A DNA stretch of 64,000 nt from Halorubrum xinjiangense (GTDB taxonomy: Archaea; Halobacteriota; Halobacteria; Halobacteriales; Haloferacaceae), in contig NZ_FNBO01000003.1 in NCBI RefSeq assembly GCF_900102375.1, positions 124,001 through 188,000 on the forward strand, in the 5' to 3' direction. The position numbers were made by a program, and so were the translations under genes. Positions 1 to 64,000 of the stretch are shown here, piece by piece. How positions within the stretch are numbered: the stretch's first letter is position 1; the number at the start of each line of letters is the position of its first letter. A model generated the notes under the pieces. The model saw nothing but the letters and a program-made list of their open reading frames with translations. It ran no database searches and had not been told where the DNA came from.

Positions 1-680
1 TCCCGCAAGAGCAGTTCGGTACGCCGCTCGGCCAGTCGCGTGACCTCTCGGTCCACGAGTCGCAGTCGCGCCTCTGGGAGAACCACGTCGGGCGCAGCGA
101 GGCGTTCTGGCAGGAGTTCCTCCCCATTTTCAAAGAGCACTTCCCGCAGACGGAGGCGGCGACGGTCCGGGACGCCTACGAGGCGTTCAACCAGGTGTAC
201 GAGGACAATCTCATCCGCGTCGAGGCCGACGAGCTTACCTACCACCTCCACATCGTCATCCGGTTCGAGATCGAGCGCGACCTGATCCGCGGCGACCTCG
301 ACGTCGAGGACGTGCCCGAAGTGTGGAACGACAAGTACGAAGAGTACCTCGGTATCCGCCCCGACACCGACAGCGAGGGCTGTCTCCAGGACATCCACTG
401 GAGCCACGGCAACTTCGGCTACTTCCCCACCTACTCGCTCGGCTCCGTGATGGCCGCCCAGCTGTTCGCGGCCGCCGAGGCGGAGATAGACGACCTCGAC
501 GGGAAGATCGCGGCGGGCGAGTTCGACGCCCTCCACGACTGGCTCGGCGAGAACGTCCATCGGCACGGCTCCCGCTACGAGACCAACGAGCTGGTGAAGC
601 GCGCGACCGGCGAGGACTTCTCGGCGGACGCGTTCCTCGACTACGTCGAGGAGAAGTACGGCGAGCTGTACGGGATCTGA
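1..680 (+). CDS. M32 family metallocarboxypeptidase (Taq-type), C-terminal part
   Basis: The gene runs in from the left edge; the reading frame begins at base 3 and the last ~225 codons are present. The family removes C-terminal amino acids from peptides in the cytoplasm and needs a metal ion. The segment HESQSRLWENHVGRS, typical of M32 enzymes just after the metal site, is at the left end, and DIHWSHGNFGYFPTYSLG follows in the middle. The HExxH zinc motif itself would lie upstream, outside the window. The family is usually about 500 residues, so slightly under half is seen. The downstream kinase gene converges on it. Confidence 0.9.
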   Translation, partial: PQEQFGTPLGQSRDLSVHESQSRLWENHVGRSEAFWQEFLPIFKEHFPQTEAATVRDAYEAFNQVYEDNLIRVEADELTYHLHIVIRFEIERDLIRGDLDVEDVPEVWNDKYEEYLGIRPDTDSEGCLQDIHWSHGNFGYFPTYSLGSVMAAQLFAAAEAEIDDLDGKIAAGEFDALHDWLGENVHRHGSRYETNELVKRATGEDFSADAFLDYVEEKYGELYGI

Positions 681-714
681 GGCGGACACGAACGCACAAC
701 TGCGATTCGCTGTC

Positions 715-1824
715 TCACGGCTCGGCGGTTTCGACGCCGCGGATCTCGAACCGAGCGCCGCCGGGCGCGCTCTCCATTATCTCGACGTCCCACCCGTGGG
801 CGTCGGCGATCTGCGAGACTATCGACAGGCCGAATCCGGTCCCGTCGTCTGACGTGTAGCCGGCCGCGAACACGTCCCCGCGGTCGTCCGGCGAGATGCC
901 CGGGCCGTCGTCGGCGACGTAGAAGCCGTCGGCCAACTCGCCCACCGTCACGGAGACGTCGTCGCCGCCGTGGTCGAGCGCGTTTTTCAGTAGGTTCTCG
1001 AGGAGCTGGCGCAGGCGGTCGCGGTCGGCGCGGACGTCGCGGTCGCACTCGACGCTGAGCGTGGCCGAAGGCGTCGCGAGCGGGTCCCAGCAGTCGGCGG
1101 CGAGCGCCCCGATATCGACCGCCGCGAGCGAGAGCGTCTCGGAGCCCATCTTCGCGAACAGCAGCAGGTCGTCGATGAGCCGCTCCATCCGGTCGTGCGC
1201 GTCTGCGACCGCCTCGAGATGCGGGCTCGAACAGTCCGCGGCGACGAGTTCTAACCGGCCCGTGGCGACGCCGAGCGGGTTCCGGATGTCGTGGCTCACC
1301 GCGGACGCGAACTGGTCGAGCCGGTCGTTCTGCCGCTGGAGCTCCCGTTCCCGGTCGAGCCGGTCCAGCGCCGTCTCGGCGTGGCTGAGGAGGAGTTCCG
1401 CCAGCTCAACGTCGTCGTCGTCGAAGGCGTCCGGCGTCGTCTCGACCGCCTGAAACACCCCGTGGTCGCCGATCGGTACGCTGATCCCGGACCTGTACGA
1501 CGCGTCGGCCGGCACCGTCTCGTCGTCCGGCGTGACCTCGGCGACGGTGTACGACTCTCCCGTCTGGTAGGTCTTGCCCGCCAGCCCCTCGTCGATACGC
1601 ATCTGCTGGCTGCCGTCGGGCGGCGCGGCCGCGGACGTGGCGCGCGGGACGAGCCGCTCGCCGTCCCGTATCATGATAGTACACAGGTTGAAATCGAGGA
1701 GGTTGGCGGCCGCTGCGACCGTCCGTTCGCAGACGCCCGCGACTGTCTCCTCTGTCTGGATCGTCGTCGCGACGTCGTGGAGCGTTTCGATGACGGCCGC
1801 GCGCCGGGCGCGTCCCATATCCAT
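715..1824 (-). CDS. GAF-domain sensor histidine kinase
   Basis: A soluble histidine kinase of about 369 residues with no obvious membrane segment. Residues ~10-150 look like a GAF sensor domain. The HisKA phospho-acceptor box SHDIRNPL is near residue 176. The HATPase part has an N box (LLENLLKNALDHG) and G boxes (DDGPGI, GTGFGLSIV). It should autophosphorylate on the His and pass phosphate to a response regulator, but none is adjacent. I chose the ATG at 1824; another ATG lies two codons later, and an in-frame TTG lies one codon earlier. The ligand is unknown. Confidence 0.88.
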   Translation of the reverse strand: MDMGRARRAAVIETLHDVATTIQTEETVAGVCERTVAAAANLLDFNLCTIMIRDGERLVPRATSAAAPPDGSQQMRIDEGLAGKTYQTGESYTVAEVTPDDETVPADASYRSGISVPIGDHGVFQAVETTPDAFDDDDVELAELLLSHAETALDRLDRERELQRQNDRLDQFASAVSHDIRNPLGVATGRLELVAADCSSPHLEAVADAHDRMERLIDDLLLFAKMGSETLSLAAVDIGALAADCWDPLATPSATLSVECDRDVRADRDRLRQLLENLLKNALDHGGDDVSVTVGELADGFYVADDGPGISPDDRGDVFAAGYTSDDGTGFGLSIVSQIADAHGWDVEIMESAPGGARFEIRGVETAEP

Positions 1825-1957
1825 CAATCAAAACGGAGTGTAATGAATCTTACAGTCAGTCACTTCGACTCTGTCTCGCCGGAGTCGCGTCGAGGGCTCC
1901 TACTCTCGACCGGTTCGAGCCGCCGGACCGGATTCGCCCTCCTGCTCCTCGACGCGG

Positions 1958-2575
1958 TCACACGCCCAAGCGGAACCCCGTCATCAACACGATTATCGCG
2001 AGCATCACGGCGCCCTCGAACAGGCCGACGACGAGGTTCTTCTTCTCGATCGATTCGAGCCGTGAGGCGTCCGGGTCGGGCGACACCGTCTCGTAGTACG
2101 CGCTGAGCTGGAGGCGGTGCGGGACCGCCAGTCCGAACGCGAACAGTCCCCAGCCGAGGCCGAGCGCGAGTCCGGACCACGTCCCGCCGAAGCCGTAGCC
2201 GAGGCCGAGGCCTGGCGTGAGAAGCACCGTTCCGGACAGCACCGTCGTCAGCGAGAAGCCGACGAGGAAGAAGACGGCCTTCGGGATGAGCGTCTCGTTT
2301 ACCGCCGCTGCCGCCTCCTCGTCGAGCCCGCCGAGCGTCGGGCCGATGATCGCGGGGAAGATCAGCGCGAAGCCGAACCACACCGCGCCGGCGGCGATGT
2401 GCGTATAAAAGAGCAACTCGGTGCTCGCGAGCGCGAGGCTCGCGGCGAGAAAAGCCAACGGGACGAGGAAGCTCCCGGCCGCGAACGCCGGGTTCGCGGC
2501 GTCCGCGAGGTGTCGGATACGTTCGAGGAACCCGAGTTCCGCGACGCGACGCCCGCCTTCGGTAGCGACTGCCAT
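1958..2575 (-). CDS. haloarchaeal multi-pass membrane protein, CopD-like topology
   Basis: About 205 residues. A short N-terminal region is followed by roughly five hydrophobic segments, including one with HIAAGAVWFGFALIFP. A His followed by Ala/Gly in a helix is seen in CopD-like and related copper or heme membrane proteins, but I cannot confirm such a role. The ATG at 2575 is preferred over a GTG two codons upstream because that GTG is part of the GGTG stretch that would serve as its ribosome binding site. It stands alone between a kinase gene and the divergent 7TM/ATP-grasp unit. Function unknown. Confidence 0.7.
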   Translation of the reverse strand: MAVATEGGRRVAELGFLERIRHLADAANPAFAAGSFLVPLAFLAASLALASTELLFYTHIAAGAVWFGFALIFPAIIGPTLGGLDEEAAAAVNETLIPKAVFFLVGFSLTTVLSGTVLLTPGLGLGYGFGGTWSGLALGLGWGLFAFGLAVPHRLQLSAYYETVSPDPDASRLESIEKKNLVVGLFEGAVMLAIIVLMTGFRLGV

Positions 2576-2836
2576 GGACACCTAATCCGGAGAAAGCGTA
2601 AAATGCGTTCTGGTCGACACGATCGCGGCCGGTTTTCCGTAGTATCGACTGGTGTGTCGTGAGTTAATCGGGGGCCACAGTAGGTAGCTAGAGGCTAACT
2701 TAAGTACTCGTAGGAGAATTGATAGGTAGATGATGTGCTTCAGATGCGATCTCGTAGGCGGGTATGAGAGGGGCTTCTCGTCCCAGAACGAAGAGAGTAG
2801 CCTACCCATACTCGGCGATGTGTTCGCGGGTGAATC

Positions 2837-4534
2837 GTGGAATTAGATCTCAAACAGCATCTCCCGAGTTTGGTGCTTCTGTTCGGGCTGACAGTCGTCG
2901 GGGTGTTTCTGCGGGCCAATTCCGATCTGTTCGTGCCGGTCGCGCAGGACCTCGACTTCGCCTTCCGGCTGATGATCGCCGGGACGGTTATCGCGGTCAT
3001 TCGGAACGAGCTCGGAATGAGCACCTTCGGCGTGTTCGGGCCAGTGATCCTCTCTTTCTCGTGGGTGGTTATCGGCCCGTTCTGGGGGTTCGTTATCATT
3101 GCGTACATCTTTATCATCACGTCGCTCGCCCGCGTCGCCATCAGTGACTTAGACCTCGGGACCGCCCACCGTGTGGCGTCACTCCTCGTCGTCGCAGCCA
3201 TCGGCCTGTTCGTCCTCGAAGCCGCCGCTCAACTCCAAAATCTCCAATCGCTCCAAGCGGTCATCCTCTTCCCGGTGGTGTTGACCACTTGGTACGCTGA
3301 GCGCTTCGTCGGCAGTCTCACCGAGACCGGCTGGCCGCCTGCGACTCGCCGCCTCGCCGCGACGCTTCTTAGTATCGCTGCGGCGTTCTTTGTCGTCACC
3401 TACGAGCCGCTCGTCGGACTCGTCATCCGTTCGCCGGAGCTGTGGGTCGCGCTTGTCGCGGTCAACATTCTTTTTGGGACGGTCACCGACACTCGTCTCG
3501 CCGAATACCTCCGATTCAGGACGTTACGGCGCTCTCTCGGGACGAAAAACGCCGGAAATATTCTCACAATGCGGATCAGAAATCGAGAGTTCATCAGCAG
3601 ATACAACCCCGCGTCGGTCATGGCGGCGTTCGATAAGGGCGACATGAAGAAAACGCTTCACGGGCTTTCAATCCCCACGCCCGCCACCTATCTCATCGCT
3701 GCGGACGAGTCCGATTTCCAAGAACTTCGGACGCTCCTCGAGACAAAAGACGAGTTCGCCATTAAACCGATCGATGGATCCGGTGGCCGTGACGTGCTCG
3801 CCGTTCGGGGGCGCGACGAGGAGACCGACGAATTCCTCACGAACCGCGGGCGGCTAACAGCCGATGAGATCGTGGCTCACACTCGAAATATCTGCGTCGG
3901 CGGTGTCAGTGACTACGGTGCTCGCAGAGAGGCCCTCGTCGAGGGGTTCATCACACCCGACGGGATGCTTGCGAACCGAATAACGGACGGAGTGCCCGAC
4001 CTTCGAGTCATCACCCTCCTCGGCTTTCCGGTGATGTCGATGGTCCGGCTCCCGACCGAGGAGTCGAACGGAACTGCGAATATCCATACGGGTGCCGTCG
4101 CCGTCGCTATCGACATTGCAACCGGTGAAGCGTCCGGTGGCTACCAGCAGACGCACGACGAATTCATCGATTCCCACCCCGATTCGGGAGCCGACCTCGA
4201 ATTCAGCGTTCCCGACTGGGAAGCCGTCCTCACAATGGCGTCACAGGCCGCCATCTCGAGCGGCCTCGGGTTCGCCGGCGTGGACATCGTCTTCGATGAG
4301 GAGGACGGACCGATGGTGCTTGAAGTGAATCGACGTCCCGGTCTCGGCATCCAGAACGCGAATATGGACGGCCTGCTCCACCGCCTTCGCACCGTCGAAG
4401 CGCACGGTGATCTGGACCAATTCCAATCCGCACACAACCGCGTGCGCCGCTCGCAGGAATGGGCAACGCATGACTGGGAGATGGTCGAGCAACCATCGAC
4501 GGACCGCAAGACCGCAAGCGAGGTGAGTATCTGA
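2837..4534 (+). CDS. 7TM membrane domain fused to an alpha-L-glutamate-ligase-like ATP-grasp domain
   Basis: 565 residues. Residues 1 to ~225 are hydrophobic with about seven membrane segments. Residues ~230-545 are an ATP-grasp ligase of the RimK-related kind: SRYNPASVMAAFDKGDMKKT begins the domain, KPIDGSGGRDV (near residue 309) is the nucleotide loop, and LEVNRRPGLGIQNAN (near 494) carries the metal-binding Glu and Asn. Such ligases join an amino acid or peptide to a carboxylate using ATP. In bacteria a related 7TM region is normally a separate protein, fused to an inactive transglutaminase and encoded beside the ligase. The start is GTG. Base and codon use look less GC-rich than in neighbouring genes, which may mean transfer. 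The substrate is unknown. Confidence 0.8.
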   Translation: MELDLKQHLPSLVLLFGLTVVGVFLRANSDLFVPVAQDLDFAFRLMIAGTVIAVIRNELGMSTFGVFGPVILSFSWVVIGPFWGFVIIAYIFIITSLARVAISDLDLGTAHRVASLLVVAAIGLFVLEAAAQLQNLQSLQAVILFPVVLTTWYAERFVGSLTETGWPPATRRLAATLLSIAAAFFVVTYEPLVGLVIRSPELWVALVAVNILFGTVTDTRLAEYLRFRTLRRSLGTKNAGNILTMRIRNREFISRYNPASVMAAFDKGDMKKTLHGLSIPTPATYLIAADESDFQELRTLLETKDEFAIKPIDGSGGRDVLAVRGRDEETDEFLTNRGRLTADEIVAHTRNICVGGVSDYGARREALVEGFITPDGMLANRITDGVPDLRVITLLGFPVMSMVRLPTEESNGTANIHTGAVAVAIDIATGEASGGYQQTHDEFIDSHPDSGADLEFSVPDWEAVLTMASQAAISSGLGFAGVDIVFDEEDGPMVLEVNRRPGLGIQNANMDGLLHRLRTVEAHGDLDQFQSAHNRVRRSQEWATHDWEMVEQPSTDRKTASEVSI

Positions 4535-4791
4535 TGTCATCGAGCAAAGTCGGTGACACCGCGTGGCCGTACACGCAGCTTACAGCCGCTCTACTGTTCA
4601 GTATCCTCCTTTTCATCCCCATCGTCCTCGCGGGACTGCCCGGAGTCGCTCGAACGCCGATCACCGGCCTGTTCACGCGAGAGGAGGTGCTCTTGCTGTT
4701 CTTTATCGGGATGCCGCTCGTGTTCACTGTATTCGCCGTATATCGTGTCGCACAGTTTTACGGGATATTCGGAGGGAGCGAAGCAAATTAG
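4534..4791 (+). CDS. small two-helix membrane protein coupled to the 7TM/ATP-grasp gene
   Basis: 85 residues with two clear membrane segments (residues ~17-35 and ~50-70) joined by a short polar loop containing FTREE. The start ATG overlaps the TGA stop of the preceding gene (ATGA), so translation is very likely coupled and the two products probably act together. I do not recognise the family. It could be a membrane partner or stabiliser of the ligase. There is no signal peptide or cysteine. Confidence 0.7.
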   Translation: MSSSKVGDTAWPYTQLTAALLFSILLFIPIVLAGLPGVARTPITGLFTREEVLLLFFIGMPLVFTVFAVYRVAQFYGIFGGSEAN

Positions 4792-4856
4792 CAGTCGAAG
4801 GTCGGTTAGCTATTCCACCTGCGGTGGAAGCCCCGTCGTGTACGGCGAGGAGGATG

Positions 4857-6029
4857 TCACTTCTCGATGATGCTCTCCTCGACGGCCTCGCCGAAGTGGC
4901 GCGCGACGTCTTCGTAGTAGACGAGCGCCTCGTCGCCCGGCTCGACGTCGGTGACGGCCTTGCGCCCCTCGCTCGTGGCTATCTTCACGGTCTCGGCGTT
5001 CTGGATGAGCGTCTCGATCCGGTCGGTGCCGTCGTCGGTCTCGATCTCGGCCTGGATCCGGAACATCGGACGCTTCTCGATCTTCACCCGGCCCACCACC
5101 GCCTCGCGGGTGTGGCCGTCGGTGTCGACGACCTGGACCTCGTCGCCGCTCGACAGCTCGGCCAGGTAGTTGGTGCCGCCCTCGGGGTTGCGGACGTACG
5201 CGTGGACCGCGCCGGCGTTCACGCGGAACGGGCGCGAGGCGACGTACGGCGACTCCGCGGTCTCGGCGTGGACGAAGAAGAGCCCGCGCGACATCGATCC
5301 GACTAACATTCCCTCGCTGTCGTCCATCAGCGACCCGGTGTCGATGCAGACGCGGTCGGCCATCCCGGTCTGTTCGACCTCGGTCACCGCGGCGTGTCGG
5401 AGGTCGAGCGTCTCGCGGTCGGCGGCGTCGCGGGCCTCGACCGCGCCGCGGATCTCGTCGGGGGAGTCGGAATCGAGGAGGACGCCGTCGGCGCCGATCT
5501 CCAGCGTCTCGAAGGCGGTCCGGGCCTCCGTGGCCGTCGTCGCGCCCGCGACGAGGTGCGTCTCCTCGCCGACCCGCGCGATAAGGTTCTCCAAGGGGAT
5601 GATCGACCAGTCCTCGCCGACGACCACGGTGAAGTCGGCGTCGTCGGCCGCGGCCTCGGCGAACTCCTCGTACTCGGTGCCGAGGACGCGGACGTACGCG
5701 CCCTGCGCGCGGTCGTCGCGGCGGCGCAGCGTGGTCAGGTCCGCCGACCCGGAGAAGTCGTCCGGCATCGAGACCGTCCCGTCGCCCTCGCCGCCCTTGC
5801 CGACGAAGTACGCGTCGGCCTCCGCGTTGCTCTCGGCGTCGTCGATCACGTCGGCGTCGGAGCGGAACGCGGCCACCTTCACGTCGCCAAGCTCGCGAAC
5901 GCGGCCGATGTCGTCCTCGTCGACGAGCACCCAGTCCGCGCCGGCCTCGATGGCGGCGGTGACCCGTCGTTTGCGCGCCTCCCAGTCGCCGACGTCGCCG
6001 TCGGCTTTGACCCAGACTGTGCGTGTCAT
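4857..6029 (-). CDS. aroB': 3-dehydroquinate synthase II (archaeal AroB')
   Basis: 390 residues, full length for the family. In archaea lacking DAHP synthase and classical AroB, this NAD-dependent enzyme deaminates and cyclises 2-amino-3,7-dideoxy-D-threo-hept-6-ulosonate to 3-dehydroquinate, feeding the shikimate pathway. Recognisable blocks are the start MTRTVWVKADGDVGDWE, EDWSIIPLENLIA in the middle, and SRGLFFVHAETAESPYVASR followed by RVNAGAVHAYV. It lies 58 bp downstream of the gene for the enzyme of the preceding step, on the same strand, so co-transcription is likely. Confidence 0.95.
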   Translation of the reverse strand: MTRTVWVKADGDVGDWEARKRRVTAAIEAGADWVLVDEDDIGRVRELGDVKVAAFRSDADVIDDAESNAEADAYFVGKGGEGDGTVSMPDDFSGSADLTTLRRRDDRAQGAYVRVLGTEYEEFAEAAADDADFTVVVGEDWSIIPLENLIARVGEETHLVAGATTATEARTAFETLEIGADGVLLDSDSPDEIRGAVEARDAADRETLDLRHAAVTEVEQTGMADRVCIDTGSLMDDSEGMLVGSMSRGLFFVHAETAESPYVASRPFRVNAGAVHAYVRNPEGGTNYLAELSSGDEVQVVDTDGHTREAVVGRVKIEKRPMFRIQAEIETDDGTDRIETLIQNAETVKIATSEGRKAVTDVEPGDEALVYYEDVARHFGEAVEESIIEK

Positions 6030-6087
6030 TGTCGGAACCTCACGGCGCGCCGGCTTGAAAACTGCGAAAGGAACAGCGAGCCCGACC

Positions 6088-6879
6088 TCACGCCTCGACG
6101 AACCCGCCCGCCCGCAGCGCCTCCTCCACGCCGGCCCCGTCGTGGACGACCGCGGAGACGGCGCGGGCGATCCCCTCGGGGTCGTCGTGCTGGAAGATCG
6201 ACCGCCCCATCGACACGCCGGCCGCGTCGCCGTCCATCGCGCCGCGCACCATCTCCACCGTCTCGCGGTCGGTCCCCTTCGAGCCGCCCGCGATGACGAC
6301 CGGGAGCCGGGTCGACTCGGTGACGCGAGCGAACGAGTCGCCGTCGCCGGAGTAGCCCGTCTTCACCACGTCGGCGCCGAGCTCTTCGGCGAGACGGACA
6401 GCGTGGCCGAGCGCTTCGGGGTCGGACTCGTCGACGCCCGGGCCGCGCGCGTACGCCATCGCGAGGACCGGGAGCCCGAGGCGCTCGGCGTCGGCGGTCA
6501 GCTCGGCGAGCTCCTCGATCTGGTCCGGCTCGTGGTCGGAGCCGACGTTGATGTGGAAGGAGACGGCGTCGGCGCCGGCGCGTACGGCATCCTCGGCGGT
6601 CCCGGTGACGCGCTTGTCGCTCTCGTCGGGGCCGATCGTCGTCGACCCGTTGAGGTGGACGATGTAGCCCGCGCCGTTCTTGTTGTCGTGGACGCGCGGC
6701 GCGACGCCGCGCTGCGTGAGTACCGCGTCCGCGCCGCCGGCCGTGACGCCGTCGATCGTCGACTCGATGTCGACGAGCCCCTCGACGGCGCCCATCGTGA
6801 TCCCGTGGTCCATCGGGACGATGAGGTATCGGTCGTTCGTGGAGATGCGGTCGAGTCGTGCCGAGAGTCCTGCTGTCAT
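6088..6879 (-). CDS. aroA': 2-amino-3,7-dideoxy-D-threo-hept-6-ulosonate synthase (archaeal AroA')
   Basis: 263 residues of the class I (Schiff-base) aldolase family related to archaeal fructose-bisphosphate aldolase. It makes the seven-carbon amino sugar used by the neighbouring 3-dehydroquinate synthase II. Visible marks are VPMDHGITMG near the N terminus, the DVVKTGYSGD strand with the likely Schiff-base Lys, and the phosphate-binding VIAGGSKGTDRE. The start ATG at 6879 is followed by TAGLSARLDRIS, typical for the family; an upstream in-frame ATG would add 11 unlikely residues. There is a 102 bp gap from trpA upstream. Confidence 0.93.
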   Translation of the reverse strand: MTAGLSARLDRISTNDRYLIVPMDHGITMGAVEGLVDIESTIDGVTAGGADAVLTQRGVAPRVHDNKNGAGYIVHLNGSTTIGPDESDKRVTGTAEDAVRAGADAVSFHINVGSDHEPDQIEELAELTADAERLGLPVLAMAYARGPGVDESDPEALGHAVRLAEELGADVVKTGYSGDGDSFARVTESTRLPVVIAGGSKGTDRETVEMVRGAMDGDAAGVSMGRSIFQHDDPEGIARAVSAVVHDGAGVEEALRAGGFVEA

Positions 6880-6981
6880 TGTGAGGTGAGTCGTTGTGTG
6901 AGAGTGTGGCAATCGGAGGTAAGTGGGTTTCGTTCGGGGTGGTATTGGTCCGTTTCGGTCCGCGGGCGGCCCCGCCTCGGC

Positions 6982-7827
6982 TCAGACGGAGTCGACCGCC
7001 TCCGTCCGCGAGCGGTGGCCGCGCTCGGCCCCCCGCTTCAGTTCGCGGGAGAGCGCCTCCAAGCGGTCGGCGACCGCCGCAGTCGGGCGGTCCTCCGCGA
7101 CGCCGTCGGCGACGATGTCGACGAGCGCGGAGCCGACGATGATCCCGTCGGCGCCGCCCGCGACGATGCGCTCGGCGTGGTCGCCGGCCGAGATGCCGAA
7201 CCCGACGGCCTTCGGCACGTCGTACTCGCGGAGCCGGTCGAGGCTCTCCGTGGTCTGGTCGGAGACGTCGTCGCGCGCGCCCGTCGTCCCGAGCCGGGCC
7301 TGGACGTACACGTACCCCGACACCCGCTCCATGAGCCGGTCGAGGCGGTCCGCGCGCGTCGTCGGCGCAACGATGAAGACGAGGTCGAGCCCGAGCTCGT
7401 CGCAGGCCTCGCGAAGCGGGTCCGCCTCCTCGGCCGGGAGGTCCGGGACGACGAGGCCCTGGATCCCGGCCGCGGCGGCGCGCTCGACGAAGGGCCGGGG
7501 ACCCGTCTCGTCGCCGTACTGGTAGATCAAGTTGTAGTACGTCATACAGACCAGCGCGGCGTCGACGTCCAGCTCCTCCGCGAACGAGAAGAACCGCTCC
7601 GGCGTCATCCCCGCGTCGAGCGCGCGGACGAGCGCGTCCTGGATCGTCGAGCCCTCCGCGATCGGCTCGGAGAAGGGGAGGCCGAGCTCGATCACGTCGG
7701 CGCCGCCGCGGTCGAGCGCCTCGACGTACGCCTTCGACGACTCGTAGTCCGGATCGCCGACGACGAGGTAGGGGACGTAGGCCGGGCCGTCGGCGAAGGC
7801 GGCGGCGATCGCCTCGGAGTTCGCCAT
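6982..7827 (-). CDS. trpA: tryptophan synthase alpha chain
   Basis: 281 residues, a TIM-barrel lyase that releases indole from indole-3-glycerol phosphate and channels it to TrpB. The active-site loop reads [15 protein letters not shown]. The first catalytic Glu is present, but the position of the second catalytic acid (Asp60 in E. coli TrpA) is Glu here. The phosphate-binding glycine segment is GFGISAG followed by GIIVGSALV. Its ATG directly abuts the TAG stop of trpB (TAGATG), so the two are translationally coupled. Confidence 0.96.
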
Positions 7828-9132
7828 CTAGATTCCCCCCGTGAACATCGACATGTCCGGCGCGTTCGCCACGTCCCGCTGGTCCGTTTCCTCGATGGCG
7901 GCGTCGAGGTCCTTGTCGCCGCGTCCGGAGACGTTCACGACGACGCGATCGCCGAGCTCCTCGTGGTGCTCCTCGAGGAAGCCGAACGCGTGGGCCGTCT
8001 CCAGCGCGGGGATGATCCCCTCGGTGTTCGAGAGCCGGTGGAACCCCTCCAGCGCGGCGTCGTCGTCGACCGCGACCGGGTCCACGCGGCCCTCGTCGAC
8101 GAGGTACGCCAGCTCGGGGCCGACGCCGGCGTAGTCGAGTCCGGACGAGATCGAGTGGCTCTCCATGATCTGCCCGTCTGAGTCCTGAAGGAGCTTCGTC
8201 CGCGCGCCGTGGAGGACGCCCTCGTCGCCGGTGTACAGCGACGCGGAGTTCGGGGCGACCCCCGCCTCCTCGTCGACGTCGAGCGTGGAGCCGCCGGCCT
8301 CGACCGCGTGGAGCGCGACGGACTCGTCGTCGACGAAGTCGGCGAACGCGCCCATCGTGTTCGACCCGCCGCCCGCGCAGGCGACCACGTCGGTCGGGAG
8401 CCCGCCCGTCTTCTCTATCGCCTGCTCGCGGGCCTCCTCGGAGATGACCGCCTGGAAGTCGCGGACCATCACCGGGAACGGGTGCGGGCCGACGATGGAG
8501 CCGATCACGTAGTGGGTGTCCTCGACCGTCTCCGCCCAGTCGCGCATCGTCTCGGAGATGGCCTCCTTGAGCGTGCCGCGACCGGTCGTCACCGGCTTCA
8601 CCTCGGAGCCGTTCAGCTTCATCCGGAACACGTTGGGGCGCTGGCGGTTGATGTCGCGCTCGCCCATGTAGATCGTACAGGGCATGTCGAGGTGGGCCGC
8701 CGCCATCGCGGTCGCGGTGCCGTGCTGGCCGGCGCCGGTCTCCGCGATGATACGCTCTTTGCCCATGTACTGCGCCAAGAGGACCTGGCCGAGCGCGTTG
8801 TTCAGCTTGTGTGCGCCGCCGTGGAGCAGGTCCTCCCGTTTGAGGAATACTTCCGTGTCGTAGCGCTCGGAGAGTCGGTCGGCGCGCTGGAGCGGCGTCG
8901 GCCGCCCGCCGAAGTCCGCGAGGCGCTCCCGGAACTCGTCCAGGAAGCCGTCCTCGTTTTTCAGCACGTAGCGCTCGTAAGCGTCGGCCAGCTCCTCTAT
9001 CGCGGGCATCAGCGCCTCGGGGACGTACTGGCCGCCGTAGGGGCCGAACTTCCCGTCGTCGCGGCCGCGCTCGCGGCCGGGGCGTCGCGCTCGCTCCGTC
9101 TCCTCCGTCGTCCGCGTGTCAGTCTCGCTCAT
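7828..9132 (-). CDS. trpB: tryptophan synthase beta chain
   Basis: 434 residues, PLP-dependent, condensing indole with serine to make tryptophan. The PLP lysine is in [24 protein letters not shown] and the glycine-rich phosphate loop [10 protein letters not shown] are intact. The first ~25 residues are a polar Arg/Glu-rich extension before [11 protein letters not shown], the usual N-terminal block. The start overlaps the trpC stop by 4 bases (ATGA). Gene order trpC-trpB-trpA as one transcript is normal for haloarchaea. Confidence 0.97.
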
Positions 9133-10001
9133 GTGGGTGTCTCCGTCGCGTCTCGGATGTCGCTTTCGCCGTTCGCGTCGTCGTCGCCGCGCGCGTCGTT
9201 GCCGTGGTCCGCGTCGATCGCACCGTCCGCCGCCTCCGTCCGCACCAGTCTGCGCGTGTTCGCCTCCACGTCGCCGTCCATGATCGCGCTGCCGACGAGC
9301 AGGGCGTCGGCGCCCGCCGCCCGCATCCGGCGGACGTCCCCGCGCGACCCGATGCCGCTCTCGGCGATCAGCGTGGCGTCGTCCGGAGCGTGGGGCGCCA
9401 CGGACTCGAAGGTTCCGAGGTCGACGACAAGCTCCGCGAGGTCGCGGTTGTTCACGCCGATCGTCGTCGCCCCCGCGTCGAGGGCACGCTCCAGCTCCTC
9501 GCGGTCGTGGACCTCCACGAGGACCTGGAAGCCGCGGTCGCGCGCGGCGGCGAGCAGGTCCGGGAGGTCGTCCCCGACGAACCGGGCGATCAGGAGGACG
9601 ACGTCGCTCTCGACGGCGTCCAGCTGCGCCTCGTCGACGACGAAGTCCTTCCGGAGGACCGGCACGTCGACGGCGTCGCGCACGCGTTCGAGCGTGTCGA
9701 CGCTCCCGCCGAAGTGCTCCGGCTCGGTGAGCACGCTCAGCGCGGCCGCCCCGCCGGCGACCATCCCCTCCGCGAGCGCGACTGGGTCGTCTTCGCGGGC
9801 CCCCTCGGTCGTCGGGCTCGTCGGCTTCACCTCGGCGATCACCGGGACGCGCCCGTCGGCCTCGGCTCGCTCCAACGCGGCCGAGAGGTCACGAGGCGCG
9901 ACCGAGACGGTCTCTCCCGCCGCCGCTCGCGCGGTCGCCCGCTCCCGAGCGGCCGACAGGATCGACCTGACCGCCGGCGCCAGCTCGTCTGGATCGTCCA
10001 T
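9129..10001 (-). CDS. trpC: indole-3-glycerol phosphate synthase
   Basis: 290 residues, a TIM barrel. It converts the ring-opened CdRP intermediate to indole-3-glycerol phosphate, the substrate of TrpA. The catalytic block [14 protein letters not shown] is near residue 55, [12 protein letters not shown] near 112, and GVNNRDL and [12 protein letters not shown] further on. The last ~35 residues are an Asp-rich tail beyond the usual end. This is the first gene of the trpCBA unit; upstream the minus-strand sequence CTTATGAA (about 10031-10038) could be its TATA box, giving a very short leader. Confidence 0.95.
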
Positions 10002-10094
10002 TACTATACACTAATGTACGTATCTGTTCATAAGGCTTGCGGGGGACCGGGTCGCGTCTCGGCCCGCCGTCGGCGGCGGGCGCCGGGCTCTCGG

Positions 10095-10108
10095 GGGATA
10101 TTTTAAGT
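10095..10108 (+). promoter_or_regulatory. TATA box of the alkyltransferase-like gene
   Basis: The AT-rich run ATATTTTAAG sits in a GC-rich divergent intergenic region and is centred near 10103. Archaeal transcription starts about 26 bases downstream, which would be near 10129, just before the ATGs at 10132 and 10138. This argues against the ATG at 10123. Confidence 0.5.
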
Positions 10109-10131
10109 GAGCGACCCGTCTCATGGAGGGT

Positions 10132-10602
10132 ATGAGTATGGCGGGTACGTCCGGCGTTTTCGCGCGGGAGTTCGACGAGATCGACCGGACCGTTCAGGTC
10201 GGGTTCGCCGGCGGTCGCGTCATCTCGGTGTCGTTCCCCGCCGAGCCGCCGGCGGACGCCAACGGCGACCACGACCTGTTGGACAGGATCGACGCGTACC
10301 TCGACGGCGAGCGCGACGAGTTCGCCGAGGTGGCGCTCGGCCTCACGGTCCCGACCGACCAGCGGGAGGTGCTGGAGGCGCTCCGGAGCCTCCCGTACGG
10401 CGAGGAGGTCTCCGTGAGCCGGCTCGCGCGGCTCGGCGGGTTCGACCCCGACGACCCGGACGACGTAGCGACCGTGACGGGGGCGCTCGACGACAACCCG
10501 ATCCCCGTCCTGCTGCCGGACCACCGGGTGAGCGGCGGGCCGTACGCGACGCCGGGCGACGTCCGGAGCGCGCTCCGGCGCGTCGAGGGACTCTCCCGGT
10601 GA
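10132..10602 (+). CDS. MGMT-fold (Ogt-like) DNA-binding protein lacking the acceptor cysteine
   Basis: About 156 residues with the C-terminal helix-turn-helix layout of O6-alkylguanine-DNA alkyltransferases: the segment PYGEEVSVSRLARLGGF followed by DNPIPVLLPDHRVSGG. In working enzymes the last motif is PCHRV; here the alkyl-accepting Cys is Asp, so methyl transfer to itself cannot occur. It resembles alkyltransferase-like proteins, which bind damaged bases and hand them to repair. Starts at 10123, 10132 and 10138 are all in frame; a GGAGGG lies 7 bases before 10138 and a TATA box favours 10132. The gene is divergent from trpC. Confidence 0.75.
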   Translation: MSMAGTSGVFAREFDEIDRTVQVGFAGGRVISVSFPAEPPADANGDHDLLDRIDAYLDGERDEFAEVALGLTVPTDQREVLEALRSLPYGEEVSVSRLARLGGFDPDDPDDVATVTGALDDNPIPVLLPDHRVSGGPYATPGDVRSALRRVEGLSR

Positions 10603-10737
10603 TGCCGCTCGGGCGTCGATGGGACGGCTCGCCGCGATGGACGGGAACGGTCGAAAAACGTTCGGACAGCTGAACGCTGCCGTGACGCCTCGTCGGCGCG
10701 CGCGACTCCGCACCGATCGGTTTCGCCGGTCCTCGGG

Positions 10738-10977
10738 TCAGTCCGAGAGTTCCTCGATGCCCTCTTTGATTTCCTCGAGCTTGAAGAACGACGCGAGCGC
10801 GAGGATCGTGCTGGGCCACAGTCCGACGAACTGGCCGCGCTGTTTGTCGCCACGGACGTAGTAGAAGTACAGCGCGAGCGCGACGGAGCCGAGGGCGGCC
10901 ATTACCGGGAGCCCGAGGCCGTCTGTGCCCATCTCTTCGAACGCTTCGCCCGCCGGGTCGTCGTCTGTATCGACCAT
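10738..10977 (-). CDS. small haloarchaeal membrane protein
   Basis: 79 residues: a short acidic N terminus (MVDTDDDPAGEAFEEMG), two hydrophobic segments (roughly 22-38 and 47-62) separated by a charged loop, and an acidic C terminus. I chose the ATG at 10977 because the 18 codons before it look unlike protein. It is convergent with the alkyltransferase-like gene and is followed upstream by about 200 bp without a gene. No family recognised; role unknown. Confidence 0.6.
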   Translation of the reverse strand: MVDTDDDPAGEAFEEMGTDGLGLPVMAALGSVALALYFYYVRGDKQRGQFVGLWPSTILALASFFKLEEIKEGIEELSD

Positions 10978-11179
10978 ACGCCATTCAACATCCGCAAGGT
11001 GAAATGGACCCAGCCTATACAATGCTACCAAATCGAGCTCGGACCTCCGGCCGCACCGACGCCGCCCGCCGACTCGTTTCGGGCCTTCGACCCTGACCGC
11101 GGACTCCGCTCACGGACATTCGTCACGGTACGGTGTCCCGCGCCTTCAGAGGCAAGTGCTACGCCGCAGGATCGACCGC

Positions 11180-11794
11180 TCAGACCTCGAAGTCGGGCGT
11201 GTCGAACGCGCCCTCGTCGGCGTCGACGTCGTAGCGCTCGATCCCGGTGAGCGCCAGGTCCATCGTCGCCGCGGCGTCCCACCGGCCCGTGTTGATGACG
11301 AGGTCGTAGATGGAGCGGTCCGACAGGTCGATCCCGTAGTAGGACTTGTAGCGCTGCTCCTCGATTACCTCGCGGACCTGCATCTCGGAGGTCATCTCCT
11401 GGCGCTCGGCCGTGCGGTCCGCGCGGACCTCGTCCGGCGCGTCCAGCCAGATCCGGATGTCGGCGCGGTTGCCGGCGATCCAGCCGGCGAGCCGCGACTC
11501 CAGTACGAACGCCTTGTTCGCGGCCCCCCACTTCTCGGCGATGCGGCGGAGCCGGCGGTCGAGCGCGCGGTCGATCTCCTCGGACTCGCCGGTCTCGGCG
11601 ATCAGCTGCGAGAGGCTCATGTCCCGCTCGGCGGCTATCTCGCGGAACAGCTCGCCGCCGGAGACGTAGCCGCAGTCGAGCGACTCGGCGATCCCCTCGA
11701 CGAGCGTCGTGGCCCCGCAGCCCGGCGGGCCGGAGACGGTGACGAACAGGTTCCGGTCGATCCGTCGGTCGGGCTCCGGCGAGGTGCCGCTCAT
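11180..11794 (-). CDS. cytidylate-kinase-like protein with an altered Walker A motif
   Basis: 204 residues with the overall pattern of archaeal CMP kinases: LFVTVSGPPGCGATT at the N terminus, then DCGYVSGGELFREIA, WLDAPDEVRADRTAERQ, and a C-terminal YGIDLSDRSIYDLVINT. The Walker A loop should be GxxGxGKT, but the invariant Lys is Ala here (GPPGCGATT). It may be a divergent enzyme using another residue, or a non-catalytic relative. The gene is divergent from the helicase, and the shared upstream region holds two phased dyads. A TATA-like GTTTATC on the minus strand near 11824 gives a nearly leaderless transcript. Confidence 0.75.
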   Translation of the reverse strand: MSGTSPEPDRRIDRNLFVTVSGPPGCGATTLVEGIAESLDCGYVSGGELFREIAAERDMSLSQLIAETGESEEIDRALDRRLRRIAEKWGAANKAFVLESRLAGWIAGNRADIRIWLDAPDEVRADRTAERQEMTSEMQVREVIEEQRYKSYYGIDLSDRSIYDLVINTGRWDAAATMDLALTGIERYDVDADEGAFDTPDFEV

Positions 11795-11829
11795 GCGTGT
11801 GGCGACACGGATGGCCGCCGGATAAACGG

Positions 11830-11899
11830 GTCGGTTCCGCGATTTTCCGCGGAATCGACGGAACGGTGGGTCGGTTCCGCGAATGTCCGCGGAGCCGAC
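11830..11899. repeat. two dyad-symmetric copies spaced exactly 40 bp in a divergent promoter region
   Basis: Copies at 11830-11859 and 11870-11899 both begin GTCGGTTCCGCG and end with a near-complementary arm (CGCGGAATCGAC in the first, CGCGGAGCCGAC in the second) around a short AT-containing centre. The two copies differ inside the arm, but pairing is kept through G-T pairs. The 40 bp spacing is close to four helical turns. They sit between the CMP-kinase-like gene and the helicase gene, so they could be regulator sites or RNA hairpins. Confidence 0.6.
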
Positions 11900-11935
11900 G
11901 CAACCGATTTCCCTTCCCGAGCCTTCGTGATCGCC

Positions 11936-14935
11936 GTGAGCGAGACCACGGACCGCGGCGACGAGGCCGCCGCGCGGGCGCTCCTCCGCGACGCGGTCGA
12001 GCGCGGCGCGATCGGGAACCCCGGCTTCGACCCGGAGACGGTCCCGATCGCCGACGCCGACGTGCTCGCCCGGCTCTCGCCGCCAGTCCGGCGCTGGTGG
12101 GTCGAGCGCTTCGGCGGGTACGTCGGCGAGAACGGCGGCTTCTTCACGCCGCCGCAGCGCGAGGCGATCCCCCACGTCGACGCCGGGGAGAACTGCCTCG
12201 TCGCCGCCCCGACAGGCAGCGGCAAGACGCTCGCCTCGTTTATTTCGGTCCTCGACGACCTCTTCGCGCGCGACCGCGCCGGCGAACTGGAGAACGCCGT
12301 CTACTGCCTCTACGTCTCGCCGCTGAAGTCGCTCGCGAACGACATCGAGCGCAACCTCGAAACCCCGCTGGAGGGGATCGGTGAGGCGGTGGCCGCTGCG
12401 GAGGCTGGCGACGGCGACGCTGACACTGCCCCCTACGACCCCGGTGTCAGACAGGCGATCCGCCACGGCGACACCTCGAAGGCGGACCGGCAGGCGATGC
12501 TCTCGGAGACGCCCCACGTCCTCAACACCACGCCGGAGACGCTCGCGATCCTGCTCAACTCGCCGAAGTTCAAGGAGAAGCTCCGCACCGTCGAGTACGT
12601 GATCGTCGACGAGATCCACTCGCTGGCAGCGAACAAGCGCGGCACGCACCTCTCGGTGTCGCTGGAGCGGCTGACCGAGCTGACGCGGACCGGCGGTGGC
12701 GAAGGGAGACGAGCGGACGACGACGAGGGGGAGAGGGAGGGGGAGGGAGAGGGGGCGGCCGAGATCACTCGGATCGGCTGCTCGGCGACCGTCGAGCCGC
12801 TGGACCGGATCGCCTCGTTCCTCGTCGGTCAGGAGCGCTCGAGCGGAGCGGTCGGCGACGTCGACGGGTTCGAGACGCGCCCCTGCGAGGTGGTCGACGC
12901 GCGGTTCTCCCGGGAGTTCGACCTCGAACTCCGGACGCCCGCCGCCGACCTGATACACACGCCGCGGTCGGCGGTCACCGACCGCTTCTACGAGTCGCTT
13001 CGCGACCTGATCGAGTCTCACGAGAACACGCTCGTCTTCACGAACTCGCGCTCCGGGGCCGAGCGGACGCTCCAGGAGCTCCGCCAGCGGTTCGACTACG
13101 ACGAGTCGGACTCGGGGTGTCACCACGGGAGCCTCGGCGAGGCCCAGCGGACGCGCGTCGAGGAGGGGCTGAAGGCGGGCGAGCTCGACGTCGTCACGAC
13201 CTCGACGAGCCTCGAACTGGGCATCGACATGCCCCACCTCGATTTAGTGGTCCAGGTGGGCTCGCCGAAGTCCGTCGCGGCGCTACTCCAGCGCGTCGGC
13301 CGCGCGGGCCACAGCCCCGGCGAGACCGTCGAGGGGCGGGTGTTCGCGCTCGACCGCGACGAGCTGATCGAGTGCGCGACGCTGCTCGCCCGCGCCGAGG
13401 ACGGGTTCGTCGACCGCGTGTTCCCGCCGGAGGGCGCGTACGACGTCGCCGCGCAGCACGTGTACGGGATGGCGATAAACCGGATCCGCCCCGACCGCGA
13501 GGTCCGGGAGGTGTTGCGCCGGGCGAACCCGTACCGCGGCTTCGACGACGCGGCCTACGAGCGGCTGTTCCGCTACCTCACCGGCGACTACGACGGGCTG
13601 GAGGCGAAGAACGTCTACCCGAAGGTGTGGCGCGACGAGAACGACCCGCCCGACGGCGAGCACCACTACCCCGAGTACCCGGTCGGCGAGACGCTCGTCG
13701 GGAAGCGGGGGCGGCTCGCGCGCGTCATCTACATGACGAACGTGGGCACGATCCCCGACTCGTTCACCTGCGACGTGTTCACGCGCGACGACGAGTGGGT
13801 CGGCACCTTAGCCGAGTCCTATCTCGACACGCTGGAGTCGGGCGACGTGTTCGCGCTGGGCGGCGAGCGGTTCGCATTCCGCTACCGCCGCGGCTCGAAG
13901 GTGTACGTCGACCGGACGAGCGAGCGCCCGACGGTCCCCTCGTGGTTCGCCGAGCGGCTCCCGCTCTCGGCGGACCTCGCGCGGGAGGTCCTCGACTTCC
14001 AGGCCGAACTCCTCGACCGACTTGTCGGCGACGGCCCGAGCGCCGGGCCGGCCGCGGTGCGCGCGTGGCTCCGTGAGTTCCCCGTAGACGAGAACGCGGT
14101 CCGCGCGCTCGCCCGCATGTACGACGAGCAGGTCCGGTACGCGGGCCCGGACTCGGTCTCGACGCCCGACCGCCTCGTCGTCGAGGAGGAGCTCGACCGG
14201 AACGAGTACAATCGCCGCTTCTACGTCCACTCGACCTACGGTCGGCGGTTCAACGACGGCCTCTCGCGGCTGGTCGCCGCCGAAGTGGCGAACCGGACCG
14301 ACGCCAACGTCGCGGTCGCGGTCGCGGACCGCGGCTTCAGCCTCGCGCTCCCGCTGAACCGCAAGGTCGACGTGGCACAGATTCTGGCCGACCTCGACCC
14401 GGAGACCGTCCGCGAGGACCTCCGCGAGGCCGTCCAGGGGACCGACCTGCTCCAGCGCTACTTCCGAATCAACGCCGGGCGGGCGCTGCTCATTTTAAAG
14501 CGGTATAAAGGGTACGAGAAGTCGGCCGCCGAACAGCAGGTGTCCGCGGAGATGCTGCTGTCGTTCGCGGCCGAGTTGGAGGAGTTCGCGGTGGTAGAGG
14601 AGACGTACCGCGAGCTGCTGGAGGACCGGCTCGACGTCGACGGCATCAGCGAGGTCGTCGGCCGGATCGCGGGCGGCGACCTCGCGGTGGAACACCGCGT
14701 CATCGACTCGCCCAGCCCGGTCGCGTTCGGCCTCGCGACGCTCGTGGACTCAGACACCGTCATCGCCGACGACGAGTCCGCCGTCCTCCGCGAGTTCCAC
14801 GCCCGCGTGATAGAGGAGATCGGCGAGGTACAGCGGAGCGCCGAACGGGACCGAGGCGGCGGGGACACCGGACCCGGAAGCGACGGAGCGATGGACCGCG
14901 ACGCCGAACCGCCGGCGGACCGCCGACCGGACTGA
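11936..14935 (+). CDS. lhr: Lhr-type superfamily 2 DEAD/H-box helicase
   Basis: 999 residues. Lhr proteins are ATP-driven 3'-5' helicases linked to recombination and repair. Motif I is APTGSGKT near residue 92, motif II is DEIH (VDEIHSLAANKRG), motif III is CSAT, and the second RecA domain shows TNSRSGAERT, then STSLELGIDMPHLDLV and QRVGRAGHS. A winged-helix region and the Lhr-specific C-terminal domain follow. A low-complexity Gly/Glu/Arg insertion lies near residues 255-275. Either GTG at 11927 or GTG at 11936 could be the start; the latter gives a conventional SETTD N terminus. Confidence 0.92.
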   Translation: MSETTDRGDEAAARALLRDAVERGAIGNPGFDPETVPIADADVLARLSPPVRRWWVERFGGYVGENGGFFTPPQREAIPHVDAGENCLVAAPTGSGKTLASFISVLDDLFARDRAGELENAVYCLYVSPLKSLANDIERNLETPLEGIGEAVAAAEAGDGDADTAPYDPGVRQAIRHGDTSKADRQAMLSETPHVLNTTPETLAILLNSPKFKEKLRTVEYVIVDEIHSLAANKRGTHLSVSLERLTELTRTGGGEGRRADDDEGEREGEGEGAAEITRIGCSATVEPLDRIASFLVGQERSSGAVGDVDGFETRPCEVVDARFSREFDLELRTPAADLIHTPRSAVTDRFYESLRDLIESHENTLVFTNSRSGAERTLQELRQRFDYDESDSGCHHGSLGEAQRTRVEEGLKAGELDVVTTSTSLELGIDMPHLDLVVQVGSPKSVAALLQRVGRAGHSPGETVEGRVFALDRDELIECATLLARAEDGFVDRVFPPEGAYDVAAQHVYGMAINRIRPDREVREVLRRANPYRGFDDAAYERLFRYLTGDYDGLEAKNVYPKVWRDENDPPDGEHHYPEYPVGETLVGKRGRLARVIYMTNVGTIPDSFTCDVFTRDDEWVGTLAESYLDTLESGDVFALGGERFAFRYRRGSKVYVDRTSERPTVPSWFAERLPLSADLAREVLDFQAELLDRLVGDGPSAGPAAVRAWLREFPVDENAVRALARMYDEQVRYAGPDSVSTPDRLVVEEELDRNEYNRRFYVHSTYGRRFNDGLSRLVAAEVANRTDANVAVAVADRGFSLALPLNRKVDVAQILADLDPETVREDLREAVQGTDLLQRYFRINAGRALLILKRYKGYEKSAAEQQVSAEMLLSFAAELEEFAVVEETYRELLEDRLDVDGISEVVGRIAGGDLAVEHRVIDSPSPVAFGLATLVDSDTVIADDESAVLREFHARVIEEIGEVQRSAERDRGGGDTGPGSDGAMDRDAEPPADRRPD

Positions 14936-14936
14936 C

Positions 14937-15731
14937 ATGCCGGGCCCCGATTCCTCCCCGACCGCGGCAGCCCCGTCTCAGATCCGCCTACGGTTCGCCG
15001 GCGCCGTCGCGCTCGGCGCCCTCGGACTCGCCGCGCTGTCGCGCCCGCTCGGGACCGCGTGGGTCCTCGCGGCCGCCCTCCCCGGAGCGTACCTGGCCGC
15101 GTACGCGTGGACCAACCTCGACGCGAACCGCCCGCCCGACGGCGGCGACCCGCGCCCGCGGCTCGGCCCGGCAAACGCGATCACGCTGGTCCGCGGCTGG
15201 CTCGCGGCCGTCCTCGCCGGCGCGGTGGTCGCTCCGCCGCCGGACCCGCAGGTCCCCCTCGCCCTCTTCGTCGGCGCGGTCGGCCTCGACGCGGTCGACG
15301 GGGCGGTCGCCCGGCGCACCCGAGAGACGGTCCTCGGCGCGCGCCTCGACGGCGCGACCGACGCCCTGGCCGTCCTCGTCGGCGCCGCGGTCGGCGTCGC
15401 GCTCGGGTCCCTCCCGGCGTGGTACCTCCTCGCCGGCGCGGTCTGGTACGCCTACGCCGGGTCGCTGTGGCGGCGGCGACGGGCCGGGGCGCCGGTGTTC
15501 GAACTCCCGCCAAGCCGGGTCCGCCCGTTCATCGGCACCGCGCAGTTCGCCGTCGTCGCGCTCGCGCTTCTTCCGGACGTCGCCGGCGCGGGCGGGGACT
15601 CCCGACTCACCGCGGCCGCGGGAGTCGCGCTCGCGGCGCTGCTGGCGAGTTTTGTCCGCGACTGGGCGGCCGCGACGGGTCGGCTCGGTCGCGACGACCC
15701 CCCGATTGCGGCCGGGCGAGACGGTCCCTGA
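14937..15731 (+). CDS. CDP-alcohol phosphatidyltransferase family protein
   Basis: 264 residues, a multi-pass membrane enzyme that swaps CMP of a CDP-linked lipid for an alcohol head group. The signature is readable as DAVDGAVAR followed by GARLDGATD. All Asp residues are present, but there are seven residues rather than the usual eight between AR and G. The N terminus is hydrophobic, with about six further segments. It starts one base after the helicase stop, so the two are probably co-transcribed, though no functional link is obvious. The alcohol substrate cannot be told from sequence. Confidence 0.85.
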   Translation: MPGPDSSPTAAAPSQIRLRFAGAVALGALGLAALSRPLGTAWVLAAALPGAYLAAYAWTNLDANRPPDGGDPRPRLGPANAITLVRGWLAAVLAGAVVAPPPDPQVPLALFVGAVGLDAVDGAVARRTRETVLGARLDGATDALAVLVGAAVGVALGSLPAWYLLAGAVWYAYAGSLWRRRRAGAPVFELPPSRVRPFIGTAQFAVVALALLPDVAGAGGDSRLTAAAGVALAALLASFVRDWAAATGRLGRDDPPIAAGRDGP

Positions 15732-15768
15732 TCGGGCCGGTGGCGGAAGCGATGCGGAGGCCGGCGCC

Positions 15769-16128
15769 TCACGACTCCCGGTACAAAAGGACCGCGAGGA
15801 CGGCGATCAGCACGACCTGCGCGACCTTGTCGATCGCGTGGCTCGTTGGGATCGGCGGGAGGTCGTTGAGCGCCCACCACAGCACGATCTGCCCCGCCGT
15901 GAAGGGGATCCCCAGCGCGTACACCAGGCGTCGGCGGTAGCCGACGACGACGGCCGCCACGCCGGCGCCGAATCCGAGCGTCGCGAAGAGGAACAGGACC
16001 ATGAACGTCCCGCCGGACTGAACCCCCAAGACGACGTGGGCGATCCCGGTCACGGTCGCGGCGACTATCCCGACCCAGTGGAGGGGCGTCAGCGATTCGA
16101 CGTCGGCGCCGGCGTCGGTGTGTGCCAT
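15769..16128 (-). CDS. haloarchaeal four-helix membrane protein
   Basis: 119 residues. A short polar N terminus leads to LTPLHWVGIVAATVTGIAHV and then three more hydrophobic segments, ending in LLYRES. I chose the ATG at 16128; the in-frame extension before it is arginine-rich and unlikely. It resembles a conserved haloarchaeal membrane family, but I cannot give a function. Convergent with the phosphatidyltransferase gene and divergent from the dehydrogenase unit. Confidence 0.65.
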   Translation of the reverse strand: MAHTDAGADVESLTPLHWVGIVAATVTGIAHVVLGVQSGGTFMVLFLFATLGFGAGVAAVVVGYRRRLVYALGIPFTAGQIVLWWALNDLPPIPTSHAIDKVAQVVLIAVLAVLLYRES

Positions 16129-16288
16129 GAACACGTGAAACACGGGCTCGGCGGGCTTATGTCTACTCCCGCGCGGCCGCCGTCGGTCCATCTCCGATCC
16201 CCCGCCGCCGGGGCTTTATGTTGGATCGGCTCGTCTGACCGTTAATGCCACACCGGTTAAATCGTCGCCCGCGGACGGGTGAGTCCGC

Positions 16289-17350
16289 GTGAGCGATGAA
16301 GGAACCGAACGAGCGGTGGAGTTCGCGGCCCCTGAGCGCGTCGAGGTCGTCTCGATCGAGCCGCCCGTCCCCGAGCCCGACGAGGTGGTCGTCTCCGCGT
16401 CCGTCTCGGCGGTGAGCGCGGGGTCCGAGCTACTGGCGTACCGCGGGGAACTCGACCCGGAGACGGTCGCTGACGAGGAGCTGTCCTCGCTCGACGGCGA
16501 CCTCTCGTACCCCCTCCGCTACGGCTACGCGGTCGTCGGCCGGGTGACCGCGGTCGGCGACGCCGTCGACCCCTCGTGGCGCGGCCGGACCGTCTTCGCG
16601 TTCAACCCCCACGAGAGCCGGTTCGCCGTCTCGCCCGACGCGCTCCGCCCGGTCCCCGAGGGGATCGACTCGGAGACGGCGACCCTGTTCGCGAACGCGG
16701 AGACCGCGGTCACCCTGACGCTCGACGCCGCCCCCCGGATCGGCGAGCGCGTCGCGGTGTTCGGAGCGGGCGTCGTGGGGCTGCTCACGGCCGCGCTGCT
16801 CGCGCGGAGCGGCGCCGAGACCGTCGTCGCCGTGGAGCCGAAGGACCGCCGACGGTCGCTCGCGGCCGATTTCGGCGCCGACGCCGTCGTCGATCCGAGC
16901 CGGTACGACGGGCGCGCTGGCGTCGTGGACGCCGTCCGCGAGCAGGCCGGCGGCGGCGTCGACCTCGCGGTGGAGGTCTCCGGGCGCCCGGAGACGCTCG
17001 AGACGGCCGTCGAGACCACGCGGTTCGACGGGCGGGTCCTCGTGGGATCGTGGTACGGGACCAAGCGCGCCGACCTCGGCTTCGGCGACCATTTCCACCG
17101 CGGGCGAGTGACCGTACAGAGCAGCCAGGTCACCACCATCGCGCCGGAGCTCCGTGGGCGCTGGGACCGAGCGCGTCGCCGCGAGACGGCCTGGCGCGAA
17201 CTCCGGCGCCTCGACGACGACCTCGACGTCGCCGACCGCCTCGTCACCGACCGCGTCGCCGTCACGGGCGCGCCGACCGCGTACCGGCGGCTCGCCGACG
17301 AGACCGAACCGACCCTCCAACTCCTCTTCACCTACGCATGTACGAACTGA
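16289..17350 (+). CDS. medium-chain dehydrogenase/reductase without zinc ligands
   Basis: 353 residues with a GroES-like N-terminal domain and a Rossmann domain. The dinucleotide motif is VAVFGAGVVGLL near residue 155, with an acidic residue at the end of the next strand (VAVEPKD). The usual catalytic zinc Cys is Ser/Gly here (SAGSELLAYRGE), and the protein has only one Cys, near its end, so it should not bind the MDR zincs. It heads a four-gene unit: its last codons overlap the PTPS-like gene. The start is GTG, with a TATA-like GTTAAA about 30 bases upstream. Substrate unknown. Confidence 0.82.
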   Translation: MSDEGTERAVEFAAPERVEVVSIEPPVPEPDEVVVSASVSAVSAGSELLAYRGELDPETVADEELSSLDGDLSYPLRYGYAVVGRVTAVGDAVDPSWRGRTVFAFNPHESRFAVSPDALRPVPEGIDSETATLFANAETAVTLTLDAAPRIGERVAVFGAGVVGLLTAALLARSGAETVVAVEPKDRRRSLAADFGADAVVDPSRYDGRAGVVDAVREQAGGGVDLAVEVSGRPETLETAVETTRFDGRVLVGSWYGTKRADLGFGDHFHRGRVTVQSSQVTTIAPELRGRWDRARRRETAWRELRRLDDDLDVADRLVTDRVAVTGAPTAYRRLADETEPTLQLLFTYACTN

Positions 17351-17709
17351 CCGTCAGCGAGTCGTTCGTCGCACAGCACTACCTCACCGTCCCGAACCCG
17401 CCGGCCGACGAGGCGGAGCTTCACTCGCACACCTTCACCGCGGAGGCGACGTTCCGGGGGCCCGAGCTCGGCGAGTACGGCTACCTGCTCGACATCGACC
17501 TCGCGCTCGACGCGCTGGCCGACGCGGCCGACCGCTACCGCGACGAGACGCTCAACGAGCACCTCGACGGCAACCCGAGCGCCGAGCGGCTCGCCCGGGC
17601 GCTGTTCGACGACCTCGCGGCGGTGGACGCGCCGGCCGCGACCGAACTGTCCGTGACGGTCCGAGAGGACGACATCGCGAGCGTCGCCTACGCCGGCGAA
17701 CTTCGGTGA
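17338..17709 (+). CDS. 6-pyruvoyl-tetrahydropterin synthase (QueD/PTPS) family protein
   Basis: 123 residues, the usual size for the family. The three zinc-binding His are present: one in FVAQHYL and two in LHSHTF. The catalytic Cys normally four residues before the HxH pair is Glu here, as reported for the PTPS-III group that makes 6-hydroxymethyl-pterin for folate. A conserved acidic/His triad partner may lie in NEHLDGNPSAE. The start overlaps the end of the dehydrogenase gene by 13 bases. Placement with a dehydrogenase, a glycosyltransferase and a methyltransferase suggests a modified pterin rather than queuosine or archaeosine. Confidence 0.8.
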   Translation: MYELTVSESFVAQHYLTVPNPPADEAELHSHTFTAEATFRGPELGEYGYLLDIDLALDALADAADRYRDETLNEHLDGNPSAERLARALFDDLAAVDAPAATELSVTVREDDIASVAYAGELR

Positions 17710-17716
17710 CCGCCCG

Positions 17717-18853
17717 ATGCGCGTCGCGCTCGTCCTCGCCGGCGACATCGAGTCCGAGTCCGGCGGGTTCTACTACGATCGGCGGCTCCGCGACCGGCTC
17801 CGCGAGCGCGGGCACGCGGTCGAGGTGGTCTCCCTCCCGCGGGGGTCGTACCGCCGGCGCCTCGCGCCGAACCTCCGCGCTCGCCGGCTCGCCGACCGGC
17901 TCACCGGGTTCGACGTCGTCGTCGAGGACGGGCTGGCGCACCCCTCCGTGCTGTGCGTCAACCGGCGGCTCGACGCGCCGACCGTCGCGCTCGTCCACAT
18001 GATTGCCTGGCGGGCGCGGGCGGCGGCGGGGGCGGCCAGAGGCGCGGCGAGCGGCGTCGAGCGCGTCCGCTCGGCAGTCGAGCGTCGCGCGATAGCAGCG
18101 GTCGAGCGCCGGTTCCTCCGCGGAGTCGACGGCGCCGTGTACAACGCGGAGACGACGCGGCGGGACGCGACCGGGCTCGGCGGCCCGGACCGGATCGTCG
18201 TCGCGCCGCCGGCCGGAGACCGATTCGAGCCCGTGGTCTCCGAGTCGGAGATCCGCGAGCGAGCGCGGTCCGGGCCCCTGGAGGTGACGTTCCTCGGCAA
18301 CGTCGTTCCCCGGAAGGGGCTCGACGCGCTCGTCGACGGGCTCGCGCGGCTCGACCCGTGCGAGGTCGACTGGCGGCTGACGGTCGTCGGCGACCGGACC
18401 GTCGCACCCGCCCACGCGGAGGCGGTCGCGGACGCGGTCGCGGCGGCCGGGATCGCCGACCGAGTCAGCTTCGCGGGTCGGCTCGACGACGAGGCGGTCG
18501 CGGCGCGGCTCCGCGAGAGCCACGCCCTGGCCGTCCCCTCGCGCTACGAGCCGTTCGGCATGGCGTACCTGGAGGCGATGGGGTTCGGCTGCGTTCCGGT
18601 GGCGACGACCGCGGGCGGGGCGGGCGAGTTCGTCCGCGACGGCGAGTCGGGGATCCTCGTGCCCCCGGACGACCCGGGCGCCGTCTCCCGAGCGGTCCGC
18701 GACCTCGACGACCGCGACCGCCTCGCCGAGACGGGCGTCGCCGCGCGCCGTGACTACGAGTCGCGGCCGGGGTGGCCGGAGACGCTCGACCGCGTCGTGG
18801 ACTTTCTCGCGGCGACGGTCCGGGGCACGGAGACGCGGGGTGACGCCGCGTGA
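17717..18853 (+). CDS. GT4-family glycosyltransferase
   Basis: 378 residues, GT-B fold. The N-terminal Rossmann half starts MRVALVLAGDIESESGGFYY. The C-terminal half holds the donor site, with EVTFLGNVVPRKGLD and the E-x7-E stretch YEPFGMAYLEAMGFG, followed by TTAGGAGEFV. These enzymes use nucleotide sugars with retention. The gene begins 7 bases after the PTPS-like gene and overlaps the next gene. Its acceptor may be a small molecule made by its neighbours rather than a protein or lipid; that is inferred from context only. Confidence 0.88.
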   Translation: MRVALVLAGDIESESGGFYYDRRLRDRLRERGHAVEVVSLPRGSYRRRLAPNLRARRLADRLTGFDVVVEDGLAHPSVLCVNRRLDAPTVALVHMIAWRARAAAGAARGAASGVERVRSAVERRAIAAVERRFLRGVDGAVYNAETTRRDATGLGGPDRIVVAPPAGDRFEPVVSESEIRERARSGPLEVTFLGNVVPRKGLDALVDGLARLDPCEVDWRLTVVGDRTVAPAHAEAVADAVAAAGIADRVSFAGRLDDEAVAARLRESHALAVPSRYEPFGMAYLEAMGFGCVPVATTAGGAGEFVRDGESGILVPPDDPGAVSRAVRDLDDRDRLAETGVAARRDYESRPGWPETLDRVVDFLAATVRGTETRGDAA

Positions 18854-19623
18854 CCGACCACGCGACGTACCTCGACGCGAAGCGCGCGCTCGACGACCGG
18901 TCGCTGAACCGCGCGGTCCTCGACCGGTTCGCCGCCGAGCTCCCGCCGGAGCCCGAGGTGCTCGAAGTCGGCGCCGGCACAGCGACGATGGTCGAGCGCC
19001 TCGTCGACTGGGACGCAATCGACGGCGGCCGCTGGGTCGCGGTCGATTCCCACGAGGAGGCGCTCGCGGCGGGCGAGGACCGGATCGGCGGCTCGGTCGG
19101 CGACGTCGTCGTCGAGTATCGGGTCGCCGACGCCTTCGAGTTCGCACGGGAGGCGGCGGCCGCGGGACGGCGGTTCGACGCCGTCGTCGGCTGCGCGTTC
19201 TTCGACGTGGTCGACGCGGCGCCCGCGGTCGACGCCCTCGCCGAGGTGGCGCCGCTCGCGTACGCGCCGATCACCTACGACGGCGAGACGCGCTTCGCGC
19301 CGCCGGACCCGGACGATGAGACGGTCCTCGACCGCTATCATCGACACATGCGGGAGTTCCGACCCGGCGGCCCAGCGGGCGCGGCGGCGCTGGCGCGCGA
19401 GGCGGCCGTGATCGCCGAGGGGCCGTCGCCGTGGGCGATCGAACCGCCGTACGAGTCGGGCGAGCGGACGGTCCTCTCGCACCTGCTCGACACGGTCGAG
19501 TCGGCGGTCGGGGAGACCGGGTACGACGCGGGCGACTGGGCGGACCGGCGGCGGGAGGCGCTCGACGAGGGCCGGCTGCGCTACGAGGCGGCGAACCGCG
19601 ACCTGTTGGTCCGGCTGGAGTGA
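18850..19623 (+). CDS. class I SAM-dependent methyltransferase
   Basis: 257 residues. The SAM-binding glycine loop is EVLEVGAGTATMVERL near residue 37, and an acidic residue follows at the end of strand 2 (VAVDSHEE). The start is GTG, overlapping the glycosyltransferase stop (GTGA), so this is the fourth and last gene of the unit. The C-terminal part (residues ~155-257) holds no motif I recognise. The substrate is presumably a product of the neighbouring genes. Confidence 0.85.
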   Translation: MTDHATYLDAKRALDDRSLNRAVLDRFAAELPPEPEVLEVGAGTATMVERLVDWDAIDGGRWVAVDSHEEALAAGEDRIGGSVGDVVVEYRVADAFEFAREAAAAGRRFDAVVGCAFFDVVDAAPAVDALAEVAPLAYAPITYDGETRFAPPDPDDETVLDRYHRHMREFRPGGPAGAAALAREAAVIAEGPSPWAIEPPYESGERTVLSHLLDTVESAVGETGYDAGDWADRRREALDEGRLRYEAANRDLLVRLE

Positions 19624-19642
19624 TCCCGGCCGCTCGCGCCGA

Positions 19643-19831
19643 CTACGACCCGCTCAGGCCTGTCGGGAGCGGGTCGGGGAGCCCCTCCAGCAGCAGCGTC
19701 GTGTAGTGGAGGAAGACGGCCAGCGCCGCGACCGACAGCAACAGCAGGAACAGGAGGATCAGCCGCTCGTCGCTGCGGACGACCGCGGCGGTGTCCGCGA
19801 GGAACCGCGTCGGGAGGCGAAAGCGGGGCAT
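19643..19831 (-). CDS. small single-pass membrane protein
   Basis: 62 residues. A basic N terminus (MPRFRLPTRF) precedes one strong hydrophobic segment (about 25-42) and a short Pro/Gly-rich end. It lies convergent to the methyltransferase gene with a 19-base gap. A TTAAAAA run just upstream could be its promoter. Size and composition fit haloarchaeal small membrane proteins, but I recognise no family. Confidence 0.5.
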   Translation of the reverse strand: MPRFRLPTRFLADTAAVVRSDERLILLFLLLLSVAALAVFLHYTTLLLEGLPDPLPTGLSGS

Positions 19832-19865
19832 CGACCGGTCGTTGCGCTCGCGTCCGCTTAAAAAT

Positions 19866-19934
19866 GGTCGGTGAGTCGGGGCGACGGGTCGGTGAGTCGG
19901 GGAGACAAGTCGGTGAGTTGAGACGACGGGTCGG
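19866..19934. repeat. 21 bp tandem repeat, 3.3 copies
   Basis: Units begin at 19866, 19887 and 19908, with a partial unit at 19929. The consensus starts GGTCGGTGAGTCGGGG and the period is exactly 21 bases. It lies in the gap between a small membrane-protein gene and the end of purU. Read as protein it would give a seven-residue repeat, but no credible gene covers it, so I treat it as noncoding. Confidence 0.7.
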
Positions 19935-19958
19935 CCTGCCGCCGAGCCGGCGCGTCGC

Positions 19959-20939
19959 TCAGTCGTCTGAGGGGGACGGGCGGGTGCGCCCGAGGGGCTC
20001 GCCGTCGACCGGCTCGTCGGGGTTCGCGTCGACGGCGGCGTCGGGGAGGCCGAGCTGCGCGTCGACGTCGGCGTTCTCGCGGACGTGGACGGTGCCGCGG
20101 TGGACCGCGATGGCGTCCGCGAGGTGGAGCCGGACTGCGTCGAGTAGCACGTCGGCCTCGAGGGGTTGCCCCCGGTGCTTGATCTCGTCGACGTCGGCGC
20201 CGGGCGGCACGTCGAAGGCGCGCTGGGCGATGACCGGGCCCTGATCGAGGTCCGTCGTGACGTAGTGGGCGGTGACGCCCGCGATGCGGACGCCGGCGTC
20301 CTTCGCCTGCCGGTACGCCTCCGCGCCGGGGAACGCCGGCAGCAGCGAGGGGTGGACGTTGATGATCCGGCCCTCGTACCGGAAGACCACCTCCGGCGAG
20401 AGGATGCGCATGTAGCGGGCCAAGGCGATCAGGTCCACGTCGTACTCGGCCAGCAGGTCGAGCAGGCGCCCCTCGTCGGTGTTGCCGTTGCCGTCGCCGA
20501 CGTCGTAGAACGGCTTGTCGTAGCGCTCGGCGAGCGACCGGAGGTCGCCGCGGTTGCCGATGACGACCGGGATCTCGGCCTCCTCGCCGTCGTCGGCGAG
20601 GTCGCCGCTGGCCTCGGCCTCCAGCAGCGCCTCGGGCGCGTGGGTCTCCTTCGTGACCAGCAGCGCGATCCGGCGCGCGTCGCGGTCGCTCGGGAAGCGG
20701 ACCTGAATGTCGACGTCGAGCTCGCGGCCGAGCTCGGCGAGCGCGCGGCGGAGCTCGCCCCGAGAGGTCTCCATCTCCGCGGTGTCGACGCGGGTCGTCA
20801 TCCGGAAGACGCCCTCGCGGACCGCCTGATCGAGGTCCTCGATGTTGATTCCCCGCTCGAACAGCAGGGAGGTGACCCGCGCGATGAGTCCGGTCTTGTC
20901 TCCTCCGACGACCGTGATCTCGGTCAGTTCGCGGGTCAT
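19959..20939 (-). CDS. purU: formyltetrahydrofolate deformylase-like protein (ACT + formyltransferase domain)
   Basis: 326 residues. Residues ~5-80 form an ACT domain (EITVVGGDKTGLIARV). The formyl-transferase domain follows, with INVHPSLLPAFPGAEAYRQA and the AGVTAHYVTTDLDQGPVIAQ block holding the catalytic Asn/His/Asp set (Asn in INVHPS, His in TAHYV, Asp in DLDQGP). PurU frees formate from 10-formyl-THF; in some archaea the formate supports purine synthesis. An acidic tail of ~40 residues follows. The gene is divergent from purS-purQ, which fits purine metabolism. Confidence 0.88.
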   Translation of the reverse strand: MTRELTEITVVGGDKTGLIARVTSLLFERGINIEDLDQAVREGVFRMTTRVDTAEMETSRGELRRALAELGRELDVDIQVRFPSDRDARRIALLVTKETHAPEALLEAEASGDLADDGEEAEIPVVIGNRGDLRSLAERYDKPFYDVGDGNGNTDEGRLLDLLAEYDVDLIALARYMRILSPEVVFRYEGRIINVHPSLLPAFPGAEAYRQAKDAGVRIAGVTAHYVTTDLDQGPVIAQRAFDVPPGADVDEIKHRGQPLEADVLLDAVRLHLADAIAVHRGTVHVRENADVDAQLGLPDAAVDANPDEPVDGEPLGRTRPSPSDD

Positions 20940-21087
20940 GCGACGATCACCTCCGCGGGTTCGAACGGCTGCATACACTCTCCCCAACAGGCGGAGGGGT
21001 TTGCCCCTTTCGTTCCGTTCGGTCCCTGCCTCCCGCATTATCGACCGGTAACTATCCACGAACGTGCCTATAAACGGCGTTCCAAAA

Positions 21088-21098
21088 CGGTTTTTACA
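21088..21098 (+). promoter_or_regulatory. TATA box of purS-purQ
   Basis: GGTTTTTACA is centred about 26 bases before the purS ATG at 21120, so the transcript would start at or very near the start codon (leaderless). A second AT-rich stretch, CCTATAAAC (about 21068-21076), lies further up and could serve as an alternative site. Confidence 0.55.
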
Positions 21099-21119
21099 CA
21101 CGACTCCGCACCAACGACC

Positions 21120-21371
21120 ATGACCGCATACACGGCGACGGTGACGGTCCGGCTGAAGCGGGGCGTCCTCGACCCGGAGGCCGAGACGACCCAGCAGGCC
21201 CTCGAACGGCTCGGGTTCGAGCTGTCCGACCTCCGCTCGGCGGACCGCTTCGAGGTCGACCTCGACGCCGCCGACGCCGACGAGGCGGCCGCGCGCGCCG
21301 ACGAGATGGCCGAGCGGCTGCTCGCGAACCCCACGATCCACGACTACGACGTCGCGGTCGCCGAGCGATGA
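21120..21371 (+). CDS. purS: phosphoribosylformylglycinamidine synthase subunit PurS
   Basis: 83 residues, the normal size. PurS is the small structural subunit that links PurQ and PurL in the fourth step of purine synthesis. The pattern VTVRLKRGVLDPEAETTQQ with LGFELSDLRSADRFEVDLD is typical. Its TGA overlaps the ATG of purQ. The purL gene is not next to it. Confidence 0.96.
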   Translation: MTAYTATVTVRLKRGVLDPEAETTQQALERLGFELSDLRSADRFEVDLDAADADEAAARADEMAERLLANPTIHDYDVAVAER

Positions 21372-22045
21372 CGGTCTCAGTTGTTCAATTCGGCGGCTCG
21401 AACTGCGACCGCGACGCCGTCCGCGCGCTCGACCACCTCGGCGTCGACGCCGAGCGCGTCTGGCACGAGGACGGCCTTCCCGACGACGCCGACGGGATCG
21501 TCCTCCCCGGCGGGTTCTCCTACGGCGACTACCTCCGCGCCGGCGCGATGGCCGCCCGTGCGCCGGTCATGGAAGCGGTCCGCGAGGCTGCCGACGAGGG
21601 CGTCCCCGTGATCGGGATCTGTAACGGCGCGCAGATCGGCTCGGAGTCGGGGCTGACGCCCGGCGCGTTCACCACGAACGCGTCCGCGCGCTTCCAGTGC
21701 GAGCCCGTCCACCTGCGCGTCGAGCGCGCGGACACCCCGTGGACCGCCGCCTACGACGAGGGCGACGTGATCGAGGTCCCCATCGCGCACGGCGAGGGGC
21801 GCTTCGAGATAAGCGAGGACGCCCACGCCGACCTCGTCGCCGACGACCGCGTCCTCTTCCGCTACTGTGACGCCGACGGGAACGTCACCGACGCCGCCAA
21901 CCCGAACGGCTCGACCGACAACGTCGCGGGCGTCCTCGGCGAGCGAGAGACGGTCGCCGTGCTGATGCCCCACCCCGAGCGCGCCACGCTCCCGGACCTC
22001 GGTCGCAGCACCGACGGCGCGGGGATCCTCCGGGCGTTCGCCTGA
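21368..22045 (+). CDS. purQ: phosphoribosylformylglycinamidine synthase glutaminase subunit PurQ
   Basis: 225 residues, class I glutamine amidotransferase. It makes ammonia from glutamine for FGAM synthesis. The nucleophile elbow is GICNGAQIGSE with the catalytic Cys near residue 84, and the His/Glu partners are in LMPHPERAT near the end. It overlaps purS by 4 bases and is followed by a T-run at 22053 that may end the transcript or act as the TATA box of the next gene. Confidence 0.96.
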   Translation: MTVSVVQFGGSNCDRDAVRALDHLGVDAERVWHEDGLPDDADGIVLPGGFSYGDYLRAGAMAARAPVMEAVREAADEGVPVIGICNGAQIGSESGLTPGAFTTNASARFQCEPVHLRVERADTPWTAAYDEGDVIEVPIAHGEGRFEISEDAHADLVADDRVLFRYCDADGNVTDAANPNGSTDNVAGVLGERETVAVLMPHPERATLPDLGRSTDGAGILRAFA

Positions 22046-22082
22046 CTGTCGCTTTTTTAACTTCGCCGACGAACGATCCGCC

Positions 22083-22475
22083 ATGCGAGCGCGACACATC
22101 GACCACGTCAACCTCCGGATCCCCGCGGACGGCGCCGACGCCGCCCGCGAGTTCTACGGCGAGCGGCTCGGATTCGGCATCGAGGACGCGCTGTACGCGG
22201 CCGACGAGAAGCCCTTCTTCGACGTGCGGCTCTCGGCGACCGCCGTGATCCACCTGTGGCCGACCGACGAGTTCGAGCGCCCGACGAAGACGAACTACGA
22301 CCACGTCGCGGTCGTCGTCGAGGAGTCGGCGGCGGAGATCGAGGCCGAACTGGAAGCCGCCGGCGTCGCGGTCGAGAAGACCCTCGACTCGCCGCTCGGC
22401 GCGACCGGGGAGGCGGGCGCGGTGTACGTCAGGGACCCGTTCGGCTACCGGGTGGAGCTGAAGGCGCGGGTGTGA
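22083..22475 (+). CDS. VOC-family (glyoxalase/dioxygenase fold) protein
   Basis: 130 residues with paired beta-alpha-beta-beta-beta units. The N-terminal half begins RHIDHVNLRIPADGADAARE and the second half contains YDHVAVVVEESAAEIEAEL, ending in VYVRDPFGYRVELKARV. Metal ligands are likely the His in IDHVN and YDHVA and the final Glu of RVELK. The TTTTTTA tract about 28 bases upstream suits a leaderless start. The substrate is not predictable. Confidence 0.85.
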   Translation: MRARHIDHVNLRIPADGADAAREFYGERLGFGIEDALYAADEKPFFDVRLSATAVIHLWPTDEFERPTKTNYDHVAVVVEESAAEIEAELEAAGVAVEKTLDSPLGATGEAGAVYVRDPFGYRVELKARV

Positions 22476-22585
22476 GGACGCCCCCTCGCCAACGGTTTCG
22501 AACGCTCGCCCCGAACCAGTTCGCCCCGTCGAGCAACCCTCGCCCCGACGCGGCCGTTTAAGAGTCCCGAGCGACAGGGTCGAGT

Positions 22586-24373
22586 ATGAGCGAACAGCAG
22601 CCGAAATCCGACGACGACGAGCGGCGGCGTCGCCGGGAGACGGACCGATTCGCCGGCGGGAAAGACGAGAGCCTGCGGAGCCGCGACGTGACGGAGGGGC
22701 CGGACAAGGCGCCGCACCGCGCGATGTTCCGCGCGATGGGGTTCGACGACGAGGACCTCTCGTCGCCGATCATCGGCGTGCCGAACCCGGCGGCCGACAT
22801 CACGCCGTGTAACGTCCACCTCGACGACGTGGCGGACGCCGCGCTCGAGGGTATCGACGCCGCTGGCGGGATGCCTATCGAGTTCGGGACGATCACCATC
22901 TCCGACGCCATCTCGATGGGGACCGAGGGGATGAAGGCGAGCCTGATCTCGCGGGAGGTCATCGCCGACTCCGTCGAGCTGGTCTCGTTCGGGGAGCGCA
23001 TGGACGCGCTGGTTACGGTGGCGGGCTGCGACAAGAACCTCCCCGGGATGATGATGGCCGCGATCCGGACGGACCTCCCCAGCGTCTTCCTCTACGGCGG
23101 CTCGATCATGCCCGGGCAACACGACGGCCGCGACGTGACGATCGTCCAGGTGTTCGAGGGCGTCGGCACGTACGCGCAGGGCGACATGGACGCCGACGAG
23201 CTCGACGACTTAGAGCGGCACGCCTGCCCCGGCGCGGGCTCCTGTGGCGGGATGTTCACCGCCAACACGATGGCGTCGCTCTCGGAGGCGCTCGGGCTGG
23301 CGCCGCTCGGCTCGGCCTCACCGCCCGCCGAGGACGAAGCGCGATACGCGGTCGCCGAGCGCGCGGGCGAGCTGGCGATGGACTGTATCGAGAACGACCG
23401 CCGCCCATCCGACATCCTCTCGCGGGAGTCGTTCGAGAACGCGATCGCGGCCCAGACCGCGATGGGCGGCTCGACGAACGCGGTGCTCCACCTGCTCGCG
23501 CTCGCGGCCGAGGCCGACGTCGACCTCTCGATCGAGGACTTCGACGAGATATCGCGGCGCACGCCGAAGATCGCGAACCTCCAGCCCGGCGGGAGCCGCG
23601 TGATGAACGACCTCCACGAGGTCGGCGGCGTGCCGGTCGTGCTCCGGCGCCTGCTGGAGGCGGACCTGCTCCACGGCGACGCGATGACCGTGACGGGCCG
23701 GACGCTCGCCGAGGAGATCGCGGCGCTGGAGGAGAACGGCGACCTCCCGGACGACGACGAGATCGAGGCCGACTTCCTCTACACCGTCGACGACCCGAAG
23801 GAGGAGGAGGGCGCGATCAAGATCCTCGACGGCAACCTCGCGCCGGACGGCTCGGTGCTGAAGGTGACCGGCGACGACGAGTTCTACCACGAGGGGCCCG
23901 CCCGCGTGTTCGAGAACGAGGAGGACGCGATGGAGTACGTCCAGTCCGGCGAGATCGCGTCCGGCGACGTGATCGTCATCCGCAACGAGGGCCCCCGCGG
24001 CGGGCCCGGGATGCGCGAGATGCTCGGCGTCACCGCCGCCGTCGTCGGCGCGGGCCACGAGGACGACGTGGCGCTGCTCACCGACGGCCGCTTCTCGGGC
24101 GGCACCCGCGGCCCGATGATCGGGCACGTCGCGCCCGAGGCCGCCGTCGGCGGCCCGATCGGTCTCATCGAGGACGGCGACCACATCACCGTCGACATTC
24201 CGGAACGCGACCTGACGGTCGACCTCTCCGAGGAGGAACTCGACGAGCGCCGCGAGGCGTGGGACGCGCCCGAACCGCCGTACGAGGGCGGCATCCTAGC
24301 GAAGTACGGCCGCGACTTCGCCTCCGCCGCTGACGGCGCCGTGACGAACCCGCGGCTCACGCGCGACTTATAA
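22586..24373 (+). CDS. ilvD: dihydroxy-acid dehydratase
   Basis: 595 residues. It dehydrates 2,3-dihydroxy-isovalerate and its homologue in valine and isoleucine synthesis, and needs an Fe-S cluster. The three cluster cysteines are visible in [23 protein letters not shown] and [16 protein letters not shown]-terminal blocks [28 protein letters not shown] and [15 protein letters not shown] are intact. The N terminus has a polar extension of ~40 residues. The TTTAAGA box about 30 bases before the ATG is a likely promoter. The gene stands alone. Confidence 0.97.
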
Positions 24374-24385
24374 ACGAGACGAGCG

Positions 24386-24404
24386 GGCGTTTTGTGGTTT
24401 TTAG
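24386..24404 (+). terminator. T-rich stretch after ilvD
   Basis: A GC-rich run (CGAGCGGGCG) leads into TTTTGTGGTTTTTAG just past the ilvD stop. Oligo-T tracts on the coding strand are the usual archaeal termination signal. The structured repeat begins directly after it. Confidence 0.45.
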
Positions 24405-24410
24405 ATATGC

Positions 24411-24690
24411 TGTGGCGCGCGCCTCCGAGCGCCCGGTGGGCGCGAGGAGCGCCGCGCGAGGGAGTCGCTGGCGCCGTTTGGCGCCAGCGACGAGGCTGGG
24501 GAGGTGTGAGGTGCGGTTGCGGGGCGGGACTCAAAGGGGCAGTCGCGAGGGCGAAGCACGGCGCAGCAAGTACCGCAGCGAGGGAGGGCTAGCGACCGAG
24601 CGAGGAACGCAGCAAGCCGCGCGAGCCGTCGCGACTGGGGCTTTGGAGATATCTGTCGCCGATCGGCGGTCGGTTATTTATAAGTGAGCG
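24411..24690 (+). repeat. GC-rich multi-hairpin repeat element, left copy
   Basis: This fills the 410-base gap after ilvD; I see no gene here. In order: box A GGCGCGCGCCTCCGAGCG (24414), hairpin I (arms 24429-24434 / 24438-24443), hairpin II with 12 bp arms GTCGCTGGCGCC (24464-24475 / 24480-24491, loop GTTT), box B CGAGGCTGGGGAGGTG (24491), box C ending CAAAGGGGCAG (24521-24542), hairpin III with outer arms AGTCGCGA and TCGCGACT (24541-24548 / 24629-24636), and box D CTGGGGCTTTGGAG (24635). An inverted copy with the same boxes but different stems lies at 26277-26625. A TATA-like TTTATAAG ends the region. Confidence 0.75.
24677..24690. repeat. 14 bp direct repeat, left copy
   Basis: TTTATAAGTGAGCG occurs here and again at 26216-26229 in the same orientation, with further loose similarity on the upstream side (CGGCGGT) in both. 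The pair brackets three small genes. The first half is a perfect archaeal TATA-like box. Confidence 0.6.
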
Positions 24691-24783
24691 GCTGAGGATT
24701 TGGAAGTGTCCTCCGCAGCGCATTCGATCAGTTATTACAGAGAAATTAGTAAATCCGGAGATCCACAGCAGTAGCCACTCGAA

Positions 24784-25038
24784 CTACTCTTCACTCGCTC
24801 CGCCGTCGGTCCGTGCGGTCCGGACCGACTCGGCGCGCCAGACGTTGCTCCGGCGGCCGGCGCGCGACAGCTCCATCTTTACTACCGACCCCACCGGCAG
24901 GTCGGCGACGCGCTCGCGGGCGTCCTCGTCGGCGTACTCGACGACGTGGTACGTCTCGTTGCGCGGATGGGCACGTACCGTGGTACATTCGTGATCATTC
25001 TGTGCTGAAATGACGGTGTACGCGTTTGATTGCGACAT
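24784..25038 (-). CDS. small conserved haloarchaeal protein
   Basis: 84 residues: a compact region containing VISAQNDHECTTVRAHP, YHVVEYADEDARERVADLP and GSVVKMELSRAGRRSNVWR, then an acidic/Thr-rich tail. It looks like a small soluble beta-rich domain. I do not recognise a named family. It is followed on its upstream side by 100 bases of AT-rich DNA that probably hold its promoter. It lies inside the segment bracketed by the inverted structured repeats. Confidence 0.65.
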   Translation of the reverse strand: MSQSNAYTVISAQNDHECTTVRAHPRNETYHVVEYADEDARERVADLPVGSVVKMELSRAGRRSNVWRAESVRTARTDGGASEE

Positions 25039-25152
25039 CTTATCTCGTTATTGCTGGACATCCTATTTCAAATCTCCGTATATTCACTACGGTCGTCACC
25101 GAAGTCGTAATATCGATATAAGGTATTGAAGTTCCGAAACGATCAGGCGGAT

Positions 25153-25479
25153 TCAGGGCGTGTTGTTCGCCATGAACAGCAGCAGTAGTGCGCCGAACGC
25201 GACCGTGACGAGCGCGAGCGCGAGGAACGCCAGCCGGATCGCGAGGATCGCCGTCGTCCGCTCTTCGGGAAGGAACTCGGAGACGGCGAGCAGCGCGATC
25301 GTGGCGCCGAAAAAGAACGGGACCGACCGGAACGTCCCGATCCGCGACACCGACCCGAGCGCGTAGATGTTCCACCCGGCGATCGCCAGCCCGATCGCGA
25401 GCAGCGCGGCGCGCTCGATGAGGGCCGTCCGCTGTGCGACGACGGCGTCTCTGACCTTGCGGAGTCGCTCGGCGGGCAT
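25153..25479 (-). CDS. haloarchaeal three-helix membrane protein
   Basis: 108 residues with an amphipathic basic N terminus (MPAERLRKVRDAV) and three hydrophobic segments (about 24-42, 52-68, 78-104), ending MANNTP. No motif is recognised. It is divergent from the NYN gene with a ~100 base gap. An ATATCGATATA sequence near 25110-25120, just past its end, resembles the operator-like motif of the metalloid island at 48.95 kb, but that may be chance. Confidence 0.6.
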   Translation of the reverse strand: MPAERLRKVRDAVVAQRTALIERAALLAIGLAIAGWNIYALGSVSRIGTFRSVPFFFGATIALLAVSEFLPEERTTAILAIRLAFLALALVTVAFGALLLLFMANNTP

Positions 25480-25583
25480 GCCACCTCAAGTCTCACGCAG
25501 GCGATAAAAACTGTCGCCGGTGTCGGATCCGAGACCTGCCTGCGGATCAGTACGCCTATTCCCGACGACGGCGAAGGCCGGCC

Positions 25584-26186
25584 ATGGACCGAGGCGACGG
25601 GCCGGAAGGCGAGACGACCGCTGACGGCGAGCCGAGCGCAAACGGCGAGGTCGGACCGGTGGACGAGACGGAGACCGAGATCGGGCCGGACGGCGTGACG
25701 GACGGGGCCGCCGGCGGCGTGGCATTGTTCGTGGACGGCCCCAACGTGTTGCGCGAGGAGTTCGACGTCGACTTAGACGACGTGCGGCGAGCTGGCGAGG
25801 CCGAGGGACCGCTGGTGACCACACGCCTCTACCTCGATGAACACGCGACGCCGGGCCTCATTCAGGCCGCGGAGGCCCGCGGCTTCGAGGTCGTGATCAC
25901 GAGCGGCGATGTCGACGTGAAGCTCGCGGTCGACGCCGCGCGGTTCGCGGCCGAGGGCCGGATGGAGACGCTCGCGATCGCCTCGCGCGACACGGACTTC
26001 AAGCCGGTCGTCGAGACCGCGAACGGCTACGGGATCCGGACGCTCGCCATCGCGCCCGGCGAGTTCGGCCGCTCGGACGCGCTGCGGAACGCCGCCAACG
26101 GCTCCGTGACGCTCGACGGCGACGAGAACGACGTGGCCGACAGCGGAGGCGACGGGGCAGACGCCGAATCGGCATCGACGCAGTAG
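25584..26186 (+). CDS. NYN-domain (LabA/DUF88-like) putative ribonuclease
   Basis: 200 residues. After an acidic ~48-residue leader, the NYN core starts with VALFVDGPNVLREEF, with the first catalytic Asp. It continues through EVVITSGDVDVKLAVDAARF, with Asp residues in the active-site cluster, and IASRDTDFKPVVETANGYG, with the last Asp pair. This PIN-like fold is usually a metal-dependent RNase. Whether it has anything to do with the structured repeats on each side is only a guess. A second acidic tail follows. Confidence 0.85.
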   Translation: MDRGDGPEGETTADGEPSANGEVGPVDETETEIGPDGVTDGAAGGVALFVDGPNVLREEFDVDLDDVRRAGEAEGPLVTTRLYLDEHATPGLIQAAEARGFEVVITSGDVDVKLAVDAARFAAEGRMETLAIASRDTDFKPVVETANGYGIRTLAIAPGEFGRSDALRNAANGSVTLDGDENDVADSGGDGADAESASTQ

Positions 26187-26215
26187 CGATCGAAACACGG
26201 TGTCGGCGGTGGCTG

Positions 26216-26229
26216 TTTATAAGTGAGCG
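26216..26229. repeat. 14 bp direct repeat, right copy
   Basis: This is identical to 24677-24690. It is followed in frame by GTGAGCGACGAT, so it could also be the TATA box and start of a short leaderless reading frame (MSDDTVVSASDIP...) that soon runs into the structured repeat. Confidence 0.55.
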
Positions 26230-26276
26230 ACGATACCGTAGTGAGCGCTTCTGATATCCCCACTTCTCAGTTAGAA

Positions 26277-26625
26277 GCTATTTATAAGGGATCGACAACA
26301 GACACCGTAAAAAGCCCCAGCCGCTCGGTACTACGTCGTTGCCACCGCGGAGAACACCTCCAAAGCCCCAGCCGGGAGGCGGGCGCACGCTCGCTGCGCT
26401 CCTCAGTCACTCGTTTCACTCGCTCCTTGCGGTGCTTACGTCGCCTGCGCCCGCCTCCCGGCTGCCCCTTTGAATCCCGCCCCACCGCACAGCACCGCAG
26501 CCTCTCACCTCCCCAGCCTCGCCGCTCGCTCCCTTCGGTCGCTCGCGGCGTCCCTCGCACGCGCTCCTCGCGGCCGCCGAGGGCGGCCGCTCGGAGGCGC
26601 GCGCCAACCGCTCCGCTATTTATAA
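26277..26625 (-). repeat. GC-rich multi-hairpin repeat element, right copy (inverted)
   Basis: This fills the 462-base gap between the NYN gene and the signal peptidase; no gene seen. Read on the minus strand it has the same order as the left copy: box A (26588-26605, identical 18 bases), hairpin I with 9 bp arms (26570-26578 / 26582-26590), box B (26506-26521, identical), box C (26462-26483, one base different), hairpin III with 17 bp perfect arms GCCGGGAGGCGGGCGCA (26371-26387 / 26446-26462), and box D (26358-26371), with a second partial box D near 26311. The 11 bp direct repeat GCTATTTATAA lies at both ends (26277-26287 and 26615-26625). Confidence 0.75.
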
Positions 26626-26648
26626 ATTATCGCTGCCATCGAGCTACT

Positions 26649-27311
26649 TCACCGCGACCCTTTCCGCCGAAACCGACCCAGAAGCAGCGCACCGACTCCG
26701 CCGGCCAGTCCCGCGCCGCCGACGAGGACGACGCCGGTCGCGACGCCGCCGTACCGCGCGGCCGCCGCGTCGACCCCCACGCGGATCCAGCCGAGGTTCG
26801 GCACCGCGAACAGCGCTTTCCCCGCGATCCACTCCTCGGGGACGACCGGCGCGATGCCGGCGCTCTGGTCGTACAGCTCGTTCGCGTCGCCGCGCGTCAC
26901 GTACCCGTCGTACGGCGCGGGACAGGTCGCGAGTTCCGCGCAATCGGCGGCGAGGAGCTCCGGGTCCGCCCGCTCCGTCCAGTCCTCGCCGGCCTCGACG
27001 GGGAACGCGAGGCGGTGAAACACCGGTCTCCCCCCGGCGCCCGGCACGGTGTAGACGACCACGTCGCCCGTCTCCCCGAGCCGCGTCGGCGCGTCCGGGT
27101 CGGCCGCGGTCGAGAGGTCGCCCCACGGCTCGCGGTCGGTCGCGGTGACGACCACGAGGTCGCCGCGCTCGACGCCGGGGGTCATGCTGCCGCTCTCGAC
27201 CGCGACGAACGGCGGCCACGTCCCGACGAGCGCGCCCAGCAGCACCGCGGCGAGGAGGACCGCGACCGCGGGGGCGACCGCGCCCGTGCCATCGAGTCGG
27301 GGACTGCTCAC
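26649..27311 (-). CDS. S26 type I signal peptidase (archaeal Sec11-like)
   Basis: 220 residues. It cleaves signal peptides outside the membrane. An N-terminal membrane anchor (AVAPAVAVLLAAVLLGALVG) is followed by the nucleophile in VESGSMTPGVERGDLV and the His in GRPVFHRLAF. The Asp of the ER-type triad may be in YVTRGDANELYDQS. A second membrane segment is near the C terminus. I chose GTG at 27311 because the longer frame before it is not hydrophobic or conserved-looking. It is larger than the minimal archaeal enzyme and may be one of several paralogues. Confidence 0.82.
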   Translation of the reverse strand: MSSPRLDGTGAVAPAVAVLLAAVLLGALVGTWPPFVAVESGSMTPGVERGDLVVVTATDREPWGDLSTAADPDAPTRLGETGDVVVYTVPGAGGRPVFHRLAFPVEAGEDWTERADPELLAADCAELATCPAPYDGYVTRGDANELYDQSAGIAPVVPEEWIAGKALFAVPNLGWIRVGVDAAAARYGGVATGVVLVGGAGLAGGVGALLLGRFRRKGSR

Positions 27312-27479
27312 GCCCGGTAGGGGGAGCGGCGACCGCTTGAGGCTGTCGGCCGCGAGGAGCCCGCCGAGAGCGACGCACCGGGCCCGCTCCGGACACGGGG
27401 ACACCCGATGTCACACGGATACAAGGAGGAAGCTCGCGGCTTCAGTCGTTGGTCGATGACAAAACCTTAGGTTCGTCCC

Positions 27480-27488
27480 GGAGAGGTG
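27480..27488 (+). promoter_or_regulatory. ribosome binding site fixing the gcvT start
   Basis: GGAGAGGTG lies 5 bases before the ATG at 27494 and is close to the haloarchaeal anti-Shine-Dalgarno complement. It supports that ATG over an in-frame start 45 bases upstream. Confidence 0.6.
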
Positions 27489-27493
27489 CGAGT

Positions 27494-28678
<1,185 letters not shown>

Positions 28679-28771
28679 GGGAAACCGGGTCCGGGCGCGA
28701 TCGAGACGGAGCGGCGTCCAGAACGGACGACGCTGGGGCAGTTTTATTCCGATTCACACGAATCTGAACCC

Positions 28772-29251
28772 ATGCGGAGACGTCAGTTCCTCGCCGGAAG
28801 CGTCGGGACGACGGTGGCAGGGTTGGGTGGCTGTCTCGGCGACGAGATCTGTCTCGGCGACTGTCCGTCGTGTACGGGTGAGGGGAGCTGGCCGCCGACT
28901 GTCGAGGTTGAGGAACCGGAGCTCGCTCCCGGCGACTCGGAGGTGTTCGACATCCGCGTAGACGGTATTACGGAGTTCTCGTTCGATTCGCGGCTGTACA
29001 AGTGCGGTCCGAGTGACGCACCGGTACAGTTCAGGGACGTCGAGTTCAGAAACCCGATAGACGCGCAGGCCGACTCCTGTCCGCCGATCTATCTGTGGGA
29101 CGACTGCGCCAGCACGACGCTACACGTGAGGGTCGAAGCTGCGCAGGATGCCGAACCCGGTAGGTACGAGTACGGGTTCAACGTCGGGAAGACGGTCGGC
29201 GAGCGCCGCTCGAAAGACTACGAATACGCGGTCACGGTGAGCGAAGCGTGA
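28772..29251 (+). CDS. Tat-exported lipoprotein of unknown function
   Basis: 159 residues. The N terminus MRRRQFLAGSVG is a twin-arginine signal, followed by a lipobox (LGGC near residue 21), so the mature protein should be lipid-anchored outside the cell. The mature part is a small, probably beta-rich domain with several Cys (CLGDCPSC, KCGPS, SCPP, DDCAS) that could form disulfides. A TTTTATT box ~29 bases before the ATG suits a leaderless promoter. It is convergent with moaC. No family recognised. Confidence 0.75.
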   Translation: MRRRQFLAGSVGTTVAGLGGCLGDEICLGDCPSCTGEGSWPPTVEVEEPELAPGDSEVFDIRVDGITEFSFDSRLYKCGPSDAPVQFRDVEFRNPIDAQADSCPPIYLWDDCASTTLHVRVEAAQDAEPGRYEYGFNVGKTVGERRSKDYEYAVTVSEA

Positions 29252-29283
29252 GGTCGTGAACGCGCGATAGCCGCGACCGCGGT

Positions 29284-29817
29284 TCACTCCTCCGTAGGGC
29301 GCTTCCGCTTCTCAACGACCTCGACGTCCGAAATCCGCGTGTCCGGGTACCCGCCGTCCGCGTTCTTCTCGGCCGCCTTCACCATGTCCCAGACGGTGTT
29401 GAGGCCGGTCGTGACGCCCTCTAACGCCTCCATCTCGCAGCCCGTCTTCCCGGTTGTCTCGACCGCGACGGTCAGTTCGATCCGGTCGTCGCCGACCGCG
29501 AACTCGGTGTCGACGTTCGTGATCGGGATCTGGTGGCACATCGGGATCGTCTCCCACGTGTGTTTGACCGCCTGGACCGCGCCGACCCGGGCGGTCGCGA
29601 GCACGTCGCCCTTCTCGACCGCGTCGGCCTCGACCGCGGCCACCGTCTCCGGCGTCAGCCGGATCTCGCCGCGAGCGACCGCGCGTCGGCTGCTGTCGGG
29701 CTTCGCGCCGACGTCGACCATCTGGACGTCGCCCGCCTCGTCGGTGTGGGTCAGCGCGTCCGTCCCCGCGGACTCCGCGCTCGGTCCGCCCGACCGGGCC
29801 GCTTCCTCGTCACTCAT
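29284..29817 (-). CDS. moaC: cyclic pyranopterin monophosphate synthase MoaC
   Basis: 177 residues. With MoaA it turns GTP into cyclic pyranopterin phosphate for molybdenum cofactor. Conserved blocks are MVDVGAKPDSSRRAVARG, HTWETIPMCHQIPITNV and KTGCEMEALEGVTTGLNTVW with the catalytic Lys/Asp region near the end. The N terminus has a polar ~30-residue extension. The ATG overlaps the end of the upstream NAD(P)HX repair gene by 8 bases. Confidence 0.96.
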   Translation of the reverse strand: MSDEEAARSGGPSAESAGTDALTHTDEAGDVQMVDVGAKPDSSRRAVARGEIRLTPETVAAVEADAVEKGDVLATARVGAVQAVKHTWETIPMCHQIPITNVDTEFAVGDDRIELTVAVETTGKTGCEMEALEGVTTGLNTVWDMVKAAEKNADGGYPDTRISDVEVVEKRKRPTEE

Positions 29818-31267
29818 TACGCATAGCCTCCGGCAGCCGGTCGGGTAAGTCCGTCGCCACCAGCCCGGCTCCGTTCGCCTCTGCGGCGGCGTCGCCCGCG
29901 CGCCCGACGACGTACGCGCCGGCCGCGGCCGCGCGGAACGGGTCGGTCACGGCCGCCAGCGCGCCGACCGTCCCCGCCAGCACGTCGCCGGTCCCGCCGA
30001 CGGTCATCCCGGGGTTGCCGGTGCGGTTCAGCCGGACGTCCTCGCCGTCGGAAATCACGTCGACCGCGCCCTTCACGAGCAGCGCGTGGCCCACCTCGGC
30101 CGCGAACTCGCGGACCAGTTCGGCTCGCGCGTCCGGGTCCGACGCCGTCTCGCCGCCCATGCCGACGAGTTCGCCCTGATGCGGCGTACAGATGAGGTCG
30201 GCGTCGGTATCGACGTCGGGGACGACCCGGAGCGCGTCGGCGTCGACGACCGCGCGCCCCTCGAACGCCGTCAGGAACTCCCGGACGAACTCGTGGGTAC
30301 CGTCGCCGCGCCCGAGGCCCGGCCCGAGGACGACGACGTCGTTTCCGGCCGCGAGCGACGCGACCCGATCGACGTGGGCGGGACCGACGCGGTCGCCCGG
30401 CAGCGCGCGGACGATGAGGTTCGGCGAGAACCCCTGGACCGCGCCGGCGACGCGCTCGGGACACGCCACGCGGACGAGGTCGGCCCCGGCGCGGAGCGCG
30501 GCGAGCGCGGACAGCGTCGGCGCCCCGGTGTACGGCCCCCCGCCGACGACCAGCACCTCGCCGTTGTCGCCCTTGTGCGAGTCCGAGTCGCGGTCGAGTC
30601 CGAGTAGGTCGCCCGGCCCGGTGAACCGTTCTGCGGCGGCCGGGATCCCGATGTCGGCGACCGTCACGTCGGCGTCGAGCGCGGCCAGCCCGGGCTTCTC
30701 GGCGTGGAACGTCACCACGCGGTCTGCGCGCACCCTGACCGAGTCCGGGCCGCCAGTCGGGTCGCCCGTGTCGGCGTCGATTCCCGAGGGCACGTCGACC
30801 GCGATGACCGTCGCGTCGGTCGCGTTGATCGCCTCGGCGGCGGTCCGCTCCGGTTCGCGGAGGCCGCCCGATACGCCCGATCCGAGCATCGCGTCGACGA
30901 TCACGTCGGGGTCGTCGCCGTCGGGACCGGCGAGGTCGATGTCGCGGGAGTCGGTGACGGTTTCGGCCGTGATTTCGGCGGCTTCGAGCGCGTCCCAGTT
31001 CTCTCTCGCGATGTCGGTGCGGATCGTCTCCGGACGGCCGAGCAGGTGAGCCGTAACGTCGTAGCCCTTCAGGAAGCGCGCCGCGACGAGCGCGTCGCCG
31101 CCGTTGTTCCCGCGGCCGCAGACGAGCGCGACCGTCGCGCCGGGCTCCGCGACGGCGCGGACCTCGCGGGCGACGGCGTTGCCGGACGACTCCATCAGCT
31201 GTTTGCGGGGAACGCCGAGCGCGGCCGCGTTGGCGTCGACGGCCGCCATGCGGTCGGTCGTGATCAT
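29810..31267 (-). CDS. nnr: bifunctional NAD(P)H-hydrate epimerase / ADP-dependent dehydratase
   Basis: 485 residues. The N-terminal half (to ~215) is the YjeF_N epimerase: ALVCGRGNNGGDALVAAR and AIDVPSG-type VDVPSGIDADTGD. The C-terminal half is the dehydratase: GDNGEVLVVGGGPYTGAPTL, VVLGPGLGRGDGT, TPHQGELVGM and NRTGNPGMTVGGTGDVLAG. Together they repair damaged hydrated NADH and NADPH. The gene overlaps moaC, and the two are probably co-transcribed although the link is not functional. Confidence 0.95.
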   Translation of the reverse strand: MITTDRMAAVDANAAALGVPRKQLMESSGNAVAREVRAVAEPGATVALVCGRGNNGGDALVAARFLKGYDVTAHLLGRPETIRTDIARENWDALEAAEITAETVTDSRDIDLAGPDGDDPDVIVDAMLGSGVSGGLREPERTAAEAINATDATVIAVDVPSGIDADTGDPTGGPDSVRVRADRVVTFHAEKPGLAALDADVTVADIGIPAAAERFTGPGDLLGLDRDSDSHKGDNGEVLVVGGGPYTGAPTLSALAALRAGADLVRVACPERVAGAVQGFSPNLIVRALPGDRVGPAHVDRVASLAAGNDVVVLGPGLGRGDGTHEFVREFLTAFEGRAVVDADALRVVPDVDTDADLICTPHQGELVGMGGETASDPDARAELVREFAAEVGHALLVKGAVDVISDGEDVRLNRTGNPGMTVGGTGDVLAGTVGALAAVTDPFRAAAAGAYVVGRAGDAAAEANGAGLVATDLPDRLPEAMRNE

Positions 31268-31553
31268 GGCCGGCGGTTCGGGCGCGGACGGATTAAGCGG
31301 GCGGGGTCCGAGAGCGGACGGAGAAGCGGGCGGGGTCGCGCCGCGCCGCCCGCTACCGGCCCCGGAGCGGCGTCTCCGGAAATGAAAATGTTGAAGCGGT
31401 CAGGTAGTGAAGTCGGCGAATGACCGTGGTACTCGCAGTAGCCGTCGGCGCGGACGACGACCCGAGCCCCGCCCCGACCGGCGCCGTCCCCGCCGGTCGG
31501 CTCCTCCGTGGCGGCCCGGGCCGCCGGCGCCCCCCCAACCGCCAGACGCGACC

Positions 31554-32618
31554 ATGAACATCGGCTTCTTCACCGACAGCTACTTCCCCGGCATCGACGG
31601 GGTCACCTACACGATTCAGGCGTGGCGCGACCGCCTCGAGTCTCGGGGCCACGACGTGTACGTCGTGTATCCGGAGAGCAGCCACGAGCCGGACGAGCGG
31701 GAGATACCGGTCCCGTCGCTGCCGAACCCCTTCTACCGACAGTACCGCCTCCCGACCTACCGTCGCCTGTCGACGCTCCCCGACCTCGACGTCGTCCACT
31801 GTCACGGCCCGGCGTCGACCGGCCTGATGGGGCTGCGGTACGCGAAACGGTACGACGCCACCTCGGTGTACACCCACCACACTCCCGTCGAGGACTACTT
31901 CGTCCAAGGCCTCAAATCGGAGCGCCTCGCCTCGCTCGCCGGGCGGGCGTACGTCGCCTACGAGAACCGCTTCCTGAAGGCGTTCGACTGCGTCACGGCC
32001 TCGACCTCGCGGATCCGCCGCGACGTGGAGCCGTACCGACTGCCGGTCGGGATCGAAATGGACCGGTTCCGGCCGCGGGAAGGCGCGTGGATGGCCGCGC
32101 CGGCGACCGACGGCGGTCCGACCGCGGCAAACGCGTCGGTGGTCGGGTACAGCGGCCGGATGACTCACAAAAAGAACGTCGACGAGACGCTCCGGCTCGC
32201 GGCGCGGCTGCCCGAGGTGCGGTTCGAACTCGTCGGCGAGGGGCCGGTCCGCGCGGAGCTGGAGGCCGAAGCGCCCGAGAACGTCCGGTTCCACGACTTC
32301 CTCCCGCGGGAGGAGCTCCCCGACTTTTATGCCGCCCTCGACGTCTTCCTCACGGCGTCGACCTGCGACACGCTCGGGCTCTCGACGCTGGAGGCGAACG
32401 CCTGCGGCACCCCGGTCGCCGCCGCGGACGTGGCGCCGTTCGACGAGACGATCGGTTCCGAGAACGGCGCCCGCTTCGCGCTCGGCGACCTCGACGACAT
32501 GGAGCGCGCGGTCCGCGACTGCCTCGACGGCGACAGAGACACCCGCGCCGCAGTCGAGCGGTTTTCGGTCGAGCGGACGATAGACGAGCTCGAGTCGATA
32601 TACGGGGTGACCGGCTAG
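31554..32618 (+). CDS. GT4-family glycosyltransferase
   Basis: 354 residues, GT-B fold. It starts MNIGFFTDSYFPGIDGVTYT, where the GIDGV loop is typical of enzymes that glycosylate lipids. The C-terminal half has VGYSGRMTHKKNVDETLR, then DVFLTASTCDTLGLSTLEA with the E-x7-E region and NACGTPVAAADVA. The 286 bases before it hold no gene. Directly after its stop codon comes a DUF2070 gene, so both should be on one transcript. It is probably a membrane-associated lipid or glycan glycosyltransferase. Confidence 0.9.
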   Translation: MNIGFFTDSYFPGIDGVTYTIQAWRDRLESRGHDVYVVYPESSHEPDEREIPVPSLPNPFYRQYRLPTYRRLSTLPDLDVVHCHGPASTGLMGLRYAKRYDATSVYTHHTPVEDYFVQGLKSERLASLAGRAYVAYENRFLKAFDCVTASTSRIRRDVEPYRLPVGIEMDRFRPREGAWMAAPATDGGPTAANASVVGYSGRMTHKKNVDETLRLAARLPEVRFELVGEGPVRAELEAEAPENVRFHDFLPREELPDFYAALDVFLTASTCDTLGLSTLEANACGTPVAAADVAPFDETIGSENGARFALGDLDDMERAVRDCLDGDRDTRAAVERFSVERTIDELESIYGVTG

Positions 32619-34364
32619 ATGGGCGCGGACAACGTCGACGCCTTCCAGCGGCTGGTGTTCTCGGTGCCGCGGCTCCGGGTTCAGGCGGCCGCGCTCGTCC
32701 TCCTCAGCGGACTGTACGGGATCGCCACCGTCGCGGCGATAACGCTCTTCACGCCGTTCGCGCCGGATCCCTCTCGAATCGTTCCGGTGGCCGTCCTCAT
32801 CTTCTTCATCCCCTTCGTCGTCGCCGCGGAGCTTTTCCCCCGCGTCCTCGACGGCTACCCGCGTCCGTGGAGCTACTTTCTCGCGCTCACGTCGCAGTTC
32901 GTCCTGTTCGTGTACGCGCTGGTGCTCTCCGGCGCGAACAACGTCGGGAACGCGTGGAGCATCATCTGGCTGAGCTTCATCACGCTGTACCTGATCAACA
33001 TCTTAGTGCTCGTCGTCTCGACGGGCATCGACCACTCGGACCGGATCCTCCTCGCGTCGCTCGCGGAGCCGGCGCTGCTCATCGCCGCCTTCTACGCCCT
33101 CGGCGGCAGCGACCTCGGCTTCTCGACGTACCGCCACGTGTTCGCGTTCGCCTCGTTGCTCATCGCGGCCGGCTTCCTCGTCTTAGTCCTGCTCGTCGTC
33201 GACTACCTGATCCGGAGCAACACCGACGTCTCCGCGTTCGCGCTCACCTCCGGGCTCCTCCGGAACGACCGCGAGTCGCTCGACCTGGGCGTCGAGGCCC
33301 GCCCGGCCGTGGAGACGTTCACCGTCGACAACGGGAATCGGCTCACGGTCGCGGCCCCGTGGGTCCACCCGGGACCGCTCGGTGGGTTCGGCGGCGGCCA
33401 GCTGAGCAGGAACCTGATCGACGCGCTGAACGACGGTCGGGAGGCTGAGGGGACCGAGCGCGCCGAGGCGGAGGCCGCGGCCGACGGGGGCGCCGAGGCC
33501 GCCGCGACCGACGGCTCGGCCGGGTTCTTCTTCCACGTCCCGTGTACGCACAAGGAGGACCTCTCGAACCCGGCGGACGCGGAGCGGATCCTCGACGCGG
33601 TCGCCGAGCCGGAGCGGACCGGGCGCGCCTCGCGGCTCGTCACCGAGTCGTACGGCGACCGCGACGGGTACGCGGACGTCCGGTTCCACGGCCGCCGGAT
33701 CGGCGACAAGGACGTGGTCGTCCTCCACGGTCAAGGGATCGACGACTACGACACCGGCGTGTTCATGCGCGACGTCGACCACGACGACGTGCTGTTGATC
33801 GACCAGCATAAACACGACATCCAGAACGGCCCCGACGTCGAGATCCAGTACGGCTCCGCCGAGGCCGACCGCCTGAAGCGCGCCTTCGACGACTTCCGCG
33901 ACCGGCTCGCGGACGCCGAGCTCGCCGACGACTACGCCGCCGGCTTCGCGGTGACGCGGACGGAGCAGAACGCGCTGGCGATGGTCGAACGCGTCGACGG
34001 CCAGGAGGCCCTCTGGATCGGCGTCGACACGAACGGGCTCACCCCCGACGTGCGGGCCACCGCGGACGCGTACCGCGACGAGTTCGACGCGGTGATCCCC
34101 TTCTCGACCGACACCCACGCCTCGATCCACGAGCTGGCGAACATGCGCGAGTCCGACGTCGACGCCATCGAGCGCGCGGTCGACCGCGCCGTCGACGACC
34201 TCGCGCCCGCGACGGTCGGGTTCGAGAGCCGCCGCACCGAGCCGGTGAAGCTCCTGAAGAACGACTACAACGGGCTCGTGTTCAGCGTCAATATCCTCAT
34301 CCGCTTGACGATCATCTCGCTCGTGACGCTGTACGCGCTCCTCGTGTTGTGGCTGTTCTTCTGA
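32619..34364 (+). CDS. DUF2070 family membrane protein
   Basis: 581 residues. The first ~205 are about six membrane helices; the rest is a soluble domain with AAPWVHPGPLGGFGGGQLS, VVLHGQGIDDYDTGVFM, LIDQHKHDIQNG and TDTHASIHELANM. The His and Asp clusters look like metal ligands. A Pro-free Glu/Ala-rich insert lies near residues 275-295. A last hydrophobic pair is near the C terminus. The family is archaeal, and its function is not established as far as I know. The start codon touches the stop of the upstream glycosyltransferase. Confidence 0.88.
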   Translation: MGADNVDAFQRLVFSVPRLRVQAAALVLLSGLYGIATVAAITLFTPFAPDPSRIVPVAVLIFFIPFVVAAELFPRVLDGYPRPWSYFLALTSQFVLFVYALVLSGANNVGNAWSIIWLSFITLYLINILVLVVSTGIDHSDRILLASLAEPALLIAAFYALGGSDLGFSTYRHVFAFASLLIAAGFLVLVLLVVDYLIRSNTDVSAFALTSGLLRNDRESLDLGVEARPAVETFTVDNGNRLTVAAPWVHPGPLGGFGGGQLSRNLIDALNDGREAEGTERAEAEAAADGGAEAAATDGSAGFFFHVPCTHKEDLSNPADAERILDAVAEPERTGRASRLVTESYGDRDGYADVRFHGRRIGDKDVVVLHGQGIDDYDTGVFMRDVDHDDVLLIDQHKHDIQNGPDVEIQYGSAEADRLKRAFDDFRDRLADAELADDYAAGFAVTRTEQNALAMVERVDGQEALWIGVDTNGLTPDVRATADAYRDEFDAVIPFSTDTHASIHELANMRESDVDAIERAVDRAVDDLAPATVGFESRRTEPVKLLKNDYNGLVFSVNILIRLTIISLVTLYALLVLWLFF

Positions 34365-34550
34365 GGCGACTCACCCGGAGCGGTTCTCTCACGCTTCCCA
34401 GAGCGCTTTTTGCGCCCTTGCTCCGATCGCGGGCCGTGTTCCCGGACGCCCTCTTCCGCGGCACCGGTCGCGGTTCGAACGTCGCGCTCGGCGCGGTCGC
34501 CTCCGTCGCGGCGTCGCTCGGAGCGCGCCGAGTCCGCGCGAAACTCCGCG

Positions 34551-35564
34551 CTACTCCAGCACCCGAACGCCCAGCGCCGACGCCGACGCGCCGCCGATCA
34601 GCATCGGGAGCCAGTAGACGGCGCCGCGGAACACCAAGACCGCGGCGGTGATCGCGGACGCGGCCACGCCGGTTGTGGGCACGAGCAGGCCGACGAGCGC
34701 GGCCTCGATGCCGCCGAGGCCGCCGGGAAGCGGCGTCGCGCCCGCCACGTACGACAGCGGGACGACGAAGATCGGGATCAGCGGCGAGATCGGGTGGCCG
34801 ACGGCGGCGAAGGCGGCGGTGAGCGCGGCCGCCTGAAAGAGCCAGCCCACGAGCGAGAGCGCGACGATCCCGAGGAGCCGGGTGCGGTCGGTGCCGACGC
34901 GCTCGATGTCGGCGAAGAAGTTCCCCAGTCGGTCGGCGAGGCCCGTCTCGATCGTCTCCGCGTCGAAGCGGTCGAACCGGCCGAGGAACGGGCCGATCGC
35001 GCCCGGAACGCGGTCGACGACGGCGACGCGGTAGCGCCAGACGAACGCGATCGTCGTCACGATCGCGGCGATCAGCGCGACCGCGCTCGCGACGGCGAAC
35101 TCGACGCGCTCGCCGACCGCGGTGGTGGCCGCGTACGACCCCACGCCGAGGAACACGAGCGACACCGAGGGGACGACGTTGAGCACGTCGACGCTCGCGA
35201 TGCCCACGAGCCCCGTCTCGTAGCGCGCCTCGCCAACCTTCGAGATGAGCGCCGCGGCGACCGGCTCGCCGCCCGCCTGCCCGAACGGGGTGACGTTGTT
35301 CGCGAAGGCGGCGCCGCTGTAGACGAGGAACGCGGTCCAAACCGACATCTCGACGTCGAGCGCACCCAACACGGCGCGCAGCATGAGGCTCCAGGCCGCC
35401 AGCCAGCAGAGGCCGAGGCCGGCGGTCACGCCGACGAGCGCCGGGTCCGCGGCCGCCAGCGCGTCGACGACGCGGTCGACCCCGACGACGACGAACAGCA
35501 CCGCGAGGAGGAGGACGGCGCCGCCCGCCCCTAAGATTAGCGCGCGCCGTTGTGGGCCTTCCAT
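34551..35564 (-). CDS. flippase-like / lysylphosphatidylglycerol-synthase-type (UPF0104) membrane protein
   Basis: 337 residues with about eight membrane segments. The pattern GGEPVAAALISKV and SYVAGATPLPGGLGGIEAAL with GLLVPTTGV is the family mark. Members are linked to lipid or polyprenol-glycan handling. The ATG at 35564 is preferred over an in-frame start 150 bases upstream because that extension is polar and arginine-rich. It is divergent from the alkaline-phosphatase-fold gene and convergent with the DUF2070 gene, in a glycan-type neighbourhood. Confidence 0.87.
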   Translation of the reverse strand: MEGPQRRALILGAGGAVLLLAVLFVVVGVDRVVDALAAADPALVGVTAGLGLCWLAAWSLMLRAVLGALDVEMSVWTAFLVYSGAAFANNVTPFGQAGGEPVAAALISKVGEARYETGLVGIASVDVLNVVPSVSLVFLGVGSYAATTAVGERVEFAVASAVALIAAIVTTIAFVWRYRVAVVDRVPGAIGPFLGRFDRFDAETIETGLADRLGNFFADIERVGTDRTRLLGIVALSLVGWLFQAAALTAAFAAVGHPISPLIPIFVVPLSYVAGATPLPGGLGGIEAALVGLLVPTTGVAASAITAAVLVFRGAVYWLPMLIGGASASALGVRVLE

Positions 35565-35713
35565 AGACGGAGTGACGCGGTAGCGAACTTGAAACGTCTG
35601 CTTCGCGGCCGCCCCGCAAGGGCGGCTCTCCGGCGCTGGCGGCTCTCCCGCGATCGGCCGCCTCGGGGCGAGAATGAGAATACATACGTACCGGCGGGCC
35701 GACGGCCCACCCA

Positions 35714-36580
35714 ATGGAAGATCAGCGGTTCCTCGAGTCGGAGTGGGATTACTGTCTGGTGCTCGACGCGTGCCGGTACGACGTGTTCGCGGACGTGTAC
35801 GACGAGTACCTCGACGGGACGCTCGAGAAGCGGCGCAGCGTCGGCTCCTCGACGCCGGAGTGGGCCTACCGCACGTTCACCGGCGATCACGACATTGCGT
35901 ACTTCTCCGGGAACCCCTTCATCAACGATCTGGGGATCCCGCTGAACGAGCTGAAGTGGGGCGCCAGCTGCGACTACGAGTGGACGGCCTCCGAGCACAT
36001 CAGCGACATCCACGACGTCTGGAAGACCCAGTGGGACGACGACCTCGGCACCGTGCCGCCCGAGGGGCTCGCGGCGGCGTACCGGAACAACCTCGACGCG
36101 GTCGAGCGCGCCGACCGCACCGTTCTCCACTACATGCAGCCGCACGCGCCCTACCTCTCTCGCGGGAAGGGCCAGAAGCTCAAGCAGATCCAGAAGGGGA
36201 TCAAACGCCAGGAGGAAGAGGAGGCGGAGGGCGGGAGCGACGACGACGGCGGGCTGCTCTCCTCGCTCAGCGACTCGGTCCGGCCGAAGATAGAGAGCCG
36301 GCTGGACGACAGCGAGTTCGCCCAGAAGGCCGGCCTGTGGCTCGAACTCGACCCGAAGGACCTCGTGACGGACGGCACGCGCGTGACGGCGCTGTCGATG
36401 TACGAGGAGAACCTCCGGATCGCCTTAGAGAGCGTCGCCGAACTCGTTGAAGAGCTCGACGGCGACGTCGTCGTCACCGCCGACCACGGCGAGGCGTTCG
36501 GCGAGGAGGGCGTCTGGGAACACCACATCGAGACGTACATCCCCGCGCTGATGGAGGTCCCGTGGCTAGAAGTCGAGTGA
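35714..36580 (+). CDS. alkaline-phosphatase/sulfatase-fold protein of a glycan cluster
   Basis: 288 residues. The metal-binding pattern is seen as CLVLDACRYDVF near the N terminus, HYMQPHAPYL in the middle, and VVVTADHGEAFGEEGVWEHH near the end, which carries the Asp-His pair. The usual nucleophile Thr or Ser position is occupied by a Cys/Arg context (DACRYD), so the reaction may not be a standard phosphatase or sulfatase one. A Glu/Lys-rich insertion lies around residues 155-185. Related haloarchaeal genes sit in surface-glycan clusters. The next gene is a glycosyltransferase. Confidence 0.8.
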   Translation: MEDQRFLESEWDYCLVLDACRYDVFADVYDEYLDGTLEKRRSVGSSTPEWAYRTFTGDHDIAYFSGNPFINDLGIPLNELKWGASCDYEWTASEHISDIHDVWKTQWDDDLGTVPPEGLAAAYRNNLDAVERADRTVLHYMQPHAPYLSRGKGQKLKQIQKGIKRQEEEEAEGGSDDDGGLLSSLSDSVRPKIESRLDDSEFAQKAGLWLELDPKDLVTDGTRVTALSMYEENLRIALESVAELVEELDGDVVVTADHGEAFGEEGVWEHHIETYIPALMEVPWLEVE

Positions 36581-36614
36581 CCGGCCGCGTCGGGGGGAGC
36601 CCTCGGTGTCGACG

Positions 36615-37649
36615 ATGAAGGTCAGCCACTACTTCGAGTTCGAGGAACACGTCACCGGCGGCGTGGCGGCGTCCGTCGACCACCAGCGGAAGATGTTCGA
36701 CCGGGTGGGGATCGAGTACACCACCGAGCCGACGCTGGACGCCGACGTGATCCATTTCAACCTGATGGGGCCGCGATCGGTCTGGTACGCGCGCCGCGCC
36801 CGGTCGGCGGGCGTCCCGGTCGTCGCGCACACCCACGTCACTGCCGAGGACTTCGGCGACAGCTTCCGGTTCACCAACGCGCTCGCGAGGCCGCTGAAGC
36901 CGTACCTCCGGCGCGCGTACGGGCTCGCCGACCGGCTGGTCTGCCCCTCTGAGTACAACCGCGACCTAATCGAAGAGTACGCGGACGTGCCCACGACCGT
37001 GATATCGAACGGCGTCGACCGCGAGAAGCTGGCGGGGTTCGAGTCTTTCGAGGACGAGTACCGCGGGCGCTACGACCTGGACCTGCCGACGGTGTTCATG
37101 GTCGGGCACGTGATCAAGCGGAAGGGGTTAGAGACGTTCGTCGAGACAGCCCACCGGACCCCCGACGTCGACTTCGTCTGGTTCGGCCCCATCGACCGGT
37201 CGCTGAAGGGGCGCGAGACAACGCGGCTGGTCGACGAGGCGCCCGCGAACTGTACGTTCACCGGCTTCGTCGACGACATCCGCGGCGCGTACGCCGCGGG
37301 CGACATCTTCTGTTTCCCGACTCACGAGGAAAACGAGGGGATCGCGCTGTTGGAGGCGATGGCGGCCGGGAAGCCGCTCGTCGTCCGCGACATCGAGACG
37401 TTCTCGTGGCTGAAAGACGGAGAGGAGTGTCTGAAGGTGGGCGACGAGCGCGACGCGACGGGGGAAGCGAGCGCGGCCGACACCGAGGCTCGCGGCGACA
37501 ACGTCGAGGGCTTCGTCGACGCGATCGACGAGCTCCGCGACGCCGACCGCCGCGCGGCGCTCGGCGCGAGCGCCGCCGAGCGCAGCGAGGAGTTCTCTCT
37601 CGACGCGATCGCCGACCGCTACCGCTCGCTGTACGCGGATCTGGCGTAG
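36615..37649 (+). CDS. GT4-family glycosyltransferase
   Basis: 344 residues, starting MKVSHYFEFEEHVTGGVAAS, a form I associate with haloarchaeal surface-glycan glycosyltransferases. The C-terminal donor domain shows VFMVGHVIKRKGLETF, then FCFPTHEENEGIALLEAMAA with the E-x7-E element. A GTG three codons upstream (36606) is also possible. It begins 34 bases after the alkaline-phosphatase-fold gene on the same strand and probably shares its transcript. The sugar is unknown. Confidence 0.88.
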   Translation: MKVSHYFEFEEHVTGGVAASVDHQRKMFDRVGIEYTTEPTLDADVIHFNLMGPRSVWYARRARSAGVPVVAHTHVTAEDFGDSFRFTNALARPLKPYLRRAYGLADRLVCPSEYNRDLIEEYADVPTTVISNGVDREKLAGFESFEDEYRGRYDLDLPTVFMVGHVIKRKGLETFVETAHRTPDVDFVWFGPIDRSLKGRETTRLVDEAPANCTFTGFVDDIRGAYAAGDIFCFPTHEENEGIALLEAMAAGKPLVVRDIETFSWLKDGEECLKVGDERDATGEASAADTEARGDNVEGFVDAIDELRDADRRAALGASAAERSEEFSLDAIADRYRSLYADLA

Positions 37650-37737
37650 GCGGCGCCGAGCGGCAGGTCCCGCGCCGATCGCGGAATCTTGCGAAAACCG
37701 CAGTTGGTATGTCCGCCCGTCGAGTGCGTTGACCCAA

Positions 37738-38514
37738 ATGACTCGAGTGAGCGTTATCGGCTGCGGGAACATGGGGGGCGCCCTGCTCAGGGGGCTCGCC
37801 CGCGCGGAGGGGTACCACCTCACGGCGATCGACCTCGATCCCGAGGCGCTCGCCGCGATCGAAGACGCCGCCGACGAGACGACCGAGGACGTGGCGGCGG
37901 CGCGCGACGCGGACATCGTCGTCCTCGCGGTGAAGCCCGACGTGGCGCCGGCGGTCCTCGACGAGCTCGACCTCCGCGCGGACCAGCAGCTCGTGACGCT
38001 GGCGGCGGGGCTCCCCCGCGAGTTCGTCGCCGAGCGCACCGACGCGTCGGTCGTCCGGATCATGCCCAACCTCGCGGCCGAGACCGGCGACATGGCCGCG
38101 GCGGCGACGAACGCAGGCCTCACCGACGAGGTCCGCGCGATGCTTGACGCGGTCGGCGAGTTCGTCGAGGTCGACGAGTCGCTGATGCACGTCTCGACCG
38201 CGGTCAACGGCAGCGGGCCGGCGTTCGCCTTCTACCTGATCGACGCGATGAAACAGGGCGGGATCGACGGCGGGCTCGACCCCGAGCAGGCGGAGACGCT
38301 GGCCGCGCAGACGTTCAAGGGCGCAGCGGAGACGGTGCTGCGCGACGACCGGAGCGTCGACGAACTGATCGACGCGGTCTGCTCGCCGAACGGGACGACC
38401 ATCGAGGGGATGGAGGTGCTGTGGGACAGCGACGCCGACGCGGCGGTCGAGGACGCCGTCGCGGCCGCGGAGCGCCGGTCCCGCGAACTCGCCGAGGCGT
38501 TCGACGATGCCTGA
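37738..38514 (+). CDS. proC: pyrroline-5-carboxylate reductase
   Basis: 258 residues. It reduces pyrroline-5-carboxylate to proline with NAD(P)H. The Rossmann loop is [14 protein letters not shown], the mid block [15 protein letters not shown], and the C-terminal dimer helices contain [15 protein letters not shown] and [12 protein letters not shown]. It is the first gene of proC-proB-proA, and its stop overlaps the proB start by 8 bases. The two ATGs 9 bases apart differ only trivially. Confidence 0.96.
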
Positions 38515-39382
38515 GGACGCGGGCGTCGAGCGCGTCGGCGCGGCCGATCCCGAGCGCGTCGAAGCCGCCCGACGGGAGGCCGCCGGGGCCGACCGCGTGA
38601 TCGTCAAGGCCGGAACGAACTCGCTGACCGACGAGGACTCCCGGCTCGACCGCGTGAAGCTGGACAAGCTCGTCGCCGACGTGATGGACCTCCGCGGGCG
38701 CGGCGCGGAGGTCGTCCTCGTCTCGTCGGGGGCGGTCGGCGCCGGGACGGGCCGGCTCGCCGAGGGGCCTGAGTCGCGGGAGGGCGTCGACTCCATCGCA
38801 GAGAGCCAGGCGCTCTCGACGGTCGGCCAGGGCCTGCTGATGCGCCACTACACCCAGAGCTTCGAGCGCTTCGACCAGGACGTCGCGCAGATCCTCGTGA
38901 CGGGGACCGACCTCGACGCGCCCGAGCGGTTCGACAACTTCACCAACACCGTCGAGACCCTGCTGTCGTGGGGCGTCATCCCGGTCGTCAACGAGAACGA
39001 CGCGGTGGCGACCGATGAGCTGCGGATCGGCGACAACGACATGCTGTCGGCCTCGGTCGCGATCGGCCTCGACGCCGATCTCCTCGTGACCCTCACCGAC
39101 GTCGACGGCGTCTACACCGGGAACCCGAAGCGCGACGACGACGCCGAGCTCATCGAGGCGGTCGACGACGGGTACGAGCGGCTGCGCGAGATCGTCGGCG
39201 ACGGCACCGAGACGGACTTCGGCGGCATCCGCACGAAGGTGGAGGGCGCCCACGACGTGAGCCGCCACGGGATCCCCGCGATCATCGCTGGCTCCGCCGA
39301 GCGGGACGTGTTAGCCCGGATCGCAGCGGGTAAGCCGACGGGCACGCTATTCGTGCCGAAGATGGGTGACGAGCATGAGTGA
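38507..39382 (+). CDS. proB: glutamate 5-kinase
   Basis: 291 residues, amino-acid-kinase fold. It phosphorylates glutamate, the first step of proline synthesis. Seen are [49 protein letters not shown] and [17 protein letters not shown]. The PUA domain found at the C terminus of many bacterial forms is absent, leaving only the kinase domain. It overlaps both neighbours by 8 bases, so translation of the three genes is coupled. Confidence 0.95.
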
Positions 39383-40730
39383 GAGCCACACCGAACCGGA
39401 GACGGACGTCGAAGCGGACACGGACGAACTGGCCCGCCGAGCCGAACGCGCCGCCCTACGGCTCGCGAACGCCGACGAGGCGACCCGGAACGAGGCGCTC
39501 CGGTCGATCGCGGACGCGATCCGCGAGCGCGAGTCCGAGATACTGGAGGCGAACGCTGTCGACGTCGAGGAGGCGGAGCAGATGCTCGCGGACGGCGAGT
39601 ACACGCAGGCCTTGGTCGACCGGCTGAAGCTTGACGAGACGAAAGTCGAGGAGATCGCGTCGATGGTCGAGTCGGTCGCCGACCAAGACGACCCGCTCGG
39701 CGAGACGCTGGCGGCGCGCGAGCTCGACGAGGACTTGGAGCTGTACCGGGTCGCGGTGCCGATCGGCGTCGTCGCAACGGTGTTCGAGTCGCGGCCCGAC
39801 GCCCTGGTCCAGATCGCGGCGCTCGCGTTGAAGTCCGGCAACGCCGTCGTCCTCAAGGGCGGCAGCGAGGCCAGCGAGTCGAACCGCGTCCTCCACGAGG
39901 CTATCGTCGACGCGACCGCGGACCTCCCCGACGGGTGGGCCGCGCTCATCGAGGCCCACGAGGAGGTCGACCGCCTGCTCGAACTGGACGACCGGGTCGA
40001 CCTCGTCATGCCGCGCGGCTCCTCGGAGTTCGTCTCCTACATCCAAGAGAACACCCAAATTCCTGTGCTGGGCCATACCGAGGGGATCTGTCACGTGTAC
40101 GTCGACGCGGACGCCGACCTGACGATGGCCGAAGACGTCGCCTTCGACGCGAAGGTCCAGTATCCGGCGGTGTGCAACGCCGTCGAGACGCTGCTCGTCC
40201 ACGACTCCGTCGCGGACACCTTCCTCCCGGAGCTCGTGGCGCGCTACGAGGACGCCGGCGTCGAACTCCGCGGCGACGAGCGGACCCGCGAGGTCGTCGA
40301 CGTCGCGCCGGCGACCGACGACGACTGGGACACGGAGTACGGCGACCTCGAACTGTCGATCAGGGTCGTCGACGACGCGTACGACGCGATCGACCACGTC
40401 AACGACCACGGGTCGAAACACACCGAGTCGATCCTCACCGAGGACTCGGAGACGGCGAAGACGTTCATGACCGGCGTCGACGCCGCGAGCGTCTTCCACA
40501 ACGCGTCGACCCGCTTCGCGGACGGCTACCGCTACGGGCTCGGCGCCGAGGTCGGCATCTCGACCGGGAAGATCCACGCTCGTGGGCCGGTCGGGCTGGA
40601 AGGGCTGACGACGTACAAGTACTACCTCGAGGGCGACGGCCATCTCGTCGCGAGCTACAGCGGCGAGGACGCCCTCCCGTTCACGCACCGCGAGCTCGAC
40701 GGCGCCGAGTGGAGCCCGGGCGGAGAGTAA
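39375..40730 (+). CDS. proA: glutamate-5-semialdehyde dehydrogenase (gamma-glutamyl phosphate reductase)
   Basis: 451 residues. It reduces gamma-glutamyl phosphate to the semialdehyde. The aldehyde dehydrogenase fold is clear: [32 protein letters not shown] and the catalytic Cys in [15 protein letters not shown], then [20 protein letters not shown]. It is the last gene of the proline unit. The 24-base gap to the convergent TrkA gene leaves little room for a terminator. Confidence 0.96.
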
Positions 40731-40754
40731 GCGACCCCGGCGGGCCGCGGCGGC

Positions 40755-41408
40755 TCACCCCTGGAGGAGGTTCAACACTTCGTCTGCGACGTCGGGTTCG
40801 ACGGCGACGACGTAGCGCTCCCCGGGCGTCAGCGTCGTGTCGGAGCGGGCGATCCGGTGCCCATCGGCGTCGGAGACGACCACCGCCCCCGCCGGGAAGC
40901 GGACCTCGGTGAGCGACTTCCCCGCGGCCGGCGCCCCTTCCGCGACGCGGATGAGCATGATGTCGAGGTTTCCGGTCACGTCTGCCAGCGTCTGAACGTC
41001 GCTGCCGAGGACCTCGTTCGCCGCCACGCGGGCGCCGGCGCGCTCCGGGAACAGCACGGCGTCGACGAACCGCGTGTACGCCTTGCCGGCGGCGCGGTCG
41101 ATGCGGGCGACCGTCCGGATACCCGGCGCCAGCTCCCTCGCCGCCAGACAGACTGCGAGGTTCAGGCCCGTCTCGCCCGTGAGCGCCGCGATCGCGTCTG
41201 CCCCCTCGATACCGGCCTGTTCGATGATATCGGGGTTCGTCGCGTCGCCGCGGATCACCGTTGCGACGTACTCGTCGGCTATCTCGGAGACGACCCGCTC
41301 GTCGCGCTCGACGATGGTCACCCCGTGGCCGCGCTCCGAGAGGATCTCCGCTGTCTGGAAGCCGACGCGTCCGCCGCCCGCAATGACGATATCGAGTGAG
41401 TTTGCCAT
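40755..41408 (-). CDS. TrkA-type NAD-binding (RCK_N + RCK_C) regulatory protein
   Basis: 217 residues. The N-terminal RCK domain binds a dinucleotide (VIAGGGRVGFQTAEILSE, then TIVERD). RCK_C lies from about residue 135, with APAAGKSLTEVRFPAGAVVV. These soluble subunits gate cation or amino-acid transporters. The gene starts 5 bases after the stop of the APC transporter, so they are likely one transcript and the protein probably regulates that transporter. A paralogue is encoded on the other side at 43075. Confidence 0.88.
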   Translation of the reverse strand: MANSLDIVIAGGGRVGFQTAEILSERGHGVTIVERDERVVSEIADEYVATVIRGDATNPDIIEQAGIEGADAIAALTGETGLNLAVCLAARELAPGIRTVARIDRAAGKAYTRFVDAVLFPERAGARVAANEVLGSDVQTLADVTGNLDIMLIRVAEGAPAAGKSLTEVRFPAGAVVVSDADGHRIARSDTTLTPGERYVVAVEPDVADEVLNLLQG

Positions 41409-41412
41409 GAGT

Positions 41413-42867
41413 TCAGTCCTCTCCCCGCGGTGCGGGGTTGCCCTCGCCGGTCGGCGACGCGGAATCCGGGTCCGCGCGCGCCCTGTTGAGCAGGAGGTAC
41501 GCGACGCCGCCGAGCAGGATCCACGCCGCGCTGAGCGCCAGCGCCAACGGGTCCGTCCGGAGCAGGTACTCCACGAGCACCCCCGTCAGGACCAGGTTGA
41601 GCGCGATGCCGATCAGCGGCGGCGCCGGGTAGAACGGCATCTCGTAGGGGCGGTACATGTTCGGGCGCTCCCGGCGCAGCCGGATCGCGGCGACGTTGAC
41701 GATGACGAACGACAGCAGGAAAAACAGGCTTGACATGTTGCCGGCGCTCTGGGTCGGCAGCGCGACGGAGCCGAGCATCACCACCGCGCTGGCCAGGATG
41801 GCGACGAACGGCGTCCCGTAGCGGTGGTGGATCTGGCCGAACGACGGGAGCAGCTGTCCCTCGCGCCCCATCGAGAACGCGACCCGCGAGGAGGCGATCA
41901 CGACCGCGTTCAGCGCCGTCAACGTCGAGAACACCGCACCGAAGACGACGAGCGCGCCGCCGTTTCGGATGATCGGGATCCCGGTCGGCATGAACGAGGT
42001 GGCCGCCGTGGCGATCCCCGCCTCTCCCGCGTCGGCGAGGCCTCCTGCCCCGAGCGTCCCGAGGGCGACGGTGACGACGGCCAGGTAGACGACCACGGTC
42101 ACGGCGAGGCTCACGAAGATCGCCTTCGGGATGTTCTCGCGCGGGTTCTTCACCTCCTCCGTGACGGTGGTGATGAGGTCGTACCCCTCGAAGGCGATGA
42201 ACGTGAGCCCCATCGCCGGGAGGACCGCGCCCGCTCCGCTGCCGGCAGGGAACAGCGGTTGGAACTCGGCCCCCGAGAACATCGGCGACGCCAGCCCGAA
42301 GGCGACGAACACCACCAGGATGCTCACCTTGACGATCGTGAACACCGTCTCTGCCTTCCCGCTCGCGGCCGTGGAGACGGCGTTGAGCGCCACCAGTCCG
42401 AAGACGGCGACGAAGGCTAAGAGGAAGCCGGGCGTGACCGCGGTGTCGACGACCGGGACGACCACGGCGCCGACCTCTCCCGGCGGCGCGACGACCCCGT
42501 AGACGTGGAGCAGTTCGAGGAAGTTCGGGGCGAACCCCAGCGCGTACAGCGCCCCCGCGATCATGTAGGCGAACCAGAGCATCCACCCCATGATGAACGA
42601 CGAGAGGTCGTCGAAGATCTCGCGGACGAAGGCGTACCCGCCGCCGCTCTTCGGGATCGAGCTGGCGAGCTCGGCGTACGACAGGCCGGTGAACGCGGTG
42701 ACGACGCCGTTCAGTGCGAAGACGATGATCGCCGCCGGCCCGGCGATCTCCGCGGCGAGCCCCGTCAGCACGAAGATACCGGCCCCGATCATCGCCCCCA
42801 TGCCGATCATCGTCGCGTCGAGCAGCCCGAGCTCGGCCTCCGGCGACCGAGTCTGGCTCCCGCTCAT
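41413..42867 (-). CDS. APC-superfamily amino-acid permease
   Basis: 484 residues with about twelve membrane segments. The N-terminal helix has MIGMGAMIGAGIFVLTG, the substrate-binding GAGIF kink of APC transporters. Then come SYAELASSIPKSGGGYAF and FEGYDLITTVTEEVKNPREN. It should move amino acids or related cations across the membrane. The ATG at 42867 is chosen over an in-frame start 63 bases upstream. It is flanked by two TrkA-type genes, one in its own transcript and one divergent. Confidence 0.92.
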   Translation of the reverse strand: MSGSQTRSPEAELGLLDATMIGMGAMIGAGIFVLTGLAAEIAGPAAIIVFALNGVVTAFTGLSYAELASSIPKSGGGYAFVREIFDDLSSFIMGWMLWFAYMIAGALYALGFAPNFLELLHVYGVVAPPGEVGAVVVPVVDTAVTPGFLLAFVAVFGLVALNAVSTAASGKAETVFTIVKVSILVVFVAFGLASPMFSGAEFQPLFPAGSGAGAVLPAMGLTFIAFEGYDLITTVTEEVKNPRENIPKAIFVSLAVTVVVYLAVVTVALGTLGAGGLADAGEAGIATAATSFMPTGIPIIRNGGALVVFGAVFSTLTALNAVVIASSRVAFSMGREGQLLPSFGQIHHRYGTPFVAILASAVVMLGSVALPTQSAGNMSSLFFLLSFVIVNVAAIRLRRERPNMYRPYEMPFYPAPPLIGIALNLVLTGVLVEYLLRTDPLALALSAAWILLGGVAYLLLNRARADPDSASPTGEGNPAPRGED

Positions 42868-43074
42868 CGCTCGGGGTCGTCTCGTCCCGTGTCGTCCATC
42901 GTACGCTCCCACAGACCGTGTTCTTGCCACTTTATCTCTATGGTGAATTTCGTCGGTCTCGGAATTCTGGCAGGGAGTGATACCGGCGTCCGTGAGCCGC
43001 CGCGTGAGCCCGCTGTTCCGGACGCACCGGAATTCAGGTCGGATTAAAGGAGCCGGCCGTCGAGACGCGACACG

Positions 43075-43728
43075 ATGACCCAGTCAAAACGATTCGTCAT
43101 CGCGGGCGGCGGGCGAGTCGGGCTTCAGACCGCGGAGAACCTCACCGAACAGGGTCACGAGGTGCTGCTGATCGAGATCGACGGGGACCGCGTCGCGGAG
43201 TTGTCCGACGCGTACCTCGGCCCAGTGATCCACGGCGACGCCACGCAGCAGTCGATCCTCAGGCAGGCGGACCTCGCGAACGCCGACGCGATCGCGGCGC
43301 TGACCGACGAGACGGGGACAAACCTAGATATCTGTATGACCGCCCACTACCTCGCGCCGTCCATCCGGACCCTCGCCAGATCGGAGTCGCGGACCGAGCG
43401 GGAACACGACGAGGCCATCGACGCCACGCTGCTCCCGCAGTCGCTGGGCGGCGACCACGCGGCCGACATGCTCACCGGCGAGGAGGTCCGCACGCTCGTC
43501 TTCCCCACCGCCGACCTCGACATCATCGAGGTGACCGTCGCCGAGTCGGCTCCCGTCGCGGGGCGACGGCTGGATGAGATCGCGCTCCCGGCCGGAAGCC
43601 TCCTCATCTCCACGTCGGCCCGGGAGTCGCTCGCCGGTCCCGAGACGATACTGGAGCCGTCGGAGCAGTACATCCTCGCCGTCGAGTCTGACGTCGTCGA
43701 CGAAGTCGTCAACCTCTTCCGCGGGTGA
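43075..43728 (+). CDS. TrkA-type NAD-binding (RCK_N + RCK_C) regulatory protein
   Basis: 217 residues, the same length as the one at 40755, and clearly related: VIAGGGRVGLQTAENLTEQG, then LLIEID, and SAPVAGRRLDEIALPAGSLL in RCK_C. The two probably arose by duplication around the APC gene. It is divergent from the transporter; the 207-base gap between them holds the promoters. A hetero-oligomer of both proteins on the transporter is possible but unproven. Confidence 0.87.
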   Translation: MTQSKRFVIAGGGRVGLQTAENLTEQGHEVLLIEIDGDRVAELSDAYLGPVIHGDATQQSILRQADLANADAIAALTDETGTNLDICMTAHYLAPSIRTLARSESRTEREHDEAIDATLLPQSLGGDHAADMLTGEEVRTLVFPTADLDIIEVTVAESAPVAGRRLDEIALPAGSLLISTSARESLAGPETILEPSEQYILAVESDVVDEVVNLFRG

Positions 43729-43774
43729 GCGGTCGCGTCGGCGGCGTCAACCGCAGCGGCTCCTCTGATCTCCG

Positions 43775-43999
43775 CTAACAGCAGCCGTCGTCGTCGGCGC
43801 CGCAGACGCTCCCGTAATCGATTCCGGTCTCGTCGCCGATCGCCTCGTTACACTGCATCACCATGGTGGTGAACGTGAACTCCGAGGAGCACTCTTTCGC
43901 CGCCGCGAGCTCCTCGCCGAGCGACTCGGCGGCCGCGACAACCTCGTCGTCCGTGAATCCGTCCTCACCGGCGTCCTGATCGGAAGCGCTCAACAGCAC
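43775..43999 (-). CDS. small acidic protein with a C-terminal Cys-Cys, metalloid island
   Basis: 74 residues, very acidic, ending ...CGADDDGCC. It has five cysteines: one in AKECSSEF, one in MVMQCNEA, one in SVCG and the terminal pair. The start is GTG, overlapping the YlbF-like gene by 10 bases, so translation is coupled. I recognise no family. The cysteines and the position after arsA suggest binding of arsenite or another soft metal. It may share a helical part with its YlbF-like neighbour. Confidence 0.65.
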   Translation of the reverse strand: MLLSASDQDAGEDGFTDDEVVAAAESLGEELAAAKECSSEFTFTTMVMQCNEAIGDETGIDYGSVCGADDDGCC

Positions 44000-44406
44000 C
44001 CACCTCCGGTGGACCGCGCGAACTCCTCGCCGATCTCGTCGCTGATGGCGTCGTTCGTTCGCTGGAGGAGTTCTATCAGATCGGCCTGGGCGGTCTGCTG
44101 ACGCTGGATTGTCTCGTTGTTCGACATCTCGGTCTGGAGTTGCTTCAGCTCGGCCATCACCGACTCGTCGAAGCCACCACGCTGCATCTGCTGTTGCTTT
44201 CGCTGGTACTCGCGGAGCAGCGCCATCGCGTCGTCATCGTTCTGTAACGCCTCGTCGGCCGCGACGAACTGCTGATACGTCTCAGACTCGCCGAGTGTGT
44301 CGAGGAACTCGCGGAGCGCCGCCTCGACGTCGGCTTCTACGTCTTCCTCATCGGACACGCCCACGCTCTCCTCGGCCGCAGCTTCTACGTCCTGTGCGTC
44401 GCTCAC
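43990..44406 (-). CDS. YlbF-family helical protein with a Gly-Gly-Gly-Cys-Cys tail
   Basis: 138 residues. After an acidic leader, the YlbF helical-hairpin fold is visible in TLGESETYQQFVAADEAL, DDAMALLREYQRKQQQMQ and NNETIQRQQTAQADLIELL. The protein ends in STGGGCC, not usual for the family, which in bacteria works in RNA-decay complexes. The start is GTG and overlaps the arsA stop (GTGA). Context suggests it has been recruited to metalloid handling, with the tail as a metal-binding site. Confidence 0.72.
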   Translation of the reverse strand: MSDAQDVEAAAEESVGVSDEEDVEADVEAALREFLDTLGESETYQQFVAADEALQNDDDAMALLREYQRKQQQMQRGGFDESVMAELKQLQTEMSNNETIQRQQTAQADLIELLQRTNDAISDEIGEEFARSTGGGCC

Positions 44407-46343
44407 GAGGGCGTCACCTCCGGTGCGTCCGCCTCGACAATGTCCGCCAGCCCGGTGATCTCCTCGCCGAAGGCGCTGAGTTCGTCGAGCCCGATCGGTT
44501 CGTCCTGCCGGAGCGGCGCCGACATCAGTGGCGCGTCGAACCGGTCACGGATCTCCTCGAGGTACTGGGCCTGCTGGGCGCGGCGGTTCGCGAAGAAGGC
44601 GTTGTCGCCGTACTCCTCGGGGAGGAGGTAGTTGGCGACGACCAGCGAGGTCTTGATGCCGACCTGGTCTTCGAGGTCGGCGGCAGCCCGGTACGCCTCC
44701 ATCATCGGGGTGTACTCGGGGTACATCACGAACGCGAATGTGCTCCGTTCGGGATCTTTCATCGTCTCGATGACCTCGTCGTACTGGTCGCCCTTCGCGG
44801 GCGCGGCCCCCTTCGTCAGCGAGCCGAGGTCCATGAACCCCTTCCAGTCGGAGGGGAGTTCGAGCAAGCGGAGGGTGTGACCCGTGGGTGCCGTGTCGAA
44901 GACGACGACGTCGTAGCCGTCCTCGTCGAAGTAGCTCACGAACTTCTCCAAGGCGGCCATCTCCTCGGCACAGGGCGACTCCAGCTCCTCCTCGACGTTC
45001 GCGATCGCGGCGTCCACGTCGATCTGGGTGTCTTCTTTGTCCTCGTACATCTCGGTGACGTGGTCGAGGACCTGCTCGCGGTACTCCGCAAGCGCTTTCT
45101 CCTGGTCGATCCGCGCCGCGTCGAGGTTCTCCTGGCCGACCGAGGTAGGTTCGTGGCCCACGGGCTCGCCGAAGATGTCCTCTAAGTGCGCGGCCGGATC
45201 TGTCGTGACGACAAGCGTCTCGTGGCCCGCCTCGGCGAGCTTCGTCGCTGCCGTCGAGGCGACCGTGCTCTTGCCGACGCCGCCCTTCCCGGTGAAAAAG
45301 AGGTACTGCGTCTCCTCGCCCGGCGTCAGCTGATCGACGACCGCGTCACGGTCCGTCATCGAATCGAACTCGGCCGCGCCGTCAGCATCGACATCAGTCG
45401 CGGTCCCGACGTCGACGGTCGCTTCTCTGCCGTCGTAGAGGACCCCGCCAACGTCCGCGAGCAGGTCGAGGCCGGCGATCTCGCCGGGCTGGAGCGGGTA
45501 CGTCGCCGTCGCGTCGGCGTCGAACTCCTCGCGGGCGCGCTCGATGACAGCCTGCTCGTCAGCACGCTTCCCATCGAAGAAGGGATCCTCACACACCGAC
45601 TCTGGGAGATAGCCGTTGAGGATCAACAGCTGCGACTCGATCCCGAGGTCGCCGAGGTCGCTCGCGCTGCGTTCGATCTCGTCGATCGAGGAGTCCTCCG
45701 GCTTGCCGACGAAGGCGAAGGAAGTGCGCTCGTCGTCTTGGAGCGTGTCGATCGCGCGCTCGTAATCCTGTTTTTTGTCCTCCATCGAGGCGGCCGGCCC
45801 GATACAGGTCGAGCCGCCCTTCTCGAGTTCGGCGTTCCAGTCGGAGGGAAGCTCCATCAGCCGGATGGTGTGGCCCGTCGGCGCCGTATCGAACACCACG
45901 ACGTCGTACTCGGGGCTGTCCATGAAGTCGACGAAGTTGTCGAAGGCGGCGATCTCCTCGACGCAGGGGCTGTTGAGCTGCTCTTCGACCGTCTGGATCT
46001 CCTCTTCACCGAGCAGTTCGCGCATCGGCTCGATCGTCTCCTGGCGGTACTCCTCGGCGGCGGTGTCCGGGTCGATCTCGATCGCCGAGAGGTTCTCGAT
46101 CCCGTCGATCGCTGTGACCTCGTGGCCGATGGCTTGCCCGAAGATATCCGAGAGGTTCGGCGCGGGGTCGGTGGTCACCAGCAGCGTCTCGTAGTCGTTG
46201 TCGGCGAGCCACGTCGCGGTCGCACAGCTCACCGTGCTCTTGCCGACGCCGCCCTTCCCACTGAAGAAGACGAACTCCGTCTCGTCGCTACTCGGTTCGA
46301 CGACGTCACGCGCGCTCGTCGCCGTCGACTGTGATTGGGCCAT
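44403..46343 (-). CDS. arsA: arsenical pump-driving ATPase ArsA (two-domain)
   Basis: 646 residues with two homologous halves, each with FFSGKGGVGKSTV or FFTGKGGVGKSTV as P-loop, a DTAPTGHT loop and a signal-transducing Asp. The allosteric metalloid cysteines seem present: NSPCVEEIAAFDNF in the first half, ESPCAEEMAALEKF in the second, and STCIGPA between. ArsA normally powers ArsB, with ArsD bringing arsenite. It begins 3 bases after arsD. No arsB or acr3 is in the window. Confidence 0.95.
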   Translation of the reverse strand: MAQSQSTATSARDVVEPSSDETEFVFFSGKGGVGKSTVSCATATWLADNDYETLLVTTDPAPNLSDIFGQAIGHEVTAIDGIENLSAIEIDPDTAAEEYRQETIEPMRELLGEEEIQTVEEQLNSPCVEEIAAFDNFVDFMDSPEYDVVVFDTAPTGHTIRLMELPSDWNAELEKGGSTCIGPAASMEDKKQDYERAIDTLQDDERTSFAFVGKPEDSSIDEIERSASDLGDLGIESQLLILNGYLPESVCEDPFFDGKRADEQAVIERAREEFDADATATYPLQPGEIAGLDLLADVGGVLYDGREATVDVGTATDVDADGAAEFDSMTDRDAVVDQLTPGEETQYLFFTGKGGVGKSTVASTAATKLAEAGHETLVVTTDPAAHLEDIFGEPVGHEPTSVGQENLDAARIDQEKALAEYREQVLDHVTEMYEDKEDTQIDVDAAIANVEEELESPCAEEMAALEKFVSYFDEDGYDVVVFDTAPTGHTLRLLELPSDWKGFMDLGSLTKGAAPAKGDQYDEVIETMKDPERSTFAFVMYPEYTPMMEAYRAAADLEDQVGIKTSLVVANYLLPEEYGDNAFFANRRAQQAQYLEEIRDRFDAPLMSAPLRQDEPIGLDELSAFGEEITGLADIVEADAPEVTPS

Positions 46344-46346
46344 TCG

Positions 46347-46676
46347 TTAGGCCTCCTGTGGCGCGGCGTTGCCGTCGACGGCCGCGGTCAGTTCGTCGTA
46401 CGAGAGGTACTCGCCCTCGGCGACAATCTCGTCGTCGACGACCGTGATCGGGAGGATCGACGGACCGTCCTCCTGAACGCGGTCGTAGATCCGCTGCGTT
46501 TCGAGGAACTGGTCGATGTTGTGCTGCATGTTTGCTCGGTTGACTTCGAGGTCGTCGAACGCGTCTTCGAGCTGGTCGAGCGCCGCGCTGACCTCGACGA
46601 GTTCGTCGTCGGGATCGGGACCGCAGACGCCGGTGGAGCAACACATCGCTTCTTCGTACAGGGTGAGTTCGGTCAT
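46347..46676 (-). CDS. arsD: arsenite metallochaperone ArsD
   Basis: 109 residues. It delivers trivalent arsenic to ArsA. Cys12, Cys13 and Cys18 (in EEAMCCSTGVCGP) match the essential set of E. coli ArsD; the optional later Cys pairs are missing. The thioredoxin-like body continues with DQFLETQRIYDRVQEDG and LPITVVDDEIVAEGEY. The ATG at 46676 is preferred over an in-frame one 57 bases upstream. It is the first gene of the four-gene arsD-arsA-ylbF-like-small Cys unit. Confidence 0.93.
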   Translation of the reverse strand: MTELTLYEEAMCCSTGVCGPDPDDELVEVSAALDQLEDAFDDLEVNRANMQHNIDQFLETQRIYDRVQEDGPSILPITVVDDEIVAEGEYLSYDELTAAVDGNAAPQEA

Positions 46677-46998
46677 GGTGAGGTCAGATTGTCGTCGATC
46701 ATCTGAGCGATCGTTCGCAACGGAGGGTATCACCGAGTTTCCGTGCGATCAGTACACTTGAACGAACCCTCATATGATTATAAATCCTTCGATAGGCCTG
46801 ATCACCGAAAACGCGTCAAACAGCGTTTTACTGTCTTCAAACACGGCCATGAGATCGACATACGCCTTCTCTGTCAATTAGAAGAGTTACAGTTAGCCGC
46901 ATCTCCCAATTGAGGATATAATGAATTACAAAGCAAACCCTGACGTTAGATGCGTATCGGTCCATAACGCTTAATCACACGTCGTTTCAATTGTGTGT
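46677..46998. promoter_or_regulatory. divergent arsD / arsR promoter region
   Basis: This 322-base gap has no gene. For arsD, the minus-strand TATA box GGATTTATAATC (about 46778-46789) would give a leader of about 80 bases. For arsR, CTTAAT (about 46970-46975) lies 27 bases before the ATG, suiting a leaderless start. A dyad CACAC-N12-GTGTG (46976-46997) covers that transcription start and is a candidate operator for the ArsR encoded right after it. The middle part is AT-rich compared with the rest of the window. Confidence 0.6.
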
Positions 46999-47394
46999 AT
47001 GTCATCCACCGAGCGGTTACAGCGGTACGTCGCCGATGAGTGCGGCTCCTGTACAGACGAAGATCTCGCCGACCGGTTAGCGGAGCTGGAAGAACTGAAC
47101 GAGAGCGTTGGCGGGTCCGACCTGGAGACCGACATCGAGCTGCTGTCGGCGCTCGGCAACGAGACCCGATACAAGATCGTCCGGATGCTTCACGCGGCCG
47201 ACGACGAGGAACTGTGCGTCTGCGAGCTCTCGCCGCTCTTGGACGTGAGCGACAGCGCGATCAGCCACGCCCTCTCGCAGCTCACCGACGCCGGCCTCGT
47301 CACGCGCCGGAAGGAAGGGAAGTGGCGGATGTACCGCGCCACGCCGCGCGCGAACGCGGTCCTCGTCGCGCTCGACGGGTCGCGGTCGCTGTGA
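46999..47394 (+). CDS. arsR: ArsR-family winged-helix repressor
   Basis: 131 residues. The winged helix is recognisable: LLSALGNETRYKIVRML, then the metal-binding ELCVCELSPLLDVSDSAISH on the recognition region, and TRRKEGKWRMYRATP in the wing. CVC in the ELCVCEL motif is the arsenite-type inducer site. Further Cys lie near the N terminus (ECGSC). It is divergent from arsD and should repress the ars genes until metalloid binds. Confidence 0.93.
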   Translation: MSSTERLQRYVADECGSCTDEDLADRLAELEELNESVGGSDLETDIELLSALGNETRYKIVRMLHAADDEELCVCELSPLLDVSDSAISHALSQLTDAGLVTRRKEGKWRMYRATPRANAVLVALDGSRSL

Positions 47395-47409
47395 AAAAGC
47401 GGCCCCGGC

Positions 47410-48408
47410 TCAGAGCAGGCCGGCGAAGACGGTGTTGAACAGCACGCCGATCGTGATACCGATCGTCACGACCGTCGTGGCGTAGATCGCGAGCAGTCGG
47501 CGCTCGAACAGCTTGTTCAGGAGGATCAGGTTCGGGATGCTGATCCCCGCGCCGCCGATGACGAACGCGATCACCGTTCCGATCGGGATCCCCGCCTCGG
47601 TGAGCGAATGCGCGATCGGCAACATTCCGCTGATGCTCACGTAGATCGGCGCGCCCGCGAGCGCGGCGATCGGCGTCGCGAGCGGGTTCCCCGGCCCGGC
47701 AATCCGCTGGAGGAACTCCGCCGGCACGGCGCCGTGGATCAGCGCGCCGATCGCGATCCCGACCGCGATGTACGGGAGCGTGTCGCGGAAGAAGGAGAGC
47801 GCACCTTCCCCGGCTGCAGTCACGCGTTCCCTGTGGGTTCGGTTCGACGCCGCAGTGCTACACTCGCTACAGCCGCCGGCGTCGGCCGCCTTGGAGGCGT
47901 CCGATGCGGGGGCGCCGCCGTCGGTCGCGATCTCGCGGCCGCCCGCAGTGATCCGGACGTCTTTGATATAGCCGTCGAGATCGAGCGTGCCGATGACCAG
48001 CCCCGCGACGATCGCCGCGAGCAGCGCGGTCGTCACGTACGCGACGGTCACGCCGGTTCCGAACAGCCCGAACAGCAGGAACACGGCGATCCAGTTGACG
48101 ATCGGGGAGGCGAGCAGGAACGAGAAGGCCATGCCCGTCGGCGCGCCGGCACCCAACAGGCCAGCCAAGACGGGGACGGTCGAACACGAGCAGAACGGCG
48201 TCACCGCCCCGAGGCCTGCCGCGAGGACGTTCCCGCTGCCGTGGTCGCGTGCGCGCAGCATCTCCTCGACGCGCTCCGGCGGGAGGTACTCCTGTGCGAG
48301 CCCCACGAGGAACGACGCCCCGATAAACAGCGGTGTGAGGACCATCGCGAGATGGAGGAAGTAGTCCCACGAGTCGAGCAGCGCCGCTTCGGTTCCCGTC
48401 GGGATCAT
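47410..48408 (-). CDS. arsP: ArsP/DUF318-type permease
   Basis: 332 residues with about eight membrane segments in two halves. The mark of the family, TPFCSCSTVPVLAGLL, is near residue 70, and the second half has GAPIYVSISGMLPIAHSLTE. A Cys-bearing loop (GGCSECSTAAS) separates the halves. Related permeases export trivalent organoarsenicals or other soft metals. The gene overlaps arsR2 by 4 bases (ATGA) and converges on arsR with a 15-base gap. Confidence 0.88.
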   Translation of the reverse strand: MIPTGTEAALLDSWDYFLHLAMVLTPLFIGASFLVGLAQEYLPPERVEEMLRARDHGSGNVLAAGLGAVTPFCSCSTVPVLAGLLGAGAPTGMAFSFLLASPIVNWIAVFLLFGLFGTGVTVAYVTTALLAAIVAGLVIGTLDLDGYIKDVRITAGGREIATDGGAPASDASKAADAGGCSECSTAASNRTHRERVTAAGEGALSFFRDTLPYIAVGIAIGALIHGAVPAEFLQRIAGPGNPLATPIAALAGAPIYVSISGMLPIAHSLTEAGIPIGTVIAFVIGGAGISIPNLILLNKLFERRLLAIYATTVVTIGITIGVLFNTVFAGLL

Positions 48409-48803
48409 CGATCCTCACCCAGCGCCGCGGCCAGGTCGAGCAGCTGGAGGCTCGCCGTGTCCGCGATCCGGTAGTACGTCCACTTCCCCTCCTTTCGCGT
48501 GTTGACGATGCCGGCGTCGCGAAGCTTTCGCAGGTGCGACGCGACCGTCGACTGGGGCGCGTCGAGTACTGTCTCCAACTCGCAGGCACAGAGTTCGCCC
48601 TCTCGAAGCGCGTGGACGACCGCGAGTCGCTTCTCGTTGGCTAACGCTTTAAACGCCGACAGCTCCGCCTCGACGACCGCGTCGTCCGCCCGTCGAGTCT
48701 CCGGGAACGGCCCGTCACAGCAGACGCCATCCCCCATCCGTCGGAGCGTCCCGCTCGCGGATTCGGAGCCCGCTTGAGCCGCCGCGTTCGGTTCCTGCGA
48801 CAT
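48405..48803 (-). CDS. ArsR-family winged-helix regulator, second copy
   Basis: 132 residues. The N-terminal leader contains GVCCDGPFPE, another vicinal Cys pair. The winged helix shows AFKALANEKRLAVVHAL, the metal site GELCACELETVLDAPQST, and VNTRKEGKWTYYRIAD. It lies between the small CC gene (6 bases upstream) and the permease (overlapping). It probably controls this second transcript through the tandem repeats just upstream of the first gene. Confidence 0.93.
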   Translation of the reverse strand: MSQEPNAAAQAGSESASGTLRRMGDGVCCDGPFPETRRADDAVVEAELSAFKALANEKRLAVVHALREGELCACELETVLDAPQSTVASHLRKLRDAGIVNTRKEGKWTYYRIADTASLQLLDLAAALGEDR

Positions 48804-48809
48804 TATCGA

Positions 48810-48947
48810 TCAGTCCTCCGCGCGGTCGGCGCGCTCATCCGGCGCGTCCGCCTCCCCTTCGTCCGCGTCTACCTCCTCTATCTGCATGTCACAGCAGCTC
48901 TCGTCGTTGTTCGACTCGCCTCCGAGCAGTCGGTCGAGTATCGACAT
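48810..48947 (-). CDS. 45-residue Cys-Cys protein at the head of the arsR2-permease unit
   Basis: A short gene easily missed: ATG at 48945-48947 (minus strand), stop at 48810. The product begins MSILDRLLGGESNNDESCCD, continues MQIEEVDADEGEADAP, and ends in a charged tail. The amphipathic start plus SCCD is a form I associate with small haloarchaeal Cys proteins. It is 6 bases from arsR2, lies directly after the operator-like repeats, and shows strong acidic haloarchaeal bias. A metal carrier role is inferred only. Confidence 0.65.
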   Translation of the reverse strand: MSILDRLLGGESNNDESCCDMQIEEVDADEGEADAPDERADRAED

Positions 48948-48985
48948 ACATATCGATATAACTCGATATAACTTAACTCATTTGG
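48948..48985 (-). promoter_or_regulatory. operator-like tandem repeats and promoter of the CC-arsR2-arsP unit
   Basis: CGATATAACT occurs twice in a row (48954-48963 and 48964-48973), one helical turn apart, overlapping the palindrome ATATCGATAT (48950-48959). The region is directly before the small CC gene and overlaps the likely TATA box (GAGTTAAG on the minus strand). An ArsR dimer could block transcription here. Confidence 0.6.
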
Positions 48986-49529
48986 TGTACTGTTCAGACG
49001 TCTCGCGAGCGAGATCAGGTGGATATTATGTTCAAATGAACCGCGTCGGCGCACCCCTCTCATAGAGCCGAGCGAACGAGTCGGTGCGCGGTAAACCAAG
49101 ACGCTAAAACTTCTTAGACACTCTCTCGGGTGAAAGTTGAGCAGTAGTTACACCCCAGCCCGAGCGGTTCGCATCGCTCACGATACAGTGGGACCCGAAG
49201 AACCGTTATATTTAAAAATACGCTAAATTGTCTCTCGAGGAGAGGGCGGCCAAAGACGACCAGACGGACCGTAAAAACGAGATATCGATTGACGAGTTGC
49301 TGAGCGAAGAGAGCAAACGCCAGTACGCCGTCGTTATCGACGTCGGCGCATTCGCATGCGGACCGGTGCGTCGGACTTGGTCCTCTTCCAAGGTATTCTC
49401 TCGGAGATCAACGGGGCAGTACGGGGATCTGAACCGATCGACGATCAGATCGAGATGTGCTTGGATCGGCTCGAACTCACGGTAAACAACCTCGGGCGCG
49501 GTGGCCCGAGGCTTTCTAATTTCCTCAGC
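48986..49529. other. intergenic stretch with remnants only
   Basis: There is no gene I would support. A strong AT-rich TATA-like run (TTATATTTAAAAATA near 49207-49221) is followed by ~120 bases of coding-like sequence on the plus strand (KNEISIDELLSEESKRQY...), which lacks an ATG and breaks down near 49350. It may be a disrupted gene next to the TnpB remnant. Confidence 0.35.
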
Positions 49530-49560
49530 CGTGCGTAGCATTCCCTGCTCGGCAAGCGAG
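49480..49560 (-). ncRNA. omega-RNA-like 3' end of the TnpB remnant
   Basis: On the minus strand, past the TnpB end, an 8 bp hairpin with arms CCTCGGGC and GCCCGAGG (49490-49497 / 49504-49511) is followed by TTGTTTACCG. This is the layout of right ends of haloarchaeal IS200/IS605 tnpB elements, where the guide RNA scaffold is made. It may be as dead as the gene. Confidence 0.35.
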
Positions 49561-49968
49561 CGGGATGAGGGTGGACGGATTACACGCCCCGACCCGGACA
49601 GACGCACCAACCGAACCTGCGGTTGGGTTTTGTGAGTCCGGTAATTCGTATTGTTATCGTCGAGTTTCACCTTCTCGCGCCACGCGATGTTCACCGAGGC
49701 GTTCCGGTCAGTGTGGTCTTGTACCACGTCACACCCATCGTTCGGATACCAGAACCGCCGTCCTTGACGACTGCCCCGCTCACCACAGCATGAACACGTC
49801 TTCGAATTGTGAGAAGCGTCTCCGGTATCCGTTGGGATCTCCCGCCACGTCGCCTTGTACGAGACGAACGTCTCGAACTTATGCTCATGAAGATCGAGGT
49901 TTTTGATATAGCGAGATGCGATTTACACGTTGCGCCCACGACAGCAATTCGTCGGAGAGTTCCCGACA
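49530..49968 (-). pseudogene. tnpB: degenerate TnpB (IS200/IS605, IS1341 type) fragment
   Basis: Only the C-terminal third remains. The pieces LSDELLSWAQRVNRIS and, after a one-base frameshift near 49905, RYIKNLDLHEHKFETFVSYK and NSKTCSCCGERGSRQG can be read, followed by DRNASVNIAWREK, the RuvC-III/zinc-ribbon end. The second half of the zinc ribbon has lost a Cys (FWYPNDGC). There is no start codon, no RuvC-I or RuvC-II, and no tnpA. The fragment ends ~60 bases before the MBL gene start. Confidence 0.8.
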
Positions 49969-50031
49969 AAATTAACCGCCGATCCGGCGAACTCCGGAAA
50001 AATTACCCCCGCCGCCGCCGCATCGACGCCC

Positions 50032-50865
50032 ATGGTCGACTCCGACTGGGGCGACTGGCTGCCGCGCGCGGTCGCGGCCGCCGACCCCGACACGGTTGCG
50101 CTGTGGTACCTGGGCTGTAACGGCTTCGCGGTCAAGGGAAGCGAGGGGACCGTCCTCTGGATCGATCCGTACGTCGGCACGGGCGACCCGCCCCGGACGG
50201 TTCGGATGGTTCCGATCCCCTTCGATCCGGCCGACGTCGAGACCGCGGACGCCGTGTTGGCCACCCACGAGCACACGGACCACGTCCACGGTCCCTCGCA
50301 GGCGCCGATCCTGGAGAACACCGACGCCGACCTCGTCGCGCCCGACGACTCGCTCGCGGTCGCGCGCGAGGAGGAGGCGTGGACCGACGAGTACGCGGTG
50401 AGCGAGGCCGCCTTCACGGAGGTGACAGAGGGCGACGAGCTGCGGATCGGCGAGTTCACCGTTCACGTCGTCGAGACGCGCGACGCCGACGCCACCCACC
50501 CCGTCGGCTACGTGATCGAACACGAGGCGGGCACGGTGTTCCACGCCGGCGACAGCAAGCCCTCGCCGTCCTTCACCGGGCTCGCGGAGCGGTTCGACAT
50601 CGACCTCGGCATCCTCGCGTTCGGTTCCGAGGGCACGATTCCCGACAAGGAGACGGGCGAACCGGTCCAGACGAAGTGGTACAGCGACGAAAACGAGGTC
50701 GCGACGGCGGCGAACGACCTCGGACTCGACCGGCTGGTGCCGACCCACTGGGACATGTGGAAGGGGTTGACCGCCGACCCGACGGCGCTCCACGACCACG
50801 TGCGGAGCTACGAGTCGCCGAACCGGCTGGAGATCGTCGAGATCGGCGACCGGATCGACCTGTAA
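50032..50865 (+). CDS. MBL-fold metal-dependent hydrolase (UlaG-like)
   Basis: 277 residues. The metal-binding signature is ATHEHTDHVHGPS, with more ligands in VFHAGDSKPSPSF and PTHWDMWKG. It resembles L-ascorbate-6-phosphate lactonase-like members of the beta-lactamase fold. The start at 50032 is chosen because the preceding frame overlaps the TnpB debris. It stands alone; the substrate is unknown. Confidence 0.88.
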   Translation: MVDSDWGDWLPRAVAAADPDTVALWYLGCNGFAVKGSEGTVLWIDPYVGTGDPPRTVRMVPIPFDPADVETADAVLATHEHTDHVHGPSQAPILENTDADLVAPDDSLAVAREEEAWTDEYAVSEAAFTEVTEGDELRIGEFTVHVVETRDADATHPVGYVIEHEAGTVFHAGDSKPSPSFTGLAERFDIDLGILAFGSEGTIPDKETGEPVQTKWYSDENEVATAANDLGLDRLVPTHWDMWKGLTADPTALHDHVRSYESPNRLEIVEIGDRIDL

Positions 50866-50958
50866 ACGGGAGTCGAGCGGCCGTTTTCGCGGCGTTTCGG
50901 TTATCAACCACGAAACCCGGCCCGTGGAATTTAAGCCCCTGCTCCGGGACGTGCGGGT

Positions 50959-52707
50959 ATGAGCGAACGGACGGCTGAGGCGGCCACGACCGTCGACGAG
51001 GACGGCATCCGCGTCGAGAAATCCTTCACGGACGACGCGTTCCCCGTGCCCGCGGTGATGTACACCCTCTCCTCGCACCGCGAGGACCCCGTACGGGTGC
51101 GTATCGTCGACCGGATCCCGGAGTCGTTCCCGATGGATCGGGTGGGGTTTCACCCGGAGTACGAGAGCGAGAACTGGACGGCGTACAAGGACCACCGCGT
51201 GGAGTTCGAACGCGTGATCGACCCCGACGAGAGCGTCGAGACGGTGTTCGGGATCCGCGACGACGACCCCGACCTCGACGGGTTCCTCGGGACGCCGGTG
51301 ATCGAACACGTCCCCGTCGGCGAGGAGATCGAAGACGTCCTCGGCGCCGGCGACACGGACGCGGTACGAGAGGTGCTCTCCGGCGACCGCGCGACGCTCC
51401 CCGGAATGGCGGAAGACGACGAGCTGTTGCCCGAAGACCCGGCAGAAGAACCCGTCGAGCCGGTCACGACCGAGGAGACAGACGCGGAACCCGCCGAAGC
51501 AACGGAGGCTGACGACGAATCGGAAGCCGCCGGTGAACCGGACGTCGACGAGGCGGAACGTGACGACGGACCTACGCCTCCCGAGCCGCGTGCGGTCGAC
51601 GAGGGCACGGCCGCCGTGACCGCGCACGAGGGGGAGCCGATCGGGGCCGCGACGGAAGCGGAGACCGACGCCGAACCGGAGGCCGAGCCCGAACGGCCAG
51701 AGGCCGCCGCGGAACCTGCCGACGAGACGGAAACGGCCGAGCGCGATGCGAGCGACGAGGCCGTAACGCTGCCCGGAGAGGGCGGCCTCGCGGCGGCGCT
51801 GGCGGCCGAGATCCGCTCCGGCGCGGCCGACGAGGAGGACGTCGCGGCCATCGAGGAGGCGTTCGAGGGCGGCGTGCCACGGAGCGTCGACGTGCGGATC
51901 GCTCGCCTCCAGTCGAGCGTGGCCGACATCGAGGCGTACGCCGACGCGCTCGCGGAGTTCATCGACGACGAGGGGACGGCGAGGGAGATCCTCGACGGGA
52001 TCGACGAGCGCGTCGACGCCGTCGAGTCCGAGGTCGAGGCCCTCGACGGCCGCCTCGACCACGCGGACGACGAGCGCGAGGCGATCGAATCGAACGTCGC
52101 CCGCGTCGACTCCGCGGTCGACGACGCCGCCGACGCGGTCGAAGAGGTCGACGAGCGCGTGGACGCCGTCGAGAGCGACGTCGAGGCGGTCGAAGGCGAC
52201 GTGCGTGGCGTGGAAGCGGACGTTCGGGCGGTCGACGAGGAGGTCGCGTCCGTCGACGAGAGCGTCGAATCGGTTCGAGACGCCGTTTCGGACGTCGAGA
52301 CCGACATCGACGACCTCGCGGCCGACGTCGACCGCGTCGAGGGGCAGGCCACTGCGGTCGAGAACGCGGTCGACGACCTGGGCGACGACGTCGAGACGCT
52401 GTACGAGGAGGTCGACAGGGCGGCCGAGCGCGCGGAGAACGCCGAGGAACAGGCCCAGGACGCCGAGGACCGCGCCGCCAACGCCGCGGCGCGCGTCGAC
52501 GACGTGGAGTCCGGGCTCGACCGCTTCGACGAGGAGTTCGACGACCTGTGGGACGACCTCGCCGAGGTCGACTCGCGGCTCACCGACATCGAGGACCGGC
52601 TCGGAGAGGACCTCGACGACGTCGCCGCCGAGTTAGACGAGATCAACGACCACCTCGAGGAGCTCGACGAGTTCCGCTCTCGCCTCAACGAGGCCTTCGG
52701 TCCCTAA
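50959..52707 (+). CDS. haloarchaeal protein with an N-terminal domain and a long coiled coil
   Basis: 582 residues. Residues ~1-150 form a compact domain (VEKSFTDDAFPVPAVMYTLS, MDRVGFHPEYESENW, FGIRDDDPDLDGFLGTPVIE). Residues ~150-280 are a disordered Glu/Ala/Thr linker. From ~310 to the end there are dozens of heptads with Val or Ile, such as VDERVDAVESDVEAVEGDV, i.e. a parallel coiled coil tens of nm long. There are no membrane segments or cysteines. It may be a structural or scaffold protein; the N-terminal domain is not one I can name. Confidence 0.75.
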   Translation: MSERTAEAATTVDEDGIRVEKSFTDDAFPVPAVMYTLSSHREDPVRVRIVDRIPESFPMDRVGFHPEYESENWTAYKDHRVEFERVIDPDESVETVFGIRDDDPDLDGFLGTPVIEHVPVGEEIEDVLGAGDTDAVREVLSGDRATLPGMAEDDELLPEDPAEEPVEPVTTEETDAEPAEATEADDESEAAGEPDVDEAERDDGPTPPEPRAVDEGTAAVTAHEGEPIGAATEAETDAEPEAEPERPEAAAEPADETETAERDASDEAVTLPGEGGLAAALAAEIRSGAADEEDVAAIEEAFEGGVPRSVDVRIARLQSSVADIEAYADALAEFIDDEGTAREILDGIDERVDAVESEVEALDGRLDHADDEREAIESNVARVDSAVDDAADAVEEVDERVDAVESDVEAVEGDVRGVEADVRAVDEEVASVDESVESVRDAVSDVETDIDDLAADVDRVEGQATAVENAVDDLGDDVETLYEEVDRAAERAENAEEQAQDAEDRAANAAARVDDVESGLDRFDEEFDDLWDDLAEVDSRLTDIEDRLGEDLDDVAAELDEINDHLEELDEFRSRLNEAFGP

Positions 52708-52815
52708 TTCCGCTGTTTTCGACGCCGTGCGGCCGCTTCAGTACGATTCCGCCGGTCCCTGTCGGTCCGGTTCAAAAACGCAACCCGTTTTACGCGCCCG
52801 ACCGCAGATCGGTCA

Positions 52816-53721
52816 ATGACAGATCCGGTTCCGGTCGCCGTCCCCCGCAAGGGACGACCGCTCGAAGCGGTCTTAGAGCGGATCGCGGCCGTCGCGGACG
52901 ACGACCGCCTCGACCGGCTCGCGGACGGGGTGAGCAACACGCTCCGGTACGAGAAGGCCGTCACGAAGGGGTCCGTCGACGCCGACGCCGGCCCCTACGA
53001 GCGGCTCGCCGAGTACTCCGACCCGGCGACGCCCGCCGAGCCGGAGTTCACGCTGTTGCGCGACGACCGGAACGGGAAGCCCCGGCGGATCGTCTTCGAC
53101 GCCGCAACGGTCGATCTGGGCGACGTGACGGTCAAACTCGTCGGCCGCGAGGAGCCGTTCCGCGCGCTCCGGACCCACGAGTTCGCGCTCGGCTTCGACT
53201 CCGCCGACCTCGTCTTAGAGGAGGTCGTCGGGATCAGGGACTCGGGGCTCGGCAACATCTCGGACATCAACGACCGCATCGACCCAGTCGACACCGACGT
53301 GCGCGTCGTGACCGGCCTCGGAGACACGGTGTATCACACCCTGATGGGGCGCGAGGACCGCCGGGCGCCGAACACGACGTTCGACCGTGCGTACCTCGCC
53401 GACTACGAAGGGCCGCTGTGTATCTCGCCGCGGTACGAGCGCCTCGTCACCGCGGTGTTGGGGACCGACGCGCTCGATGGCGTCGAGTTCGTCTACCCTG
53501 AGGCGGACGAGGAGGAGGAGGCCGCGATCGCCCGGGTCGGACTCGGCGTGTACCTCACCGTCACCGGCTCCACGGCGCGCGAGAACGGCCTCTCCGTGGG
53601 CGAACACCTCTTCCCCAGCGAGACGGTTCTGATGCGTAACGCGGCCGAGACGGACGATCGCGTCTCTCGCGTCCTTCGGGCGCTCGAACGCGAGGCGGCC
53701 GACTCGGAGATCCGCGTCTGA
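52816..53721 (+). CDS. HisG-like (ATP phosphoribosyltransferase-fold) protein of unknown role
   Basis: 301 residues. The N terminus VPVAVPRKGRPLEAVLERIA resembles the start of HisG, and LTVTGSTARENGLSVGEHLF near residue 255 resembles the PRPP-binding VSTGTTLRENGL block. Between them are GIRDSGLGNISDIN and GPLCISPRYERLV, consistent with a periplasmic-binding-type fold. The glycine/Thr PRPP loop is altered (TVTGSTARENG), so it may be a diverged paralogue rather than a histidine enzyme. No his gene is near. Confidence 0.55.
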   Translation: MTDPVPVAVPRKGRPLEAVLERIAAVADDDRLDRLADGVSNTLRYEKAVTKGSVDADAGPYERLAEYSDPATPAEPEFTLLRDDRNGKPRRIVFDAATVDLGDVTVKLVGREEPFRALRTHEFALGFDSADLVLEEVVGIRDSGLGNISDINDRIDPVDTDVRVVTGLGDTVYHTLMGREDRRAPNTTFDRAYLADYEGPLCISPRYERLVTAVLGTDALDGVEFVYPEADEEEEAAIARVGLGVYLTVTGSTARENGLSVGEHLFPSETVLMRNAAETDDRVSRVLRALEREAADSEIRV

Positions 53722-54148
53722 CCTCCCGTATCGTATAGCGGTATGGAATATACGTGTACAAATCTGGACGCGGGTAAGCCCCGACGCGCGGCCTCGACTT
53801 CTCACGAGTACCGGGGACCGGTCGAACGGGCCGACACCTACACGAGCCGTTTCGAACTGCTGCCGATAACGGTCGGCCGCGGGTCGTACTCCGAACACAC
53901 GGCTGATGGTGGCTGACCTGGCCCGTGGCGATCCCAGCGTTTCACCTCGGGAGGCGTTTCGGTGGGGTATTCTATCAAAAAGAGATATCCGGAATTTTGT
54001 ACCCCGAGAGCGCAATATACGGAACTAGAATTTGGGATATGTTATTCACGCCGACAGATATAGGGTACCACTCTCCGAGATAAAGTCACTTATGCGTAAA
54101 TCTAGGATAGATTGAAGTCGCGGGCGCGAGAAGCGTCGTCCGAGAACG
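53722..54148. other. 427-base intergenic region, no gene
   Basis: There is no reading frame of credible composition. The stretch is AT-richer than its surroundings after ~53950, with several TATA-like runs (ACTTATGCG near 54090, ATATAGGG near 54058) that probably serve the next gene. I see no clear repeat, integrase attachment site or tRNA here. Confidence 0.55.
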
Positions 54149-54529
54149 ATGGAAGGCGATCGACAGTCGGTGAAGACGTACGTGCCGACGGAACAAAAAG
54201 ACGTCTGGCGCGACCACGCCGACGAACTCGACATGTCGCTGAGCGAGTTCGTCAGGACGATGGTTCAGGCCGGACGCAGGGGGTTCGCGCCGACGGACTC
54301 GACGGGACCCGAGGAACCCGCTTCTGAGACCGCTGACCCCCGGGGTCACGACCTCGAAAAGGGCGTCCGGACGGCTCTCGAATCCGGCCCCTGCTCGTGG
54401 GACGAACTCGTCGAGGCGGTGGTCGGCGACGTAGAGGACGAACTGGAGGCGACCCTCGACGACCTCCAAGAGCGCAACCGGATTCGATACAGCGGCCGAG
54501 ACGGAGGGTACGTGTTGACCGATGAGTAG
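54149..54529 (+). CDS. ribbon-helix-helix-like protein paired with a recombinase (DUF5805-type)
   Basis: 126 residues. The N-terminal ~45 residues look like a ribbon-helix-helix DNA-binding unit (VKTYVPTEQKDVWRDHAD, DMSLSEFVRTMVQAGRRG). The C-terminal ~65 form a second helical, winged-helix-like part (CSWDELVEAVVGDVEDELEA). It overlaps the recombinase gene by 8 bases, so the two proteins are made together. A role as an accessory or regulator of that recombinase is inferred from position. Confidence 0.75.
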   Translation: MEGDRQSVKTYVPTEQKDVWRDHADELDMSLSEFVRTMVQAGRRGFAPTDSTGPEEPASETADPRGHDLEKGVRTALESGPCSWDELVEAVVGDVEDELEATLDDLQERNRIRYSGRDGGYVLTDE

Positions 54530-55553
54530 CACCCGCGCGGCCCCTGATCCGGACGACCCAGTCGGCTACTTCCTCGAGGACCTCACCTACCACGGAAAGA
54601 CGCAACGAACCAGAGCGGCCTACGAGCGCGTCCTCCGACGGTTCGAGGGGTTTCTCGACGAATCCGAGCCGGAGTCCGCGACCCACCGCGACTGTATGTC
54701 GTTCGTCCACTCGATGCGGGGCGACGTCGCCGACAGCACGGTGGCGACGTACGCCGCTTACCTCCACCGTTTTTACGGGTATATGACGGAGGTGGGCGTC
54801 TTCGACAGCAACCCGATGACGCTGGTGATGGAGGAGATGGACGAGACCGTCGATAAGGACCCCGCTCGTCGCGACGTCTCTATCCCGGCGATGCGGTCGT
54901 TCGTCGCCGGGATCCGCCACCCGCTCCACCGCGCGCTCGTGGTCACCCTCCTGAAGACCGGAATGCGGGTCGGTGAGCTCTGTAACCTCGATTTACGCGA
55001 CCTGTCTGTCACCGATCCGGACCTCGAAGCGGCGTACTCGCTCGGGGGGCGCCCGGCGCTGTCCGAGCGACCGGACTCGATATTCGTGACCGCCGAGGCG
55101 ACCGTCGGCGAGGAGCTGAACGGCGAGGTGCGGACGGCCGCGAACAAGCGGAAACGGGGGACGGTGATCCCGGTCGACGACGAGCTCCGTCGGGCGCTGA
55201 AGGCGTGGCTCGCGGTGCGACCAGACTCGCCGTCGCCCGCGGAGCCGCTGTTCGTCGGCACCGCGGAGGGGTGGGGCGAGCGGCTCCGCCCGCAGGCGGT
55301 CAGACACGTCGTCGAGCGGCACGCCCGTGAGGAGGGGTGGTATCGGACCGGCGGCGGCGCCGACGAGAACGTCACGCCCCACTACTTCCGGCACTTCTTC
55401 ACGACGCACCTCCGCGATCGGACGGGTGACCGGGGCGTGGTGAAGTACCTCCGCGGCGACGTCGCCGACGACGTGATCGACACGTACACCCACAACTGGG
55501 GAGATCAGGTGCGGGAGGTGTACGAGGCGAACGTGTACCGGCTATCGGTGTGA
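54522..55553 (+). CDS. tyrosine recombinase / integrase
   Basis: 343 residues with a SAM-like N-terminal domain (~12-105) and a catalytic domain. The catalytic Arg is in KTGMRVGELCNLDL, the HxxR pair in TPHYFRHFFTTHL, and the final Tyr is in DTYTHNW near residue 322, within ~30 residues of the C terminus. It resembles XerC/XerD-type proteins kept as a core gene in haloarchaea rather than a provirus integrase: no provirus genes or repeats flank it. Confidence 0.9.
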   Translation: MSSTRAAPDPDDPVGYFLEDLTYHGKTQRTRAAYERVLRRFEGFLDESEPESATHRDCMSFVHSMRGDVADSTVATYAAYLHRFYGYMTEVGVFDSNPMTLVMEEMDETVDKDPARRDVSIPAMRSFVAGIRHPLHRALVVTLLKTGMRVGELCNLDLRDLSVTDPDLEAAYSLGGRPALSERPDSIFVTAEATVGEELNGEVRTAANKRKRGTVIPVDDELRRALKAWLAVRPDSPSPAEPLFVGTAEGWGERLRPQAVRHVVERHAREEGWYRTGGGADENVTPHYFRHFFTTHLRDRTGDRGVVKYLRGDVADDVIDTYTHNWGDQVREVYEANVYRLSV

Positions 55554-55703
55554 GTCGTCGAGTGACACGGATTTCTGTCGCTCGCATAGCAACGGAAGTC
55601 TGCTCGAAGTCCAACAGATAAATCTTATTTCGCTATACTAATATCGGTGCGGCGGCCCTCCCGTGGGTCGGGTACTGATTCTCGGAACAGCGGAGAGTTT
55701 GAG

Positions 55704-56498
55704 CTACTCGCCTTCTTCCTCGTAATCGTCGAGCCAGCCGGTGACGGCCCCTTCGAGTGCCGCCGTCGTGCTCCCGAGGTTCAGGATCTGATACCCGTTC
55801 GCCGCCTTCTCGTTGACGTCGTCCATGCCGAATCCGAGGCCGCCGACGGGGACGCCCGCCTCGACGGCTTTCGATCGGGTCATCTCGACGGCCTCCTGAA
55901 CGTCCGGGTGGTCAATCTCGCCGGGGTGGCCGAGCGAGACGGAAAGGTCGAACGGACCGACGAAGACGAACCCCAACTCCGGGACGGACAGGATCTCGTC
56001 GAGGTTCTCGACGGACGCCGCCGTTTCGATGGTGACTCCGACGCACGTCTCCCGGTCTTCGGTGGCGACGTAGTCGTCGGCGAGGCCCCAACGGCTGGCC
56101 CGGGGAGACGCCAGCCCGCGATCGCCGGGGCCGTCGTCGTAGCGGAACCGGGCGGATCGAACCGCCGTCCGGACCTCGTCTGCGGTCTCAACGCGGGGCA
56201 GAAAGACGTTTCTCACGCCGAGGTCGAGGGCCTTCCGGACGAGCGTCGGATCCGTGTCGGGGAGGCGGACGAGCAGTTCAACGTCGGTCCGTTCCGCCGC
56301 GCGGAGCAGGTCCGCCAACCGGGGCCCGTGCCACGGGTCCGGGCCGCCGTGTTCGAAGTCCAGCCAGACGAAGTCGACGCCGAGTTCGCCGTAGTACTCC
56401 ACGAGCGTCGGGCTGTACGCGTTATCGAGCACGCCCAGCGCCACGCCGCCGTCGTTCAGGGTCGAGACGAGGTCGTTAGCGGGGTGAGATGTGGTCAT
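55704..56498 (-). CDS. HpcH/HpaI-family aldolase
   Basis: 264 residues, class II pyruvate aldolase fold. Seen are ALGVLDNAYSPTLVEYYGEL, DFVWLDFEHGGPDPWH (base His), a metal-binding Glu in VGVTIETAASVENLDEIL, and FVGPFDLSVSLGHPGE (metal Asp). Such enzymes split 2-keto-3-deoxy-sugar acids or hydroxy-keto acids into pyruvate and an aldehyde. It stands alone, so the substrate cannot be read from context. Confidence 0.88.
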   Translation of the reverse strand: MTTSHPANDLVSTLNDGGVALGVLDNAYSPTLVEYYGELGVDFVWLDFEHGGPDPWHGPRLADLLRAAERTDVELLVRLPDTDPTLVRKALDLGVRNVFLPRVETADEVRTAVRSARFRYDDGPGDRGLASPRASRWGLADDYVATEDRETCVGVTIETAASVENLDEILSVPELGFVFVGPFDLSVSLGHPGEIDHPDVQEAVEMTRSKAVEAGVPVGGLGFGMDDVNEKAANGYQILNLGSTTAALEGAVTGWLDDYEEEGE

Positions 56499-56595
56499 GA
56501 GCTGTGGTGAGTCGATAGTCTGTCGGATCGCTGGGACAGTCCGGTCTCGGTGCCTCCGTCAGCCGCTGCGTTTCCGAGCGCGGCGAGCGCGTCGA

Positions 56596-56835
56596 TCACG
56601 GTTTGAGGCGGACCTCCTCGTCGCTGACATCGGCGATACGGCTGGGTTCGAGCTCGTAATCGTCCTCGTCAGCGTCCCCCCATCCGAGCCGCGAGCGAAT
56701 GGCGCCGGTGATTCCGGGAGACGGATCGACGTACGCTCGCCCGTTTTTCACCGCTTTCACGATCCCGATCTTCTTTCCCTCAGAGTTGACGACCCGCTTT
56801 CCCTCGTCCGCTTCGGAGATGTCAGTTCGTTTCAT
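56596..56835 (-). CDS. PRC-barrel-like small protein
   Basis: 79 residues: DADEGKRVVNSEGKKIGIVKAV with the VVNSEGKKIG turn, a beta-rich middle (GRAYVDPSPG) and ELEPSRIADVSDEEVRLKP at the end, as in PRC-barrel domains that mediate binding to RNA or proteins. I chose the ATG at 56835; the longer in-frame form looks noncoding. It is divergent from the PAP2 gene. Confidence 0.7.
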   Translation of the reverse strand: MKRTDISEADEGKRVVNSEGKKIGIVKAVKNGRAYVDPSPGITGAIRSRLGWGDADEDDYELEPSRIADVSDEEVRLKP

Positions 56836-57025
56836 TGCGTGTGCTCGGACGGCGCTCGCGGGGTTTGTTATGGAGGCCGTATCCGGCTCTGCCGCGAGTA
56901 ACGCCGCATTACCGGTCGTTCGCGCCCGCGACGTCGATACCGGCTGGTGACCGGTTCGTTTCGAACGGCGACCGGTTCGCTCCGACACCGTGTCACTCAT
57001 GTGTCGTGACGGTGTGGACCCGACG

Positions 57026-57886
57026 ATGGCGCTCCTCGAAGTGACCGCCGCCACCGGCCTCTCAGTGGTCGCCGGCACGGCGGTCACAGCCCTCCTCTGT
57101 GTCGGCCCGCGACAGGTGTCCCGTGCGATGACCGACGTCGACGACCGCGTCCGCGAGGTCGCCCCCTACCTCGGGCCGGCGCTCGCGCTGCTCGCGGCCA
57201 AACAGCTCACCCAGGGGTACCGCCTGCGGCTCTCGCGGGCGCTCGACTGGGACATCACCGACGCGCTGTACGCCCTCGAGGGCGGGTTCGTGGCCGCGCT
57301 TCAGGACCTGACTCCGGAGGCGACGCTGGAGTTCTTCACCGTGAGCTACATGATCGGGTTCGCGTTCCTCCTCGTCGCGGCCCCGGTGACGTACTTCCTC
57401 TCGCCGGGGCAGGGTCGACGGCACCTGAAGGAGCTGCTCGTCGCGTACATGCTGAACTACGCGGTGGGGACCGTCTGTTACACCCTCTTCATCTCGTACG
57501 GGCCGCGGAACCACTTGGAGACGGTTTCCGGGCTGATGTACCGGGCGTACCCGCAGACGCAGGACCTCACGGCGGCGGTGGCGTCGAACACGAACGTGTT
57601 CCCGTCGCTCCACACCTCCCTGTCGGTGGCCGTCGTCGCCGTCGCGTGGCGCTCGCGACGGACGCATCCGCGGTGGACGCCGGTCGCCGCCGCGGTCGCG
57701 GCCGCCGTGGTGTTCTCGACGATGTACCTCGGGATCCACTGGCTGTCCGACGTCGTCGCAGGCGTCGCGCTCGGCGTCGTATCGGTGGCCGTCGCGGCGC
57801 GGATCGTGGACCGAGCGGAGTCGTCGTCGGTAGCGGCTCACGGCGGCGAGCGCGGGGACCCGACCGTTCGCACCGGCGACGATTAG
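57026..57886 (+). CDS. PAP2-family membrane phosphatase
   Basis: 286 residues with about six membrane segments. The catalytic motifs C2 and C3 are seen in VFPSLHTSLSVAV and YLGIHWLSDVVAGVALG; the first motif (KxxxxxxRP) is degenerate, perhaps in SYGPRNHLE. The layout resembles inositol-phosphorylceramide-synthase-like members, which act on lipid or polyprenyl phosphates outside the membrane. The ATG at 57026 is preferred over earlier in-frame starts because it gives a clean hydrophobic N terminus. Confidence 0.82.
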   Translation: MALLEVTAATGLSVVAGTAVTALLCVGPRQVSRAMTDVDDRVREVAPYLGPALALLAAKQLTQGYRLRLSRALDWDITDALYALEGGFVAALQDLTPEATLEFFTVSYMIGFAFLLVAAPVTYFLSPGQGRRHLKELLVAYMLNYAVGTVCYTLFISYGPRNHLETVSGLMYRAYPQTQDLTAAVASNTNVFPSLHTSLSVAVVAVAWRSRRTHPRWTPVAAAVAAAVVFSTMYLGIHWLSDVVAGVALGVVSVAVAARIVDRAESSSVAAHGGERGDPTVRTGDD

Positions 57887-57964
57887 CGTGTCGGCGGCGC
57901 TCGACCCGCAGAGCGCGGCGGTGAGGCGTCGGGGCTTTCACTCGCGCGGCGCGTACGTCGACGC

Positions 57965-59197
57965 GTGACTCGAACCGATCCCCACGCCTTCCGGGGGCGA
58001 CTCCTCACGACGCTCCGGCTCCAGTTTCCCGACGCGCTCGACCGCGCCGGGGGATTCCGGCTGCTGGACCCGGAGAGCGGGGAGCCGTACGCGGGCGACA
58101 GCCGGCACCTCGTGGCCACCTGTCGGTCGATCGCGAACTTCGCGGCCGGCGCCGTCGCCGACGGGCCCGACTGGTGTCTCGAGGCGGCGGAACACGGGGT
58201 CGCGTTCCTCGAGTCGGCCCACCGCCCCGACGCGACCGACCGAAGCGAGGGATTCCACCTCATCGTCGACGCCGACGGCTCGCCGGTCGACCGCACGCGC
58301 TCGGCGTACGGCCACGCGTTCGTCCTGCTCGCGTACGCGCGGGCGGCCGCCGTCGACGTCGACGGCGCGGCCGCGGGACTGGACGCGACCGTCGACCTCC
58401 TCGCGGAGCGGTTTCACGACGGCACCGGCTGCCTGCGGAGCGACTGCGCCCCGGACTGGTCCGAGCGCGAGCCGTACCGCGGACAGAACGCCAACATGCA
58501 CGCCTGCGAGGCCTACCTCGCCTCCTACGAGGCGACGGGCGACGGGGAACACCTCAACCGCGCGCGGCGGATCGCGGAGCGGATAACCGTCGACCTCGGC
58601 GCCGAGACCGACGGTCTGCTCTGGGAGCACTACGACGCGGAGTGGAGCCACGACTTCGCGTACAACGCCGACGAGCCGGGCCACCGGTTCCGCCCGCCCG
58701 GGTACCAGCCCGGCCACCACGTCGAGTGGGCGAAGCTCTGCGCGCTGCTGGACCGGTACGACGCGGCATCACCCGCGGACCGCGAGTCGGTCCCCGGCTC
58801 CGGAGACTGGTACGAGCGCGCGGTCGCGCTGTTCGACGCCGCCGTCGACCGCGGCTGGACCGACCGCGGATTCGCGTACACGGTCGAGGCAGACGGGAGC
58901 GTGATCGTCGGGGACCGGTACGGGTGGGCGGTCGCGGAGGGGATCGGCGCGGCCGCGGCGCTCGCGGAGCGGGCGAGCCAGCGGGGCGACGACGCCGCGC
59001 GCCGGCGCTTCCGCGAGTGGCGCGACCGGTTCGTCGACGCCGCCGACGCGTACCGCGGTCCGGCCGGGCTCTGGTACGAGAAGCTCCCGCCGGCGGGGAC
59101 CGAGGGGGAGCCGGTCTCGCCGGAGCCGCCGGGCGTCGAGCCCGACTACCACCCCGCGAGCGCCGCCTTCGAGGGCTGGCGCTCCGGGACGCGGTGA
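57965..59197 (+). CDS. AGE-family (N-acylglucosamine 2-epimerase-like) protein
   Basis: 410 residues, an (alpha/alpha)6 barrel. The conserved His residues are in GHAFVLLAYARA, YRGQNANMHACEAYLASYEA and QPGHHVEWAKLCALLD, as in enzymes that interconvert sugar isomers such as mannose/fructose or GlcNAc/ManNAc. The start is GTG. It stands alone with no sugar-pathway neighbours, so the exact substrate is open. Confidence 0.88.
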   Translation: MTRTDPHAFRGRLLTTLRLQFPDALDRAGGFRLLDPESGEPYAGDSRHLVATCRSIANFAAGAVADGPDWCLEAAEHGVAFLESAHRPDATDRSEGFHLIVDADGSPVDRTRSAYGHAFVLLAYARAAAVDVDGAAAGLDATVDLLAERFHDGTGCLRSDCAPDWSEREPYRGQNANMHACEAYLASYEATGDGEHLNRARRIAERITVDLGAETDGLLWEHYDAEWSHDFAYNADEPGHRFRPPGYQPGHHVEWAKLCALLDRYDAASPADRESVPGSGDWYERAVALFDAAVDRGWTDRGFAYTVEADGSVIVGDRYGWAVAEGIGAAAALAERASQRGDDAARRRFREWRDRFVDAADAYRGPAGLWYEKLPPAGTEGEPVSPEPPGVEPDYHPASAAFEGWRSGTR

Positions 59198-59225
59198 GCG
59201 CAGGCGGGGAAAACCGAAGCCGCGG

Positions 59226-60338
59226 TCACTCCTCGTCGATCAGACTCTCGACGAGGTCCTCGGGGTCGAACAGCGTGATGTCGTCGTACCCCTGCCCGGT
59301 GCCGAGGAAGAGGATCGGCTTGCCGGTGACGTACGCGACGGAGATGGCGGCGCCGCCCGAGGAGTCGGCGTCGGCCTTCGTCAAGATTGCGCCGTCGATC
59401 GCGGCGGCGTCGTCGAACTCCTTCGCGCGGTTGACGGCGTCTTGCCCCGCGACCGCCTCGTCGACGAAGAGGGTCATGTCCGGGTCGACGACCCGATCAA
59501 TCTTCTCCAGCTGGGCCATCAGGTCGTCGCTCGTGTGGAGGCGGCCCGCCGTGTCGCCGAGGACGACGTCGATGTCATTCGCCGCCGCGTACTCGACGCC
59601 GTCGTAGATGACCGCCGCCGGGTCGCCGCCCTGGTCGTGGCTTATCAGGTCGCGGCCGAGCCGGTCGGCGTGCTCGCGGATCTGCTCGTTGGCGCCCGCA
59701 CGGTACGTGTCGCCGTTCGCGAGGACGGAAGAGTAGCCGCGGTCGGCGAGCCACTCCGAGAGCTTCGCGATGCTCGTCGTCTTCCCAACGCCGTTGACGC
59801 CGGTGAAGACGATGGTGACCGGCTTGTCGGCCTCGGCGATCCGCTGTTCGAAGTCGAACTGGCCGACCGCGATCACGTCGAGGAGGGCATCGTGAAGCGC
59901 CGACTCGACGAGCTCACCGGTCGTCTCGACCTGCTTGCGCGACTCGCCGAGCATGCTCTCGCGGACGCTATCGAGGATCTGCTCGGCGACGCTCATCTCC
60001 ACGTCGCTTTCGAGGAGCGCCATCTCGAGGTTCCACAGCGGCTCCTCTAAGTCCTCCTCCTCGATGATGATCCGGCCGGTCGCGAACGCCTTCGCGCGCT
60101 GGAACGTGCTCGGCTCGTCGTCGCTCGACGCCGAGTCGTCGTCCGCGGCCGCCTCCGCGGAGTCGCTCTCGACCGCAGCGGCGTCGGTCGTGTCGCCGAC
60201 GCCTTCGGCCGAAGCGTCGCTCGCGGCTGCGCCGCTCTCGGCGGCCGTCTCGTCGTCGGGGGGCTCCTCCTCGGCCTCGGTCGACTCCTCGACGTCCTCG
60301 CGGAAGCCGGAGAGCTTGTCTTTCAGTCCGTCGAACAC
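59226..60338 (-). CDS. ftsY: signal recognition particle receptor FtsY
   Basis: 370 residues. The N-terminal ~90 are a very acidic A domain (Glu/Asp/Ser/Ala) that interacts with the membrane and the SecYEG channel. The NG domain has the G1 loop GVNGVGKTTSIAKL, then ANGDTYRAGANEQ, DTAGRLHTSDDLM, TKADADSSGGA and LGTGQGYDDITLF. The start is GTG. It follows pfdA on the same strand with a 15-base gap, the conserved archaeal order of L18Ae, pfdA and ftsY. Confidence 0.97.
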   Translation of the reverse strand: MFDGLKDKLSGFREDVEESTEAEEEPPDDETAAESGAAASDASAEGVGDTTDAAAVESDSAEAAADDDSASSDDEPSTFQRAKAFATGRIIIEEEDLEEPLWNLEMALLESDVEMSVAEQILDSVRESMLGESRKQVETTGELVESALHDALLDVIAVGQFDFEQRIAEADKPVTIVFTGVNGVGKTTSIAKLSEWLADRGYSSVLANGDTYRAGANEQIREHADRLGRDLISHDQGGDPAAVIYDGVEYAAANDIDVVLGDTAGRLHTSDDLMAQLEKIDRVVDPDMTLFVDEAVAGQDAVNRAKEFDDAAAIDGAILTKADADSSGGAAISVAYVTGKPILFLGTGQGYDDITLFDPEDLVESLIDEE

Positions 60339-60353
60339 GGTCGAGTCCTCGTC

Positions 60354-60812
60354 TTACTCCTCTTCGTCCTGCGACTGCTGCATCTGCTGCATCTGCTGTT
60401 GTTGCATCTGCTGTTGCATCTGCTGGGCCTGCTGTTCGAGCTCGTCGCTCTCGGACTCGAGCTCCTCGACCTCTTCTTGCGTCTCCTCGATGCGGTCGTC
60501 GAGCGCCTCCTGCTTGCGCCGGAGGACGTCGATGGCGTCGTCCTGCTCCTGCTCCGCGGAGTAGTTGCCGCCGAGCGAGACGATGACCTCGTCGATGTCC
60601 TGGACCTCCGCGCGGAGGTAGGCGCCGCCGCCGAGCGGGACCTGAACGGTCGCGCCCGTTTCGAGCGTCTCGATGGCTTCGACCGCGTCGTCGATGTCCG
60701 CCTTCTCCTCGCGGTAGTCGGCGATTTCGGCTTCGAGGGTCTCGATCTCCTCGTCGAGCGCCTGCAGCTCCTGAGAGAGCTGCTGGAGCTGCTGTTGTCC
60801 GCCGCCCATCAT
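60354..60812 (-). CDS. pfdA: prefoldin alpha subunit
   Basis: 152 residues. Two long helices flank a beta core (ETGATVQVPLGGGAYLRAEV, VIVSLGGNYSAEQ); the hexameric chaperone hands unfolded chains to the thermosome. The C terminus is unusually rich in Gln and Met (about 25 residues of QQMQ-type repeats) beyond the coiled coil. The start overlaps the L18Ae stop by 4 bases (ATGA). Confidence 0.94.
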   Translation of the reverse strand: MMGGGQQQLQQLSQELQALDEEIETLEAEIADYREEKADIDDAVEAIETLETGATVQVPLGGGAYLRAEVQDIDEVIVSLGGNYSAEQEQDDAIDVLRRKQEALDDRIEETQEEVEELESESDELEQQAQQMQQQMQQQQMQQMQQSQDEEE

Positions 60813-60985
60813 TCCTCGGACACCTCCTCGATGTCGATCTGGGTGCGCTTGCGGTTGTGCTGGCTCCCGACCGTGGTGTAGATGCGCTCGCGGGCGAGGT
60901 CCTCGTTTTCCGCCTCGACGTCCTTCGTGAACGGCTGGTCGCCGTCTCGGCTCTGGAACCGTCCACTCACCGTGTAGGTACTCAT
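60809..60985 (-). CDS. rpl18a: ribosomal protein L18Ae (LX)
   Basis: 58 residues, the normal archaeal length: MSTYTVSGRFQSRDGDQPF, ARERIYTTVGSQHNRKR, and QIDIEEVSEE. It belongs to the large subunit. The position before pfdA and ftsY is conserved in archaea. About 160 bases separate it from the ABC permease gene upstream, which probably hold a separate promoter. Confidence 0.93.
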   Translation of the reverse strand: MSTYTVSGRFQSRDGDQPFTKDVEAENEDLARERIYTTVGSQHNRKRTQIDIEEVSEE

Positions 60986-61144
60986 GTTCCCCGATCCGGC
61001 AGGGACAGGGAAGTATCTTCCTAAAAAGGGACAGGCGACGCCGCCGCCGCGGTCGGGGCGGAGCGGAGTCGGGAGAGGGCGGAACGGTCCCGAGGGACAG
61101 CAAAGCATTCCCGAGACCCGGCGGAGCGATCCCGAGAGCCGGGC

Positions 61145-61960
61145 TCACCCGGAGAGATCCGCGCGCCGAAACCGGACGACGGCGAGCGCGACGAGGACGG
61201 TCGTCGCCGCGAGCAGAACCGCCGCGCCCGCGAGGTCGTACTCGCCCAGCACGAGGACCGCGGAGGGGTCGTAGTGCGCCGTCGGACAGAGGTCTCCGGT
61301 CGTCGCGTAGTCGGTACTCGCGACGACGGACTCGAACATGAACAGCGCGAACAGCGCGCCGAGCGCGACCCGCTGGGCGATTCCCGGCCGCGAGACGAGC
61401 GTCGAGACGGCGATCCCGACCGCGACGCACGTCAGGTGGTACGGCACCGCGAGCGCGTGGACCGCGACGAGCCGTTCGACCGCGATCGTCTCCCCCACGG
61501 CGACGACGCCGACGTACGCGACGACCGGCAAGACGAGGTTCAGCAGGGCGACGAGCGGGACGAGCCCGAGGAACCGCCCGATGACGACGTCGCGGCGCGC
61601 GACCGGCGCCGACAGCGTGAGATCCATCCGGCCGGAGGCGACGTCGCCGGCGACCGTCTCCCCGGCGAGGTACGCGAGGTAGAGGCCGACTAAGAGCAGC
61701 CACGCGAACTGGTAGAACTCTACCGCGAGGAACCCCTCGATGGAGGAGATGGCGATGATCCCGAACGCTTCCCGGAACGCGGGCGGAAACGCCTCGACGT
61801 ACGCGTCGAGGTCGATACCTGCGGTCGACAGCGACGGGTAGAACGCTAAGAAGAGGAGCAGGAACGCCGAGAGCAGCCCCGTCACGACCAACGAGCCGCG
61901 GGCCCGGCCGGCGGCGTCGTATCGCGCGATCGCGAGCCACGGCGTCCGGCGGTCGCTCAT
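61145..61960 (-). CDS. ABC transporter permease
   Basis: 271 residues with about six membrane segments and the ABC-2 type layout: YLAYLAGETVAGDVASGRMD then LTLSAPVARRDVVIGRFLGL, the usual loop facing the ATPase. The substrate is unknown. Its ATG overlaps the end of the ATPase gene by 4 bases, so the pair are made together. The pair separates the L18Ae-pfdA-ftsY group from eif6-L31e. Confidence 0.88.
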   Translation of the reverse strand: MSDRRTPWLAIARYDAAGRARGSLVVTGLLSAFLLLFLAFYPSLSTAGIDLDAYVEAFPPAFREAFGIIAISSIEGFLAVEFYQFAWLLLVGLYLAYLAGETVAGDVASGRMDLTLSAPVARRDVVIGRFLGLVPLVALLNLVLPVVAYVGVVAVGETIAVERLVAVHALAVPYHLTCVAVGIAVSTLVSRPGIAQRVALGALFALFMFESVVASTDYATTGDLCPTAHYDPSAVLVLGEYDLAGAAVLLAATTVLVALAVVRFRRADLSG

Positions 61961-62967
61961 CGGGCGTCACCCTCCGACTCGGCGGTCGCGTCTCGTCCCG
62001 CGTCACCGCCGTGTCCCCCGCCGCCTCCGTCGCGTGTCGCGCCGCCTCCGTCGTGCGTCGCGCCGCCGCCTCCGCCTCGAGTCGGCCCCGGCACGTCGCC
62101 GTCGTAGAACGTCATGAACGCCTCTTCGAGCGGCGCGTCGACGACGTCGAGGTCCAGCACGGTGTACCCGCCGAGCAGGTCGATCAGGGCGTCGTACCCG
62201 CCGGTCCACGTGAACGAGACGGTCTCCCCGACGCGCAGGTTCATGGTCCCGCGGACCTCGAAGTCGGTCCGGTCGACGTCCTCCGCGACGCGGACGCGGA
62301 CCCGCTTGCCGCCCCGCGAGCGGAGGTCCGAGACGGACTCGACCGCGACGAGGTGGCCCTCCCGGAGGACGCCCACGCGATCGCAGAGGGCGGCCACCTC
62401 GCCGAGGACGTGCGAGGAGAGCAGGACGCTCGCTCCGTCGTCGAGGCGCTCGCGCACGAGACCGGCGAACTCCTCTTGAAGCAGCGGGTCGAGCCCGGAG
62501 GTCGGCTCGTCGAGCAACAAGAGGTCCGGGTCGTGCATGAACGCGGCCACCAGCGCCACCTTCTGCCGGTTCCCGCGCGAGAGGTCGGCGATGCGGCGCG
62601 ACTCGTCGAGTCCGAACCGCTCGACGAGTTCGTCGCGGCTCACCGCGCCGCGGAGCGCCGCCTGGTGATCGAGAAAGGCCTTCGCGGTGCGGTCGCGGTC
62701 GAGCCCCGGGTCGCCGGGGAGGTACCCGATCCGCTCGCGGGCGCGGCGCGACTCGACCGGGTCGGTCGCGTCGTGACCGAGCAGCGTCGCGCCGCCGCTC
62801 GTCGGCGAGAGGAACCCCAACAGCGTGCGGATAGCGGTCGTCTTCCCGGCGCCGTTCGGCCCGAGGAAGCCGAACACCTCACCGTCCTCGACGGTGAACG
62901 AGACGTCTTCGACCCCGCGGACGTCGCCGTAGTATTTGGAGAGATCGCGGCACTCGATGGCGGGCAT
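61957..62967 (-). CDS. ABC transporter ATP-binding protein with a Gly-rich tail
   Basis: 336 residues. Walker A is LGPNGAGKTTAIRTLLG, the signature is ADLSRGNRQKVALVAAFMHD (LSRGN variant) and Walker B is LLLLDEPTSGLDP. After the domain (past ~residue 290) comes a low-complexity tail of Gly, His, Asp, Thr and Arg with repeated GGGATHDGGGATRDGG-like units. It is likely an exporter with the permease at 61145. The TATA-like ATTTAAGA at about 62990-62998 is 28 bases from the ATG. Confidence 0.9.
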   Translation of the reverse strand: MPAIECRDLSKYYGDVRGVEDVSFTVEDGEVFGFLGPNGAGKTTAIRTLLGFLSPTSGGATLLGHDATDPVESRRARERIGYLPGDPGLDRDRTAKAFLDHQAALRGAVSRDELVERFGLDESRRIADLSRGNRQKVALVAAFMHDPDLLLLDEPTSGLDPLLQEEFAGLVRERLDDGASVLLSSHVLGEVAALCDRVGVLREGHLVAVESVSDLRSRGGKRVRVRVAEDVDRTDFEVRGTMNLRVGETVSFTWTGGYDALIDLLGGYTVLDLDVVDAPLEEAFMTFYDGDVPGPTRGGGGGATHDGGGATRDGGGGGHGGDAGRDATAESEGDAR

Positions 62968-62988
62968 ACCGTCCGCAACTCCGCTGCG

Positions 62989-63000
62989 GCTCTTAAATGT
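62989..63000 (-). promoter_or_regulatory. TATA box of the ABC transporter unit
   Basis: On the minus strand CACATTTAAGAG is centred about 28 bases before the ATG at 62967, giving a leaderless transcript. This shows the transporter pair has its own promoter and need not be read through from eif6. Confidence 0.55.
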
Positions 63001-63040
63001 GGGAGTGTGGCGGAAACGGAGACGGGAACGCGAGGACTGG

Positions 63041-63706
63041 TTAGTCGATGAAGGCGAGCGTCTCTTCGATCCGACCGAGTTCGGGCCCGGTCGTGTCCTC
63101 GCCGACGACGTACCCCTCGTCGGTGGCGACGAGGCCGGAACCGACGAGCGGCGCGCCGTAGTTGACGGTGCCGAGGTCGGCGCGGACGTCGAGTGCCTCC
63201 TCGACGGCCTGAAGCTCCGACTCGGTCGACTGGGGGTGACAGAGCACGCCCGTGTTGTTGGCGACCGCCGCGGTGCCGACGGTCCGGACGTCGCCGAGGT
63301 CGCCCCGGGTCACGGGGACGTCGAGCGCGTCTTTGACCGCCTGGATCGACTCCCGGGAGAGGTCCGGGTGGACGTAGGCGCCGTAGTCGTTCGCGAGGAC
63401 GACGTTGCCGGCGGCGTTGATCTCGCCCGGGAGCTCGCGCACCGTGGTATCGGCCGTGTCGGCGATGCGGTCCTTCTCGCGCTCGGTCGCGCGCGAGGAG
63501 ACGAGCACGCCGTTCTCGTTGCCCGTCGCGAGCGCGCCGACCGTGTTGGACCTTCCGACTGTCGTCAGCAGCGGCTGGGCGCCGAGTTCCGCTCCGAGGT
63601 CCTCGGCGAGGCTCTCGTCGACGTCCGGCCGGACCAGCAGGAGGTCGTCGACGGCGCGGGCGAACACGCCCACGTACGACGAGCCGGTGAAGGTCGCCCG
63701 TAACAC
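63041..63706 (-). CDS. eif6: translation initiation factor IF-6
   Basis: 221 residues, the full five-fold symmetric aIF6, which keeps the ribosomal subunits apart until needed. Recognisable are [19 protein letters not shown] at the start, [38 protein letters not shown] and [20 protein letters not shown]. The start is GTG, one base after the L31e stop. It is normally followed directly by L18Ae and pfdA; here the ABC pair intervenes. Confidence 0.96.
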
Positions 63707-63707
63707 G

Positions 63708-63986
63708 TTACTCTGCGTGTTCGGCCTCGACGACCGGCTCGCCGTCCTCGACGAACCGAGCCGCGCGGACCCGAACCGTGCTGGGCGGGTTCTGTCGCCC
63801 GTTCTCCCAGACGGCCTCGTTGACGGAGCCGTCGATGATCACGTCGTCCTCGTCCACGGAGAAGTGCTTCGCGAGGTGCTGACGGGTGATCTTCATGGCG
63901 TAGTCGGCGCGCTGCTGGACGGGCTTGTCCTTCGCGTCGCGGAGCGGGACAGTGACGACGCGCTCCTCGAAGTCGTTCGTCGACAT
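63708..63986 (-). CDS. rpl31e: ribosomal protein L31e
   Basis: 92 residues: a basic-acidic haloarchaeal L31e with [32 protein letters not shown] and [17 protein letters not shown]. Its ATG lies directly after the stop of the next gene upstream, which is only just in the window. It forms the classical L39e-L31e-IF-6 string. Confidence 0.95.
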
Positions 63987-64000
63987 CTACTCGTCCAGGT
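63987..64000 (-). CDS. rpl39e: probable ribosomal protein L39e, last codons
   Basis: Only the stop codon and the codons for Leu-Asp-Glu are in the window, at the right edge on the minus strand. L39e of haloarchaea ends in an acidic Asp-Glu and normally precedes L31e, so this is the likely identity, based on position more than on sequence. Confidence 0.5.

Follow-up and report, generated by a model that had tools for sequence, protein, structure and literature searches.

What kind of enzyme is encoded where a membrane domain and an ATP-grasp ligase share one polypeptide, as at a locus of the haloarchaeon Halorubrum xinjiangense, and does the very small gene that follows belong to it? We analysed this locus within a window of 64,000 nucleotides, i.e. 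the whole stretch of DNA considered here (RefSeq assembly GCF_900102375.1, contig NZ_FNBO01000003.1, positions 124,001 to 188,000; all coordinates below refer to the window). An initial annotation, made from the letters alone, had proposed a RimK-related ATP-grasp ligase joined in a single chain to a 7TM region, and both the ligase and its fusion were borne out. The fusion gene (2837..4534, + strand) is one open reading frame of 565 aa with a GTG start, comprising a membrane helix, a PF14402 core and a PF14397/TIGR02291-like ligase, in which the motifs KPIDGSGGRDV and LEVNRRPG are present. Pfam placed PF14402 (7TM_transglut) at residues 44-230 (E 1e-20; 74.8 bits, cut-off 25) and PF14397 (ATPgrasp_ST) at residues 248-521 (E 2e-58; 198.5 bits, cut-off 31.4). 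The RloB model NF052267 gave a weak match of 43 bits (threshold 900), restricted to positions 314-505, the C-terminal part of RloB. The GTG start at 2837 is supported by an ATG at the corresponding place in Halorubrum kocurii and H. coriense, the nearest named relatives of the window genome.

Hydropathy and AlphaFold helices delimit the membrane module at residues ~9-216 (2861..3484, + strand). The annotated membrane region holds, with a correction to its helix count: an extra helix is predicted at residues 9-27, ahead of the seven-helix core, and a total of eight fits better. Across 17 aligned fusions, the loops after core helices 1, 3, 5 and 7 carry on average 1.6, 1.5, 3.6 and 6.4 lysine and arginine residues, and the remaining core loops, which alternate with these positive ones, are neutral or negative. 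Given this positive-inside pattern and the additional helix, we prefer a topology of eight helices with both the N- and the C-terminus in the cytoplasm. The conserved charged residues R56, R112, R156, E163, R220, E223 and R226 of the membrane part are all predicted to face the cytoplasm, where the ligase is placed. By position, the first helix of the fusion would match the helix with which bacterial RloB begins; in bacteria a transglutaminase ectodomain separates that helix from the core, and its place would here be taken by a loop of ~13 residues.

The ATP-grasp domain (residues 241-542; 3557..4462, + strand) was delimited by its TIGR02291 match, its conserved residues and its top fold match to RimK. 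Residues K310, G316, G317, R404, N415, H417, D483, E496 and N498, among them the metal triad D483, E496 and N498, are kept in at least 16 of 17 aligned fusion sequences, and the ligases encoded as separate genes in Aeromonas, in Legionella and in an archaeal bin (G554) retain the fusion's conserved catalytic residues. A dead ligase, a possibility raised at the outset for the homologues, was rejected on account of this conservation (the site is intact in 17 fusions and three split homologues), and the fusion ligase looks active. Among solved structures, the AlphaFold model of the fusion (pLDDT 77.6) most closely matches RimK, a poly-alpha-L-glutamate ligase (4iwx, 5zct; E 7e-9); an alignment with RimK covers the metal site, and the metal-binding block is common to both proteins. 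Among the matches listed, the solved structures are ATP-grasp proteins, and those from the viral library mostly so. The ligase domain also matches the alpha-L-glutamate ligase-like protein TIGR02291 (rimK_rel_E_lig; NCBIfam) over its full length (E 2e-69); as judged by its score of 234 bits, below the equivalog cut-off of 314.2 bits, it is a diverged branch of this family and not an equivalog.

The small gene (4534..4791, + strand) is an open reading frame for a protein of 85 aa with predicted membrane helices at residues 12-34 and 49-75 and an FxxxPxxF motif in the second helix; neither Pfam nor NCBIfam revealed a family match. The initial annotation had described it as an ATGA-coupled two-helix gene. 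The gene and its coupling stand, whereas the junction in the window reads TGATG, with an overlap of one base between fusion stop and small-gene start; the four-base ATGA overlap is that of most relatives. Conservation of the small gene with the fusion had been named as a check of the annotation, and in each of 20 haloarchaeal loci (20 of 20) the fusion proved to be followed by a gene for a two-helix protein that overlaps its stop codon or directly adjoins it. These loci comprise the 14 first found, the window among them, and six later ones that were not used in defining the partner. Strong matches to a partner profile (E < 1e-12) in 293 genomes were confined to the neighbourhood of fusions and, in one genome (G052), of a decayed copy; the next matches (E 6e-5) were long unrelated frames, and no orphan partner was detected. 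As most of the strong matches belonged to the training set of the profile, the lack of orphans is the informative part of this search. On this result and the 20 loci a chance pairing was rejected, and the two-helix membrane protein is a constant, overlapping companion of the fusion.

Partner sequences differ greatly from one another, with a mean column identity of 30%, and homology between its three clades is suggested by position, two-helix shape and the short motif. Between Halorubrum species, dN/dS is ~0.15-0.2 for the small gene and ~0.1 for the fusion, values indicating that both are under purifying selection. A structure model of the small protein was of low confidence (pLDDT 67). At its C-terminus, the partner of Haloarcula japonica (L033:7695-8441) bears a DUF1508 (YegP-like) region comprising two stretches. 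In one clade (L040, L041, L085, L086, L087, L089) the partners share an identical ATGHVRERKPPS tail while the remainder of the protein varies, which makes this tail a candidate contact site.

A search of archaeal genomes revealed the fusion as a recurrent haloarchaeal form. It was detected in about 11 of 293 Halobacteriales genomes, with decayed copies in two others (G052, G292), and in a second draw with the PF14402 profile in 18 of 392 Halobacteriales genomes, all over cut-off, corresponding to a frequency of ~4-5%. The ligase always follows the haloarchaeal PF14402 match, in a single frame except for a frame break at two loci (L034, L041). In a phylogenetic tree, a branch with 100/99 support separates all fused sequences from three split homologues; the simplest reading is that the fused form arose once, for a tree whose root is not independently fixed. 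We found no papers on the haloarchaeal form; an earlier mention in the amidoligase paper of Iyer et al. (2009) is possible.

The split homologues of Aeromonas (L035) and Legionella (L036) are encoded as separate neighbours, with PF14402 on an inactive transglutaminase (PF14400) in its own gene beside the ligase and a PF05618 protease gene upstream; the separate 7TM-transglutaminase and ligase genes that the initial annotation had described for bacteria are seen in both loci and are described for Pseudomonas aeruginosa (PMC12239564). There, the RloA-RloB-RloC stress operon (PA1768-PA1767-PA1766; mBio 2025) encodes RloB with a transglutaminase-like ectodomain and seven helices, the ATP-grasp protein RloC and, as a secreted protease, RloA. 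In vitro, RloA cleaves polyglutamate, for which the genome was found to encode no target. Genetically the three proteins act in a single pathway: rloA protease mutants have an osmotic defect that is relieved when rloB or rloC is lost as well (PMC12239564). In an exopolysaccharide-level study of P. aeruginosa flagellar mutants, insertions in PA1766-PA1768 were among the suppressors (PMC7314104).

The third split form, in archaeal bin G554 (L092:11404-12771), begins in a signal-like manner and combines a long repeat of Asp/Thr and an ectodomain without an assigned family with the membrane core; a separate ligase gene adjoins. Contamination was rejected as an explanation, since thermosome-like and FrhB-like genes on its contig make it look archaeal, though the form was present in 1 of 50 family members only.

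As had been noted from the window, neither a transglutaminase gene nor one for a protease of the retropepsin type adjoins the cassette, and PF14400 did not exceed its cut-off in any of 19 fusion-bearing genomes. The PF05618 matches of these genomes lie elsewhere, and the one examined is a RimK-retropepsin fusion. This single-chain protein, composed of a RimK ligase and a PF05618 domain of the retropepsin-like type (L061:388-1752; G000:C4 about 39140), was Pfam-checked in G000. Frames of 460-500 aa with PF05618 occur in 13 of 13 haloarchaeal genomes examined, and PF05618 also matches the control Haloferax volcanii, a laboratory strain in whose genome PF14402 gave no match; haloarchaeal RimK and RimB seem to be joined as one core protein.

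The locus was compared with the empty site of other Halorubrum. The two genes are flanked by a DUF2269-like gene and a 3-dehydroquinate-synthase-II-like gene, and in ~17 other Halorubrum the same two flanking genes are near neighbours, with 70-300 bp between them in most cases. The window is homologous to the empty site up to about 2641 and again from about 4855, so that a unit of ~2.2 kb (approximately 2641..4855) was inserted. An insertion-sequence origin was considered and rejected, as no convincing terminal inverted repeats or target duplication were seen. The lower GC and deviating codon use suspected from the window were confirmed by GC3 values of 0.74 for the fusion and 0.69 for the small gene, compared with 0.89-0.97 in six nearby window genes. 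A plasmid of Halobacterium sp. DL1 and the chromosome of a member of another family (G173) have 2,384 bp in common with 99.9% identity and unrelated flanks, and this block consists of just the two genes and short margins. Related cassette versions are found in different families, and two versions inside one genus (g37). Among gene families common to at least six loci, no third gene recurred with the cassette beyond close relatives. The transfer hinted at in the initial annotation is backed by the empty sites of sister species and by the cassette that two unrelated genomes share almost unchanged; as read from these comparisons, the pair is inserted as a unit and spread by transfer.

Further elements were observed near some copies. 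The right-hand edge of the block common to the DL1 plasmid and G173 is formed by an element of 200 bp (L037:5949-6148, also L044) that contains imperfect inverted repeats of 36 bases. A repeated element, one frame of which reads NVRTEI / REMLASLRVPRLLKSP, follows the cassette of Halomicroarcula (L034, after ~7910) and also joins the broken edge of the truncated fusion copy in G292 (L047).

On balance, we slightly favour the view that the locus is a horizontally exchanged two-gene cassette for a membrane-held RimK-type ATP-dependent amino-acid ligase. Its fusion protein, as read from the sequence, joins an RloB-like membrane core to an RloC-like ATP-grasp ligase with the catalytic residues kept. 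The eight-helix membrane module, with its C-terminus and conserved face inside, would tether the ligase to the membrane on its cytoplasmic side, where it would activate a carboxylate by ATP and couple it to an amino group. Glutamate would be the most likely unit added, judging from the analogy to RimK and to RloA, the protease that cleaves polyglutamate. The acceptor may sit in the membrane or be reached through it, and the small protein could be an accessory subunit with a stabilising or gating role in the membrane core. The interpretation in the initial annotation is supported at the level of sequence, its membrane-bound peptide-ligating enzyme and a complex of the two proteins being proposals. 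The scores below the RloB and TIGR02291 thresholds, the low confidence of the small-protein model and the basis of homology between the partner clades in position, shape and a short motif weigh against our view.

Four other readings share parts of this evidence. The ligase could build a chain of glutamate, or of another amino acid, inside the cell and the membrane core pass it outward, in the manner of PgsB-PgsC with poly-gamma-glutamate; the small protein would then correspond to PgsE, and in bacteria RloA would trim the exported chain. Synthesis of poly-alpha-glutamate by RimK fits this, as do the cleavage of polyglutamate by RloA, its missing genome-encoded target and the rescue of rloA loss by loss of rloB or rloC (PMC12239564). 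The core also gave a colinear profile alignment of 136 columns with the halves of archaeal CapC, whose score of 22-25 exceeded that of a reversed control (17-18), of a control membrane family (17) and of 100 of 100 and 149 of 150 column shuffles. However, the hhalign match is weak (probability 3-7%, E about 0.005-0.015), one shuffle in the larger test outscored it, the N-half of CapC alone gave no match, and no hydrolase lies beside the haloarchaeal cassette, so that we regard such an exporter, attractive as the analogy is, as unlikely and treat the CapC match as a lead. The archaeal CapC proteins (L114, L115, L117-L124, L125-L134) have ~400 residues and two CapC-like halves, unlike bacterial PgsC, which is short. 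Rather unlikely, too, is the more specific proposal that the RloB-type core is distantly related to PgsC/CapC and the fusion a synthase-exporter of poly-amino acids in a single chain, served by a small subunit of its own; if true, bacterial RloABC would be an ATP-grasp-based, protease-trimmed polyglutamate secretion system.

The membrane core might otherwise be a sensor regulating a ligase with a soluble cytoplasmic target, in the way RimK acts on ribosomal protein S6. RimK is the nearest solved fold, the conserved charged residues face the ligase side, and the bacterial transglutaminase and the different G554 ectodomain could be sensing modules; yet the ~13 residues between the first two helices of the window protein leave little outside to sense with, and the haloarchaeal genomes examined already have a separate core RimK-retropepsin protein. 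A sensor is in our estimate distinctly unlikely. That the enzyme modifies a glycan or lipid carrier of the cell surface with an amino acid appears improbable: the best family match, PF14397, is named 'sugar-transfer associated ATP-grasp', which points to another acceptor and counts against our preferred reading, and the PA1766-PA1768 suppressors came from an exopolysaccharide study (PMC7314104), but no glycosyltransferase or surface-polymer gene recurred as a neighbour among families common to at least six loci. Patchy occurrence, precise insertion, recent between-family transfer and decayed copies would also suit a selfish cassette, or one for defence or competition. This we consider very improbable, given long-term purifying selection, the lack of a transposase within the cassette, and the lack of recurrent defence neighbours among the families common to at least six loci; a defence function was rejected after PADLOC gave no match.

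Our preferred reading, a membrane-held amino-acid ligase, can be set beside three known systems. RimK is soluble and has no membrane helices, in contrast to the fusion, and the TM-score between the two is 0.54-0.57 by target length. The PgsB-PgsC-PgsE and CapBC systems, of which PgsB-PgsC make poly-gamma-glutamate, offer a possible analogy: the trio likewise combines a cytoplasmic amide ligase, a multi-helix membrane subunit with weak profile similarity to the fusion core, and a very small membrane partner. PgsB is a Mur-ligase-like enzyme and not an ATP-grasp protein. RloABC, whose RloC is distinct from the tRNase of the same name, has the PF14402 core family, the PF14397 ligase family and their order in common with the haloarchaeal fusion. 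It differs in that core and ligase are two chains there and one here, that PF14400 and RloA are missing here, and that the haloarchaeal cassette always contains an extra two-helix protein. What is new is the RloB/RloC pair as one predicted archaeal chain, free of transglutaminase and protease and accompanied by a constant small partner. The natural fusion of both proteins suggests that RloB and RloC work as one complex; as a 'Rosetta stone' it predicts that these proteins, whose effects in Pseudomonas concern cell shape and the tolerance of osmotic conditions, make up a single membrane-bound ligase. The haloarchaeal cassette further implies that the core function can do without the transglutaminase domain, it names a new small and constant companion of RloB/RloC-type proteins, and with its 2.2 kb it provides a compact counterpart of the bacterial system in which to search for the product.
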